Position numbers and translations under genes: made by a program. Below are positions 1 to 40,795 of a DNA stretch of 40,795 nucleotides, piece by piece. Position 1 is the stretch's first letter. The number at the start of each line of letters is the position of its first letter. The DNA is taken from assembly GCF_900491935.1 (NCBI RefSeq), contig NZ_UEXK01000004.1, forward strand, positions 1,695,305 through 1,736,099, written 5' to 3'. This stretch comes from Klenkia terrae (GTDB lineage: Bacteria; Actinomycetota; Actinomycetes; Mycobacteriales; Geodermatophilaceae). The notes below the pieces were generated by a model. It did not search any database. It was not told the DNA's origin and worked only from the letters and a program-made list of their open reading frames with translations.

Positions 1-266
1 GGCTGCTGCCCCCGCCGCCGGCCACCGCGCCCGCCCCCAAGCGCCGCGGGGGCAGCAGCCTGGGCCGGACGCTGGCCGGGGTCCTGCTGGTCACCCTCAC
101 CGTCGTCCTGGTGCTCTTCGTCGTCTTCAACACCCAGACCGTGCGCGTCTCGCTGGTGTTCGGCGTCGTGGACCTGCCGCTGGTCATCGCCCTGCTGGCC
201 GCCGCCGTCCTGGGCGCCCTGATCGTCGCGCTGCTCTCGATCCGCGCCCGCCGCCGCGACCGCTGA
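1..266 (+). CDS. LapA-domain (DUF1049) membrane protein, C-terminal part
   Basis: The reading frame is open from base 3 to the TGA at 264-266, and the 5' end lies outside the window. The visible 87 residues start with a Pro/Ala-rich cytoplasmic segment and a basic patch (KRRGG). Two hydrophobic helices follow, separated by a short loop with the motif FNTQTVRVSLVFG, and the protein ends in RARRRDR. This two-helix pattern with an N-[TQ]-x-x-V-x-[VF] loop is that of the LapA / DUF1049 family (lipopolysaccharide assembly protein A domain). In actinobacteria these are small membrane proteins of unknown function with a Pro-rich N-terminus, since no LPS is made. Family assignment rests on pattern only. 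No neighbour upstream can be seen, and no terminator separates it clearly from the fadE5 promoter. Confidence 0.7.
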   Translation, partial: LLPPPPATAPAPKRRGGSSLGRTLAGVLLVTLTVVLVLFVVFNTQTVRVSLVFGVVDLPLVIALLAAAVLGALIVALLSIRARRRDR

Positions 267-285
267 CCCCTCGGGGCGAGCCGGC

Positions 286-323
286 TCGACACTTGTTACC
301 GGCGGGGAATAGGGTTTGTTACC
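286..323 (+). promoter_or_regulatory. Putative fadE5 promoter with repeated TTGTTACC
   Basis: TCGACA (286-291) is followed after 18 bases by TAGGGT (310-315), a fair sigma-A-type promoter that would start RNA near 322, about 50 bases before fadE5. The 8-mer TTGTTACC occurs twice, at 293-300 within the spacer and at 316-323 over the start point, 23 bases apart. Direct repeats in these positions suit a repressor. Which protein binds is unknown. Confidence 0.45.
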
Positions 324-372
324 CCCGGGGACGAACGGCCCGGCGGGAGCCCGACGCGCCGGGAGCAGCCAG

Positions 373-2217
373 ATGGGCCACTACACCGCCAACTTGCGGG
401 ACCTCGAGTTCAACCTCTTCGAGTTCCAGTCCACCAAGGACCGCTTCGGCACCGGGCCGTTCGCCCAGATGGACGCCGCGACCGCCCGCGGGGTGCTCGA
501 CGAGGTCCGCCGACTGGCCGAGGGCCCGCTGGCCGAGAGCTTCGTGGACGCCGACCGCCACCCGCCGGTGTTCGACCCGGCCACCCACACGGTGACCATG
601 CCCGAGTCGTTCAAGAAGTCGATCAAGGCGATCGACGACGGCGAGTGGTTCCGCCTCGACCTGCCCGAGGAGCTCGGCGGGTTCGGTGCTCCCCCGAGCA
701 TGCGCTGGGCCGCCTACGAGATGATCCTGGGCGCCAACCCCGCCGTCTTCATGTACGGGTCGGGCCCGAGCTTCGCCTCCGTGCTGCACGGGTTGGGCAC
801 CCCGGAGCAGCAGAAGCTCGCCGAGCTGATGATCGAGCGGCACTGGGGCGCCACGATGGTGCTCACCGAGCCCGACGCCGGCTCCGACGTCGGCGCCGGC
901 CGCAGCCGCGCGGTGCGCCAGGACGACGGCACCTGGCACATCCACGGCGTGAAGCGGTTCATCAGCTCCGCCGAGCACGACATGGCCGAGAACATCGTGC
1001 ACCTGGTGCTGGCCCGGCCCGAGGGCCACGGCCCGGGCACCAAGGGGCTGTCGCTGTTCGTCGTCCCCAAGTTCCACGTGGACGTGGAGACCGGCGAGCT
1101 GGGCGAGCGCAACGGCGCCTACGTGACGGGCGTGGAGAAGAAGATGGGCCTCAAGGTCTCCACCACCTGCGAGCTCACCTTCGGCGACGGCCCGGTGCCC
1201 GCGGTCGGGACGCTGGTCGGCGAGGTGCACGACGGCATCGCGCAGATGTTCCAGATCATCGAGTACGCCCGGATGTTCGTCGGCACGAAGGCGATCGCCA
1301 CGCTGTCGGCCGGCTACCAGGTGGCGCTGGACTACGCGAAGTCCCGGGTGCAGGGCGCGGACATGACCGCGACCAGCAAGGATGCCCCGCGGGTCACGAT
1401 CACCCACCACCCCGACGTCCGCCGCTCGCTGATGCTGCAGAAGGCGCACGCCGAGGGCATGCGGGCGCTGTACCTCTACACCGCCACCTTCCGCGACCAG
1501 GTGATGGAGGCCGAGGCGGCCGGCACCGCGGACAGCGACGAGGCGAAGCTCGCCGAGAAGCTCAACGACCTGCTGCTGCCGATCGTGAAGGGCTACGGCT
1601 CGGAGCGGGCGTCGGCGCTGCTGTCGGCCGAGTCGCTGCAGACCCTGGGCGGATCGGGCTTCCTGCAGGACTACCCCGTCGAGCAGTACGTGCGCGACGC
1701 CAAGATCGACACCCTCTACGAGGGCACCACGGCGATCCAGGGCCAGGACTTCTTCTTCCGCAAGATCGTCAAGGACGGCGGAGTGGCGATCGGCTGGCTG
1801 GCGTCGCAGATCCAGCAGACCCTGGACGCCGAGGCCGGCAACGGGCGGCTCAAGGAGGAGCGGGCGCTGCTGGCGACCGCGCTGGACGACGTCCAGGGCA
1901 TGCTGACCACGATGTTCGGCCACCTCGGCCAGGCCGCGCAGGACATGCGCAACGCCTACCTGGTCGGCCAGAACACCTCCCGCTTCCTGCTGGCCGCCGG
2001 CGACCTGGTCACCGCGTGGCTGCTGGTCCGGCAGTCCGAGGTGGCGCTGGCCGCGCTGGCCGGGGAGGTCTCCGAGCGGGACCGGCACTTCTACGAGGGC
2101 AAGGTCGCGGCCACCCGCTTCTTCTGCTCCCAGGTGCTCCCCAAGCTGACGGCGGAGCGGGCCATCGTGGACCGCACCGACAACTCCCTGATGGACGTCG
2201 ACGAAGCCGCCTTCTGA
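373..2217 (+). CDS. fadE5: Acyl-CoA dehydrogenase, FadE5 type
   Basis: This enzyme oxidises acyl-CoA to trans-2-enoyl-CoA with FAD in the first step of beta-oxidation. The 614 residues are typical of the long FadE5 branch (mycobacterial FadE5 is about 611). As recalled from that family, the N-terminus ([17 protein letters not shown]) and C-terminus (MDVDEAAF) match it closely. Inside are the FAD/substrate motif [14 protein letters not shown] and the region [36 protein letters not shown] carries the catalytic-base glutamate, about residue 450. An in-frame ATG at 316 exists, but ATG 373 follows GGGAG at a good distance and gives the family's own N-terminus, so it was preferred. The gene stands alone between its own promoter and a hairpin. 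In mycobacteria FadE5 acts on a broad range of acyl chains; the substrate here is not shown. Confidence 0.93.
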
Positions 2218-2224
2218 CCCAGCT

Positions 2225-2274
2225 CGGCGTGGTTCCTGCTCATCCCGGCCGCAGGATGCCCAGGAACCACGCCG
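2225..2274. terminator. Hairpin terminator after fadE5
   Basis: A perfect 14-bp inverted repeat (2225-2238 against 2261-2274, core GGCGTGGTTCCTG) begins 8 bases after the fadE5 stop. Its 22-base loop contains a second small stem, CATCC (2241-2245) with GGATG (2254-2258). No T-run follows. Position and strength argue for a terminator of the T-less type common in actinobacteria. Confidence 0.75.
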
Positions 2275-2336
2275 TGCTCACCCCTCGCTCGCGCGGCGAT
2301 GGGTGAGCCGCGGCCGCGCGGGGCAGGGAGCGGGGC

Positions 2337-2495
2337 ATGAGCGACCCGATCACCAACCCGGCCGATGCCCCCTCCGACGACAACCTGGTCGACGGCCGCC
2401 CCGGCGACACCGTCCCCGGCAGCGACGACACCACGCTGACCACCGACGACGCCGCCCAGGACGACGACTCCGAGGCCCAGCCCGACAACTCCTGA
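2337..2495 (+). CDS. Small acidic, probably disordered protein (52 aa)
   Basis: ATG 2337 is preceded by AGGGAGCGGGGC, a good ribosome binding site, and the frame runs 52 codons to TGA 2493-2495. The product is very rich in Asp, Thr, Ser and Pro (MSDPITNPADAPSDDN... ending AQPDNS), with no hydrophobic stretch and hardly any basic residue. It should be an unfolded acidic peptide. I do not recognise a family and assign no function. It lies between the fadE5 hairpin and the converging response-regulator gene, whose stop is one base away (2497), with no terminator between them. It is below common gene-finder length limits. The clear ribosome binding site and G/C-rich third positions support it as real. 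Confidence 0.6.
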   Translation: MSDPITNPADAPSDDNLVDGRPGDTVPGSDDTTLTTDDAAQDDDSEAQPDNS

Positions 2496-2496
2496 G

Positions 2497-3102
2497 TCAG
2501 ATCCAGCCGTGGCGGCGGGCGGCGTCCACGGCGGCGTGCCGGTTGGCGGCGCCGAGCTTGCCGGCCGCCGACGACAGGTGGTTGCGCACCGTGCCCACCG
2601 ATAGGTGCACCTTGGCCGCGATCTCCTCGACCGTCGCCCCGCCGGCGGCGAGCTCGAGCACGTCGGCCTCGCGAGGGGTGAGCGGTGAGTCCCCGGCGCT
2701 GATCGCCTCGGCGGCCAGCTCGGGGTCCACGTAGCGCCCGCCGGTGTGCACGGTGCGCACCACCTGGGCGAGCACCGCGGCGTTCACCGTCTTGGGCAGG
2801 AACCCGCGCACGCCGGCCGACAGCGCCCGCTTCAGGTGCCCGGCCCGCCCGTGCCCGGTCACGATGACCACCCCGCAGCCTGGCAGTGCCTCGGCGAGGT
2901 CACCGGCCACCGAGATGCCGTCCCGGTCGGGCATCTGCAGGTCCAGCACCGCGACGTCGGGCCGGTGCGCCCGGGCCATCGCCAGCGCCTCCGCGCCCGA
3001 GGCCGCCTGGGCCACCACCTCGAGGTCGTCCTCCAGCCCGAGCAGGGCGGCCAGCGCCGTCCGGATGAGGTTCTCGTCGTCGGCCAGCAGCAGGCGGATC
3101 AC
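2497..3102 (-). CDS. LuxR/NarL-family response regulator
   Basis: This 201-residue protein is the output partner of the kinase encoded just upstream. Residues 1-120 form the receiver domain, with acidic residues in LLLADDE (about 8-10) and the phosphate-accepting Asp54 in VAVLDLQMPDRDG. GHGRA and the late KT in FLPKTV (conserved Lys) follow. Residues about 135-195 are the LuxR/GerE helix-turn-helix (LTPREADVLELAAGGATVEEIA...VRNHLSSAAGKLG). GTG 3102 was chosen because it follows GGAGGTGCCGGC and overlaps the kinase stop in a GTGA tetranucleotide. It is the last gene of the ABC-ABC-kinase-regulator operon and probably regulates that operon. The overall type resembles DesR/LiaR systems, but the stimulus is unknown. 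Confidence 0.92.
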   Translation of the reverse strand: MIRLLLADDENLIRTALAALLGLEDDLEVVAQAASGAEALAMARAHRPDVAVLDLQMPDRDGISVAGDLAEALPGCGVVIVTGHGRAGHLKRALSAGVRGFLPKTVNAAVLAQVVRTVHTGGRYVDPELAAEAISAGDSPLTPREADVLELAAGGATVEEIAAKVHLSVGTVRNHLSSAAGKLGAANRHAAVDAARRHGWI

Positions 3103-4325
3103 GCCGGCACCTCCGCGACCAGCACGAAGTCGGCGCCGACCCGCTGCGCCGAGAGGCGCCCGCCGGCGGCGGCCAGCCGCTCGGACAGGCCCGTGAGCCC
3201 CGAGCCCCATGCCCCGACGTCGCCGGTGGCGGTGTTGGTCACGGTCAACGACACGTCCGGGCCCGACTCCACGACCGCGATGGTGCACGACCCGCCGGAC
3301 CCGTGCCGCAGCACGTTGGTCACCGCCTCGCGCACGACCCAGCCCAGCACCACTTGCGCCTGCTCGGTCAGGTCGGCGTCCTCGCCCTGCACCACGCAGT
3401 CGATGCCGGCCGCGCGCAGCACCGAGCGCGCACCGGCGAGCTCGGAGCCCAGGTCGACCGCCCGGTAGCCGCGCACCACCTCGCGGACCTCGGCCAGCGA
3501 CGACCCGGCCAGCGCGCCGATCGCGGCCACCTCGTCGGCGGCCTCGGGCCGGCCGCGGCGCACCAGCTGCTCGGCGAGCTGGGACTTCACCGCGATCGCC
3601 GACAGGTTGCGGCCCATCACGTCGTGCAGGTCGCGGGCGAACCGCAGCCGCTCCTCGGCGACGGCCAGCTGGGCCTGCACCCCGCGCGCCCGCTCCTGCT
3701 CCCGGACGACGTCCAGCAGCCAGACGCTGAACCGGAACGCCCCGACGAACCCGACGAGCGCCACGACGATCGACAGCCCCACGATCACGGCCCCCAGGAG
3801 CGGGACGCCGCGCGCCGCCCCGACCGCGGCCGACAGCACGCCGGCGACGAGCGACCCGCCGACCAGGGGCCGGTAGGGCACGGTGACCGACAGCGCGACC
3901 AGCACACCCGCGGCGACCAGCCCGACGAACCACGGCCCCGCCGGCGACGGCACCCCGTCGGCGTCCCGGGCGGCGGTGACCTGCAGGCCGAGCCCGACCG
4001 TGGTCGCCCCGGCCACCAGCGCGACCACCAGTGCCGGACGCGGGACGACGGCCCGCCGGAACCCGGTCTCGGCCACCACGATGCACGCCCCGGTGGTGAC
4101 CAGGGCGGCCACGGCGAGGGCGAGGTCCCAGACGACACCCCGGCCCCGGTAGGCCGACACCGTGGCCAGCAGCAGCACGAAGGGCAGCCCGACCAGCGTG
4201 ACGTGGAACGACCAGCGGGTGTAGATCTCGATCCGGTCGGTGTCCGACCGGCTGCTCCACCAACGCGTCAGGCCCGGCACGGCAGCCATGCTGCCGTGCC
4301 GGGCCGGGGTGGCGCGCACGGTCAC
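3099..4325 (-). CDS. Sensor histidine kinase, HisKA_3 (NarL/DesK type)
   Basis: This membrane sensor kinase autophosphorylates on His and passes the phosphate to the regulator encoded next to it. From the N-terminus there are about five to six hydrophobic helices with no large outside domain, then a short coiled coil. The HisKA_3 box RFARDLHDVMGRNLSAIAVKSQLA follows, with the phospho-His at residue 222 counted from the internal ATG. Last is an HATPase domain (VVREAVTNVLRHG for the N box, WGSGLTGLSERL for the G box). Two starts are possible. GTG 4325 overlaps the permease stop as GTGA, like the kinase/regulator junction, and gives 408 residues. ATG 4289 gives 396 residues but lies in the loop of a perfect 15-bp hairpin. 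Neither has a clear ribosome binding site, and I give the coupled GTG. Lack of a sensor domain suggests it detects a membrane state or the neighbouring transporter. Confidence 0.85.
   Translation of the reverse strand: MTVRATPARHGSMAAVPGLTRWWSSRSDTDRIEIYTRWSFHVTLVGLPFVLLLATVSAYRGRGVVWDLALAVAALVTTGACIVVAETGFRRAVVPRPALVVALVAGATTVGLGLQVTAARDADGVPSPAGPWFVGLVAAGVLVALSVTVPYRPLVGGSLVAGVLSAAVGAARGVPLLGAVIVGLSIVVALVGFVGAFRFSVWLLDVVREQERARGVQAQLAVAEERLRFARDLHDVMGRNLSAIAVKSQLAEQLVRRGRPEAADEVAAIGALAGSSLAEVREVVRGYRAVDLGSELAGARSVLRAAGIDCVVQGEDADLTEQAQVVLGWVVREAVTNVLRHGSGGSCTIAVVESGPDVSLTVTNTATGDVGAWGSGLTGLSERLAAAGGRLSAQRVGADFVLVAEVPA
4271..4305. promoter_or_regulatory. Perfect 15-bp hairpin at the kinase gene start
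   Basis: Bases 4271-4285 (GGCCCGGCACGGCAG) are the exact reverse complement of 4291-4305, with a 5-base loop. Read on the minus strand the loop is CATGG, so it holds the in-frame ATG of the kinase. It lies 17 bases after the permease stop, inside the operon. It may act as an attenuator, an RNA-stability element or a translation switch. Confidence 0.6.
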
Positions 4326-5134
4326 CGGCGCGGCGCCCAGCGGAACCCGCGGCGGGCCAGCACCGCGGCCACCACGATCCAGGCCACGAGGACGCCTGCC
4401 GGGAAGACCGCCCAGGTCCAGACGGACACGTCGCCGATCGGCTCGCCCTCCCAGGTGGTGCCGGAGAAGCCCAGGTGCAGCAGGTCCACGACCGGGGTCA
4501 CCGGGAGGAACCGGGCGATGCCCGACAGCCACTCGGGCAGGGTCGACAGCGGGAAGAACATGCCCGACAAGGCGCTGGAGACCAGGACGATCGGCAGCGT
4601 GGTGATCTGCGCGGACTCCGCGGTGCGGGTGAAGCCGGTGCTCGCGATCGCCAACAGGACCATCAGCACGAGCCCGGCCAGGACGCCGACGACCACCAGC
4701 AGCGGCTGCACCGGGGCCGACCACTCGCCCAGCGCGACGACGCCGGCGGTGACCACGACCAGCTGGCCGACGGTGACCAGCAGGGTGGGGACGGCGGTCG
4801 CGGCGAGCACCTCGCCGTCGGAGAGCTCCCCGGTGCGCATCCGCTGCAGCACCAGGTCCTCCCGGCGGGCCACGTAGGTGGTGACCAGGTTGTAGTAGGT
4901 CAGGTAGACCAGGCTGATCACCACGGCGGCGGTCAGCAGCGTGGGGCCGAGGCCGACCTCTCCGCCGCCGATCCCCAGCGCGGGCACCGCCGCGACCAGC
5001 AGCAGCGGCATGAGCACGGAGTTGAAGACGGCGGTGCGGTTGCGGACGAGCAGGCGGGCCTCGGCGCCGGCGGCGGCGCGCAGCCGGGCCGGGCGGGACG
5101 GTCCGGTGGGTCGGGTGGCGGTGGTCGTGGTCAT
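4322..5134 (-). CDS. ABC-2 type transporter permease
   Basis: This 270-residue membrane subunit pairs with the ATPase encoded just upstream to make an ABC-2 exporter. After a short Thr/Arg-rich N-terminus it shows about six hydrophobic segments. These include MPLLLVAAVPALGIGG, the TLLTAAVVISLVYLTYYNLV region, the VVVTAGVVALGEW region, LPIVLVSSALSGMFFPLSTLPEWL (typical ABC-2 motif ahead of the last helix pair) and WAVFPAGVLVAWIVVAAVLA. ATG 5134 follows AGGAGAGGACCGAC, a strong ribosome binding site. A GTG at 5182 overlapping the ATPase stop would add 16 residues and is less likely. The substrate cannot be read from sequence; such ATPase-permease-kinase-regulator sets often export antimicrobial or lipid-like compounds. 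Confidence 0.88.
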   Translation of the reverse strand: MTTTTATRPTGPSRPARLRAAAGAEARLLVRNRTAVFNSVLMPLLLVAAVPALGIGGGEVGLGPTLLTAAVVISLVYLTYYNLVTTYVARREDLVLQRMRTGELSDGEVLAATAVPTLLVTVGQLVVVTAGVVALGEWSAPVQPLLVVVGVLAGLVLMVLLAIASTGFTRTAESAQITTLPIVLVSSALSGMFFPLSTLPEWLSGIARFLPVTPVVDLLHLGFSGTTWEGEPIGDVSVWTWAVFPAGVLVAWIVVAAVLARRGFRWAPRR

Positions 5135-5178
5135 GTCGGTCCTCTCCTGGGTGGTGGGGCGGGTGGTCGGTGCGGCGC

Positions 5179-6117
5179 TCACGCGGCCTCCCCGACCCGG
5201 CCCTCGGCGACGGCCAGGAACGCCTGCTCCAGCGACGCGGCGGTGGCCTGCAGGTACCGCAGCACCACGCCGTGCTCGGCGGCCCAGGCCAGCAGCTCGG
5301 CCAGCACCGGCTGCAGCGCCCGGGTGTGCCACTCGTACCGGGGACCGGTGGACACGACCTGGACGGCGGTCGGCACCGGTGGCTGCGGGGTGCCCGCGTC
5401 GAGGGTGAAGCGGACGACGGCCGGCTGGGTCTCGGCGATCTCCTCCTGGGTGCCCGAGAGCACGATCCGGCCGGCCTTGAGGATGGCGACCCGGTCGGCC
5501 AGCTCCTCGGCCTCCTCCAGGTGGTGGGTGGTCAGCACCACGGCGGCCCCGCCGTCCACCATGTCCTGGACCAGCCGCCACACCTGCCGGCGGCTCTCCG
5601 GGTCCAACCCGGTGGTCGGCTCGTCGAGGACGACCACGTCGGGGCGGCCCAGCACGGCCAGCGCGAGGTCCAGGCGACGGCGCTCGCCGCCGGACAGGCT
5701 GCGCACCCGGACGTCGGCCCGGCCGGTCAGCCCGACCTGGGCGATGGCCTCGTCGGCGTCCCGCGGGGCGGACAGCGTGCCGGCCCAGCTGCGCACGGTC
5801 TCGGCGACGGTGAGGTCGCCGGGCAGCCCCGAGCTCTGCAGCAGCATGCCCATCCGGGAGCGGACGGCGGTGCGGTCGCGCACCGGGTCGGCGCCGTGGA
5901 TCCGGACGCTGCCGCCGCCGGGCGCCGCCAGGCCCTCCAGCACCTCCAGCGCGGAGGTCTTGCCGGCGCCGTTGACGCCGAGCAGGGCGAACACCTCCCC
6001 GGGCCGGACCTCGAAGGGGATGCCGCGGACGGCCTCGAAGTCGCCGTAGCTGCGGCGCAGGTCGGTGACCTCGATCGCGGGGACCGCGGTCGAGGGTGCT
6101 GCGGCGGTGGTCTGCAT
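5179..6117 (-). CDS. ABC transporter ATP-binding protein
   Basis: This is the ATPase subunit of the ABC-2 exporter, 312 residues. The nucleotide-binding domain covers about residues 15-225. Walker A is GVNGAGKT (47-54), the Q-loop lies in MLLQSSGLPGDLTV, the signature LSGGE is at 141-145, Walker B VVVLDE is at 161-166 followed by PTTGLDP, and the H-loop is in LTTHHLEEAEELADR. The last 85 residues form the extra C-terminal domain common in DrrA/NodI-like exporters. ATG 6117 follows GGAGGACGACG. It is the first gene of the operon, and the permease starts 44 bases after its stop. Confidence 0.93.
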   Translation of the reverse strand: MQTTAAAPSTAVPAIEVTDLRRSYGDFEAVRGIPFEVRPGEVFALLGVNGAGKTSALEVLEGLAAPGGGSVRIHGADPVRDRTAVRSRMGMLLQSSGLPGDLTVAETVRSWAGTLSAPRDADEAIAQVGLTGRADVRVRSLSGGERRRLDLALAVLGRPDVVVLDEPTTGLDPESRRQVWRLVQDMVDGGAAVVLTTHHLEEAEELADRVAILKAGRIVLSGTQEEIAETQPAVVRFTLDAGTPQPPVPTAVQVVSTGPRYEWHTRALQPVLAELLAWAAEHGVVLRYLQATAASLEQAFLAVAEGRVGEAA

Positions 6118-6234
6118 CGTCGTCCTCCAGGGGCTCGATCGGTCACCCCTGACGTTGCCCGCCGTCCCGCCCCCGGGCAGGTGCCGTCCCTCACGACCTG
6201 CGGCGGCTCCTGCACGGTCGACCCATGACGAACC
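6118..6234 (-). promoter_or_regulatory. Leader of the ABC/two-component operon
   Basis: This 117-base gap separates the MFS gene from the ATPase gene, both on the minus strand. It contains a short palindrome GTCA-CCCC-TGAC (6142-6153), 25 bases before the ATPase start, a TGCCC/GGGCA hairpin (6156-6160 with 6175-6179) and a repeated GCCGTCCC (6161-6168 and 6183-6190). The palindrome could be the site for the LuxR-type regulator, but no -10/-35 pair is convincing. Confidence 0.25.
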
Positions 6235-7566
6235 TCATGCCCGGACGCGGTCGGTGTCCGCGGCGCGGAGGCGACCGCGCAGCGCGAGCACCGTCAGGCC
6301 GGCGACCAGCATCATCACGCCGACCACCCAGAGCCCGGCCCGGGAGTTGCCGGTGGCGTCGAGCAGGAAGCCGGTGATGTAGGGCGCCCCGAAGCCCGAG
6401 CTGTTGCCCAGCGTGTTCACCAGTGCGATCCCGGCGGCCGCGCCGGCGCCGGCCAGGAAGGTCGAGGGCAGGTACCAGAAGACCGGCAGCGCGCAGAAGA
6501 CGCCGACCGCGGTCACGGTGATCACCGCCATCGTGGCCAGCGGGGACTCCATGTACAGCGCGACCGGGATGCTCACCGCGCCCAGCAGGGCGGGCAGCGC
6601 GACGTGCCAGACCCGCTCACCGGTGCGGTCCGAGTGCCGGGACCAGAACACCATCGCCACCGCGCCGACGGCGAACGGGACGGCGACGATCAGCCCGTTC
6701 TCCAGGATCGAGAACTCGGTGTCGAAGGACTCGGCGAACCCGGCGACGATGGTCGGCAGGAAGAAGCTCAGCGCGTAGAGGCCGTAGGTGACGCCGAAGT
6801 AGACCAGGCCCAGCGCCCACACCCGGGGGTCCCGCAGCGAGTCCCGGACCCGGTGCTTGCCCGACGCCTGCGTCGCCTGCTGCTCGGCGGCCATGGTGTC
6901 GTCGAGCCACCGCCGCTCGTCGGCGGCCAGCCAGTCGGCGTCCTTCGGCCGGTCGGTCAGGTAGAACCACGCCGCGACGCCCAGCACGACGGCGGGCAGG
7001 CCGAGGACCAGGAACATGATCCGCCAGCCGGCCAGGCCGAAGAGGCCGTCCCAGTACTGCAGGATCGCCCCCGCGACCGGCGCACCCAGGGCGCTGGAGG
7101 CCGGCAGCGCGATCATGAACAGCCCGGTCAGCCGCACCCGCACCGAGCGCGGGACCCAGAACGTCAGGTACAGCATGATCCCGGGGAAGAACCCGGCCTC
7201 GGCGATGCCCAGCAGGACGCGGAACGCGTAGAGCATCGGGGCGTTCTGCACGAAGGCCATCGCGGCGGCGATCAGCCCCCACGTCACCAGGATGCGGGCG
7301 ATCCAGCGGCGGGCGCCGAACCGGTGCAGCGCGATGTTGCTGGGCACCTCGAAGAGCAGGTAGCCGATGAAGAACAGCCCGCTGGCCAGCCCGAACATCG
7401 TCTCGGTCAGCCCGAGGTCCGCGCTCATCGTGAGCTTGGCGAACCCGATGTTCGTGCGGTCGACGTAGTTGAGGAAGTAGGCGAGCCCCAGGAAGGGGAT
7501 CAGCCGGACGGCGACCTTGCGCACCACCCGGGCCTGCATCCCGGCGTCCGTGTCCTGCGTCGTCAC
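6235..7566 (-). CDS. MFS transporter, anion:cation symporter (ACS) type
   Basis: This 443-residue permease of the major facilitator superfamily shows twelve hydrophobic segments in two halves. The motif LNYVDRTNIGFA in the first helix region, FEVPSNIALHRFGARRWIARI after helix 2, and the long central loop with WYLTDRP-like WFYLTDRPKDADWL are hallmarks of the ACS branch (phthalate, hydroxyphenylacetate, tartrate and glucarate permeases). These usually import small organic anions by proton symport. An ATG 16 codons upstream (7614) was passed over because GTG 7566 sits 5 bases after AGGGGGTGGG. The gene is divergent from the phosphatase gene. No catabolic gene is adjacent, so the substrate cannot be guessed from context. 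Confidence 0.88.
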   Translation of the reverse strand: MTTQDTDAGMQARVVRKVAVRLIPFLGLAYFLNYVDRTNIGFAKLTMSADLGLTETMFGLASGLFFIGYLLFEVPSNIALHRFGARRWIARILVTWGLIAAAMAFVQNAPMLYAFRVLLGIAEAGFFPGIMLYLTFWVPRSVRVRLTGLFMIALPASSALGAPVAGAILQYWDGLFGLAGWRIMFLVLGLPAVVLGVAAWFYLTDRPKDADWLAADERRWLDDTMAAEQQATQASGKHRVRDSLRDPRVWALGLVYFGVTYGLYALSFFLPTIVAGFAESFDTEFSILENGLIVAVPFAVGAVAMVFWSRHSDRTGERVWHVALPALLGAVSIPVALYMESPLATMAVITVTAVGVFCALPVFWYLPSTFLAGAGAAAGIALVNTLGNSSGFGAPYITGFLLDATGNSRAGLWVVGVMMLVAGLTVLALRGRLRAADTDRVRA

Positions 7567-7612
7567 CGACCCACCCCCTGCGACCGCGGCCACCTCGTCG
7601 TGGCCGGGACCC

Positions 7613-7649
7613 ACCCTAGGAGTCCGGCGGCGCGGCGGCTGACTAGGTT
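7613..7649. promoter_or_regulatory. Divergent -10 boxes for the MFS and phosphatase genes
   Basis: On the minus strand TAGGGT (7618-7613) would give the MFS gene a leader of about 40 bases that includes its ribosome binding site. On the plus strand TAGGTT (7644-7649) lies 6 bases before ATG 7656, so the phosphatase messenger should begin at or next to its start codon (leaderless). No clear -35 boxes are visible. Confidence 0.45.
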
Positions 7650-7655
7650 CGGGGC

Positions 7656-8480
7656 ATGGCCGACGACCGCTGGATCGACCTGACCGGCACCGCCAACACC
7701 CGCGACCTCGGCGGCCTGCCGCTGGCCGGCGGCGGGACGACGGTCCCCGGGCGGGTGCTGCGCAGCGACGACCTGCAGGAGCTCACCCCGACCGACGTCG
7801 AGCTGCTCACCGACCGGTTCGGGCTGACCGACGTGGTCGACCTGCGCACCAGCGCAGAGGTGCGCATGGAGGGCCGCGGTCCGCTGCGCGCCGTGGCCGG
7901 GGTCGACCACCGGCACTTCTCGCTGATCCCCGAGGTCGGCGAGTACACCGACGTGTTCGCCGACGACGACGCGGCCGGCGACGTCGACCTGCCCGCCGAC
8001 TGGGTGGAGACGCTGCTCCCCCGCACGGCGGGGCCCGGCGACGAGGACGAGCCGCCGTCGGTGAAGGCCTACCTGGGCTACCTCTCCGACGGTGCGGACA
8101 ACGTGGTCGGCGCCCTGCGCGCGGTCACCGCCGCCCCCGGCGCCTCGGTCGTGCACTGCGCGGCGGGCAAGGACCGCACCGGCGTGGTGTGCGCCCTGGC
8201 GCTGAGCGTGGCCGGGGTGCAGCGGGAGGCCGTGGTCGCCGACTACGCGCAGACCGCGGAGCGGATCGAGGGCGTGGTGGCCAAGCTGGCCGCGCGGCCG
8301 ACCTACGCCGAGGACATGACCCGCCGGGACGTCGCCAGCCACACCCCGCGGGCGGAGACCATGCGGCGGGTGCTCGACCTGCTCGACGAGCGGCACGGCG
8401 GCCCGCTGGGCTGGCTGGACGCGCACGGCTTCGGCCCGGACGAGCAGGCCGTCCTGCGCCGCAAGCTCACCGAGGACTGA
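7656..8480 (+). CDS. Tyrosine/dual-specificity phosphatase, MptpB-like
   Basis: This is a 274-residue phosphatase of the Y_phosphatase3 family, related to mycobacterial MptpB (PtpB). The active-site P-loop reads HCAAGKDRTG, with the nucleophilic Cys and the invariant Arg. The N-terminal NTRDLGG motif and VLRSDDLQELT are also typical. Family members remove phosphate from protein Tyr/Ser/Thr or from phosphoinositides; whether this one is secreted or cytoplasmic cannot be read, and there is no signal peptide. ATG 7656 has no ribosome binding site but follows a TAGGTT box by 6 bases, which suggests leaderless translation. A strong hairpin follows the stop. Confidence 0.9.
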   Translation: MADDRWIDLTGTANTRDLGGLPLAGGGTTVPGRVLRSDDLQELTPTDVELLTDRFGLTDVVDLRTSAEVRMEGRGPLRAVAGVDHRHFSLIPEVGEYTDVFADDDAAGDVDLPADWVETLLPRTAGPGDEDEPPSVKAYLGYLSDGADNVVGALRAVTAAPGASVVHCAAGKDRTGVVCALALSVAGVQREAVVADYAQTAERIEGVVAKLAARPTYAEDMTRRDVASHTPRAETMRRVLDLLDERHGGPLGWLDAHGFGPDEQAVLRRKLTED

Positions 8481-8490
8481 CCCGACCCCG

Positions 8491-8541
8491 GACAGCGGAC
8501 GACCCCGCACTCCCTGGTGGGAGTCGGGGTCGTGAGCTGTC
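8491..8541. terminator. Compound hairpin terminator after the phosphatase gene
   Basis: An inner stem pairs 8499-8514 with 8519-8533 (ACGACCCCG-C-ACTCCC / GGGAGT-CGGGGTCGT, one bulged base, TGGT loop). An outer stem pairs GACAGC (8491-8496) with GCTGTC (8536-8541). It lies between the phosphatase gene and the converging small gene and probably serves both. No T-tract follows. Confidence 0.8.
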
Positions 8542-8598
8542 GGCCCCCTCGTAGGGCCCCGCGGCGTGCGGAGCGCGTCGTGGGGGACGAGGGGGTCC

Positions 8599-8754
8599 TT
8601 ATCGGGTGAAGCTGGAGAACTGGGTGCTGTTGGCCAGGGTCAGCAGGTCGTCGCGCATCGCGGGGCTGCTGCTGCGGGCGAGGGCGGCGTCCAGGGCCCG
8701 ACGGGTCCGCGACGCCTGACGACGCTGACGCCAGGTGCTGGTCACGCTGCTCAT
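8599..8754 (-). CDS. Small basic protein (51 aa), unknown function
   Basis: ATG 8754 follows AGAAGGAACCACC, a good ribosome binding site, and the frame runs 51 codons to TAA 8601-8599. The product begins MSSVTSTWRQRRQASRTRR, then has an Ala-rich helix and RDDLLTLANSTQFSSFTR at the end. It has a strongly basic N-terminal half and no membrane segment. Short W-R-Q-R-R-type proteins of this layout are recalled as frequent unnamed genes in actinobacteria, but I know no function. TAA is rare here, where most genes end in TGA. An unusually A/T-rich leader precedes it. Confidence 0.6.
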   Translation of the reverse strand: MSSVTSTWRQRRQASRTRRALDAALARSSSPAMRDDLLTLANSTQFSSFTR

Positions 8755-9004
8755 GGTGGTTCCTTCTTCCGTGCTGCTGGGTGGTTGTTACACCTGCATT
8801 AAAGCAGGCGGAGCCGCTTCTATTCCAACGGAACACAGGTCACGTCGGCGTTTGATCTACGGATGTTCACCCGAAAGCAGCAGGAACCTAAGAATCGTGC
8901 CGCAGGACACACCCCAGCGGTGGCCTGCGCCACCCCCGCCGTCCGGCGCTGTGTCCAGGCCCACCCGGACCCTCGGGCGCGTCGCCTCACCACCTCCCGG
9001 GAAC
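8755..9004. other. A/T-richer non-coding region upstream of the small gene
   Basis: No convincing gene lies here. The first 100 bases are far richer in A and T than the surroundings and include a small hairpin CCTGC-ATTAAA-GCAGG (8793-8808). On the minus strand TTGGAA lies 19 bases before TTTAAT, which could be a -35/-10 pair for the 51-residue protein, with a spacer slightly too long. The remainder (8850-9004) shows nothing clear; open frames across it lack codon bias and a ribosome binding site. Confidence 0.35.
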
Positions 9005-9064
9005 GGCAAAGGAACCTCTGCACCCCCCTTCGTCGCGGAGAGGGGGTGCAGAGGTTCCTTTGCC
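9005..9064. terminator. Perfect 23-bp hairpin after ptsI
   Basis: Bases 9005-9027 (starting GGCAAAGGAACCTCTGC) are exactly complementary to 9042-9064, with a 14-base loop. It begins 22 bases after the ptsI stop on the minus strand. Length and perfection are well beyond an ordinary terminator, and no T-tract follows on either strand. Confidence 0.8.
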
Positions 9065-9086
9065 CGACGAGCGGGCGGGTGCTGCG

Positions 9087-10796
9087 TCAGGCGGCGTCGA
9101 CGACCTCGCGGACGGCGGCGCGGGCGGCCTGCGGGTCGGCGGCGGACAGCGCGACCTCGGCGGCCCGCTGGCAGGTGGCCAGCGTGACGGTGCCGAGCTT
9201 CGCGCCCACGCCGGCGACCGAGGAGGCCGCGCACGACAGCGAGGTGATGCCCAGCCCGACCAGCACGCAGGCCAGCAGCGGGTCGGCGGCGGCCTCGCCG
9301 CAGACCCCGACCGGCTTGCCGGTCCGCTGCCCGGCCTCGGCGGTCAGCTGCACCATGCGCAGCAGCGCCGGCTGCCACGGGTCGGTCAGGTCGGCCAGGT
9401 CACCCGACAGCCGGTCGGCGGCCAGCGTGTACTGCGACAGGTCGTTGGTGCCGATGGACAGGAAGTCCAGGTGCTCCAGGAACCGGTCGGCCAGCAGCGC
9501 CACCGAGGGCACCTCGACCATCACGCCGGGCACCATGCCCCGCTCGCGCACCAGCGCGGCGAAGTCGGCAGCCTCGGCGACGGTGGACACCATCGGCGCC
9601 ATCACCCACGGCGCGGCACCGGTGGCCTCCGCCGCCTGCTTCACCGCGTCGAGCTGGCGGGTGAGGATGCCGGGGTTCAACCGGGTGGTGCGCAGCCCGC
9701 GCACGCCGAGCGCCGGGTTGGCCTCGTCGGCCGGGGTGGCGAAGGCCAGCGGCTTGTCGGAGCCGGCGTCCAGGGTGCGGACGACGACCTTGCGGCCGGC
9801 GAAGGCCTCGAACACCGCGGCGTAGCCGGTGGCCTGCTCCTCGACCGAGGGCTCCTCGCTGTGGCCCAGGAAGGCCAGCTCGGTGCGCAGCAGCCCGACG
9901 CCCTCGGCGTGCGCCGCCGCGGCGGCCCGCGCCCCGGCGCCGTCCTGCACGTTGGCCAGCACCTGGACGGCGTGCCCGTCGGCGGTGGTCGCCGGGCCCT
10001 CGTAGCCGGCCAGCGCGGCGGCCGCGGTCTTCGCGGCCTCCACGCGGGTCTGCGCGTCAGCCGGGTCGGGGTCGACGGTGACCGTGCCCTGCTCGCCGTC
10101 GACCAGCACGACCGCACCCTCGGGGACGTCGGCCAGGCCGCCGACGGCCACCACGCAGGGCAGGCCCAGCTGGCGGGCGATGATCGCGGTGTGGCTGGTC
10201 GAGCCGCCGAGCCGGGTGGCCAGCGCGACCACCCGGGCGGGGTCCAGGCCGGCGGTGTCGGCCGGGGCCAGGTCGTCGGCCAGCAGCACCGACGGGGTGT
10301 CGGGCATGGTCACGCCCGGCTCGCTCTGCCCGGTCAGCTCGGCCACGATCCGGTCCCGGACGTCGTTGACGTCGGTGACCCGCTCGGCCATCAGCCCGCC
10401 GAGGCTGGTGAACAGCTCGGCGAACTGCTGGGCGGCGCCCACCGTGGCCACGGCCGCCGAGGCGCCGGCGTCGATCCGCTGCTCGACCGTGGACAGCAGG
10501 CCGCGGTCCTTGGCCAGCCCGGCCGTCGTCTGCAGCACCGCCGCGCTGACCCCGCTGGCCGCCGCGGCCCGCGCGGTCAGCCGACCGGCCACCAGCTCGG
10601 CCGCCGCGGAGAACCGCGCCCGCTCGCCGGCCCGGTCCGCCTCGGCGACCGGGGCGTCGTCCTCGGTGGGCAGCTGCACCGCGCCGTGCGGGCGGATGAC
10701 CGGCCCGAGGGCCACACCGGGGACCACCGGGGTACCGGTGAGCACCGTCGGCCCGCCGGCCTCGGTGCTGGTGACGTCGGGGTGGGTGGTCGACAT
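9087..10796 (-). CDS. ptsI: PTS enzyme I (phosphoenolpyruvate-protein phosphotransferase)
   Basis: Enzyme I takes phosphate from phosphoenolpyruvate and hands it to HPr in the cytoplasm. The 569 residues are the usual length. From the N-terminus come the HPr-binding helical domain (about 20-165) and the phosphohistidine domain with GGSTSHTAIIARQLGLPCVV (phospho-His202). Then comes the PEP-binding barrel with GLLRTELAFL, MVEVPSVALLAD, SIGTNDLSQYTLA and the catalytic Cys499 in GVCGEAAADP. ATG 10796 follows GAGAGG at a fair distance. The gene is divergent from fruR-fruK-fruA-ptsH, so the whole fructose PTS is here. It may also serve other PTS sugars. Confidence 0.96.
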   Translation of the reverse strand: MSTTHPDVTSTEAGGPTVLTGTPVVPGVALGPVIRPHGAVQLPTEDDAPVAEADRAGERARFSAAAELVAGRLTARAAAASGVSAAVLQTTAGLAKDRGLLSTVEQRIDAGASAAVATVGAAQQFAELFTSLGGLMAERVTDVNDVRDRIVAELTGQSEPGVTMPDTPSVLLADDLAPADTAGLDPARVVALATRLGGSTSHTAIIARQLGLPCVVAVGGLADVPEGAVVLVDGEQGTVTVDPDPADAQTRVEAAKTAAAALAGYEGPATTADGHAVQVLANVQDGAGARAAAAAHAEGVGLLRTELAFLGHSEEPSVEEQATGYAAVFEAFAGRKVVVRTLDAGSDKPLAFATPADEANPALGVRGLRTTRLNPGILTRQLDAVKQAAEATGAAPWVMAPMVSTVAEAADFAALVRERGMVPGVMVEVPSVALLADRFLEHLDFLSIGTNDLSQYTLAADRLSGDLADLTDPWQPALLRMVQLTAEAGQRTGKPVGVCGEAAADPLLACVLVGLGITSLSCAASSVAGVGAKLGTVTLATCQRAAEVALSAADPQAARAAVREVVDAA

Positions 10797-11055
10797 CGAG
10801 GACCTCTCTCTGGGACTGCGCGGGGGGAGACGGCGGGACGGACGCGGCGACGGCGACGCGGGTGGAACGGTGGTGACGACGGGCTGGCGGGTCGGCGACC
10901 GAGGGGTGGACGCTGACCGGACTGCCCGGTGACCAGAGTCACGACTCGCCCTTGACTTGTCAACGTAACGGACGTAAAACAACACCAACACACATCCGAA
11001 CCCACACAAACGGGCAGGCGGACGTGACCGACGCAACGCTGGGACGGAGGTGACC
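10797..11055. promoter_or_regulatory. Divergent ptsI / fruR control region
   Basis: On the plus strand TTGACT (10952-10957), a 17-base spacer and TAAAAC (10975-10980) form a near-consensus promoter starting RNA about 68 bases before fruR. The -35 box is part of a palindrome TTGAC-TT-GTCAA (10952-10963), so a TTGACA also faces ptsI. ACGTAA is repeated at 10963-10968 and 10972-10977. These are likely sites for the DeoR-type regulator. The rest (10797-10940 and 10985-11040) shows nothing definite. Confidence 0.65.
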
Positions 11056-11823
11056 GTGTACGCCGAGGAACGCCAGCAGGCCATCGCCGGACTCGTCGCG
11101 CAGCGCGGGCGGGTCGCCGTCACCGCGGTCGCCGAGCGGTTCGGCGTGACCACCGAGACCGTCCGCCGCGACCTCGCCCTGCTCGAGCGCTCGGGGATGC
11201 TGCGCCGGGTGCACGGCGGCGCCGTCCCCACGAACGCGCTGACCGTCCTGGAGCCCGCCCTCGGCGAGCGGCGCAGCACCCGCACCGAGCAGAAGCGGCG
11301 GATCGCCCTGGCCGCGGTGGACCTCGTGCCGCAGAACGACGGCAGCCTGATCCTGGACGGCGGCAGCACCACCGCCGCGCTGGCCGAGGTGCTGCCCGCC
11401 GGCCGCCGGCTGCTCGCGGTCACCAACTCGGTGCCGATCTCGCACCGGCTGTCGGTCGCCCCCGGGATCGACCTGCACGTGCTGGGCGGGCGGGTCCGCG
11501 GCATCACCCAGACCGCCGTCGGTGAGTCCACCGTCGCCGCCCTGGCCGACCTGAAGGCCGACGTGGTCTTCCTGGGCGCCAACGGGGTCACCGGTGCGCA
11601 CGGCTTCACCACCCCCGACGAGACCGAGGCCGCCTCCAAGCGCGCCATGGTCCGCGCCGCCCAGCGGGTGGTCGTGCTCGCCGACAGCTCGAAGCTCGGC
11701 CGCGAGCACCTGGTCCGCTTCGCCCGCATCGACGACGTCGATGTCCTCATCACCGACGACGAGGCCGACCCGGACGTCGTCACCGAGATCGAATCGCACG
11801 GGATCGAGGTCCTCACCGCATGA
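11056..11823 (+). CDS. fruR: DeoR-family regulator of the fructose operon
   Basis: This 255-residue repressor has a DeoR winged helix at about residues 4-56 (RQQAIAGLVAQRGRVAVTAVAERFGVTTETVRRDL..LERSGMLRRVHGGA) and a DeoR C-terminal sensor domain. The sensor has DGGSTT, TNSVPIS, LGGRVR and FLGANGV, which in this family binds a sugar phosphate. Start choice: GTG 11050 is inside the ribosome binding site itself, while GTG 11056 lies 5 bases after GGAGG and gives the usual MYAEERQQ N-terminus. Its stop overlaps the fruK start (ATGA). The likely effector is fructose-1-phosphate and the likely targets are the palindrome and repeats upstream; both are inferred from position and family. Confidence 0.9.
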   Translation: MYAEERQQAIAGLVAQRGRVAVTAVAERFGVTTETVRRDLALLERSGMLRRVHGGAVPTNALTVLEPALGERRSTRTEQKRRIALAAVDLVPQNDGSLILDGGSTTAALAEVLPAGRRLLAVTNSVPISHRLSVAPGIDLHVLGGRVRGITQTAVGESTVAALADLKADVVFLGANGVTGAHGFTTPDETEAASKRAMVRAAQRVVVLADSSKLGREHLVRFARIDDVDVLITDDEADPDVVTEIESHGIEVLTA

Positions 11824-12794
11824 TCGTCACCCTGACGGCGAACCCCAGCCTGGACCGGACGCTGGCGCTGCCCGGTCCGCTGGAGCGCGGCAGCGTCGCC
11901 CGCCTGGGCGCCAGCAGCACCGAGCCCGGCGGCAAGGGCGTCAACGTCTCCCGTGCGGTGGCCGCCGCCGGCGCCGACGTCGTGTCGGTGCTGCCCGCCG
12001 CCGACGACGACCCCATCGTCCGCGCGCTGCAGGCCCTCGGCCTGCGGCTGGCCACCGTCGGCATCGGGACGCCGGTGCGCACCAACTACACGCTCACCGA
12101 GCCCGACGGCACGACCACCAAGCTCAACGAGCCCGGCGCCGTCCTGGACGAGGCCGCCCGGGCCGCGCTGGCCGCCGCGGTCGCCGAGCACGCCGTCGGC
12201 GCCCGCTGGGTCGCGCTGTGCGGCTCGCTGCCGCCGGGCACCCCGGTCGACTGGTACGCCGACCTGGTCCGCGCCGTCCGCCGCACCGGTGCCCGGATCG
12301 CCGTGGACACCTCCGAGGCCCCGCTGCTGGCGCTGCTCGCCGCCGGCCCGGACGCCGCGCCGGACCTGCTCAAGCCCAACACCGAGGAGCTCGCCCAGCT
12401 GGCCGGGGTGAGCGAGGCCGAGGTCGTCGCCGACCCGCAGGCCGCGCTGGCCGCCGTCGCCGTCCTGCACGAGCGCGGGGTCCGCGAGGTGCTGCTCACC
12501 CTCGGTGCCGACGGCGCCCTGCTGTCCACCGCGGGCGGCGAGCTCTTCTCCGCCCGCCCGCCGGCGATCACCGTGCGCAGCACGGTCGGCGCCGGCGACT
12601 GCAGCCTGGCCGGTTACCTGCTGGCCGACCTCGCCGGCGCCTCCCCCGCCGACCGGCTGCGCAGCGCGGTCGCCTACGGAGCGGCCTCGGCGTCGCTCCC
12701 CGGATCCGCCGTCCCCACCCCGACCCAGGTGGACGGTGCAGCAGTACAGGTCACCCCCGGCTTCGCCGGTTCTGCACCGTCCCTCTCCCACTGA
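11820..12794 (+). CDS. fruK: 1-phosphofructokinase
   Basis: A PfkB-family kinase of 324 residues that turns fructose-1-phosphate, the product of the fructose EII, into fructose-1,6-bisphosphate with ATP. It shows the N-terminal MIVTLTANPSLDRT, the GGKGVNVSRA substrate motif (about 37-46), LCGSLPPG and LKPNTEEL. The C-terminal VRSTVGAGDCSLAGYL contains the catalytic Asp and anion hole. ATG 11820 overlaps the fruR stop by four bases, and fruA follows 28 bases on, so the three are one operon. The last 25 residues are a variable tail. Assignment to FruK rather than ribokinase or LacC rests on the PTS context and the TLTANPS start. Confidence 0.94.
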   Translation: MIVTLTANPSLDRTLALPGPLERGSVARLGASSTEPGGKGVNVSRAVAAAGADVVSVLPAADDDPIVRALQALGLRLATVGIGTPVRTNYTLTEPDGTTTKLNEPGAVLDEAARAALAAAVAEHAVGARWVALCGSLPPGTPVDWYADLVRAVRRTGARIAVDTSEAPLLALLAAGPDAAPDLLKPNTEELAQLAGVSEAEVVADPQAALAAVAVLHERGVREVLLTLGADGALLSTAGGELFSARPPAITVRSTVGAGDCSLAGYLLADLAGASPADRLRSAVAYGAASASLPGSAVPTPTQVDGAAVQVTPGFAGSAPSLSH

Positions 12795-12822
12795 CACACC
12801 CCCCGAACCCAGGAGACCTCCC

Positions 12823-14943
<2,121 letters not shown>

Positions 14944-14962
14944 CAGGATCGACCCCGACCCC

Positions 14963-14992
14963 GGGGCGCGGGCGGTCCGCCGTCCGCGCCCC
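14963..14992. promoter_or_regulatory. Hairpin between fruA and ptsH
   Basis: GGGGCGCGG (14963-14971) pairs with CCGCGCCCC (14984-14992), with a partly paired loop. It sits 20 bases after the fruA stop and 33 before ptsH. It could partly stop transcription, or protect the 3' end of the upstream messenger, so that ptsH and fruA are made in different amounts. Confidence 0.45.
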
Positions 14993-15024
14993 GCACCTCA
15001 CTCGACGAAGAGGAGCGCACCTCC

Positions 15025-15285
15025 ATGCCCAGCAAGACCGTGACCGTCGGTTCCGCCGTCGGCCTGCACGCCCGTCCCGCCGCCCTGATCGCCGAGGCCG
15101 TCGGCAAGGCCGGGGTGCCCGTCACCCTCGCCACGCCCGGCGGCAACCCGGTCGACGCCGGCTCGCCGCTGATGATCATGACCCTGGGCGCCAAGAAGGG
15201 CGCCGAGGTCGAGGTCTCCAGCGACGACCAGGCCGCCCTCGACCAGATCGCCGCGATGGTCGAGCGCGACCTCGACGCGGAGTAG
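15025..15285 (+). CDS. ptsH: Phosphocarrier protein HPr
   Basis: An 86-residue phosphate carrier between enzyme I and the EIIA domain. It has the active-site motif GLHARPAALIAEA with phospho-His15, and the expected open-faced fold length. The Ser46 region of HPr kinase substrates (IMGLMSL in Firmicutes) is replaced by DAGSPLMIMTLG, as is usual where no HPr kinase is present. ATG 15025 follows AAGAGGAGCGCACCTCC. It is the last gene of the fructose operon, and a 26-bp hairpin follows. Confidence 0.95.
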   Translation: MPSKTVTVGSAVGLHARPAALIAEAVGKAGVPVTLATPGGNPVDAGSPLMIMTLGAKKGAEVEVSSDDQAALDQIAAMVERDLDAE

Positions 15286-15296
15286 CACCGCACCGC

Positions 15297-15361
15297 ACGA
15301 GCGAGGGAGCCCTTCCCGAACGGCCAGGCAGCTGGCGTTCGGGAAGGGCTCCCTCGCTCGT
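15297..15361. terminator. Perfect 26-bp bidirectional hairpin (ptsH / bkdC)
   Basis: Bases 15297-15322 (starting ACGAGCGAGGGAGCCC) are exactly complementary to 15336-15361. The 13-base loop adds a further CCAG/CTGG stem. It lies between the stops of the converging ptsH (15285) and E2 (15373) genes. There is no T-tract on either side. It should end transcription from both sides. Confidence 0.85.
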
Positions 15362-15372
15362 TCCCGGGGTGG

Positions 15373-16902
15373 CTACAGGACGAGCGCCACGCCCGGGTCG
15401 TGCAGCACGGCGCCGATGTCGGCCAGGAACCTCGAGCCCAGCTCGCCGTCGATGATCCGGTGGTCGAACGACAGCGCCAGCTGGGTGACCTGGCGGACCT
15501 TGATCTTGCCCTTGTGCACCCAGGGCATCTCGCGGATCGCGCCGAAGGCCAGGATCGCCGACTCGCCGGGGTTGAGGATCGGCGTCCCGGTGTCCACGCC
15601 GAACACGCCGACGTTGGTGATCGTGATCGTGCCGCCGGACATCGCCGTCGGGCTGGTCTTGCCCTCGCGCGCGGTGGCGGTCAGGTCGCCCAGCGCACCG
15701 GCCAGCTCGGCCAGGGACAGCCGGCCGGCGTCCTTGATGTTGGGCACGATCAGCCCGCGCGGGGTGGCCGCGGCGATGCCCAGGTTCACGTAGTCCTTGA
15801 CCACGATCTCCTGCGCCGCCTCGTCCCACGAGCTGTTCACCATCGGGTGCCGGTGCGCGGCCAGCAGCAGCGCCTTGGCCACGAACAGCAGCGGGCTGAC
15901 CCGCAGACCGGCCAGCTCGGGACGGGACGCCAGCCGGGTGCGCAGCGCCATCATCCGCGTGACGTCGACGGTGAGGAACTCCGTGACGTGCGGGGCGGTG
16001 AACGCGCTGGTCACCATCGCCGCCGCGGTGTGCTTGCGGACGCCCTTGATCGGGATCCGCTGCTCGCGGCCCTCGGTGCCGGCCTCGGCCGCGGGGAACC
16101 GGACGACGGTCCCGGCGTCGGCGGCCAGCTCGGCCGGCGTCCGGGCGGGGGTCGCTGCACCGGACTGCGCCCCGGACCGGGCGGCGTCGACGTCGGCGCG
16201 GGTGATGACCCCGCCGGCACCGCTGCCGGTGACCGTGGTCAGGTCGACCCCGAGGTCCTTGGCGTACTTGCGCACCGGCGGCTTGGCCAGCGGGCGCGGG
16301 GCCCGGCGTCCGGGCGCGACCGCCTGCGACGACGCGGCCTCGGTGTCCGTGGCGTGCTGCTCGGCGGCCCGGCCGATCTCCAGCCCGCCGTGCCGCACCG
16401 GCTTGCTCGTCGCGTCCGGTGCCGTGGCCAGCAGCGGCGGTCGCTCGGTGCCGCCGCTGCCGTAGTCGGCCTCGGGCAGCACCTGCGGGGCGGTCGCCCG
16501 CTCGGCCACCGCGGCGCCGGCGTTCCGGGGACGGCGCTTGGCCTCGGTGTTCTTGGGGCCGTAGCCGACCAGCACCGAGGTGCGACCGCCGGGCGCGGGC
16601 CCGCCGATCAGCCCGGCGGCGGGGGTGTCGTCGTCCGCGGCCGCTGCGGGTGCGTCCCCGCCGATGTCGATGGTGATGATCGGCGAGCCGACGTCGACCG
16701 TCGTCCCCGGCTCGTGCAGCAGCTCGACCACGGTGCCGGCGTACGGGCTGGGCAGCTCGACGGCGGCCTTCGCCGTCTCCACCTCGCACAGCGGCTGGTT
16801 GGTCACGACGACGTCGCCGACGGCCACCAGCCACTGCAGGATCTCGCCCTCGGTCAGGCCCTCGCCGACGTCGGGCAGCTTGAACTGGCGCAGGTCCGGC
16901 AT
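15373..16902 (-). CDS. bkdC: Branched-chain 2-oxoacid dehydrogenase E2 (dihydrolipoyl acyltransferase)
   Basis: This is the core of the dehydrogenase complex. It moves the acyl group from the E1 thiamine to CoA through its lipoyl arm. The 509 residues hold one lipoyl domain (about 3-78, lipoyl-Lys45 in CEVETAKAAVEL) and a long Pro/Ala/Gly-rich linker. A peripheral-subunit binding domain (about 205-245, RKYAKDLGVDL..GSGAGGVITRADV), a second linker and the acyltransferase domain follow, the last with LSFDHRIIDG (catalytic His481). ATG 16902 overlaps the E1-beta stop as ATGA and follows GGAG. The branched-chain assignment (rather than pyruvate) rests on the split E1alpha/E1beta genes, overall wording and the Lrp neighbour. 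No E3 gene is present here, so a shared lipoamide dehydrogenase must be used. Confidence 0.9.
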   Translation of the reverse strand: MPDLRQFKLPDVGEGLTEGEILQWLVAVGDVVVTNQPLCEVETAKAAVELPSPYAGTVVELLHEPGTTVDVGSPIITIDIGGDAPAAAADDDTPAAGLIGGPAPGGRTSVLVGYGPKNTEAKRRPRNAGAAVAERATAPQVLPEADYGSGGTERPPLLATAPDATSKPVRHGGLEIGRAAEQHATDTEAASSQAVAPGRRAPRPLAKPPVRKYAKDLGVDLTTVTGSGAGGVITRADVDAARSGAQSGAATPARTPAELAADAGTVVRFPAAEAGTEGREQRIPIKGVRKHTAAAMVTSAFTAPHVTEFLTVDVTRMMALRTRLASRPELAGLRVSPLLFVAKALLLAAHRHPMVNSSWDEAAQEIVVKDYVNLGIAAATPRGLIVPNIKDAGRLSLAELAGALGDLTATAREGKTSPTAMSGGTITITNVGVFGVDTGTPILNPGESAILAFGAIREMPWVHKGKIKVRQVTQLALSFDHRIIDGELGSRFLADIGAVLHDPGVALVL

Positions 16903-17876
16903 CAGAACTCCATCGAGCGGTCGACGACGTGCAGCACCCGGTCCAGGTCGGGCAGGTACTCCTCCTCGAGCTTGGACGGCGGGTAGGTGACGTCGTAGCC
17001 ACCGACCCGCAGCACCGGGGCCTCCAGGGAGTGGAAGCAGGTCTCGGTCACGCGGGCGGCGATCTCGGCGCCCAGGCCCAGGTTGGTCTGCGCCTCGTGG
17101 ACGACGACGCAGCGGCCGGTGCGGCGGACCGACTCCTCGACCGGACCCAGGTCCAGCGGGGACAGCGTGCGCAGGTCGATGACCTCCAGCGAGCGGCCCT
17201 CCTCGGCGGCGGCCTCGGCGGCCTGCAGCGCCGTCTTCACCATCGGGCCGTAGGCCAGCAGCGTGACGTCGTCGCCGGCCCGCACCACCCGGGAGCTGAA
17301 CAGCGGCGGCGGGGTGGCCTCCAGGTCGACCTCGGCCTTGTCCCAGTACCGGCGCTTGGGCTCGAAGAACACCACCGGGTCGGGGCTGGCGATGGCCTGC
17401 TGCAGCATCCAGTAGGCGTCCGAGGGGTTGGACACCGCGACGACCTTGAGCCCGGTGGTGTGCGCGAAGTAGGCCTCGGGGCTCTCGCTGTGGTGCTCGA
17501 CCGCGCCGATGCCGCCGCCGAACGGGATGCGGATGGTGATCGGCATGGGCAGCCGGCCGCGCGAGCGGGCGTGGATCTTGGCCACCTGGGTGACGATCTG
17601 GTTGTAGGCGGGGAAGACGAACCCGTCGAACTGGATCTCCACGACCGGCCGGTAGCCGCGCATGGCCAGCCCGACCGCGGTGCCCAGGATGCCGGCCTCG
17701 GCCAGCGGGGTGTCGACCACCCGCGCCTCGCCGAAGTCCTTCTGCAGCCCGTCGGTGATCCGGAAGACCCCGCCGAGCTTGCCGATGTCCTCGCCCATGA
17801 GCACGACCTTCGGGTCGTCCTCCATGGCCTTGCGCAGGCCGGTGTTGAGGGCCTTGCCCAACGTCAGCGTGGTCAC
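16902..17876 (-). CDS. bkdB: Branched-chain 2-oxoacid dehydrogenase E1 beta subunit
   Basis: This is the 324-residue beta subunit of the thiamine-diphosphate decarboxylase. It begins TTLTLGKALNTGLRKAMEDDPKV and carries MGEDIGKLGGVFRITDGL, with the Glu that activates the thiamine. It also has DTPLAEAGILGTAVGLAMRGYRPVVEIQF, GGIGAVEHHSESPEAYFAHTTGLKV and the C-terminal transketolase domain (LAYGPMV..VIDLRTLSPLD...VVVHEA). All are typical of 2-oxoisovalerate dehydrogenase beta. GTG 17876 overlaps the E1-alpha stop (GTGA), with AGGAGG ten bases before it. The three bkd genes are coupled by 4-base overlap (alpha/beta) and 3-base overlap (beta/E2), which helps equal output. Confidence 0.93.
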   Translation of the reverse strand: MTTLTLGKALNTGLRKAMEDDPKVVLMGEDIGKLGGVFRITDGLQKDFGEARVVDTPLAEAGILGTAVGLAMRGYRPVVEIQFDGFVFPAYNQIVTQVAKIHARSRGRLPMPITIRIPFGGGIGAVEHHSESPEAYFAHTTGLKVVAVSNPSDAYWMLQQAIASPDPVVFFEPKRRYWDKAEVDLEATPPPLFSSRVVRAGDDVTLLAYGPMVKTALQAAEAAAEEGRSLEVIDLRTLSPLDLGPVEESVRRTGRCVVVHEAQTNLGLGAEIAARVTETCFHSLEAPVLRVGGYDVTYPPSKLEEEYLPDLDRVLHVVDRSMEF

Positions 17877-19006
17877 GAGGCGAAGCCCTCCTGGTAGGCG
17901 AGGAACTCCGCGCGCTGGGCGGCGATCTCGTCGGTCTGCTCGGCGTACACGTGGTCGAACATCTCGGTGCCGGCCGGGTCGGGCATCTCCAGCGTGCCCT
18001 TGCGGATGCGGACGGCCAGCTCGTCGCCCTCGGCCTCGACCGAGGCGAAGAAGTCGGCGTCGGCCTTGCCCGAGCGGGACAGGTGGGCCTTGAGCCGGGC
18101 GATCGGGTCGCGCAGCTTCCACTCCTCCAGCTCGTCGGCCAGCCGGTAGCGGGTCGGGTCGTCGGAGGTGGTGTGCGCGCCCATCCGGTAGGTGAACGCC
18201 TCGATGAAGGTGGGGCCCGAGCCCTCGCGCGCCCGGGCCAGCGCGGCCCGGGTGACGGCCAGGACGGCGAGGACGTCGTTGCCGTCGACCCGGACGCCGG
18301 GGAACCCGAAGCCGGCGGCGCGGCGGAACAGCGGCACCTTGGACTGGCGCTCGATCGGCACCGAGATCGCGTACTGGTTGTTCTGGCAGAAGAACACGAC
18401 CGGGGCGTCGAAGGTGGCGGCCCAGATCATGGCCTCGTTGACCTCGCCCTGGCTGGTCGCGCCGTCGCCGAGGAAGGCGATCGCGGCCCCGTCGCCGCCC
18501 GCCGTCCCCGAGTCGCGCTGGATGCCCATGGCGTAGCCGGTGGCGTGCAGGCACTGCGCGCCGATGACCACGGTGTACAGGTTGAACTTGGTCGCCAGCG
18601 GGTCCCAGCCACCGAGGTCGTTGCCCCGGAACAGGCTGATGACGTGCAGCGGGTCGACCCCGCGGGCCCACGCGACGCCGTGCTCGCGGTAGGTGGGGAA
18701 GGCCATGTCCTGCGCGCCCAGCGCGCGGCCGGCGCCGATCTGCGCGGCCTCCTGGCCCAGCAGGGAGGCCCAGATGCCGAGCTCGCCCTGGCGCTGCAGC
18801 GCGGTGGCCTCGACGTCCCACCGGCGGACCAGTGCGAGGTCGCGGTAGAGGGACAGGAGCTCGTCGTCGGTGACGTCGATCGCGTAGTCCGGGTGCTCGA
18901 CCCGTTCGCCCTCGGGCGTCAGCAGCTGCACCAGGTCGGGTTGGGCAGGCAGGTGCGGTGCACCCGCCCCGGGTACGGGGTCGACCATCTCGCCGAGCGC
19001 GGTCAC
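17873..19006 (-). CDS. bkdA: Branched-chain 2-oxoacid dehydrogenase E1 alpha subunit
   Basis: This 377-residue alpha subunit, with E1 beta, decarboxylates 2-oxoacids from Val, Leu and Ile and loads the acyl group onto lipoate. The thiamine-diphosphate motif runs from GDGATSQGE (180-188) to NN (209-210). YREHGVAWARG and TSDDPTRYR near the end are also typical; the SxDxxxY stretch resembles the phosphorylation loop of the family. GTG 19006 was chosen because GAGGAG lies 7 bases ahead; an ATG at 18988 is less well placed. It is the first gene of the operon and faces away from the Lrp-type regulator across a 130-base gap. Confidence 0.93.
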   Translation of the reverse strand: MTALGEMVDPVPGAGAPHLPAQPDLVQLLTPEGERVEHPDYAIDVTDDELLSLYRDLALVRRWDVEATALQRQGELGIWASLLGQEAAQIGAGRALGAQDMAFPTYREHGVAWARGVDPLHVISLFRGNDLGGWDPLATKFNLYTVVIGAQCLHATGYAMGIQRDSGTAGGDGAAIAFLGDGATSQGEVNEAMIWAATFDAPVVFFCQNNQYAISVPIERQSKVPLFRRAAGFGFPGVRVDGNDVLAVLAVTRAALARAREGSGPTFIEAFTYRMGAHTTSDDPTRYRLADELEEWKLRDPIARLKAHLSRSGKADADFFASVEAEGDELAVRIRKGTLEMPDPAGTEMFDHVYAEQTDEIAAQRAEFLAYQEGFAS

Positions 19007-19085
19007 GGCTGTTCTCCTCACGTCGCAGAGCTCCGTGTGCAGCACATCACTGCCCGGCCGAGATGCGCAAGGCAGCTGCCCGGAT

Positions 19086-19102
19086 CTGAGCAGGATGATC
19101 AG
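19086..19102. promoter_or_regulatory. Candidate Lrp/BkdR operator
   Basis: CTGA-N9-TCAG (19086-19089 and 19099-19102), containing TGATCA (19096-19101), lies in the 130-base gap between bkdA and the Lrp-type gene. Spacing and symmetry suit a dimeric Lrp-family protein. No clear -35/-10 pair is visible for bkdA. CACACT (19124-19129), 7 bases before GTG 19137, may serve the regulator gene. Confidence 0.35.
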
Positions 19103-19136
19103 TCGGACCGGGATGTGGCGTGGCACACTGAGCACC

Positions 19137-19607
19137 GTGAGCGGGATCGATGCCACCGACGCCCGGCTGCTGCTCGCCCTGTCCGAGGATCCGCGGGCCA
19201 CGGTGATGGCGCTGTCGCAGACCCTCGGGCTGGCCCGCAACACCGTGCAGGCCCGGCTGACCCGGCTCGAGTCCGGCGGGGTGCTGGACCCCTTCGAGCG
19301 GCGCGTGCGGCCCGAGGCCCTGGGCTACCCGCTGGGCGCCTACGTCACGGTGACGGTGGTGCAGACGTCGCTGGCCGAGGTCAGCGCCGGGTTGGCCGAC
19401 ATCCCCGAGGTGCTCGAGGTCATCGGCCTGTCCGGGGCGGCGGACCTGCTCGTGCAGGTGGTGGCCCGCGACGCCGACGACCTGTGGCGGATCAGCGAGC
19501 AGGTGCTGGCCATCCCCGGCGTCCAGCGCACCGACACGAACCTGGCGCTGCGGCGCTTCGTCGACCACCGGATGACCCCGCTGCTCAGGCGCGCCGCCGG
19601 GCGCTGA
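19137..19607 (+). CDS. bkdR: Lrp/AsnC-family regulator, probably of the bkd operon
   Basis: This 156-residue DNA-binding protein has an AsnC helix-turn-helix at about residues 3-60 (DATDARLLLALSEDPRATVMALSQTLGLARNTVQARLTRLESGGVL) and a RAM ligand-binding domain behind it (VTVTVVQTSLAEVSAGLADIPEVLEVIGLSGAADLLVQVVA). GTG 19137 gives the usual family length; upstream in-frame starts would add an unrelated arginine-rich tail. Being divergent from bkdABC, it most likely controls those genes in response to branched-chain amino acids, as BkdR does elsewhere. This is inference from position. Confidence 0.85.
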   Translation: MSGIDATDARLLLALSEDPRATVMALSQTLGLARNTVQARLTRLESGGVLDPFERRVRPEALGYPLGAYVTVTVVQTSLAEVSAGLADIPEVLEVIGLSGAADLLVQVVARDADDLWRISEQVLAIPGVQRTDTNLALRRFVDHRMTPLLRRAAGR

Positions 19608-19625
19608 CCGGCGGTGCAGCCCGGT

Positions 19626-19631
19626 TAGGGT
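19626..19631 (+). promoter_or_regulatory. -10 box of a leaderless transcript
   Basis: TAGGGT lies 5 bases before GTG 19637, with no ribosome binding site between, so RNA should begin at or next to the start codon. Confidence 0.45.
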
Positions 19632-19636
19632 GCGCC

Positions 19637-21145
19637 GTGCGGATCCGCCCTGTGCTCGTGCTGGTCGTGCTGCTGCTGGCCGGGTGCCGGATCGACGGGA
19701 CGGCGTCCCCCGCGCCCGACGGGTGGGAGTTCGTCTCCGAGCAGCCGTGCGCGGACGCCGGGGCCGACGGTGCGTCCGACTTCTCCTGCGTGACCCTCAG
19801 CGTGCCGGTCGACCACGCGCAGCCGGCCGGCGAGCACTGGGACGTCACCTTCGGCGTGCTGCGGGCGGAGGGCGAGCGGAAGGGCGTCTACGTCACCGCC
19901 ACCGGCGGGCCGGGGTCCAGCGGTCTGGACGTGGCCGACTCCTACGCCGCGGCCTTCCCCGACGACGTCCGGCAGGGCTTCGACGTCGTCTTCCTCGACC
20001 AGCGCGGGATCGGGCTGTCCCAGGAGCTGCGCTGCGACGACACCTACTACTCCTACTCGGGGTTCGTGGACACCTCGTCGACCCCCGCCGAGCGGGACGC
20101 CTTCGCCGACGCGAGCACCGGCTTCGGCGAGGACTGCTTCGCCGAGGCCGGCGTCGACCCGGCCACCGCACCCCGCTACGCCACCGCCCAGGCCGTCGAG
20201 GACCTGGAGGACTTCCGGCAGTGGCTGGACGCCCCGGAGCTGACCCTCTACGGCGAGAGCTACGGCACCCAGTACGTGCAGACCTACGCCGCCGCGCACC
20301 CCGACCGGGTCGCCGGGCTCCTGGTGGACGGTGTGGTGGACCTGGCCACCGACCAGCCCGAGTTCGCCGTCGAGCAGGCGCAGGGCCAGTCCGACGTCCT
20401 CGTCGCCACGCTGGCCCGGTGCGACACGAACCCCGTGTGCGCGGCCGTCGCACCCGGGGACTCCCTCGCCGACTACGACGCCCTGCTCGCCCGGCTGGCC
20501 GCCGACCCGGTCACCCCGCCCGGGGGCGACCCGGTGGACGACTACACGCTGCGCGCGGCGGCGGGGTCGTCGATGGGTGACCCGTACGCCCGGCAGGAGT
20601 TCACCGACGCGCTCAACGACGCCCTGGTCGGGGACTTCGCCGGTCTCGACGCACTGGGCAACGGCGGCTACGGCCCGACGTCGGACTTCTCCGACGCGCT
20701 GTACTACGCCGTCGAGTGCCAGGACTACGACGTCGTCCCCGAGGGCGGCGACCCGCGGGCGGTGCTCGACGACTGGCTGGACGCCGGGGCCGCGGCGGGG
20801 GTCGACCAGCTGCGGCTGAGCAGCTTCTACGGCGACGTGGACTGCCTGTTCTGGCCCGGGTCGACCACCACCCCCGACTTCGCCCGCCCGGCACCCGTGA
20901 CCGACCCGCCCTACCCGGTGATGGTGCTCAACGCCGACACCGACCCCGCCACCCCGTTCGTCGGTGCGCGCAGCGTGTTCCGCGACCTGGTGCCCGGCGC
21001 CGGACCGGCCGACGCCGCGATCGTGCAGCTCTACGGCCCGCACGTGATCTACGGCCGGGGCGACCCGTGCATCGACGAGCCGGTGGACGCCTTCATCACC
21101 ACCGGCCAGGTGCCGGCGCAACGGGTCACCATCTGCACCTGGTGA
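19637..21145 (+). CDS. Lipoprotein alpha/beta hydrolase, S33 tripeptidyl-aminopeptidase type
   Basis: A 502-residue secreted, lipid-anchored peptidase-like enzyme. The N-terminus is a lipoprotein signal peptide with the lipobox LLAGC (Cys17). The mature part is an alpha/beta hydrolase. It has the oxyanion motif TATGGPGSSG (about 88-96), DQRGIG (121-126), the nucleophile elbow GESYGTQ with Ser208, and late Asp/His candidates in NADTDPATPF and YGPHVIYG. Several Cys pairs (CDD, EDCF, CDTNPVCA, DVDCLFW) suggest disulfides outside the cell. Streptomyces SlpD/SlpE and related tripeptidyl aminopeptidases share this layout. GTG 19637 begins the signal peptide directly, and a TAGGGT box 5 bases before it suggests leaderless expression. 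Confidence 0.88.
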   Translation: MRIRPVLVLVVLLLAGCRIDGTASPAPDGWEFVSEQPCADAGADGASDFSCVTLSVPVDHAQPAGEHWDVTFGVLRAEGERKGVYVTATGGPGSSGLDVADSYAAAFPDDVRQGFDVVFLDQRGIGLSQELRCDDTYYSYSGFVDTSSTPAERDAFADASTGFGEDCFAEAGVDPATAPRYATAQAVEDLEDFRQWLDAPELTLYGESYGTQYVQTYAAAHPDRVAGLLVDGVVDLATDQPEFAVEQAQGQSDVLVATLARCDTNPVCAAVAPGDSLADYDALLARLAADPVTPPGGDPVDDYTLRAAAGSSMGDPYARQEFTDALNDALVGDFAGLDALGNGGYGPTSDFSDALYYAVECQDYDVVPEGGDPRAVLDDWLDAGAAAGVDQLRLSSFYGDVDCLFWPGSTTTPDFARPAPVTDPPYPVMVLNADTDPATPFVGARSVFRDLVPGAGPADAAIVQLYGPHVIYGRGDPCIDEPVDAFITTGQVPAQRVTICTW

Positions 21146-21184
21146 CGGTTTCCACCTCCGGCCCGCCCGGGTAGTCCGCCCGGC

Positions 21185-21703
21185 ATGGCGAAGAAGACCC
21201 CTTTCGGTGCGATCGGCAAGGGCAGGCGCGGCATCTCCACCGGTGGGTGGTTGGTCCGCGGCGCGGCTGCCGGCGCGGCCGGGACGACGGTGCTGAACAC
21301 CGTCACCTACCTGGACATGGTGCTGCGCGGCCGCGGCACCAGCAGCACCCCGGAGCAGACCGTCGAGGCGCTCGCGGACAAGGCCCACGTCGGGATCCCC
21401 GGCGAGGGCGAGACCCGGGACAACCGGGTCTCCGGCCTGGGCCCGCTCACCGGGATCGCCGCGGGCGTGGGGGTCGGCGTGCTCGCCGGGTTGGCCCGCG
21501 CGGCGGGCTTCCGGCCGAACCCCGTCGTCGGCGGCCTGGTGGCCACCGTCGGGGCACTGGTCGGCGCGAACGGCCCGATGGCCGCGCTGGGCATCAGCGA
21601 TCCGCGGACCTGGTCGGCCACCGACTGGGCCGCCGACGTCGTCCCGCACCTGGCCTACGGCTTCGCCACCCACGCCACCCTGGCCGCCCTCGACCGCGCC
21701 TGA
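21185..21703 (+). CDS. Conserved membrane protein, unknown function (172 aa)
   Basis: The protein has a basic N-terminus (MAKKTPFGAIGKGRRG), then a hydrophobic Gly/Ala segment (LVRGAAAGAAGTTVLNTVTYLDM). A soluble loop with LRGRGTSSTPEQTVEAL follows, then three weaker hydrophobic segments (ITGIAAGVGVGVLAGLARAA-like, VVGGLVATVGALVGAN, VPHLAYGFATHATLAAL). The YLDMxLRGRxxSSTPExTV stretch is recalled from unnamed actinobacterial membrane proteins. No function is known to me. ATG 21185 lacks a strong ribosome binding site. It stands alone after the peptidase gene, with 39 bases between them, and is followed by a hairpin. Confidence 0.7.
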   Translation: MAKKTPFGAIGKGRRGISTGGWLVRGAAAGAAGTTVLNTVTYLDMVLRGRGTSSTPEQTVEALADKAHVGIPGEGETRDNRVSGLGPLTGIAAGVGVGVLAGLARAAGFRPNPVVGGLVATVGALVGANGPMAALGISDPRTWSATDWAADVVPHLAYGFATHATLAALDRA

Positions 21704-21714
21704 CCGCCGGCCTC

Positions 21715-21769
21715 GAGTGACAGCTGAGGGTGGTTCCGGCGCCCTCGAGACCGCGCTGAGCTGTCACTC
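21715..21769. terminator. Hairpin terminator after the 172-aa membrane protein
   Basis: GAGTGACAGCT (21715-21725) pairs exactly with 21759-21769; an inner stem pairs GAGGG (21726-21730) with CCCTC (21742-21746). It begins 12 bases after the stop of the plus-strand gene. No T-tract is present. Confidence 0.7.
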
Positions 21770-21800
21770 GGTGCGCTGGCCCCCGGGTTCAGCAACGGCC

Positions 21801-21832
21801 GTCCTGGCTCACCGGCGTCGGTGAGCCAGGAC
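21801..21832. terminator. Perfect 13-bp hairpin after the beta-lactamase-like gene
   Basis: GTCCTGGCTCACC (21801-21813) pairs exactly with 21820-21832 around a 6-base loop. It lies 38 bases past the minus-strand stop at 21870. With the hairpin at 21715-21769 it gives each of the two converging genes its own terminator. Confidence 0.75.
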
Positions 21833-21869
21833 GCACGTCGGTGGACCCAGCTGATCCACGCCGCAGGGG

Positions 21870-23183
21870 TCAGCGCCAGCCGGCGGGGTCGACGCCGCCG
21901 GGGACCGGGGCGGCGGGGTCGTAGGGCTGCCGGGTGAAGACGAACGTGGCCAGGTCCAGGTGGTCGTCGGCGATCCGCAGCGTCTCGCCGGCGTAGTAGC
22001 CGTCCAGCCCGACCCAGCTGCCGTCGGCCCGCCGGGTGAACCGGCTGGCCCGTCCGCCGCGGCCGGGCAGCGGACCCAGGTGCAGCAGGCCGCCGGCCTG
22101 CGCGCGCAGCACGTGCGGCGCCGGGCCCCAGAACCAGACGCCGAGGACGTCCAGCGGCACCGGCGGCGGGGACGGCGTCCACGCAGGCCCGACGTACGGC
22201 TCGGCGGCCTTGAGGTCGGCCAGCAGACCGGGCACGAGTGGGTCCAGGCCGCTGGTGGTGTTGGCCAGCATCACCGCGCCGGCCGCCTCGGACCGGTCGA
22301 CGAACACCCCGGCCAGGAAGCCCGGCATCGACCCGCCGTGCCCGACCAGCGTGGTGCCCTCGACCCGCACCACCTGCAGACCGAGCCCGTAGGCCGACCA
22401 GCCGGGCGCGGAGAAGTCCACCCCGGCGGGCACGGTCATCTCCGCCAGCGTGCCGGGGGCGAGCACGTCGCCGGTGTCGCCCAGCAGGAAGGCGGCGAAC
22501 CGGCCCAGGTCGGTCAGCGTCGCCCACAGCTGGCCGGCCGCGTCCATCACCCCGGCGTCGTGCTCGGGCTCGGGCAGGACGACGTCGGCCCACGGGTGGA
22601 CGGCGGTGCCCTGCGCGGCGGCACCGGACGGGCGAGGCGTCGTCCGGGTCATGCCCAGCGGTGCGAGCACCTCGGCGGTGACCGCCTCGACCCACGGCCG
22701 GCCGCGGTGCCGGGCGACCAGCTCGCCGAGCAGGCCGAAGCCGAGGTTGGAGTAGTGGAACCGGCGCGCGGCCCCGAGGACGACGTGCTCGGGGCCCAGC
22801 TGCAGGTCGGCCAGCGACCCGCCGGGCACCCGCTCCCACCAGCCGCCCGGGCTCTCGCTGGAGGCGCCGGCCAGGTGCGAGAGCAGCTGGCCCACGGTGC
22901 GGTTGCCCAGCGGGGTGCCGGGGACGTGCCGGTCCAGCGGGTCGTCCAGGCCCAGCCGGCCCTCGTCGCGCAGCCGCATCACGACCACCGCGGTGATGCT
23001 CTTGCTGATCGAGCCCAGCCGGTACTGCACGTCGATGTGCGGGTCGGCGACGTCCCCGCGCCCGGCCGACCAGGCCAGCCCGCCGTCCCGGACGACGCCG
23101 GCCACCAGGCTGGGCGCCCGGCCGTCGCGCTGCACCTGGGCGGTGCGGGCCAGCAGGGTGCGTGCGGTGGTGGGCTCGACCAT
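21870..23183 (-). CDS. Serine hydrolase, class C beta-lactamase/esterase-like
   Basis: This 437-residue protein of the beta-lactamase/transpeptidase-like family carries all three signature motifs: SISK (Ser58, Lys61), YSN (145-147) and HGG (283-285). There is no signal peptide, so it probably works in the cytoplasm as an esterase or D-amino peptidase rather than as a drug-resistance enzyme. The last 110 residues form a small beta-rich lipocalin-like domain (VFTRQPYDP near the end), often seen in such esterases. ATG 23183 starts 9 bases after the stop of the upstream DUF3817 gene. A TAGCCT box overlapping that stop lies 6 bases before the ATG, suggesting its own leaderless promoter. A hairpin follows the gene. 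Confidence 0.85.
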   Translation of the reverse strand: MVEPTTARTLLARTAQVQRDGRAPSLVAGVVRDGGLAWSAGRGDVADPHIDVQYRLGSISKSITAVVVMRLRDEGRLGLDDPLDRHVPGTPLGNRTVGQLLSHLAGASSESPGGWWERVPGGSLADLQLGPEHVVLGAARRFHYSNLGFGLLGELVARHRGRPWVEAVTAEVLAPLGMTRTTPRPSGAAAQGTAVHPWADVVLPEPEHDAGVMDAAGQLWATLTDLGRFAAFLLGDTGDVLAPGTLAEMTVPAGVDFSAPGWSAYGLGLQVVRVEGTTLVGHGGSMPGFLAGVFVDRSEAAGAVMLANTTSGLDPLVPGLLADLKAAEPYVGPAWTPSPPPVPLDVLGVWFWGPAPHVLRAQAGGLLHLGPLPGRGGRASRFTRRADGSWVGLDGYYAGETLRIADDHLDLATFVFTRQPYDPAAPVPGGVDPAGWR

Positions 23184-23189
23184 CCCCGC

Positions 23190-23195
23190 AGGCTA
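23190..23195 (-). promoter_or_regulatory. -10 box inside the upstream stop codon
   Basis: On the minus strand TAGCCT (23195-23190) contains the TAG stop of the DUF3817 gene and lies 6 bases before ATG 23183. The sequence between (GCGGGG) is too close to be a ribosome binding site. Confidence 0.4.
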
Positions 23196-23531
23196 GGTGG
23201 TGGTGACCGGTGCGCCCACCGGCAGCCGACCGTCGCGGACGGCCCGCCGCTCGAACCACACGGTCATGAACGGCGGCACCGAGGAGACCAGGGCCAGGAC
23301 GACGGTCGGCAGGTCCCACCGCAGCACGCGCCAGGCGACCAGCGCGAGCACCACGTAGACCACGAACACCGCCCCGTGGATCGGCCCGGCGACCTGGACA
23401 CCGACCTCCGACGTGCCCAGCACCCACTTCACGAACATGCCGGCCAGCAGCAGCGCCCAGCTCACCGCCTCGGCGAGGGCGACGACGCGGAAGGCACGGG
23501 CGACGGTCCGGGGTGCGAGGAGGGCGGCCAC
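23193..23531 (-). CDS. DUF3817 integral membrane protein
   Basis: This is a 112-residue membrane protein. The conserved core (ARAFRVVALAEAVSWALLLAGMFVKWVLG, then VQVAGPIHGAVFVVYVVLALVAW and a last helix before MTVWFERRA) is that of DUF3817, three hydrophobic helices with an E..SW..L first helix and a GPIHG loop. Its function is unknown. The frame stays open to an ATG at 23645, but that lies inside the terminator hairpin of the NlpC gene. GTG 23531, after GGGACAGGTC, gives the usual family length and was preferred. It sits between the cell-wall hydrolase gene and the serine hydrolase gene, all on the minus strand. Confidence 0.78.
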   Translation of the reverse strand: MAALLAPRTVARAFRVVALAEAVSWALLLAGMFVKWVLGTSEVGVQVAGPIHGAVFVVYVVLALVAWRVLRWDLPTVVLALVSSVPPFMTVWFERRAVRDGRLPVGAPVTTT

Positions 23532-23578
23532 GACCTGTCCCAACGAGGCGGGCCCGGCCGGCGTCCCCGGGTGTGACG

Positions 23579-23616
23579 GACCCCGCACCAGACCCCCGCA
23601 CCGGACCCCCGCACAC
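23579..23616. repeat. Three tandem copies of a 12-13 base unit
   Basis: GACCCC(C)GCACC-type units follow one another at 23579-23590, 23591-23603 and 23604-23616. They lie between the NlpC terminator and the DUF3817 start. Probably slippage-derived, with no function proposed. Confidence 0.5.
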
Positions 23617-23630
23617 GGCCCCGGACACGA

Positions 23631-23664
23631 CGGAGCCCCGGTCACCGAGGTGACCGGGGCTCCG
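23631..23664. terminator. 16-bp hairpin after the NlpC/P60 gene
   Basis: CGGAGCCCCGGTCACC (23631-23646) pairs exactly with 23649-23664, effectively a 15-bp stem with a 4-base CGAG loop. It lies 18 bases after the minus-strand stop at 23682. Confidence 0.85.
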
Positions 23665-23681
23665 TGCTGCTGCGGGGTGGC

Positions 23682-24764
23682 TCAGCCGGCGAGGCGGCGG
23701 TACGCCGTGGGCGAGGAGCCCATCGCGTCGATGCTCGACACCTTGACCACGTCACCGGACGTCGGGGCGTGCACCATCATGCCGTTGCCGATGTAGATGC
23801 CGATGTGGCTGACCGGGGAGTAGAACGCCACCAGGTCACCAGGCTGCAGCTCGCCGCGGGAGACCGACTGCCCCATCACGGCCTGCGCCTTGCTCGAGTG
23901 CGGAGCGGCGATGCCGGCAGCGGCGTAGGCGTACTGCACCAGCCCCGAGCAGTCGAAGCTGTCGGGCCCGGCAGCGGCCCACACGTACGGGTCACCCACC
24001 TGGGCCAGTGCCGTGTCGACGGCGGTCTGCGCAGCCGCGGAGTTCGCGACCACGGAGCCCACCGGGCTGGTGGGGGCACTGCTGGAGCCACTGGAGCTGC
24101 TGGCGGCGGGCGCGGTGTCACCCGCGGCGGCGACGGCGGCGCGCTCGGCGGCGGTCAGCGCGTCGTACTGCGCCTGGTAGTCCGCGATCTGGGCGTTCAG
24201 GTCGGCCTGCTGCGCGGTGACCGCGTCCAGCTGGGCCTGGGCCTGCGCAGTGGTCTGCTCGGCCTGCTGCTGCGCGGCGGCGGCGGCCTCGTCGGCCTGC
24301 TGCGCCTCGCTGAGCACGTCGGTGTTGTGCTGGGAGAGCAGGTCCAGTGTCGCGGTCTGCTCGACGAACTCACCGGCCGAGGTGGAGGTGAGCAGCGCCT
24401 GCAGCGAGGTGAGCTGGCTGCCGCCCTGGTAGGCGGTGCGGGCGACGTCGGTGACCGAGCCGCGGGCGGCCTCGAGGGCGGCCTGGGCGGCCTGCGCGGT
24501 GGCGGCGGCCTGGTCGGCGGCGGCCTGGTCGGTGTCCAGCGCGACGCGGGCGTCGTTGAACTGCTCGGTGAGGACCTCGAGCTGCTGGCCCCGGTCGACG
24601 ATCAGCTGCGCGGCCTCGGCCGAGGTCGTCGGCTCGGCGGTGTCGCCGGGGGCGGCCACGGCGGGGCTGGCGGTCAGCAGGACCCCGGCGGCGGCGAAGA
24701 GGGTGATGACGGCGCGGCGCCCGCGGAGGGCAGGGCGACGCGCGGACAAGCTGGTACTCGCCAT
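23682..24764 (-). CDS. Secreted NlpC/P60 peptidoglycan hydrolase, RipA-like
   Basis: This 360-residue cell-wall endopeptidase cuts peptide stems of peptidoglycan. It has a Sec signal peptide (basic MASTSLSARRPALRGRR, hydrophobic core, likely cut after AVA37). A long Ala/Gln-rich coiled coil follows (about 45-210), then a Ser/Gly linker and the NlpC/P60 domain (about 245-360). The catalytic Cys272 is in DSFDCSGLV, with His320 in SHIGIYIGNG and His332. The coiled coil plus NlpC/P60 layout is that of mycobacterial RipA and related division hydrolases. The start ATG 24764 lies about 13 bases after AAGGGA, which is rather far. It is preceded by a c-di-AMP riboswitch, a common pairing in actinobacteria (as with Rpf and NlpC genes), and followed by a strong hairpin. 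Confidence 0.93.
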   Translation of the reverse strand: MASTSLSARRPALRGRRAVITLFAAAGVLLTASPAVAAPGDTAEPTTSAEAAQLIVDRGQQLEVLTEQFNDARVALDTDQAAADQAAATAQAAQAALEAARGSVTDVARTAYQGGSQLTSLQALLTSTSAGEFVEQTATLDLLSQHNTDVLSEAQQADEAAAAAQQQAEQTTAQAQAQLDAVTAQQADLNAQIADYQAQYDALTAAERAAVAAAGDTAPAASSSSGSSSAPTSPVGSVVANSAAAQTAVDTALAQVGDPYVWAAAGPDSFDCSGLVQYAYAAAGIAAPHSSKAQAVMGQSVSRGELQPGDLVAFYSPVSHIGIYIGNGMMVHAPTSGDVVKVSSIDAMGSSPTAYRRLAG

Positions 24765-24793
24765 GTGCGGCGGGTGGTCCCTTCTTCCAACGA

Positions 24794-24943
24794 GCCGCCT
24801 ACCGAGTTAGCTGACGGATTCGGACGGGAAGTTCGCCCGGCACGTCGACCTGGGTGGTCGTCGTGCTTCACCCCAGTGCTGCGGTGGGTCCCCGGTCCAC
24901 GTCCGCCCCGGTGGTGCTGGAGGGGCGGCTGTGGTTCGGCGGC
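24794..24943 (-). ncRNA. c-di-AMP riboswitch (ydaO-yuaA type)
   Basis: Read on the minus strand the leader contains the fixed motifs of this class in order. These are CCGGGGACCC with CACTGGGGTGAAGC, then GGGCGAACTTCCCGTCCGA, then ATCCGTCAGCTAAC and CGGTAGGCGGC. The closing stem pairs GCCGCC (24943-24938) with GGCGGC (24799-24794). In this family binding of cyclic di-AMP usually lowers expression. After the closing stem, CCGCC (24773-24769) just before the start codon could pair with the GGCGG of that stem, a possible switch; this is inference. It controls the NlpC/P60 gene. Confidence 0.92.
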
Positions 24944-24997
24944 GTCCGGCCGGTGCCACCAGGGAGAGGTGGCGGAACGATCCGTCCGGACGTGGCG

Positions 24998-25026
24998 ACG
25001 GTAAGGGGGTTGCCGACTCGTGACAA
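24998..25026 (-). promoter_or_regulatory. Promoter of the riboswitch-NlpC transcript
   Basis: On the minus strand TTGTCA (25026-25021), a 17-base spacer and TACCGT (25003-24998) form a good sigma-A-type promoter. RNA would begin near 24991, giving a leader of about 227 bases that contains the entire riboswitch. Confidence 0.7.
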
Positions 25027-25140
25027 GTGAGGCCCCCGCGATTGTGGACTTCTCCACGTCTGCGCCCGGAACACGCCATGAGCACGCTCACAACGCGTGA
25101 GCGGACGACTGCGACCCCGCCGGTCGGTCACCATGCCGGG

Positions 25141-26664
25141 ATGCGCTTCGACGTGGTGGTGGTGGGCGGCGGTCACAACGGTCTGGTCGCGGCGGCGTAC
25201 CTGGCCCGGGCCGGCCGGTCGGTGCTGGTCCTGGAGCGCCGGGCCGGCCTGGGCGGGGCGGCGGTGAGCGAGCAGGTCTTCCCCGGCGTCGACGTCCGGT
25301 TGTCGGCCTACTCCTACCTGGTCAGCCTGCTGCCCGACCGGGTCGTGGCCGACCTGGACCTCGACGTCCGGCTGGCCGACCGGGCGGTCAGCTCGGCCAC
25401 CCTGCTCGGCGACCGTGCACCGGTCGTGGAGCGCGACCCCGGCCCGGTCACCGCGCAGTCGTTCCGCGACCTCACCGGGTCCGACGCCGAGTGGGCCGGC
25501 TGGCAGCGCTTCTACGACCGGCTGGCCACCCTGGCCGAGGACCTCTCCCCCACGCTGGTCGAGCCGTTGCCGACCACCGCCGAGCTGGAGCGTCGGCTGC
25601 GCGACCGGCAGCTGTACCGCGACCTGCTCGAGCGCCCGCTGGCCGACGTGGTCGCCGACCACCTGGACTCCGACGTCGCCCGCGGGATCGCGCTCACGGA
25701 CGGGCTGATCGGCACCTCCGCCGACGTGCACGCCGCCGACGGGCTGGCCGGCCGCTGCTTCCTGTACCACCTGGTCGGCAACGGCACGGGCCTCTGGCGG
25801 GTGCCGGTCGGCGGCATGGGGGCGGTCAGCGGCGCGATGGCCGACGCCGCCCGCCGGGGCGGCGCCGAGCTCCGCACCCGGGCGACGGTGACCGCGGTCG
25901 AGACCCGCGACGACGGCGTCACGGTGCACTGGACCGACGACGACGGGACGACGCACGCGGTGGACGCCGGCCACGTGGTCGCCGGCTGCGCGCCGGCCGT
26001 GCTCGACGAGCTGACCGGGGCGGCGCCGGGCCCCCGGCCGGTGGGCGCCCAGCTCAAGGTGAACATGGTGCTGACCCGGCTGCCCCGCACCCGGTCGGGC
26101 CTGGACCCGGCGGTCGCGTTCGGCGGCACCTGCCACGTCGACGAGGCCGCCTCGCAGATCGACGCCGCCTGGGCGCAGTCCTCGGCCGGCCGGCTGCCCG
26201 ACGTCATCCCGTTCGAGGTGTACTGCCACTCCCTCACCGACCCCTCGATCGTCGGGGACACCGGGCTGCACACGCTGACCCTGTTCGGGCTGCACACCCC
26301 GGCCGACCTGTTCACCGCCGACCCGGTCGGCACCCGCGAGGAGGCGGTCCGCCGTGTGGTGGCCCAGCTGGACGCCCAGCTCGAGGAGCCGCTGGCCGAC
26401 TGCCTGGCCACCGACGGGGAGGGCCGCCCGTGCCTGCAGGCGTCATCCCCGCTGGACGTCGAGGCCTCGCTCGCCATGCCGGGCGGGCACATCTTCCACG
26501 GCGACCTGGCCTGGCCGGTGGCGACCGAGGCGCAGCCGGCGGGCACCTGGGGCGCGGCCACCGCCCACCCGCGCGTGGTGGCGGCGTCCAGCGGCGGCAC
26601 GGTCCGCGGCGGTGCCGTCAGCGGCCTGGGCGGCTACGCGGCCGCCCGCCACCTGTTGGGGTGA
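25141..26664 (+). CDS. FAD-dependent oxidoreductase, phytoene desaturase/PYROXD2-like
   Basis: This 507-residue flavoprotein starts with the dinucleotide-binding fold FDVVVVGGGHNGLVAAAYLARAGRSVLVLERR (about residues 3-35), followed by GLGGAAVSEQVFPGV. The H-N-G variant of the Gly motif, the YHLVGNGTGLWRVPVGGMGAVSGAM stretch and the C-terminal HIFHGDLAWP plus GGTVRGGAVSGLGGYAAARHLL are typical. They match the bacterial relatives of PYROXD2 and carotenoid desaturases. The substrate is unknown; there are no carotenoid genes nearby. ATG 25141 starts the fold directly and has only a CACCAT box 6 bases before it. ATG 25078 would add 21 residues with a poor ribosome binding site. It is divergent from the riboswitch-controlled gene. 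Confidence 0.85.
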   Translation: MRFDVVVVGGGHNGLVAAAYLARAGRSVLVLERRAGLGGAAVSEQVFPGVDVRLSAYSYLVSLLPDRVVADLDLDVRLADRAVSSATLLGDRAPVVERDPGPVTAQSFRDLTGSDAEWAGWQRFYDRLATLAEDLSPTLVEPLPTTAELERRLRDRQLYRDLLERPLADVVADHLDSDVARGIALTDGLIGTSADVHAADGLAGRCFLYHLVGNGTGLWRVPVGGMGAVSGAMADAARRGGAELRTRATVTAVETRDDGVTVHWTDDDGTTHAVDAGHVVAGCAPAVLDELTGAAPGPRPVGAQLKVNMVLTRLPRTRSGLDPAVAFGGTCHVDEAASQIDAAWAQSSAGRLPDVIPFEVYCHSLTDPSIVGDTGLHTLTLFGLHTPADLFTADPVGTREEAVRRVVAQLDAQLEEPLADCLATDGEGRPCLQASSPLDVEASLAMPGGHIFHGDLAWPVATEAQPAGTWGAATAHPRVVAASSGGTVRGGAVSGLGGYAAARHLLG

Positions 26665-26733
26665 CCCACCGGACATCCCGTCCACAACCGTGACGCCCGC
26701 CGGGCTCAGGGATGGGATGATCCGGAGGTGACG

Positions 26734-27405
26734 GTGTCCATGCTCGACCGGGCCATCTACTCCTTCGGGGATGTGGACCGCCTCGTCGGCCTGCCCGCTG
26801 GCACCGCCCGTCGTTGGCTCGACGGGTACGAGCGCTCAGGGTCCCGCTACGAACCCGTTCTCCGCGAGCACTCCGACGGTTCGGCGGCCGTCACCTGGGG
26901 TGAGCTCGTCGAGGCCCGCCTGCTCGCCGAGTTCCGTTCCCGCAAGGTGTCCATGCAGAGGATGCGTCCGGCGGTCGCTGCCCTGCGCGACGAGTTCGGG
27001 CGTTACCCCCTGGCCCATGCGCGCCCCTTCCTGACCGTCGACAACCGAGAGCTCGTCCGCCGCATGCAGGATCGACTCGAGCTGGACCCCGACCTGAGTC
27101 TCGTGGTCGTTCGCAACGGTCAGGTGGTCCTGTCGGCCGCTGCGGAGCGGTTCCAGCACTCGGTGCACTACGAGGACGACGCCGTCGCACTCATCCGGCC
27201 TTCCGCAGCGACACCTGACGTGACCATGGACCCCGCCCGGTCCTTCGGGCAGCCGACTGTCCGAGGAATCCGTACCGACGCCATCGCCGAGGACTTCCGC
27301 GCCGGCAGCGAGAGGGACGAACTGGTCGAGCTGTACGACTTGACGCCGACCTTGGTGGATCAAGCGATTCGATTCGAGCTGATCGCCGCCCGCGACGCCG
27401 CCTGA
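26734..27405 (+). CDS. DUF433 antitoxin with MerR-like N-terminus
   Basis: This 223-residue protein has a helix-turn-helix-like N-terminus (YSFGDVDRLVGLPAGTARRWLDGYERSG, about 9-36) and a middle part with VTWGELVEARLLAEFR. The C-terminal DUF433 domain is about residues 165-217 (ARSFGQPTVRGIRTDAIAEDFRAG..DELVELYDLTPTLVDQAIRFE). DUF433 proteins of this long form are usually paired with a PIN-like toxin, and the next gene fits. GTG 26734 is 5 bases after GGAGG; GTG 26728 overlaps that ribosome binding site and was rejected. Codon use is looser than in neighbours (many TCA, GAA, GTT, CGT, GCT), suggesting acquisition by transfer. The HTH suggests it represses its own operon. Confidence 0.82.
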   Translation: MSMLDRAIYSFGDVDRLVGLPAGTARRWLDGYERSGSRYEPVLREHSDGSAAVTWGELVEARLLAEFRSRKVSMQRMRPAVAALRDEFGRYPLAHARPFLTVDNRELVRRMQDRLELDPDLSLVVVRNGQVVLSAAAERFQHSVHYEDDAVALIRPSAATPDVTMDPARSFGQPTVRGIRTDAIAEDFRAGSERDELVELYDLTPTLVDQAIRFELIAARDAA

Positions 27406-27408
27406 CCG

Positions 27409-27828
27409 GTGGCCGCGCTGGCGGGGGTCACGTTCTTCGCCGACGAGAACTGCCTCGGCATGGCCCGTTGCCTCTTGAAGGAGGGCCGGGACGACGTCGT
27501 GCACCCGGGCCACGTCCTGCTGCCCGACGTACCTCTCGGTTGCCCGGACCTCGAATGGATGGCGACCATCGCACGCCACGACCTCGTCGTCCTCACCCGC
27601 GACAGACGCATCCGGACCCGGCCGGCGGAGTTGACCGAGTACCGGTCTCAAGGCCTGCGCGTGGTGTTCCTCGCCGGGAAGACCGATCGACGACCCAGCG
27701 AACAGGCGGCACTGTTCCTGCGACACGAGACCCGTCTGCGACGGGAGATGGTCAAGCGAGGCCCTGGTCCATGGGCGCTGACGATGAGCGAACGCGACCT
27801 CCGGCCGATCGACCTGCCCGACAACTGA
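27409..27828 (+). CDS. PIN-like toxin (VapC45/DUF5615 type)
   Basis: This is a 139-residue probable ribonuclease toxin. FFADENCLG gives the first acidic pair (Asp12, Glu13). GCPDLEWMATIARHDLVVLTRDRRIRTRPAE gives Asp47, Glu49 and Asp65, the layout of the PIN-like VapC45/DUF5615 group, where acidic residues hold a metal ion for RNA cutting. A Lys/Arg-rich C-terminal part follows. GTG 27409 starts 3 bases after the DUF433 stop, so the two are translated together. The family pairing and coupling argue for a toxin-antitoxin module, and all the expected acidic residues seem to be present, so it is probably active. The RNA target is unknown. Confidence 0.8.
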   Translation: MAALAGVTFFADENCLGMARCLLKEGRDDVVHPGHVLLPDVPLGCPDLEWMATIARHDLVVLTRDRRIRTRPAELTEYRSQGLRVVFLAGKTDRRPSEQAALFLRHETRLRREMVKRGPGPWALTMSERDLRPIDLPDN

Positions 27829-27848
27829 CCACCTGCTAGACAGCGGGG

Positions 27849-28964
27849 GTGGAGACGACCGGCGCGGTGCTGCGCGGCGAGGGTGGCCGGTACGAACTGG
27901 TGACGCTGGAGGTCGGCGACCCCGGCCCCGGTGAGGTGCTGGTCGAGATGGCCTACGCCGGGCTCTGCCACTCCGACGAGCACCTGCGGCACTCCAACGC
28001 CGGCGGGAAGTACCCGATCGTCGGCGGCCACGAGGGCTCGGGCGTCGTCCTGGCCGTCGGGCCGGGCGTGCGCCGGGTCGCCCCGGGCGACCACGTGGTG
28101 GCCAGCTTCCTGCCCGCCTGCGGCACCTGCCGGTGGTGCGCGTCGGGCCGGTCCAACCTGTGCGACCTGGGCGCCACCATCGCCACCGGTCAGCTGCCCA
28201 CCGGCACCTGGCCGTTCCGGCTGGACGGCGAGCCGCTGGGCGGGTTCTGCATGGTCGGCGCGTTCGCCCGGCACTCGCTGCTCAGCGAGGCCTCCTGCAT
28301 CCGGATCGACCCGTGGCTGCCGCTGGACACCGCGGCGCTGATGGCCTGCAGCGTGCCCACCGGGTGGGGCTCGGCGGTCTACGCCGGCGGCACCCGCCCC
28401 GGGGACACCGTCGTCGTCGTCGGCTGCGGCGGGGTGGGCGCCAACGCGGTGCAGGGCGCCGTCCACGCCGGGGCGTCGAACATCGTCGCCGTCGACCCGG
28501 TCGCGTTCCGCCGGGAGTTCGCCGAGTCCGTCGGCGCCACGCACGCCGTCGAGGACACCCGGAGCGCGGCGATGCTCGCCCGCGAGCTGACCCGGGGCAA
28601 CGGCGCCGACGTCGTCGTCCTCGCGGTCGGGGCCACCGCCGCCGAGGGCACCCGCCAGGCCGCCCGCTGCCTGGGCAAGGGCGGAACGCTGGTGCTGACG
28701 GCGCTGGCCGACATCGGCTCCGACGTCACGGTGTCGCTGCAGGGCAACGGGCTCACCGTCTACGAGCACCGCATCCAGGGCGCGCTGTTCGGCAGCTGCA
28801 ACGCCCACCGCGACGTCCCGATGCTGCTGCGGCTGGCCAGCGAGGGGAAGCTCGAGCTGGACCGGCTGGTCACCCGCCGGTACGCCCTGGACCAGCTCGA
28901 GCAGGGCTTCGCCGACCAGGCCGCCGGCGAGACCATCCGCGGCCTGCTGGTGCACGCGGACTGA
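27849..28964 (+). CDS. Zinc alcohol dehydrogenase, NDMA-dependent (nicotinoprotein) type
   Basis: A 371-residue medium-chain dehydrogenase that oxidises alcohols to aldehydes. Catalytic zinc ligands are Cys40 and His61-Glu62; the structural zinc is held by Cys91, 94, 97 and 105 (ACGTCRWCASGRSNLC). The cofactor fold has VVVVGCGGVGANAVQGAVHAGA. The wording LCHSDEHL, GGHEGSGVV and MACSVPTGWGSAVYAGGTRPGDTV matches the NDMA-dependent alcohol dehydrogenases of Actinomycetota. In those, NAD stays bound and electrons leave through another carrier, thought to be mycofactocin. GTG 27849 is 20 bases after the toxin stop, with TAGACA 6 bases ahead. Its stop touches the stop of the converging permease gene without a gap. 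It is not clearly part of a pathway here. Confidence 0.87.
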   Translation: METTGAVLRGEGGRYELVTLEVGDPGPGEVLVEMAYAGLCHSDEHLRHSNAGGKYPIVGGHEGSGVVLAVGPGVRRVAPGDHVVASFLPACGTCRWCASGRSNLCDLGATIATGQLPTGTWPFRLDGEPLGGFCMVGAFARHSLLSEASCIRIDPWLPLDTAALMACSVPTGWGSAVYAGGTRPGDTVVVVGCGGVGANAVQGAVHAGASNIVAVDPVAFRREFAESVGATHAVEDTRSAAMLARELTRGNGADVVVLAVGATAAEGTRQAARCLGKGGTLVLTALADIGSDVTVSLQGNGLTVYEHRIQGALFGSCNAHRDVPMLLRLASEGKLELDRLVTRRYALDQLEQGFADQAAGETIRGLLVHAD

Positions 28965-29858
28965 TCAGCCCTTGACCGCCCCCTCGTTGGCCCCGCCGAC
29001 GAAGTAGCGCTGGAAGACGAAGAAGACGACGGCCACCGGGATGGTCATCAGCAGCGCGGCACCCAGGGTGAGCGGGAACTGGTTGCCCGAGCCCAGCTGG
29101 CCGGTCGTCAGCGTCGCCACGCCCTTGGTCAGCGTGTAGAGGTCCCGGTCCTGGGACGCCACGATGAAGTGCGGCAGCTCGTTCCACGACGCCTGGAAGC
29201 TGAGGATGGTCAGCGTGATCAGCGCCGGGCGGGCCATCGGCAGCACGACCGACCAGAACACCCGGAAGGTGCCGGCGCCGTCGATCCGCGCCGCCTCCTC
29301 GATCGAGGCCGGGACCGACTCGAAGAACTGCTTCATGATGAAGATGCCCGCGGCGTCGGCGACCAGCGGCAGGAACAGCGCCACCGGGGTGTCGTAGATG
29401 CCGAGCTGGTTGAGCACCAGGAACTTCGGGATCAGCAGGACGACGCCGGGCACCGCCATGACCGCCAGGACGGCGCTGAACACCGCCGACCGGCCGCGGA
29501 AGTGCAACCGGGCCAGCGCGTAGCCGGCGAGGGAGTCCAGGAACACCCGCAGGCCGGTGACCAGCACCGACACCCAGACCGAGTTGAACGCCCACAGCCC
29601 GAAGTCGGTGTCGAACAGCCGGCCGAACGCGGCCGCGGTGAGCGGGTCGGGCAGGAGCGCCAGCGGGTTGTTCGTGGCGTCGCCGTTGGTCTTGAACGAC
29701 GTCACGACCTGGATGAGGAACGGGTACAGGTAGACGACGGAGAAGAAGACCAGCACGACGTAGGCCAGGAAGCGGCCCACCTGCCGGCCGGGCAGCCGGC
29801 GGCGGGGTGCCTCCGGCGCTGGGGCGTCGTCGACGGGGGTCTCGAGGGTGGTGGTCAC
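28965..29858 (-). CDS. Sugar ABC transporter permease, MalG type
   Basis: This 297-residue inner-membrane subunit of a carbohydrate importer has six hydrophobic helices. The cytoplasmic loop EEAARIDGAGTFRVFWSVVLPMARPALITL is the EAA motif that contacts the ATPase. The C-terminus QRYFVGGANEGAVKG is typical of the MalG/CUT1 branch. GTG 29858 begins 4 bases after the stop of the partner permease. It is the last gene of the importer operon, and its stop directly abuts the stop of the converging alcohol dehydrogenase gene, with the palindrome CTGATCAG across both. Confidence 0.92.
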   Translation of the reverse strand: MTTTLETPVDDAPAPEAPRRRLPGRQVGRFLAYVVLVFFSVVYLYPFLIQVVTSFKTNGDATNNPLALLPDPLTAAAFGRLFDTDFGLWAFNSVWVSVLVTGLRVFLDSLAGYALARLHFRGRSAVFSAVLAVMAVPGVVLLIPKFLVLNQLGIYDTPVALFLPLVADAAGIFIMKQFFESVPASIEEAARIDGAGTFRVFWSVVLPMARPALITLTILSFQASWNELPHFIVASQDRDLYTLTKGVATLTTGQLGSGNQFPLTLGAALLMTIPVAVVFFVFQRYFVGGANEGAVKG

Positions 29859-29862
29859 GCGG

Positions 29863-31023
29863 TCACCGTCCGGCCTGGAAGAAGGTGGTCTTGGACGACG
29901 CCGCCCGGGCCCGCTGGGTGGCCTTGAGCGCCTTCTTCTCGGCGGCGGCGTCCTTGTCGCGCATGAGGAACCGCTGCACCGAGGTGAGCACGATGATGAT
30001 CGCGAACAGCACGAACGACATCGCGGCCGCGCGGCCCCACTGGCCGCTGACGAACGCCGAGGTGTAGCTGAGGAACGCCGGGGTGAGCGTGGTCTTGGCC
30101 GGGTTGCCCTGGCTGATCAGGTAGACCTGGTCGAACACCTGCCAGGTGCCGATCAGGCCCAGGGTGATGACGAGGAACAAGGTCGGCCGCAGCGCCGGCA
30201 GCGTGACCGCGCGGAACCGCTGCCAGGAGTTGGCGCCGTCCATCACCGCCGCCTCGCGGACGTCGTTGGGCACGTCCTGCAGCGCGGCCAGGAACATCAG
30301 CATGTAGCCACCGGCCGACGTCCAGACCACCAGCAAGATCAGCGCGGCCAGCGCGATCGACGGCCCGGACAGCCAGTCCCACCAGGACAGCCCGAGCGGG
30401 CCGCCATCGGTCAGCGCGGCCGGCGGGGAGTCGGCGTCCCAGAACCCGAGGCCGTCGCCGATCAGGTGCAGCAGGCCGCGGGAGTCGCTGAACCAGTTGG
30501 GCCCGTCGATGCCGACCAGGCCGAGCAGGCCGTTGACCGCCCCGCCGCCGGTGAACAGGAAGATGAACACCAGGCTGATCGCCACCGAGCTGGTGACGGT
30601 CGGGAAGTAGAACGCCGTCCGGAAGAAGCCCTTGGCCCGGATCTTCGAGTTGAGCACCAGCGCCAGGCCGAGCGCGATCGCCGTCTGCAGCGGGACCACC
30701 AGCAGGACGTACCAGGCGTTGTTGCGCAGGGCGGTCATGAAGTCCTGCCGGGCCAGGCCCGGCTCGGTCAGGATCGCGGCGTAGTTGTCGAACCCGACGA
30801 AGCCGACCTGGCCGGTGAACGGCGATCCCCGCCCGCGCCAGTCGGTGAGGCTGACCCAGAACGCCATGAGGATCGGGATCAACACGAAGAGCCCGATCAG
30901 CACGAGCTGCGGGGCGGCGAAGGACCAGCCGGCCCGCCCCTGCCCGGCCCGGGACGAGCTGCGCCCCGACCCCCGCGGGGAGGCGGTCGCCAGGGCCCCT
31001 GCGGGAGCCGGGGCCGCGGTCAT
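29863..31023 (-). CDS. Sugar ABC transporter permease, MalF type
   Basis: This 386-residue partner permease has a Ser/Arg-rich N-terminus, then six main hydrophobic helices, starting QLVLIGLFVLIPILMAFWVSLTDW. The family's EAA loop reads REAAVMDGANSWQRFRAVTLPALRPTLFLV. Between helices there is an insertion (about 175-225, GPNWFSDSRGLLHLIGDGLGFWDADSPPAALTDGG) that is longer than in most CUT1 permeases. ATG 31023 overlaps the binding-protein stop (ATGA). The C-terminus is a basic, Lys/Ala-rich tail (about 350-386). Confidence 0.92.
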   Translation of the reverse strand: MTAAPAPAGALATASPRGSGRSSSRAGQGRAGWSFAAPQLVLIGLFVLIPILMAFWVSLTDWRGRGSPFTGQVGFVGFDNYAAILTEPGLARQDFMTALRNNAWYVLLVVPLQTAIALGLALVLNSKIRAKGFFRTAFYFPTVTSSVAISLVFIFLFTGGGAVNGLLGLVGIDGPNWFSDSRGLLHLIGDGLGFWDADSPPAALTDGGPLGLSWWDWLSGPSIALAALILLVVWTSAGGYMLMFLAALQDVPNDVREAAVMDGANSWQRFRAVTLPALRPTLFLVITLGLIGTWQVFDQVYLISQGNPAKTTLTPAFLSYTSAFVSGQWGRAAAMSFVLFAIIIVLTSVQRFLMRDKDAAAEKKALKATQRARAASSKTTFFQAGR

Positions 31024-32258
31024 CCGCCGATCGCCTGCTCGAGGTTGGTCTGGGTGGACTGCAGGATCTCGGCCGGGTCACCGGTCTCGATCGCCCCCAG
31101 CTGGCTGTCGAAGTCCTGCAGCACCGGCTCGACGCCCGGTGCGTTGACCGGCCCCTGCGCGTAGTCGGCACCCGCGATGTAGGCCTCCCGCTCGGGGAAC
31201 TGCTGCAGGTAGGCGTCGGCCAGGGACTGGCGCGAGGGGAGCACACCGGTGTCCTGGGTCAGCGGGGTCATCGCGTCGGCGCCGGTCAGGTAGGTGGCCA
31301 GGTCGACCGCGGCGTCCTGCGCGTCGCTGTCGGCGGCCACGGCCAGGCAGTTGGTGAACGACAGCGTGCCCGAGCCGCCGGGGCCCTCAGGCAGCGGGAC
31401 GACGGTGTAGCCGACGTCCGGGTAGTCGTTGGCCATGCCGCCGACCAGCCAATTGCCCTCGATGGTCATCGCGGCCTTGCCGGTGCCCAGGGCCTCCACG
31501 CCGTCCCCGGCGTCGACGTCACCCGGGAAGCTGAAGCTGCCGGCCTGCAGGTTGGTCTGCAGGTACTGCAGCGCCTCGAGGTTCTCCGGGCTGTCCGCGG
31601 TGACCTCGCCGCCGTCCTCCGACAGGAACCAGCCGCCGCCCTCGACCATGAACGCACCGACCCGGTCCCGGGTGGCGTTGACGACCAGGCCGGTCTGCTC
31701 GCCGGTGGTCAGCCGCTGGGCGACCGTCGCCAGCTGCTCCCACGTGGTCGGGTAGTCGGCCTCGGTCAGGCCGGCGGCCGACCAGGCGGCGTCGTTGATC
31801 TCCAGCGCCAGGGTGGAGAAGTCCTTGGGCAGGCAGTACTGCGTGTCCTGGTAGGTGAACGCGTCGACCAGGTTCGGGTAGAAGTCGTCGAGGTCGTCGA
31901 CCTGGTCCAGGTAGGGGAACAGGTTGCCGGCGTCGGCCTGGTCGGCCAGCCGGCTGGCGTCGAGGTAGAAGACGTCGGGCGGGTTGCCGCCGGCGAAGCC
32001 CTGGGCCAGCTCCTGGGAGAGGTCGGCGGCGACCTGGACGTCGACGGTGTTGCCCGACTCCTCCTCGTAGGCGTCGACCTGGGACTGCACGGCCTGGGTC
32101 TCGGCGTCGCCGGAGCTGGCGATGAGCATGGTGAGCGAGGCGCTGCCCGACTCCTGCTGCTCGGCGCCGTCGTCGAAGCCACCACCGCAGGCGGCGGCCA
32201 GGGACAGCGCGGCGACGGCGACGGCGGCCTGCGCGGACCGGCGGATGGGGTGTCTCAC
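31020..32258 (-). CDS. Sugar-binding lipoprotein of the ABC importer
   Basis: This 412-residue family 1 solute-binding protein captures the sugar outside the cell. The signal peptide ends in the lipobox LAAAC (Cys24), followed by a Gly/acidic linker. The mature part shows NPPDVFYLDASRLADQADAGNLFPYL, PKDFSTLALEINDAAWSAAGL, TTWEQLATVAQRL and GKAAMTIEGNWLVGG, all standard for MalE-like proteins of the CUT1 group. GTG 32258 follows AGAGGAGGAACCCCGA. It lies 73 bases after the lacI-type gene with no promoter or operator visible between, so it is probably read from the lacI promoter. No ATPase gene is present; actinobacteria often use one shared MsiK-type ATPase for such importers. Confidence 0.93.
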   Translation of the reverse strand: MRHPIRRSAQAAVAVAALSLAAACGGGFDDGAEQQESGSASLTMLIASSGDAETQAVQSQVDAYEEESGNTVDVQVAADLSQELAQGFAGGNPPDVFYLDASRLADQADAGNLFPYLDQVDDLDDFYPNLVDAFTYQDTQYCLPKDFSTLALEINDAAWSAAGLTEADYPTTWEQLATVAQRLTTGEQTGLVVNATRDRVGAFMVEGGGWFLSEDGGEVTADSPENLEALQYLQTNLQAGSFSFPGDVDAGDGVEALGTGKAAMTIEGNWLVGGMANDYPDVGYTVVPLPEGPGGSGTLSFTNCLAVAADSDAQDAAVDLATYLTGADAMTPLTQDTGVLPSRQSLADAYLQQFPEREAYIAGADYAQGPVNAPGVEPVLQDFDSQLGAIETGDPAEILQSTQTNLEQAIGG

Positions 32259-32331
32259 TCGGGGTTCCTCCTCTGCGGTCGGCCGTCGGCGTCGGTGCCG
32301 TCGGCCGGGTGGTGCGGGGTGGGTCGGGTGG

Positions 32332-33423
32332 TCAGTGGGTGCCGGACGGCGGGAACGGCAGGCTCGCCGCGGACGGCGCGGCGTCGTCACCGCGCTGCGA
32401 GCTGGCCCGGACGACCAGCCGCGGCGGCAGCAGCACCGGCTGGTCGGCGGCCGGGGAGCCGGGCGGGCCGGGGTCCAGCTGGCCGCGGAGCAGCTCGATG
32501 CAGGCCGCGGCGGCCGCGACGACCGGCTGGGCGACCGAGGTGAGCCCCAGGGCGGCGGCGACCGGGCTGTCGTCGAAGCCCACGACGGCGACGTCCCGGC
32601 CGGGTCGGCGGCCGAGCTCCTGGACGGCGCCCAGCGCGCCGAGGGCGAGGGAGTCGCTGGCGCAGACCAGGGCGGTCACCCCGCGCGCGGCGAGCAGGCC
32701 GAGGGCGGTGGCCTGGGCGACGGCGAGATCGTCGGGGAGCCCGGCCTCCAGGCCGGCGACGGGCAGGCCGGCCGAGGACATGGCGTCCACCCAGCCGGCC
32801 CGCCGGTCGTCGCCGGTGCCCGAGCCGGCCGGCCAGCCGAGCCAGGCGATCCGGGTGTGCCCCTGGGCGACCAGGTGCTCGACGGCCGCGCGGGTGCCCG
32901 CCGCGCCGTCGACGTCGACCCAGCTGCGCCCGTCCGGGTCGTCCCAGGGCCGGCCGAAGCTGGCCACCGGCAGCCGGCGGCGGCGCAGCCAGGCGGTGCG
33001 CGGGTCGCCGTGGGAGGTGCCGGTCAGCACGAACGCGTCGACGGCGAAGGAGGCGACGAGCTCGTCGTAGGCGCCCACCTCGGCCTCGGCGTCGTCGGCG
33101 GTGAAGAGCACCAGCCGCTGGCCGGACTCCTCGGCGCTGCGGGTCAGCGCGTGCAGGAACTGGTCGAGCACGCTGCCGCCGAAGGCCTCGCGGACCGGCT
33201 CGATGCGCATGGCGATGAGCTGCGACCGGTGGCTGCGCATCTGCTGGGCGGCCCGCAGCGGGCGGTAGCCGACCTCGTCGATGACCGCCCGGACCCGGTC
33301 CAGGGTGGCCCCGCTGACCAGGTGCGGTGCGTTGAGCACGTTGCTCACGGTCTGCTTGGAGACCTGGGCGAGCGCAGCGACGCTGGCGAGCGTGGGCCGC
33401 TCGACGCCGTCGTCGGGGTGCAT
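32332..33423 (-). CDS. LacI-family regulator of the sugar importer
   Basis: This 363-residue repressor has an N-terminal LacI helix-turn-helix at about residues 10-55 (TLASVAALAQVSKQTVSNVLNAPHLVSGATLDRVRAVIDEVGYRP). The sugar-sensing periplasmic-binding-like domain follows (SQLIAMRIEP, GFDDSPVAAALGLTSVAQP). ATG 33423 follows AAAGGAGACAGCG; an upstream in-frame ATG at 33462 would read through the operator. The operator TTGGATCGGTCCAA lies 11 bases before its start, and a one-mismatch copy covers the start of the divergent debranching gene. It therefore probably represses itself, the importer operon and the divergent genes until a sugar binds. Confidence 0.92.
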   Translation of the reverse strand: MHPDDGVERPTLASVAALAQVSKQTVSNVLNAPHLVSGATLDRVRAVIDEVGYRPLRAAQQMRSHRSQLIAMRIEPVREAFGGSVLDQFLHALTRSAEESGQRLVLFTADDAEAEVGAYDELVASFAVDAFVLTGTSHGDPRTAWLRRRRLPVASFGRPWDDPDGRSWVDVDGAAGTRAAVEHLVAQGHTRIAWLGWPAGSGTGDDRRAGWVDAMSSAGLPVAGLEAGLPDDLAVAQATALGLLAARGVTALVCASDSLALGALGAVQELGRRPGRDVAVVGFDDSPVAAALGLTSVAQPVVAAAAACIELLRGQLDPGPPGSPAADQPVLLPPRLVVRASSQRGDDAAPSAASLPFPPSGTH

Positions 33424-33434
33424 CGCTGTCTCCT

Positions 33435-33448
33435 TTGGACCGATCCAA
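33435..33448. promoter_or_regulatory. LacI-type operator, lacI side
   Basis: Read on the minus strand this is TTGGATCGGTCCAA, a near-palindrome centred on CG, downstream of the predicted start of the lacI transcript and just before its ribosome binding site. Binding there would block elongation. The copy at 33533-33546 differs at one base. Confidence 0.7.
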
Positions 33449-33460
33449 GTGATCGGAGGC

Positions 33461-33490
33461 ACAGTGCGCCGGGTGCAGGGTGGCTGTCAA
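33461..33490 (-). promoter_or_regulatory. Promoter of lacI and the importer operon
   Basis: On the minus strand TTGACA (33490-33485), an 18-base spacer and CACTGT (33466-33461) form a promoter that would start RNA near 33454, just ahead of the operator. Confidence 0.6.
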
Positions 33491-33508
33491 GTGCGAGCTC
33501 GGTGCAGC

Positions 33509-33546
33509 TTGTGCGATCCGGCCGGGTTCGGGTTGGATCGGTCGAA
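33509..33546 (+). promoter_or_regulatory. Promoter and operator of the debranching gene
   Basis: TTGTGC (33509-33514) and TTGGAT (33533-33538) are separated by 18 bases. TTGGATCGGTCGAA (33533-33546) matches the lacI-side operator at 13 of 14 positions, covers the -10 box and ends on the A of ATG 33546. The messenger is probably leaderless. Confidence 0.55.
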
Positions 33547-35576
33547 TGACGAGCGACGCGGGCCTGCAGCCGACCGTCCACGAGCTCGACGTCTGCCTGC
33601 GGGCCCCGGTCACCGTGCTGTCGGCGCGGGACGGCGCGGTGCGCGGGCAGGGCGCCGAGGGGGTGTTCTGCGGCGACGTCCGGGCGCTGTCGGTGGTCGG
33701 GGTGACCGTGGCCGGTCGTCGTCCCGACGGCATCGGCGGGGGCAGCACCGGTCCGGGCACCAGCACGCACGTGGCCGTCGTCCGCGGGCTGGGCGACCCC
33801 GGCCCGGACCCGACGGTCCGGCTGGAGACCGTGCGCACGCTCACCGCCGACGGGCTCACCGAGACGCTGCGGCTGGTCTCCACCGCCGCCGCACCGGTGA
33901 CCGCCGAGGTGGTGCTGACCCTGGCCACCGACCTGGCCACCGTGGAGGAGGTCAAGAGCGGCCACCTGCGCCCCCTGCTGCGCCCGGACGGCGACGGGTG
34001 GTCCGGCCGCGGGGTCACCGTCGCGGTGCCCGGCCTCCAGGTGGACGGCGAGGTGGGCCGGCTGCGCTGGTCGGTCGTCGTCCCGCCGCGGGACGCCGTG
34101 GAGCTGACCTGGTCGGCGACCGTCACCGACCCCGGCGGGGTGACCACGGCCCCGCGCACCGCGGCCAGCTGGTCCACCCCGCGGGTCACCGCCGACGACT
34201 CCCGGCTGGCCGCGCTCGTCGAGCAGTCCCTGGAGGACCTGGCCGGGCTGCGGATGACCACCACGAGCGACCCGGACGACGTCTTCGCCGCCGCCGGGGC
34301 CCCCTGGTACCTGACCCTCTTCGGCCGGGACAGCCTCTGGACGGCGCGCTTGCTGCTGCCGCTGGGCACCGAGCTGGCGGCCGGCACGCTGCGCACCCTG
34401 GCCGCCCGGCAGGGCACCCGCCGGGACGACGCCACCGGCGAGGAGCCGGGCAAGATCCTGCACGAGATCCGCCGTCCCCCGGTGGCCGAGGAGGGCACGA
34501 CCCCGTTCCTGCCGCCGGTCTACTTCGGCACCGTCGACGCCACCCCGCTGTGGGTCTGCCTGCTGCACGACGCCTGGCGCTGGGGCCTGGACCCGGCCGT
34601 GGTCACCGAGCTGCTGGACCCGCTCGAGCGGGCGCTGGGGTGGCTGGCCACCGACGGCGACCCCGACGGCGACGGGTTCCTGGAGTACCTGGACCGCTCG
34701 GGCGCCGGGCTGGCCAACCAGGGCTGGAAGGACAGCGCGGACTCCGTCCGCTTCGCCGACGGCACGATCGCCGAGGGACCGATCGCGCTGTGCGAGGCGC
34801 AGGCCTACGCGCACGAGGCGGCCCTGGCCGGTGCGCACCTGCTGGAGGCGTTCGGCCGGCCCGGCGCCGACCGCTGGCGAGCCTGGGCCGCCGACCTGGC
34901 CGAGTGCTTCCGCGGCGCCTTCTGGGTCGCCGACGCCGAGGGCCGCTACCCGGCGATCGCGCTGGACGGCGCCAAGACCCCGGTGGACGCCCCGACCTCG
35001 AACATCGGCCACCTGCTGGGCACCGGGCTGCTCACCGCCGGGGAGTCCGCCGAGGTGGCCGCCCGGCTCGGGTCGCCGGCGATGGACTCCGGGTTCGGGT
35101 TGCGCACGATGGCCACCACCGCCGGCGGCTACGGCCCGCTGACCTACCACTGCGGGTCGGTCTGGCCGCACGACACCGCGATCACGCTCACCGGGCTGGC
35201 CCGCGACGGGCACGACGCGGTCGCCGGGTCGCTGGCCCGCGGGGTGCTGGCGGCCGGGGAGTCCTTCGCCTGGCGGCTGCCCGAGCTGTTCGCCGGCGAC
35301 GGCTCGGACGTCGTCCGGCGAGCGCTGGCCTACCCGGCCTCCTGCCGGCCGCAGGCCTGGTCGGCGGCCGCCGCGGTCGCCGTGCTGACCGCCGTGCTGG
35401 GGCTGCGGCCCGACGTCCCGGCCGGCCGGCTCGTCGTCCGGCCGCTGCAGCCGGCACCGCTGGGCGCGGTCCGGGTCGAGGGCCTGCGGATCGGGTCCGA
35501 CGACGTCACGGTGACCGTGTCTGCCGACGGCGCTGTCGAGGTGACTGGCTTCTCCGGGGAGGTCGCCGTCGGCTGA
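33546..35576 (+). CDS. Glycogen-debranching-type enzyme (amylo-alpha-1,6-glucosidase family)
   Basis: This 676-residue cytoplasmic protein has an N-terminal beta-rich domain (about 1-220; FCGDVRALS and the DGLTETLRLV repeat pattern) like the GDE_N_bis domain. The C-terminal part (about 235-640) is an (alpha/alpha)6-barrel. It has WYLTLFGRDSLWTARLLLPLG, GKILHEIRR, LPPVYFGTVDATPLWVCLLHDAW, GLANQGWKDSADSVRF and TYHCGSVWPHDTAITLTGL. These are the standard motifs of putative debranching and amylo-alpha-1,6-glucosidase proteins, which cleave side chains of alpha-glucans; real substrates of this branch are poorly known. ATG 33546 has no ribosome binding site and overlaps an operator. Divergent from and apparently co-regulated with the sugar importer, so it probably acts on the imported oligosaccharide. 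Confidence 0.87.
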   Translation: MTSDAGLQPTVHELDVCLRAPVTVLSARDGAVRGQGAEGVFCGDVRALSVVGVTVAGRRPDGIGGGSTGPGTSTHVAVVRGLGDPGPDPTVRLETVRTLTADGLTETLRLVSTAAAPVTAEVVLTLATDLATVEEVKSGHLRPLLRPDGDGWSGRGVTVAVPGLQVDGEVGRLRWSVVVPPRDAVELTWSATVTDPGGVTTAPRTAASWSTPRVTADDSRLAALVEQSLEDLAGLRMTTTSDPDDVFAAAGAPWYLTLFGRDSLWTARLLLPLGTELAAGTLRTLAARQGTRRDDATGEEPGKILHEIRRPPVAEEGTTPFLPPVYFGTVDATPLWVCLLHDAWRWGLDPAVVTELLDPLERALGWLATDGDPDGDGFLEYLDRSGAGLANQGWKDSADSVRFADGTIAEGPIALCEAQAYAHEAALAGAHLLEAFGRPGADRWRAWAADLAECFRGAFWVADAEGRYPAIALDGAKTPVDAPTSNIGHLLGTGLLTAGESAEVAARLGSPAMDSGFGLRTMATTAGGYGPLTYHCGSVWPHDTAITLTGLARDGHDAVAGSLARGVLAAGESFAWRLPELFAGDGSDVVRRALAYPASCRPQAWSAAAAVAVLTAVLGLRPDVPAGRLVVRPLQPAPLGAVRVEGLRIGSDDVTVTVSADGAVEVTGFSGEVAVG

Positions 35577-35623
35577 CCAGGCTCGCCGGGCGCCGCGGCC
35601 CCGCGGGTGGTGGAGTTGGGGCG

Positions 35624-36472
35624 ATGACCGTCCGCCCGTCCTGGCACGCCCGATGGCGGTCGGAGGCCCGTTTCCTCATGGGATCGGTGCGGCGGGGCCT
35701 GCGCGGGCGGGACCTCGCGCTGATCGCGGCCGGGCTGACCTTCTACGCCGGCATCTCCGTCGTCCCGCTGCTGCTGCTGGCCCTGGCGCTGACCTCGCTG
35801 CTGGCCGGTGCCGACTGGGTGCGCGGGAAGCTGGACCTCCTCGGCGGGGTGCTGCCCGACCAGCTCGGCGCCCCGGACGCCCTCGCCCGGCTGGCCGAGG
35901 CCGGCACCACGATGACCCTGCTCGGCGGGGTGCTGGCCCTGCTGCCGATGACGTTCTACGGCGAAGGGCTGCGGCGGGCGCTGCTGCGGTTCACCGACGA
36001 GCGGGACACCTACACCGGCTGGCGCGGCCGGCTGGCCGTCGTCCCGCTGCTGCTGGTCTCGCCGTTCCTGCTGTACCCGGTGCTGCTGGTGGTGCCGGTG
36101 CTCGCCGACCTGCAGGCCACGGCCGGGTTCGGCGCGCGGGTGGGCGGGGTCGCGCTGGGCTTCTACTCGGTGCTCTTCGCCCTGGTCGGGCCGCTGGTGT
36201 GGGGGTTCCGGTTCGTCGCGGCCGGGATGCTGCGCTGGGGCGCGGTGCTGGTCGGCGCGTTCTTCACCGCGGCGTCGCTGGCCGGGTTCCTGCAGGGCTT
36301 CGTGCTCTTCCTGCGGCTGCCGCTGTCCATCGGTGCCCCGTTCGGCGGGCTCGACGTGGTCGGCGGGGTGGTCGCGCTCGGGCTGTGGCTGTTCCTGCTG
36401 CACCTGGTGGTGATCGCCGGCTGGCTGCTCACCCAGGCGCTGGACCAGCGGCTGGCCCGCGGGCGGCCCTGA
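35624..36472 (+). CDS. YihY/BrkB-family membrane protein
   Basis: This is a 282-residue integral membrane protein with six hydrophobic helices. The family mark is the first helix stretch RGLRGRDLALIAAGLTFYAGISVVPLLLLALAL. Later come LPMTFYGEGLRRALLRF, VGPLVWGFRFVAAGMLRWGAVLVGAFFTAA and IGAPFGGLDVVGGVVALGLWLFLLHLVVIAGW. YihY/BrkB proteins were once called RNase BN by mistake; their job, perhaps transport, is unsettled. ATG 35624 lies 9 bases after GGAG. It follows the debranching gene by 47 bases and may share its transcript. Its last 44 bases overlap the end of the converging GAF regulator gene. Confidence 0.87.
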   Translation: MTVRPSWHARWRSEARFLMGSVRRGLRGRDLALIAAGLTFYAGISVVPLLLLALALTSLLAGADWVRGKLDLLGGVLPDQLGAPDALARLAEAGTTMTLLGGVLALLPMTFYGEGLRRALLRFTDERDTYTGWRGRLAVVPLLLVSPFLLYPVLLVVPVLADLQATAGFGARVGGVALGFYSVLFALVGPLVWGFRFVAAGMLRWGAVLVGAFFTAASLAGFLQGFVLFLRLPLSIGAPFGGLDVVGGVVALGLWLFLLHLVVIAGWLLTQALDQRLARGRP

Positions 36473-37619
36473 GCGCGAGCACGACCGGCGCGACCGAGCC
36501 GGGCAGCAGCACCTTGCCCGGGCCGGGGAGGACGACGTCCAGGGTGACGCCGTCGGCCGGCCGGTAGGGCTGCGTCGCGAGCAGGGGCCCGACCGCGCGG
36601 CGCAGCCGGGACACCTCGGCCCGCACCGTCACCGTGCGCGCCGGGTCGCCGAACAGCGCCCCGGCGAGCTCGGCGGCGGTCAGCCCCTGCGGGGCGCGGG
36701 CCAGAGCGAGCAGGATCTCGGCGTGCCGCGGGCCCAGGACGTCGACCCACGACCCGGTGGGCGCGTCCACCCGGAGCCGGGGCCGGTCCCCGGCGAGGTC
36801 GAGCAGCACGGCGGTGTCGGCGCCGGACAGGTCGTCGTCGTCCAGCCGGACCAGCCACCCGCCGGGCAGCGGCTCCACCCGGCACGGGCCCAGCACCGGC
36901 AGCAGCCGGTGCCCGCCGTCCAGCCCGGCCGGCAGGGCCACCCGGGCCGGACCGGCGAACCCGGTGGCCGCCGCGGTGCGGCCGTCGTGGGCCAGCACCA
37001 GCGCCCGTCCCTCGGCCCGGGCCAGCAGCGGACCGGCGATCCGGCGAAGCTGCTCCAGCGACCGGTCGTGCGCGGCCCGCACCTCGTGCTCGGCCAGCGC
37101 GGCGACCGCCGACACCAGCGCGAGCACCCCCGGGTGGGCGGTGCGCGCCGGCCCGGACAGGTCGACCACGCCCAGCAGTGCGCCGCCGACCGGGTCGCGC
37201 AGCGGGGCGGCGGCGCAGGTCCACTGCTGGTGCCCGTCGACGAAGTGCTCCCCGCCGTGCACCCCGACCGGGGTCCCCAGCACCAGGCAGGTGCCGATCG
37301 CGTTGGTGCCCACGGTGGGCTCGTCCCAGGCCGCCCCGGGGACGAACCCCAGCCCGTCGGCGCGGCGCCGCACCTCCGGCGCCCCGCCCTGCCACAGCAC
37401 GGTGCCGTCGGTGCCGGCCACGACCAGGAGCTGGCCGGAGGCCCGGGCGACCGGTTCCAGGCGGTCCCGCAGCACCGGGATCACCGGCGCCAGCGGCCCG
37501 GTGAACCCCAGCCGGGACCCCTCGGCGTCCGACACCCCCGCCGGTCCGCCGGCCCCGCCCGGGTCCACGCCCGCCGCGGCCACCCGTCGCCACGACGCGT
37601 CGATGAGGGGGCGGGGCAC
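36429..37619 (-). CDS. GAF-domain transcriptional regulator (AcoR-like sensor, winged-helix output)
   Basis: This 396-residue regulator begins PRPLIDASWRRV, as AcoR-type proteins do. Residues about 60-160 form a GAF domain with the group's mark WDEPTVGTNAIGTCLVLGTPVGVHGGEHF, which senses a small molecule. There is no sigma-54 AAA domain. The C-terminal part (about 295-355, LGPRHAEILLALARAPQGLTAAELAGALFGD..TVTVRAEVSRLRRAVG) is a winged helix, the form usual in actinobacteria next to alcohol and aldehyde oxidation genes. GTG 37619 follows a CACCCT box by 6 bases, with TTGCGC 18 bases further up, so it is probably leaderless. It is divergent from the monooxygenase and butanediol dehydrogenase genes and most likely activates them. 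Its 3' end overlaps the YihY gene by 44 bases. Confidence 0.87.
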   Translation of the reverse strand: MPRPLIDASWRRVAAAGVDPGGAGGPAGVSDAEGSRLGFTGPLAPVIPVLRDRLEPVARASGQLLVVAGTDGTVLWQGGAPEVRRRADGLGFVPGAAWDEPTVGTNAIGTCLVLGTPVGVHGGEHFVDGHQQWTCAAAPLRDPVGGALLGVVDLSGPARTAHPGVLALVSAVAALAEHEVRAAHDRSLEQLRRIAGPLLARAEGRALVLAHDGRTAAATGFAGPARVALPAGLDGGHRLLPVLGPCRVEPLPGGWLVRLDDDDLSGADTAVLLDLAGDRPRLRVDAPTGSWVDVLGPRHAEILLALARAPQGLTAAELAGALFGDPARTVTVRAEVSRLRRAVGPLLATQPYRPADGVTLDVVLPGPGKVLLPGSVAPVVLALRAARGPAAGPAPG

Positions 37620-37625
37620 GGCACC

Positions 37626-37702
37626 AGGGTGTGACCTGGACCACCGGGAGCGCAACCCTTCGCAACCCTGCTGCAGCGACCGGCGCGGGTGTGGCATGGA
37701 CC
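37626..37702. promoter_or_regulatory. Control region of the GAF regulator / monooxygenase pair
   Basis: CGCAACCCT is repeated at 37651-37659 and 37661-37669, exactly ten bases apart. The first copy overlaps the -35 box (TTGCGC on the minus strand, 37655-37650) of the regulator gene, whose -10 box is CACCCT (37631-37626). A 16-mer GGGTGTG-N4-TGGACC-like pair lies outside these at 37627-37642 and 37687-37702 (14 of 16 alike, 60 bases apart). No good -10 serves the plus-strand genes, which suits activation. Confidence 0.5.
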
Positions 37703-37743
37703 CCGGGACGGCGACGAGGCCGTCCGAGCGAGGAGGCACCCGC

Positions 37744-39558
37744 ATGACGCAGACCCTGGAACGCCCCACCGACACCCCCGCCGCCCGCGTCGCCGCATGG
37801 CTCGACGCCTTCCAGGCCGCCCTGGACGCCCGGGACGCCGACGCCGCCGCCGAGCTGTTCGCCCCCACCTGCTTCTGGCGCGACCTGATCGCCTTCACCT
37901 GGAACATCACCACCGCCGAGGGCCGGGACGCCGTCCGGGCCCGGCTGACCGAGGTCACCGACCGGGTCGCCCCGACCGGCTTCCGGGTCACCGAGGGCCA
38001 GGAGCCCACCGGTGCGGACGGCGTCGACGAGGCCTGGATCCACTTCGAGACGTCGGTCGGCCGCGGGCGCGGGCACCTGCGGCTCCAGGACGGCAAGGCC
38101 TGGACGTTGCTCACCACCCTGTACGAGCTGACCGGCCACGAGGAGCCGGCCGGTGCCGGCCGCCCGCGCGGCGCCGAGCACGGGGCGAACAAGGACCGGC
38201 AGACCTGGCTGGAGCGCCGCGAGGCCGAGGCCACCGAGCTCGGGTACACCCGCCAGCCGCACGTGCTGGTGATCGGCGGGGGCCAGGGCGGGATCGCCCT
38301 CGGCGCCCGGCTGCGGCAGCTCGACGTCCCGACGATCGTCGTCGACCGGCACGCCCGGCCCGGCGACCAGTGGCGCAGCCGCTACAAGTCCCTCTGCCTG
38401 CACGACCCGGTCTGGTACGACCACCTGCCCTACCTGCCGTTCCCGGAGAACTGGCCGGTGTTCGCGCCGAAGGACAAGATCGGCGACTGGCTGGAGATGT
38501 ACACGAAGGTCATGGAGCTCAACTACTGGAGCTCCACCAGCGTGGAGTCGGCGTCCTGGGACGAGGCCGCCGGGCACTGGGACGTCGAGGTCGTCCGGGA
38601 CGGCGAGCGGCTCACCCTGCACCCGACCGAGCTGGTCTTCGCCACCGGCATGAGCGGCAAGGCCCGTATGCCGCGGTTCCCCGGGATGGACCGGTTCCGC
38701 GGAGAGCAGCAGCACTCCTCCGCCCACCCCGGACCCGAGGCCTACCGGGGGAAGAAGGTCGTCGTCGTCGGGAGCAACAACTCCGCGCACGACATCTGCG
38801 CGGCGCTGTGGGAGCACGGCGCCGACGTCACGATGGTGCAGCGCAGCTCCACGCACATCGTCACCAGCCGCTCGCTGCTGGGCACGATGGAGGGCCTGTA
38901 CTCCGAGAGCGCCGCGGCCGCCGGGGTCACCACGCACCAGGCCGACCTGACCTTCGCCTCGCTGCCCTACCGGATCATGGGCGAGTTCCAGAAGCCGCTC
39001 TACGACCAGATCCGGATCGACGACGCCGACTTCTACGCCCGCCTGGAGGCCGCCGGCTTCCAGCTCGACTTCGGCGACGACGACTCCGGCCTGTTCCTCA
39101 AGTACCTGCGCCGGGGCTCGGGCTACTACATCGACGTGGGTGCCTCCGAGCTCATCGCGGACGGCTCGGTGAAGCTGGTCGGCGGCCAGGTCCGCGAGCT
39201 GACCGAGGACGCCGTCGTCCTCGAGGACGGGACGACGCTGCCGGCCGACCTGGTCGTCTACGCCACCGGCTACGACTCGATGAACGGGTGGGTGGCCGAC
39301 CTCATCGACCAGGAGACCGCCGACCGGCTGGGCAAGGTCTGGGGCCTGGGCTCGGACACCACCAAGGACCCGGGCCCGTGGGAGGGCGAGCAGCGCAACA
39401 TGTGGAAGCCCACCGCCGTCCCGCACCTGTGGATGCACGGCGGCAACCTGCACCAGTCCCGGCACTACTCCCTGTACCTGGCCCTGCAGCTCAAAGCCCG
39501 GTACGAGGGCATCCCCACCCCGGTGTCCGAGCCGGCCGCCGTGCACCACACGAGCTGA
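37744..39558 (+). CDS. Type II flavin-containing monooxygenase with NTF2-like N-terminal domain
   Basis: This 604-residue flavoenzyme has two parts. Residues about 10-132 look like an NTF2/SnoaL-type domain (RVAAWLDAFQAALDARDADAAAELFAPTCFWRDL...WTLLTTLYELTGHE). Then comes a flavin monooxygenase with the FAD motif VLVIGGGQGGIALGARL (GGGQGG 178-183), GDQWRSRY and the FxGxxxH fingerprint in FRGEQQHSSAH (318-328). The NAD(P)H motif VVVVGSNNSAHD and FATGMSG are also present. Type II FMOs carry such an N-terminal extension, use NADH or NADPH and include Baeyer-Villiger enzymes that turn ketones into esters. ATG 37744 follows GCGAGGAGGCACCCGC. The butanediol dehydrogenase gene follows after 10 bases. 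Substrate unknown; a ketone is the best guess. Confidence 0.88.
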   Translation: MTQTLERPTDTPAARVAAWLDAFQAALDARDADAAAELFAPTCFWRDLIAFTWNITTAEGRDAVRARLTEVTDRVAPTGFRVTEGQEPTGADGVDEAWIHFETSVGRGRGHLRLQDGKAWTLLTTLYELTGHEEPAGAGRPRGAEHGANKDRQTWLERREAEATELGYTRQPHVLVIGGGQGGIALGARLRQLDVPTIVVDRHARPGDQWRSRYKSLCLHDPVWYDHLPYLPFPENWPVFAPKDKIGDWLEMYTKVMELNYWSSTSVESASWDEAAGHWDVEVVRDGERLTLHPTELVFATGMSGKARMPRFPGMDRFRGEQQHSSAHPGPEAYRGKKVVVVGSNNSAHDICAALWEHGADVTMVQRSSTHIVTSRSLLGTMEGLYSESAAAAGVTTHQADLTFASLPYRIMGEFQKPLYDQIRIDDADFYARLEAAGFQLDFGDDDSGLFLKYLRRGSGYYIDVGASELIADGSVKLVGGQVRELTEDAVVLEDGTTLPADLVVYATGYDSMNGWVADLIDQETADRLGKVWGLGSDTTKDPGPWEGEQRNMWKPTAVPHLWMHGGNLHQSRHYSLYLALQLKARYEGIPTPVSEPAAVHHTS

Positions 39559-39568
39559 GGAGCGCGCG

Positions 39569-40621
39569 ATGAGAGCAGCACGCTGGCACGCCCGGGGGGA
39601 CATCCGGGTCGAGGACATCCCCGAGCCGGATCTCCGACCCGGGCACGTGGCGATCGACGTCGCCTGGTGCGGGATCTGCGGCAGCGACCTGCACGAGTAC
39701 CTGGAGGGGCCGATCTTCATCCCGCACGGCACCCCGCACCCGGTGTCGGGCGAGATGGCGCCGCTGACGATGGGGCACGAGTTCTCCGGGACCGTGACCG
39801 CGCTGGGCGAGGGCGTCACCGACCTCGCGGTGGGCGACGCGGTCGTCGTCGAGCCCTACGTGATCGCCGACGACGTCGACACCACGCCCGGCCAGCCGTA
39901 CCAGCTGTCGCACGACATGAACTTCATCGGGCTGGGCGGCCGCGGCGGCGGGCTGAGCGAGAAGGTCGTGGTCGACCGGCGGTGGGTGCACCCGGTCGGG
40001 GACATCCCGCTGGACCAGGCCGCCCTGGTCGAGCCGCTGGCCGTGGGCTACCACGCCTACCGGCGCAGCGGGGCCGGCGCCGGGGACGTCGCGCTGATCG
40101 GCGGGGCCGGCCCGGTCGGGCCCCTGCTGGCCGCCGTCCTGCGGGCGGAGGGGCTCACCGTGGTCGTGACCGAGGTCAGCGCGGCGCGCAAGGCCAAGGC
40201 GCTCGAGACCGGGGTGGCCGACCACGTGCTGGACCCGACCGAGGGGTCGGTGGCCGACCGGGTGCGCGAGCTGACCGGCGGTCGGGGTGCCGACGTCGGC
40301 TTCGAGTGCTCCAGCGTGGACGCCGTCCTGGACACCCTGCTGGACGGCGTCCGGCCCGGCGCGGTGATCGTCAACGTGTCGATCTGGGGGCACAAGCCGG
40401 CGGTGGACCTGCAGAAGCTGGTGCTCAAGGAGATCGACCTGCGCGGCACGATCGCCTATGCCGGCGACCACCCCGCCACGATCGAGCTGGTGCGCAGCGG
40501 CAAGGTCGACCTGGCCCCGTTCATCACGGCGAGGATCGACCTCGCCGACCTGGTGGAGCAGGGCTTCGAGACGCTGGTCCACCGCAACGACACCCAGGTC
40601 AAGATCCTCGTCCACCCCTGA
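39569..40621 (+). CDS. bdhA: 2,3-butanediol dehydrogenase-like zinc dehydrogenase
   Basis: This 350-residue medium-chain dehydrogenase has the catalytic zinc ligands Cys37 (CGICGSDLHEYLEGPIFIP) and His70-Glu71 (MGHEFSG), plus VVVEPYV, GLGGRGGGLSEKVVV and ALVEPLAVGYHA. This wording matches BdhA/ButB-type (R,R)-butanediol dehydrogenases, which interconvert butanediol, acetoin and related secondary alcohols with NAD(H). The cofactor fold shows ALIGGAGPVGPLLAAVL. The structural-zinc cysteines of other family members are missing, as in BdhA. ATG 39569 follows GAGGAGCGCGCG, 10 bases after the monooxygenase stop. In this operon it may oxidise a secondary alcohol to the ketone that the monooxygenase uses. 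A strong hairpin follows. Confidence 0.86.
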   Translation: MRAARWHARGDIRVEDIPEPDLRPGHVAIDVAWCGICGSDLHEYLEGPIFIPHGTPHPVSGEMAPLTMGHEFSGTVTALGEGVTDLAVGDAVVVEPYVIADDVDTTPGQPYQLSHDMNFIGLGGRGGGLSEKVVVDRRWVHPVGDIPLDQAALVEPLAVGYHAYRRSGAGAGDVALIGGAGPVGPLLAAVLRAEGLTVVVTEVSAARKAKALETGVADHVLDPTEGSVADRVRELTGGRGADVGFECSSVDAVLDTLLDGVRPGAVIVNVSIWGHKPAVDLQKLVLKEIDLRGTIAYAGDHPATIELVRSGKVDLAPFITARIDLADLVEQGFETLVHRNDTQVKILVHP

Positions 40622-40630
40622 GGCGGGTCG

Positions 40631-40683
40631 AGTGCACGACTGCGGTGGTCTCCGGGGCTCCGGGACCACCGCAGTCGTGCACT
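40631..40683. terminator. Perfect 20-bp hairpin between converging genes
   Basis: Bases 40631-40650 (starting AGTGCACGACTGCGG) are exactly complementary to 40664-40683; the 13-base loop can add a CCGG/CCGG pair. It begins 9 bases after the bdhA stop and ends 10 bases from the stop of the next minus-strand gene, so it probably serves both. Confidence 0.85.
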
Positions 40684-40693
40684 TGGCGTGCGG

Positions 40694-40795
40694 TCAGTTG
40701 GTGGGCTGACCGGGGATGGACGGCGGGCCGGCGCCCGGGCCGCCCGGTCCCGGTGCCGGTGGTGCCGGTCCGGGTGCCGGGGGCGCGGGTGCGGG
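40694..40795 (-). CDS. C-terminal tail of a Pro/Gly/Ala-rich protein (partial)
   Basis: On the minus strand an open frame enters from the right edge and ends at TGA (40696-40694). The 33 visible residues are almost only Pro, Ala and Gly, in PAPGP/PGPGG-like repeats, ending PSIPGQPTN. A facing terminator 10 bases beyond the stop supports it being a real gene end. The rest of the protein, and so its function, lies outside the window. Such tails are common on secreted or membrane proteins of actinobacteria. Confidence 0.55.
   Translation of the reverse strand, partial: PAPAPPAPGPAPPAPGPGGPGAGPPSIPGQPTN

Follow-up and report, generated by a model that had tools for sequence, protein, structure and literature searches.

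Two matched candidate operators of a local LacI-family sugar switch in Klenkia terrae, one of them overlapping the start codon of a divergent glycosidase gene

Introduction

In the gal operon of Escherichia coli, GalR, a dimer without a tetramerisation tail, acts from two operators about 114 bp apart, and a loop formed with HU has been demonstrated for this system. The accessible text of a survey of more than 1300 LacI-family regulators reports that nearly 90% of them are local and 72% autoregulated, and that about 20% of the regulated operons carry multiple sites (PMC4052901). According to the same text, most operators of the family are even palindromes with a central CG, most motifs are 16–22 nt long and more than 75% of the sites are located 30–140 bp upstream of the start (PMC4052901).

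Here, we analysed a stretch of 40,795 nucleotides from Klenkia terrae (hereafter the window; assembly GCF_900491935.1, contig NZ_UEXK01000004.1, positions 1,695,305 to 1,736,099 of the forward strand), in which a lacI gene followed by sugar importer genes faces a glycosidase gene. The locus fits the picture of local regulons that is drawn in the accessible text of PMC4052901. It is not named in the opening lines of the abstracts that we retrieved on LacI-family regulons, on looping, on leaderless genes with operators or on LacI in connection with glycogen debranching and Micromonospora. A literature search for LacI proteins of Klenkia or the Geodermatophilaceae returned nothing, and a search for PDB 7VMA returned only an unrelated paper.

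Results

Gene content of the locus

The LacI-family repressor (363 aa) is encoded on the minus strand at 32332–33423 and matches PF00356, PF13377 and PF00532 above cut-off. Three genes of a sugar ABC transporter follow on the same strand. These encode a solute-binding lipoprotein (31020–32258; PF13416 and PF01547), whose likely start is the GTG at 32258 with GAGGAGG upstream, a MalF-type permease (29863–31023; PF00528, UgpA/MalF-like below the NCBIfam cut-offs) and a MalG-type permease (28965–29858; PF00528, MalG/UgpE-like below the NCBIfam cut-offs). We treat lacI and the importer genes as a presumptive single operon; because a gap of 73 bp separates lacI from the binding-protein gene, a separate promoter is possible there. 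The gene after the permeases (27849–28964) encodes a zinc-type alcohol dehydrogenase on the opposite strand. Further along, at 26728–27828 on the plus strand, two adjoining genes with HTH_66/DUF433 and PIN_10 domains resemble a PIN-type toxin-antitoxin pair in their composition.

No ATPase gene was seen beside the importer genes, and two MalK-type ATPases were found elsewhere in the genome. In Streptomyces, the ATPase MsiK serves importers that are encoded elsewhere, and one of the two distant MalK-type ATPases presumably serves this importer in the same fashion.

The divergent gene (33546–35576, plus strand) encodes a GDE_N_bis/MGH1-like glycosidase of 676 aa (PF14742 and PF22422), and no second copy of it was found in the genome. 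The nearest PDB sequence is the amylo-alpha-1,6-glucosidase of Thermococcus gammatolerans (7vma; E = 4.2e-68, residues 222–659). The same entry is the top fold match of the predicted structure (26% identity), a match that is used for the enzyme class only, since the model is of moderate quality (mean pLDDT 70.6, with 174 of the 676 residues below 50). A preliminary description of this DNA had called the product a debranching enzyme. The protein matched only the PF14742 and PF22422 domains and 7vma; no NCBIfam model, and hence no curated GDE equivalog, matched it at E ≤ 0.001, so that "debranching enzyme" is used here as a class label for a predicted activity. The matches of the binding protein include Lmo0181 and GacH. 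Together with the nearest relative of the enzyme, they make an alpha-glucoside a reasonable guess for the inducer, and a response to sugar is what the LacI family and the neighbouring genes would lead one to expect.

Two matched sites in the intergenic spacer

Two 14-nt sites are present between the divergent genes. O1 (TTGGATCGGTCCAA; 33435–33448, minus strand) is located in the leader of lacI, with 11 bases between it and the ATG of that gene (33423–33421), whereas the last base of O2 (TTGGATCGGTCGAA; 33533–33546, plus strand) is the A of the glycosidase ATG, which begins at 33546. The two sites are identical at 13 of 14 bases, with a C versus a G at position 12, and both are even, imperfect palindromes with a central CG. 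A distance of 98 bp separates their centres (33441.5 and 33539.5). The preliminary description had reported this pair of 14-mers, and its coordinates, strands, single-base difference and centre distance were all borne out.

O1 and O2 are the only exact matches to the 14-mer in the window. With up to three mismatches, the window contains seven matches versus 2.62 expected; three of 100 shuffles reached seven. Dinucleotide shuffling of the spacer (500 replicates) never produced two sites matching the palindrome at 11 or more of 14 positions and produced at least one in 11 replicates, a test that is partly circular because the palindrome was written from O1, O2 and their relatives. When 18 spacers were each shuffled 500 times, two such sites were found in at most six replicates for any spacer. 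The genome scan with the 14-mer of the preliminary description and the analysis of conservation are independent of the palindrome.

Presumed promoters and start codon of the glycosidase gene

A sigma-70 consensus scan of the spacer detected neither promoter. On the lacI side, the presumed -35 box TTGACA (33485–33490, minus strand) has its first base 42 bp upstream of the start of O1 and is separated by 18 bp from the presumed -10 box CACTGT (33461–33466, minus strand), which is weak by consensus and well conserved. Twelve bases separate CACTGT from O1, a distance at which O1 would span approximately positions +6 to +19 in the transcript of lacI and the importer genes. Around this -10 box, the sequence GCACAGTGC (33459–33469) forms a small palindrome that is mostly conserved in L089–L095; it may bind another factor or may simply be the -10 region.

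On the glycosidase side, the presumed -35 box TTGTGC (33509–33514, plus strand) is followed after 18 bp by TTGGAT (33533–33538, plus strand), which forms the left part of O2 and is a candidate -10 box by its position and conservation, and then after 7 bp by the ATG. This layout fits a leaderless mRNA, and the glycosidase transcript is probably leaderless in this strain. The ATG at 33546 is the likely start because an in-frame stop precedes it, with no ATG, GTG or TTG in between, in L090, L092 and L093. An upstream start at GTG 33480 was ruled out by the same in-frame stop.

The preliminary description had interpreted the two sites as LacI operators, one blocking the lacI-importer transcript and the other covering the -10 box and start codon of the divergent gene. 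What holds of this is that the sites are matched, that they are conserved together with lacI (see below) and that O1 would fall on the importer transcript. O2 does coincide with the presumed promoter and start codon, although the -10 box there is weak by consensus.

Search for further sites

In the genome of 4,806,923 bases, O1 and O2 were the only exact matches to the 14-mer, and two further places matched with one mismatch. Looser matches are meaningless, since the 13 matches found genome-wide with up to two mismatches barely exceed the 10 of the reversed-pattern control. We also scanned the whole genome for the palindrome of the relatives, TTKGAWCGNTCMAA, with one mismatch; this returned only O1 (in both orientations) and O2, and the reversed control returned one match.

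A scan of nine Klenkia genomes with the genus form yielded six one-mismatch places away from the lacI locus. Two of them, L003 (1501–1514; G000:C4:460073–460086) and L113, lie 93 and 92 nt before a TerD gene. This TerD-side site (TAGGATCGGTCGAA) matches O2 at 13 of 14 bases and, among the Klenkia genomes, is present in both G000 and G003. It looks like a -10 box (TAGGAT), and in L003 it also lies inside a 533-codon open frame on the opposite strand. The other one-mismatch place of the K. terrae genome (L004) is within an open frame of more than 1000 codons, and L114, L103 and L112 are in frames of 881, 490 and 321 codons; frames like these last three are common by chance at this G+C. No convincing third site was found by the 14-mer scan, the genus-form scan of nine genomes or the TTKGAWCGNTCMAA scan. 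The wider regulon anticipated in the preliminary description, with the ATPase or alpha-glucosidases as members, did not materialise in the genome scan, and the regulon appears to be confined to the locus.

Conservation of the sites within Klenkia

Of the nine genomes in our genus set, eight carry lacI (called at E ≤ 1e-60). O1 and O2 are present in all eight, each matching the palindrome TTKGAWCGWTCMAA at 12 or 13 of 14 positions. Across these eight rows, mean pairwise identity is 0.83 for O1 and 0.95 for O2, compared to 0.59 for the other 95 positions of the spacer. The 14-bp segments starting at 33528–33533 tie as the most conserved stretch of the spacer, and O2 lies within it. TTGACA and CACTGT are also conserved (0.90 and 0.96, for six-base stretches set one base off), and part of the conservation of O2 may come from the -10 box and the ATG that it overlaps.

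The remaining genome (G006) presents no lacI at E ≤ 1e-60, no glycosidase at E 0.001 and no exact site, with one match at one mismatch; under the same search, the glycosidase query finds itself in G000. The whole spacer is presumably gone in G006. The best named relative of the locus is from a Klenkia metagenome-assembled genome (L008; LacI 83% identical), whose spacer is identical to that of G007 and which was left out of the genus counts.

O2 abuts the ATG in seven of the eight lacI-bearing genomes. In G005, where LacI is 96% identical, O2 reads TTGGAACGGTCCAA and is a better palindrome without an abutting ATG (L089:2718–2777). That the palindrome is better even though the site is freed from the ATG suggests selection as an operator, beyond a promoter or start signal. 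In-frame GTG, ATG and GTG codons are found 4, 25 and 43 nt after O2 in this genome, and the first codon of O2 itself is a TTG; this number of candidate starts weakens the argument from the loss of the ATG. Between G005 and the other genomes, the mRNA has possibly switched between a leaderless and a leadered form.

Related divergons outside the genus

We assembled 25 divergons in which a lacI relative (LacI 42–57% identical) faces a glycosidase relative: L009–L012, L016, L024–L026, L097, L118–L128, L130, L132, L141, L148 and L161. The genomes that carry them include Micromonospora, Streptomyces and Jiangella as well as an Actinomycetes and a Chloroflexi metagenome-assembled genome; some of the divergons are near relatives of one another, and the later loci were drawn from the best 30 of 41 matches. 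L147 is a duplicate of L127, and the glycosidase match of L012 begins at residue 152, its start being extrapolated. Among 80 lacI-relative loci, L027–L037 (LacI 34–37% identical, no glycosidase match) served for gene order only and L038–L087 were left out.

Two sites matching at 12 or more of 14 positions were identified in 20 of these 25 divergons. Four divergons presented one such site (L097, L125, L148 and L141, the last with a second at 11/14), and L161 presented a single site at 11/14 only. In all 20 two-site rows, both sites are in the lacI leader, downstream of the lacI -35 box, with centre spacings of 30 bp (8 rows), 31 bp (2), 32 bp (5), 33 bp (1), 50 bp (1), 51 bp (2) and 52 bp (1). 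The first operator begins 37–49 bp downstream of the first base of TTGAC[AC] in each of the 32 rows that have this box, nine genus rows with L008 included; L148 and L161 are without the box, and of the two boxes in L120, L124 and L130 the fitting one was taken. At the glycosidase start, none of the 25 divergons had a site at 11 or more of 14 positions, and a scan down to 10/14 in nine rows gave one weak match at a start, in L025. Since the start-codon operator was seen only in this genus, O1 appears to be the old part of the system and the enzyme-side O2 appears lineage-specific. A deletion may have removed the tandem site, given that the lacI leader of the genus is short after O1.

Among 20 loci with a glycosidase relative (L147–L166, the window's own aside), 17 had no lacI relative in the DNA examined. 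Further lacI relatives (10 and 15 loci, at least 47% identical) had no glycosidase nearby, and 14 of the 15 had one site and the other none. A second LacI clade (about 47–51% identical; L013–L015, L017–L023 and L096) is arranged back to back with RadA, which TIGR00416 confirmed in L022 (4457–5860) only and which was recognised by eye in some of the other loci. The leader of this clade often contains one similar operator.

Spacing of the sites and the LacI tail

Within the genus, O1 and O2 are spaced by 98, 99, 107 or 108 bp, forming two classes about one helical turn apart. In a phase test on seven spacings that can be taken as roughly independent, R was 0.76 at 10.95 bp, a period chosen by scanning, and 0.56 at 10.5 bp; the value of 0.76 was reached by 4.4% of jittered sets. 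The five outgroup spacings alone and the genus alone gave marginal results (3.9% and 4.8% of jittered sets, respectively), and the 20 outgroup rows, which are related, gave R = 0.82 at 10.5 bp without a control.

No tetramerisation tail of the E. coli type was recognisable in LacI. The tail of the protein, RASSQRGDDAAPSAASLPFPPSGTH, presents no leucine heptads by eye, and a match to NF007075, itself below cut-off, aligned only to position 338 of 358, the end of this model being what we take to be the tetramerisation part. A loop would need dimer contacts like those of GalR.

Discussion

It is likely that O1 and O2 are operators of the adjacent LacI in a local, autoregulated divergon. We base this proposal on the sites themselves, on how they are conserved and co-occur with lacI, on gene order and on the absence of further sites: a LacI-family gene adjoins, both sites are kept in 8/8 genomes with lacI, and the genome without lacI also lacks the glycosidase and an exact site. 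Without sugar, LacI dimers would occupy O1, near the beginning of the lacI-importer transcript (about +6 to +19), and a dimer on O2 would cover the glycosidase gene from its presumed -10 box through the start codon, so that RNA polymerase would be blocked by bound LacI in both directions. LacI would be released by the imported sugar or oligosaccharide, or by its product, and through this release the importer and the glycosidase would come on together. Among the observations that stand against the model, neither promoter was detected by the sigma-70 scan, and outside the genus the glycosidase start has no operator of its own, so that control of the enzyme by LacI is only a possibility there.

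Alternatively, only O1 might be a LacI operator, and the likeness of O2 would then reflect the conserved -10 box, start of transcription and ATG that a leaderless gene has. O2 indeed overlaps the presumed -10 box and the ATG and lies where the spacer is best conserved, a -10-like sequence at the TerD promoter (TAGGATCGGTCGAA) reaches 13/14 as well, and an operator at the glycosidase start was found in 0/25 outgroup divergons. We nevertheless consider this explanation improbable, because O2 equals O1 at 13/14 bases, most of the right half included, and because in G005 the site keeps and even improves its palindrome though the ATG is gone. The absence of an exact site from G006, which lacks lacI and the glycosidase, points the same way, although the whole spacer is presumably gone there. 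It is far less probable still that LacI control extends beyond this locus, for instance to the importer ATPase or to TerD. Such control would accommodate an importer operon in which no ATPase gene was found while two MalK-type ATPases are encoded elsewhere, and the TerD-side 13/14 site is common to G000 and G003; yet TTKGAWCGNTCMAA at up to one mismatch finds no other genomic site, the sequence around the TerD match is conserved too, so that the match is not singled out, and the L004 place is inside an open frame of more than 1000 codons.

For the local divergon with two operators, a further possibility, raised in the preliminary description, is that LacI dimers bridge O1 and O2 in a short, gal-like repression loop and shut both promoters as one unit. 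We find such bridging doubtful. The two spacing classes of the genus about one turn apart, the outgroup spacings of 30–33 or 50–52 bp, near three and five turns, and the phase signal at 10.95 bp over seven spacings (reached by 4.4% of jittered sets) would all fit it, as would the R of 0.82 at 10.5 bp in the outgroup, whose rows are related and have no control. However, the phase test is marginal, with a scanned period and an R of only 0.56 at 10.5 bp, a single indel could explain both spacing classes, and neither the tail without heptads by eye nor the NF007075 alignment, which stops at 338/358, suggests a tetramer.

The outgroup suggests a tentative history, which we put forward as a possible but rather unlikely scenario. 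The ancestral switch would have consisted of two tandem operators in the lacI leader, three or five turns apart. In the genus, this leader would have shrunk and the tandem operator been lost, and a new operator would have arisen on the -10 box and start of the leaderless glycosidase gene, about 9–10 turns away. A pair that worked cooperatively at a single promoter would thereby have been turned into one that may close two promoters by way of a short loop formed by dimeric LacI.

Overall, O1 and O2 look like parts of a real, well-conserved but ordinary local LacI sugar switch, whose unusual point is a second operator on the start codon, a placement that seems specific to the lineage. Knowledge of LacI regulation itself is unchanged by these results. 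For an uncharacterised PF14742 glycosidase and its importer, they predict a sugar switch confined to one locus. They also provide a natural series of places for the second operator, namely in the lacI leader (most relatives examined), on the start codon (the genus) and off the ATG (G005), which could show how divergent promoters become rewired under one repressor.

Among described enzymes, 7vma is the nearest to the glycosidase by both sequence and fold, but identity in the fold alignment is 26% and the protein studied here has a PF14742 N-terminal domain, its activity being predicted. Like the gal operon, the locus combines a LacI-family repressor without a recognisable tetramerisation tail and two matched operators about ten turns apart; unlike the gal operon, where the loop is demonstrated, the spacing varies here and looping can be suggested only with little confidence. 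In the accessible text of PMC4052901, AglR and ThuR resemble this LacI in that each regulates its own gene and one divergent operon, with an ABC sugar transporter and a hydrolase as targets and even palindromes with a central CG as operators. In contrast to the AglR/ThuR type, the regulator gene here lies in front of the importer genes, and it is the hydrolase gene that diverges. Also in contrast to the survey as described in that text, one operator covers a start codon and the recognised part is 14 nt long. AmlR of Actinoplanes sp. SE50/110 is, in the accessible text of PMC6828939, likewise an actinomycete repressor of the LacI type that acts locally on a sugar hydrolase gene. Its motif, found once in the genome, is an even palindrome with a central CG that overlaps a promoter hexamer, as proposed here for O2. 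AmlR differs in having one 12-nt operator, on the -35 hexamer of a maltase gene (PMC6828939), whereas the K. terrae locus presents two matched sites, the second reaching the start codon of the glycosidase.
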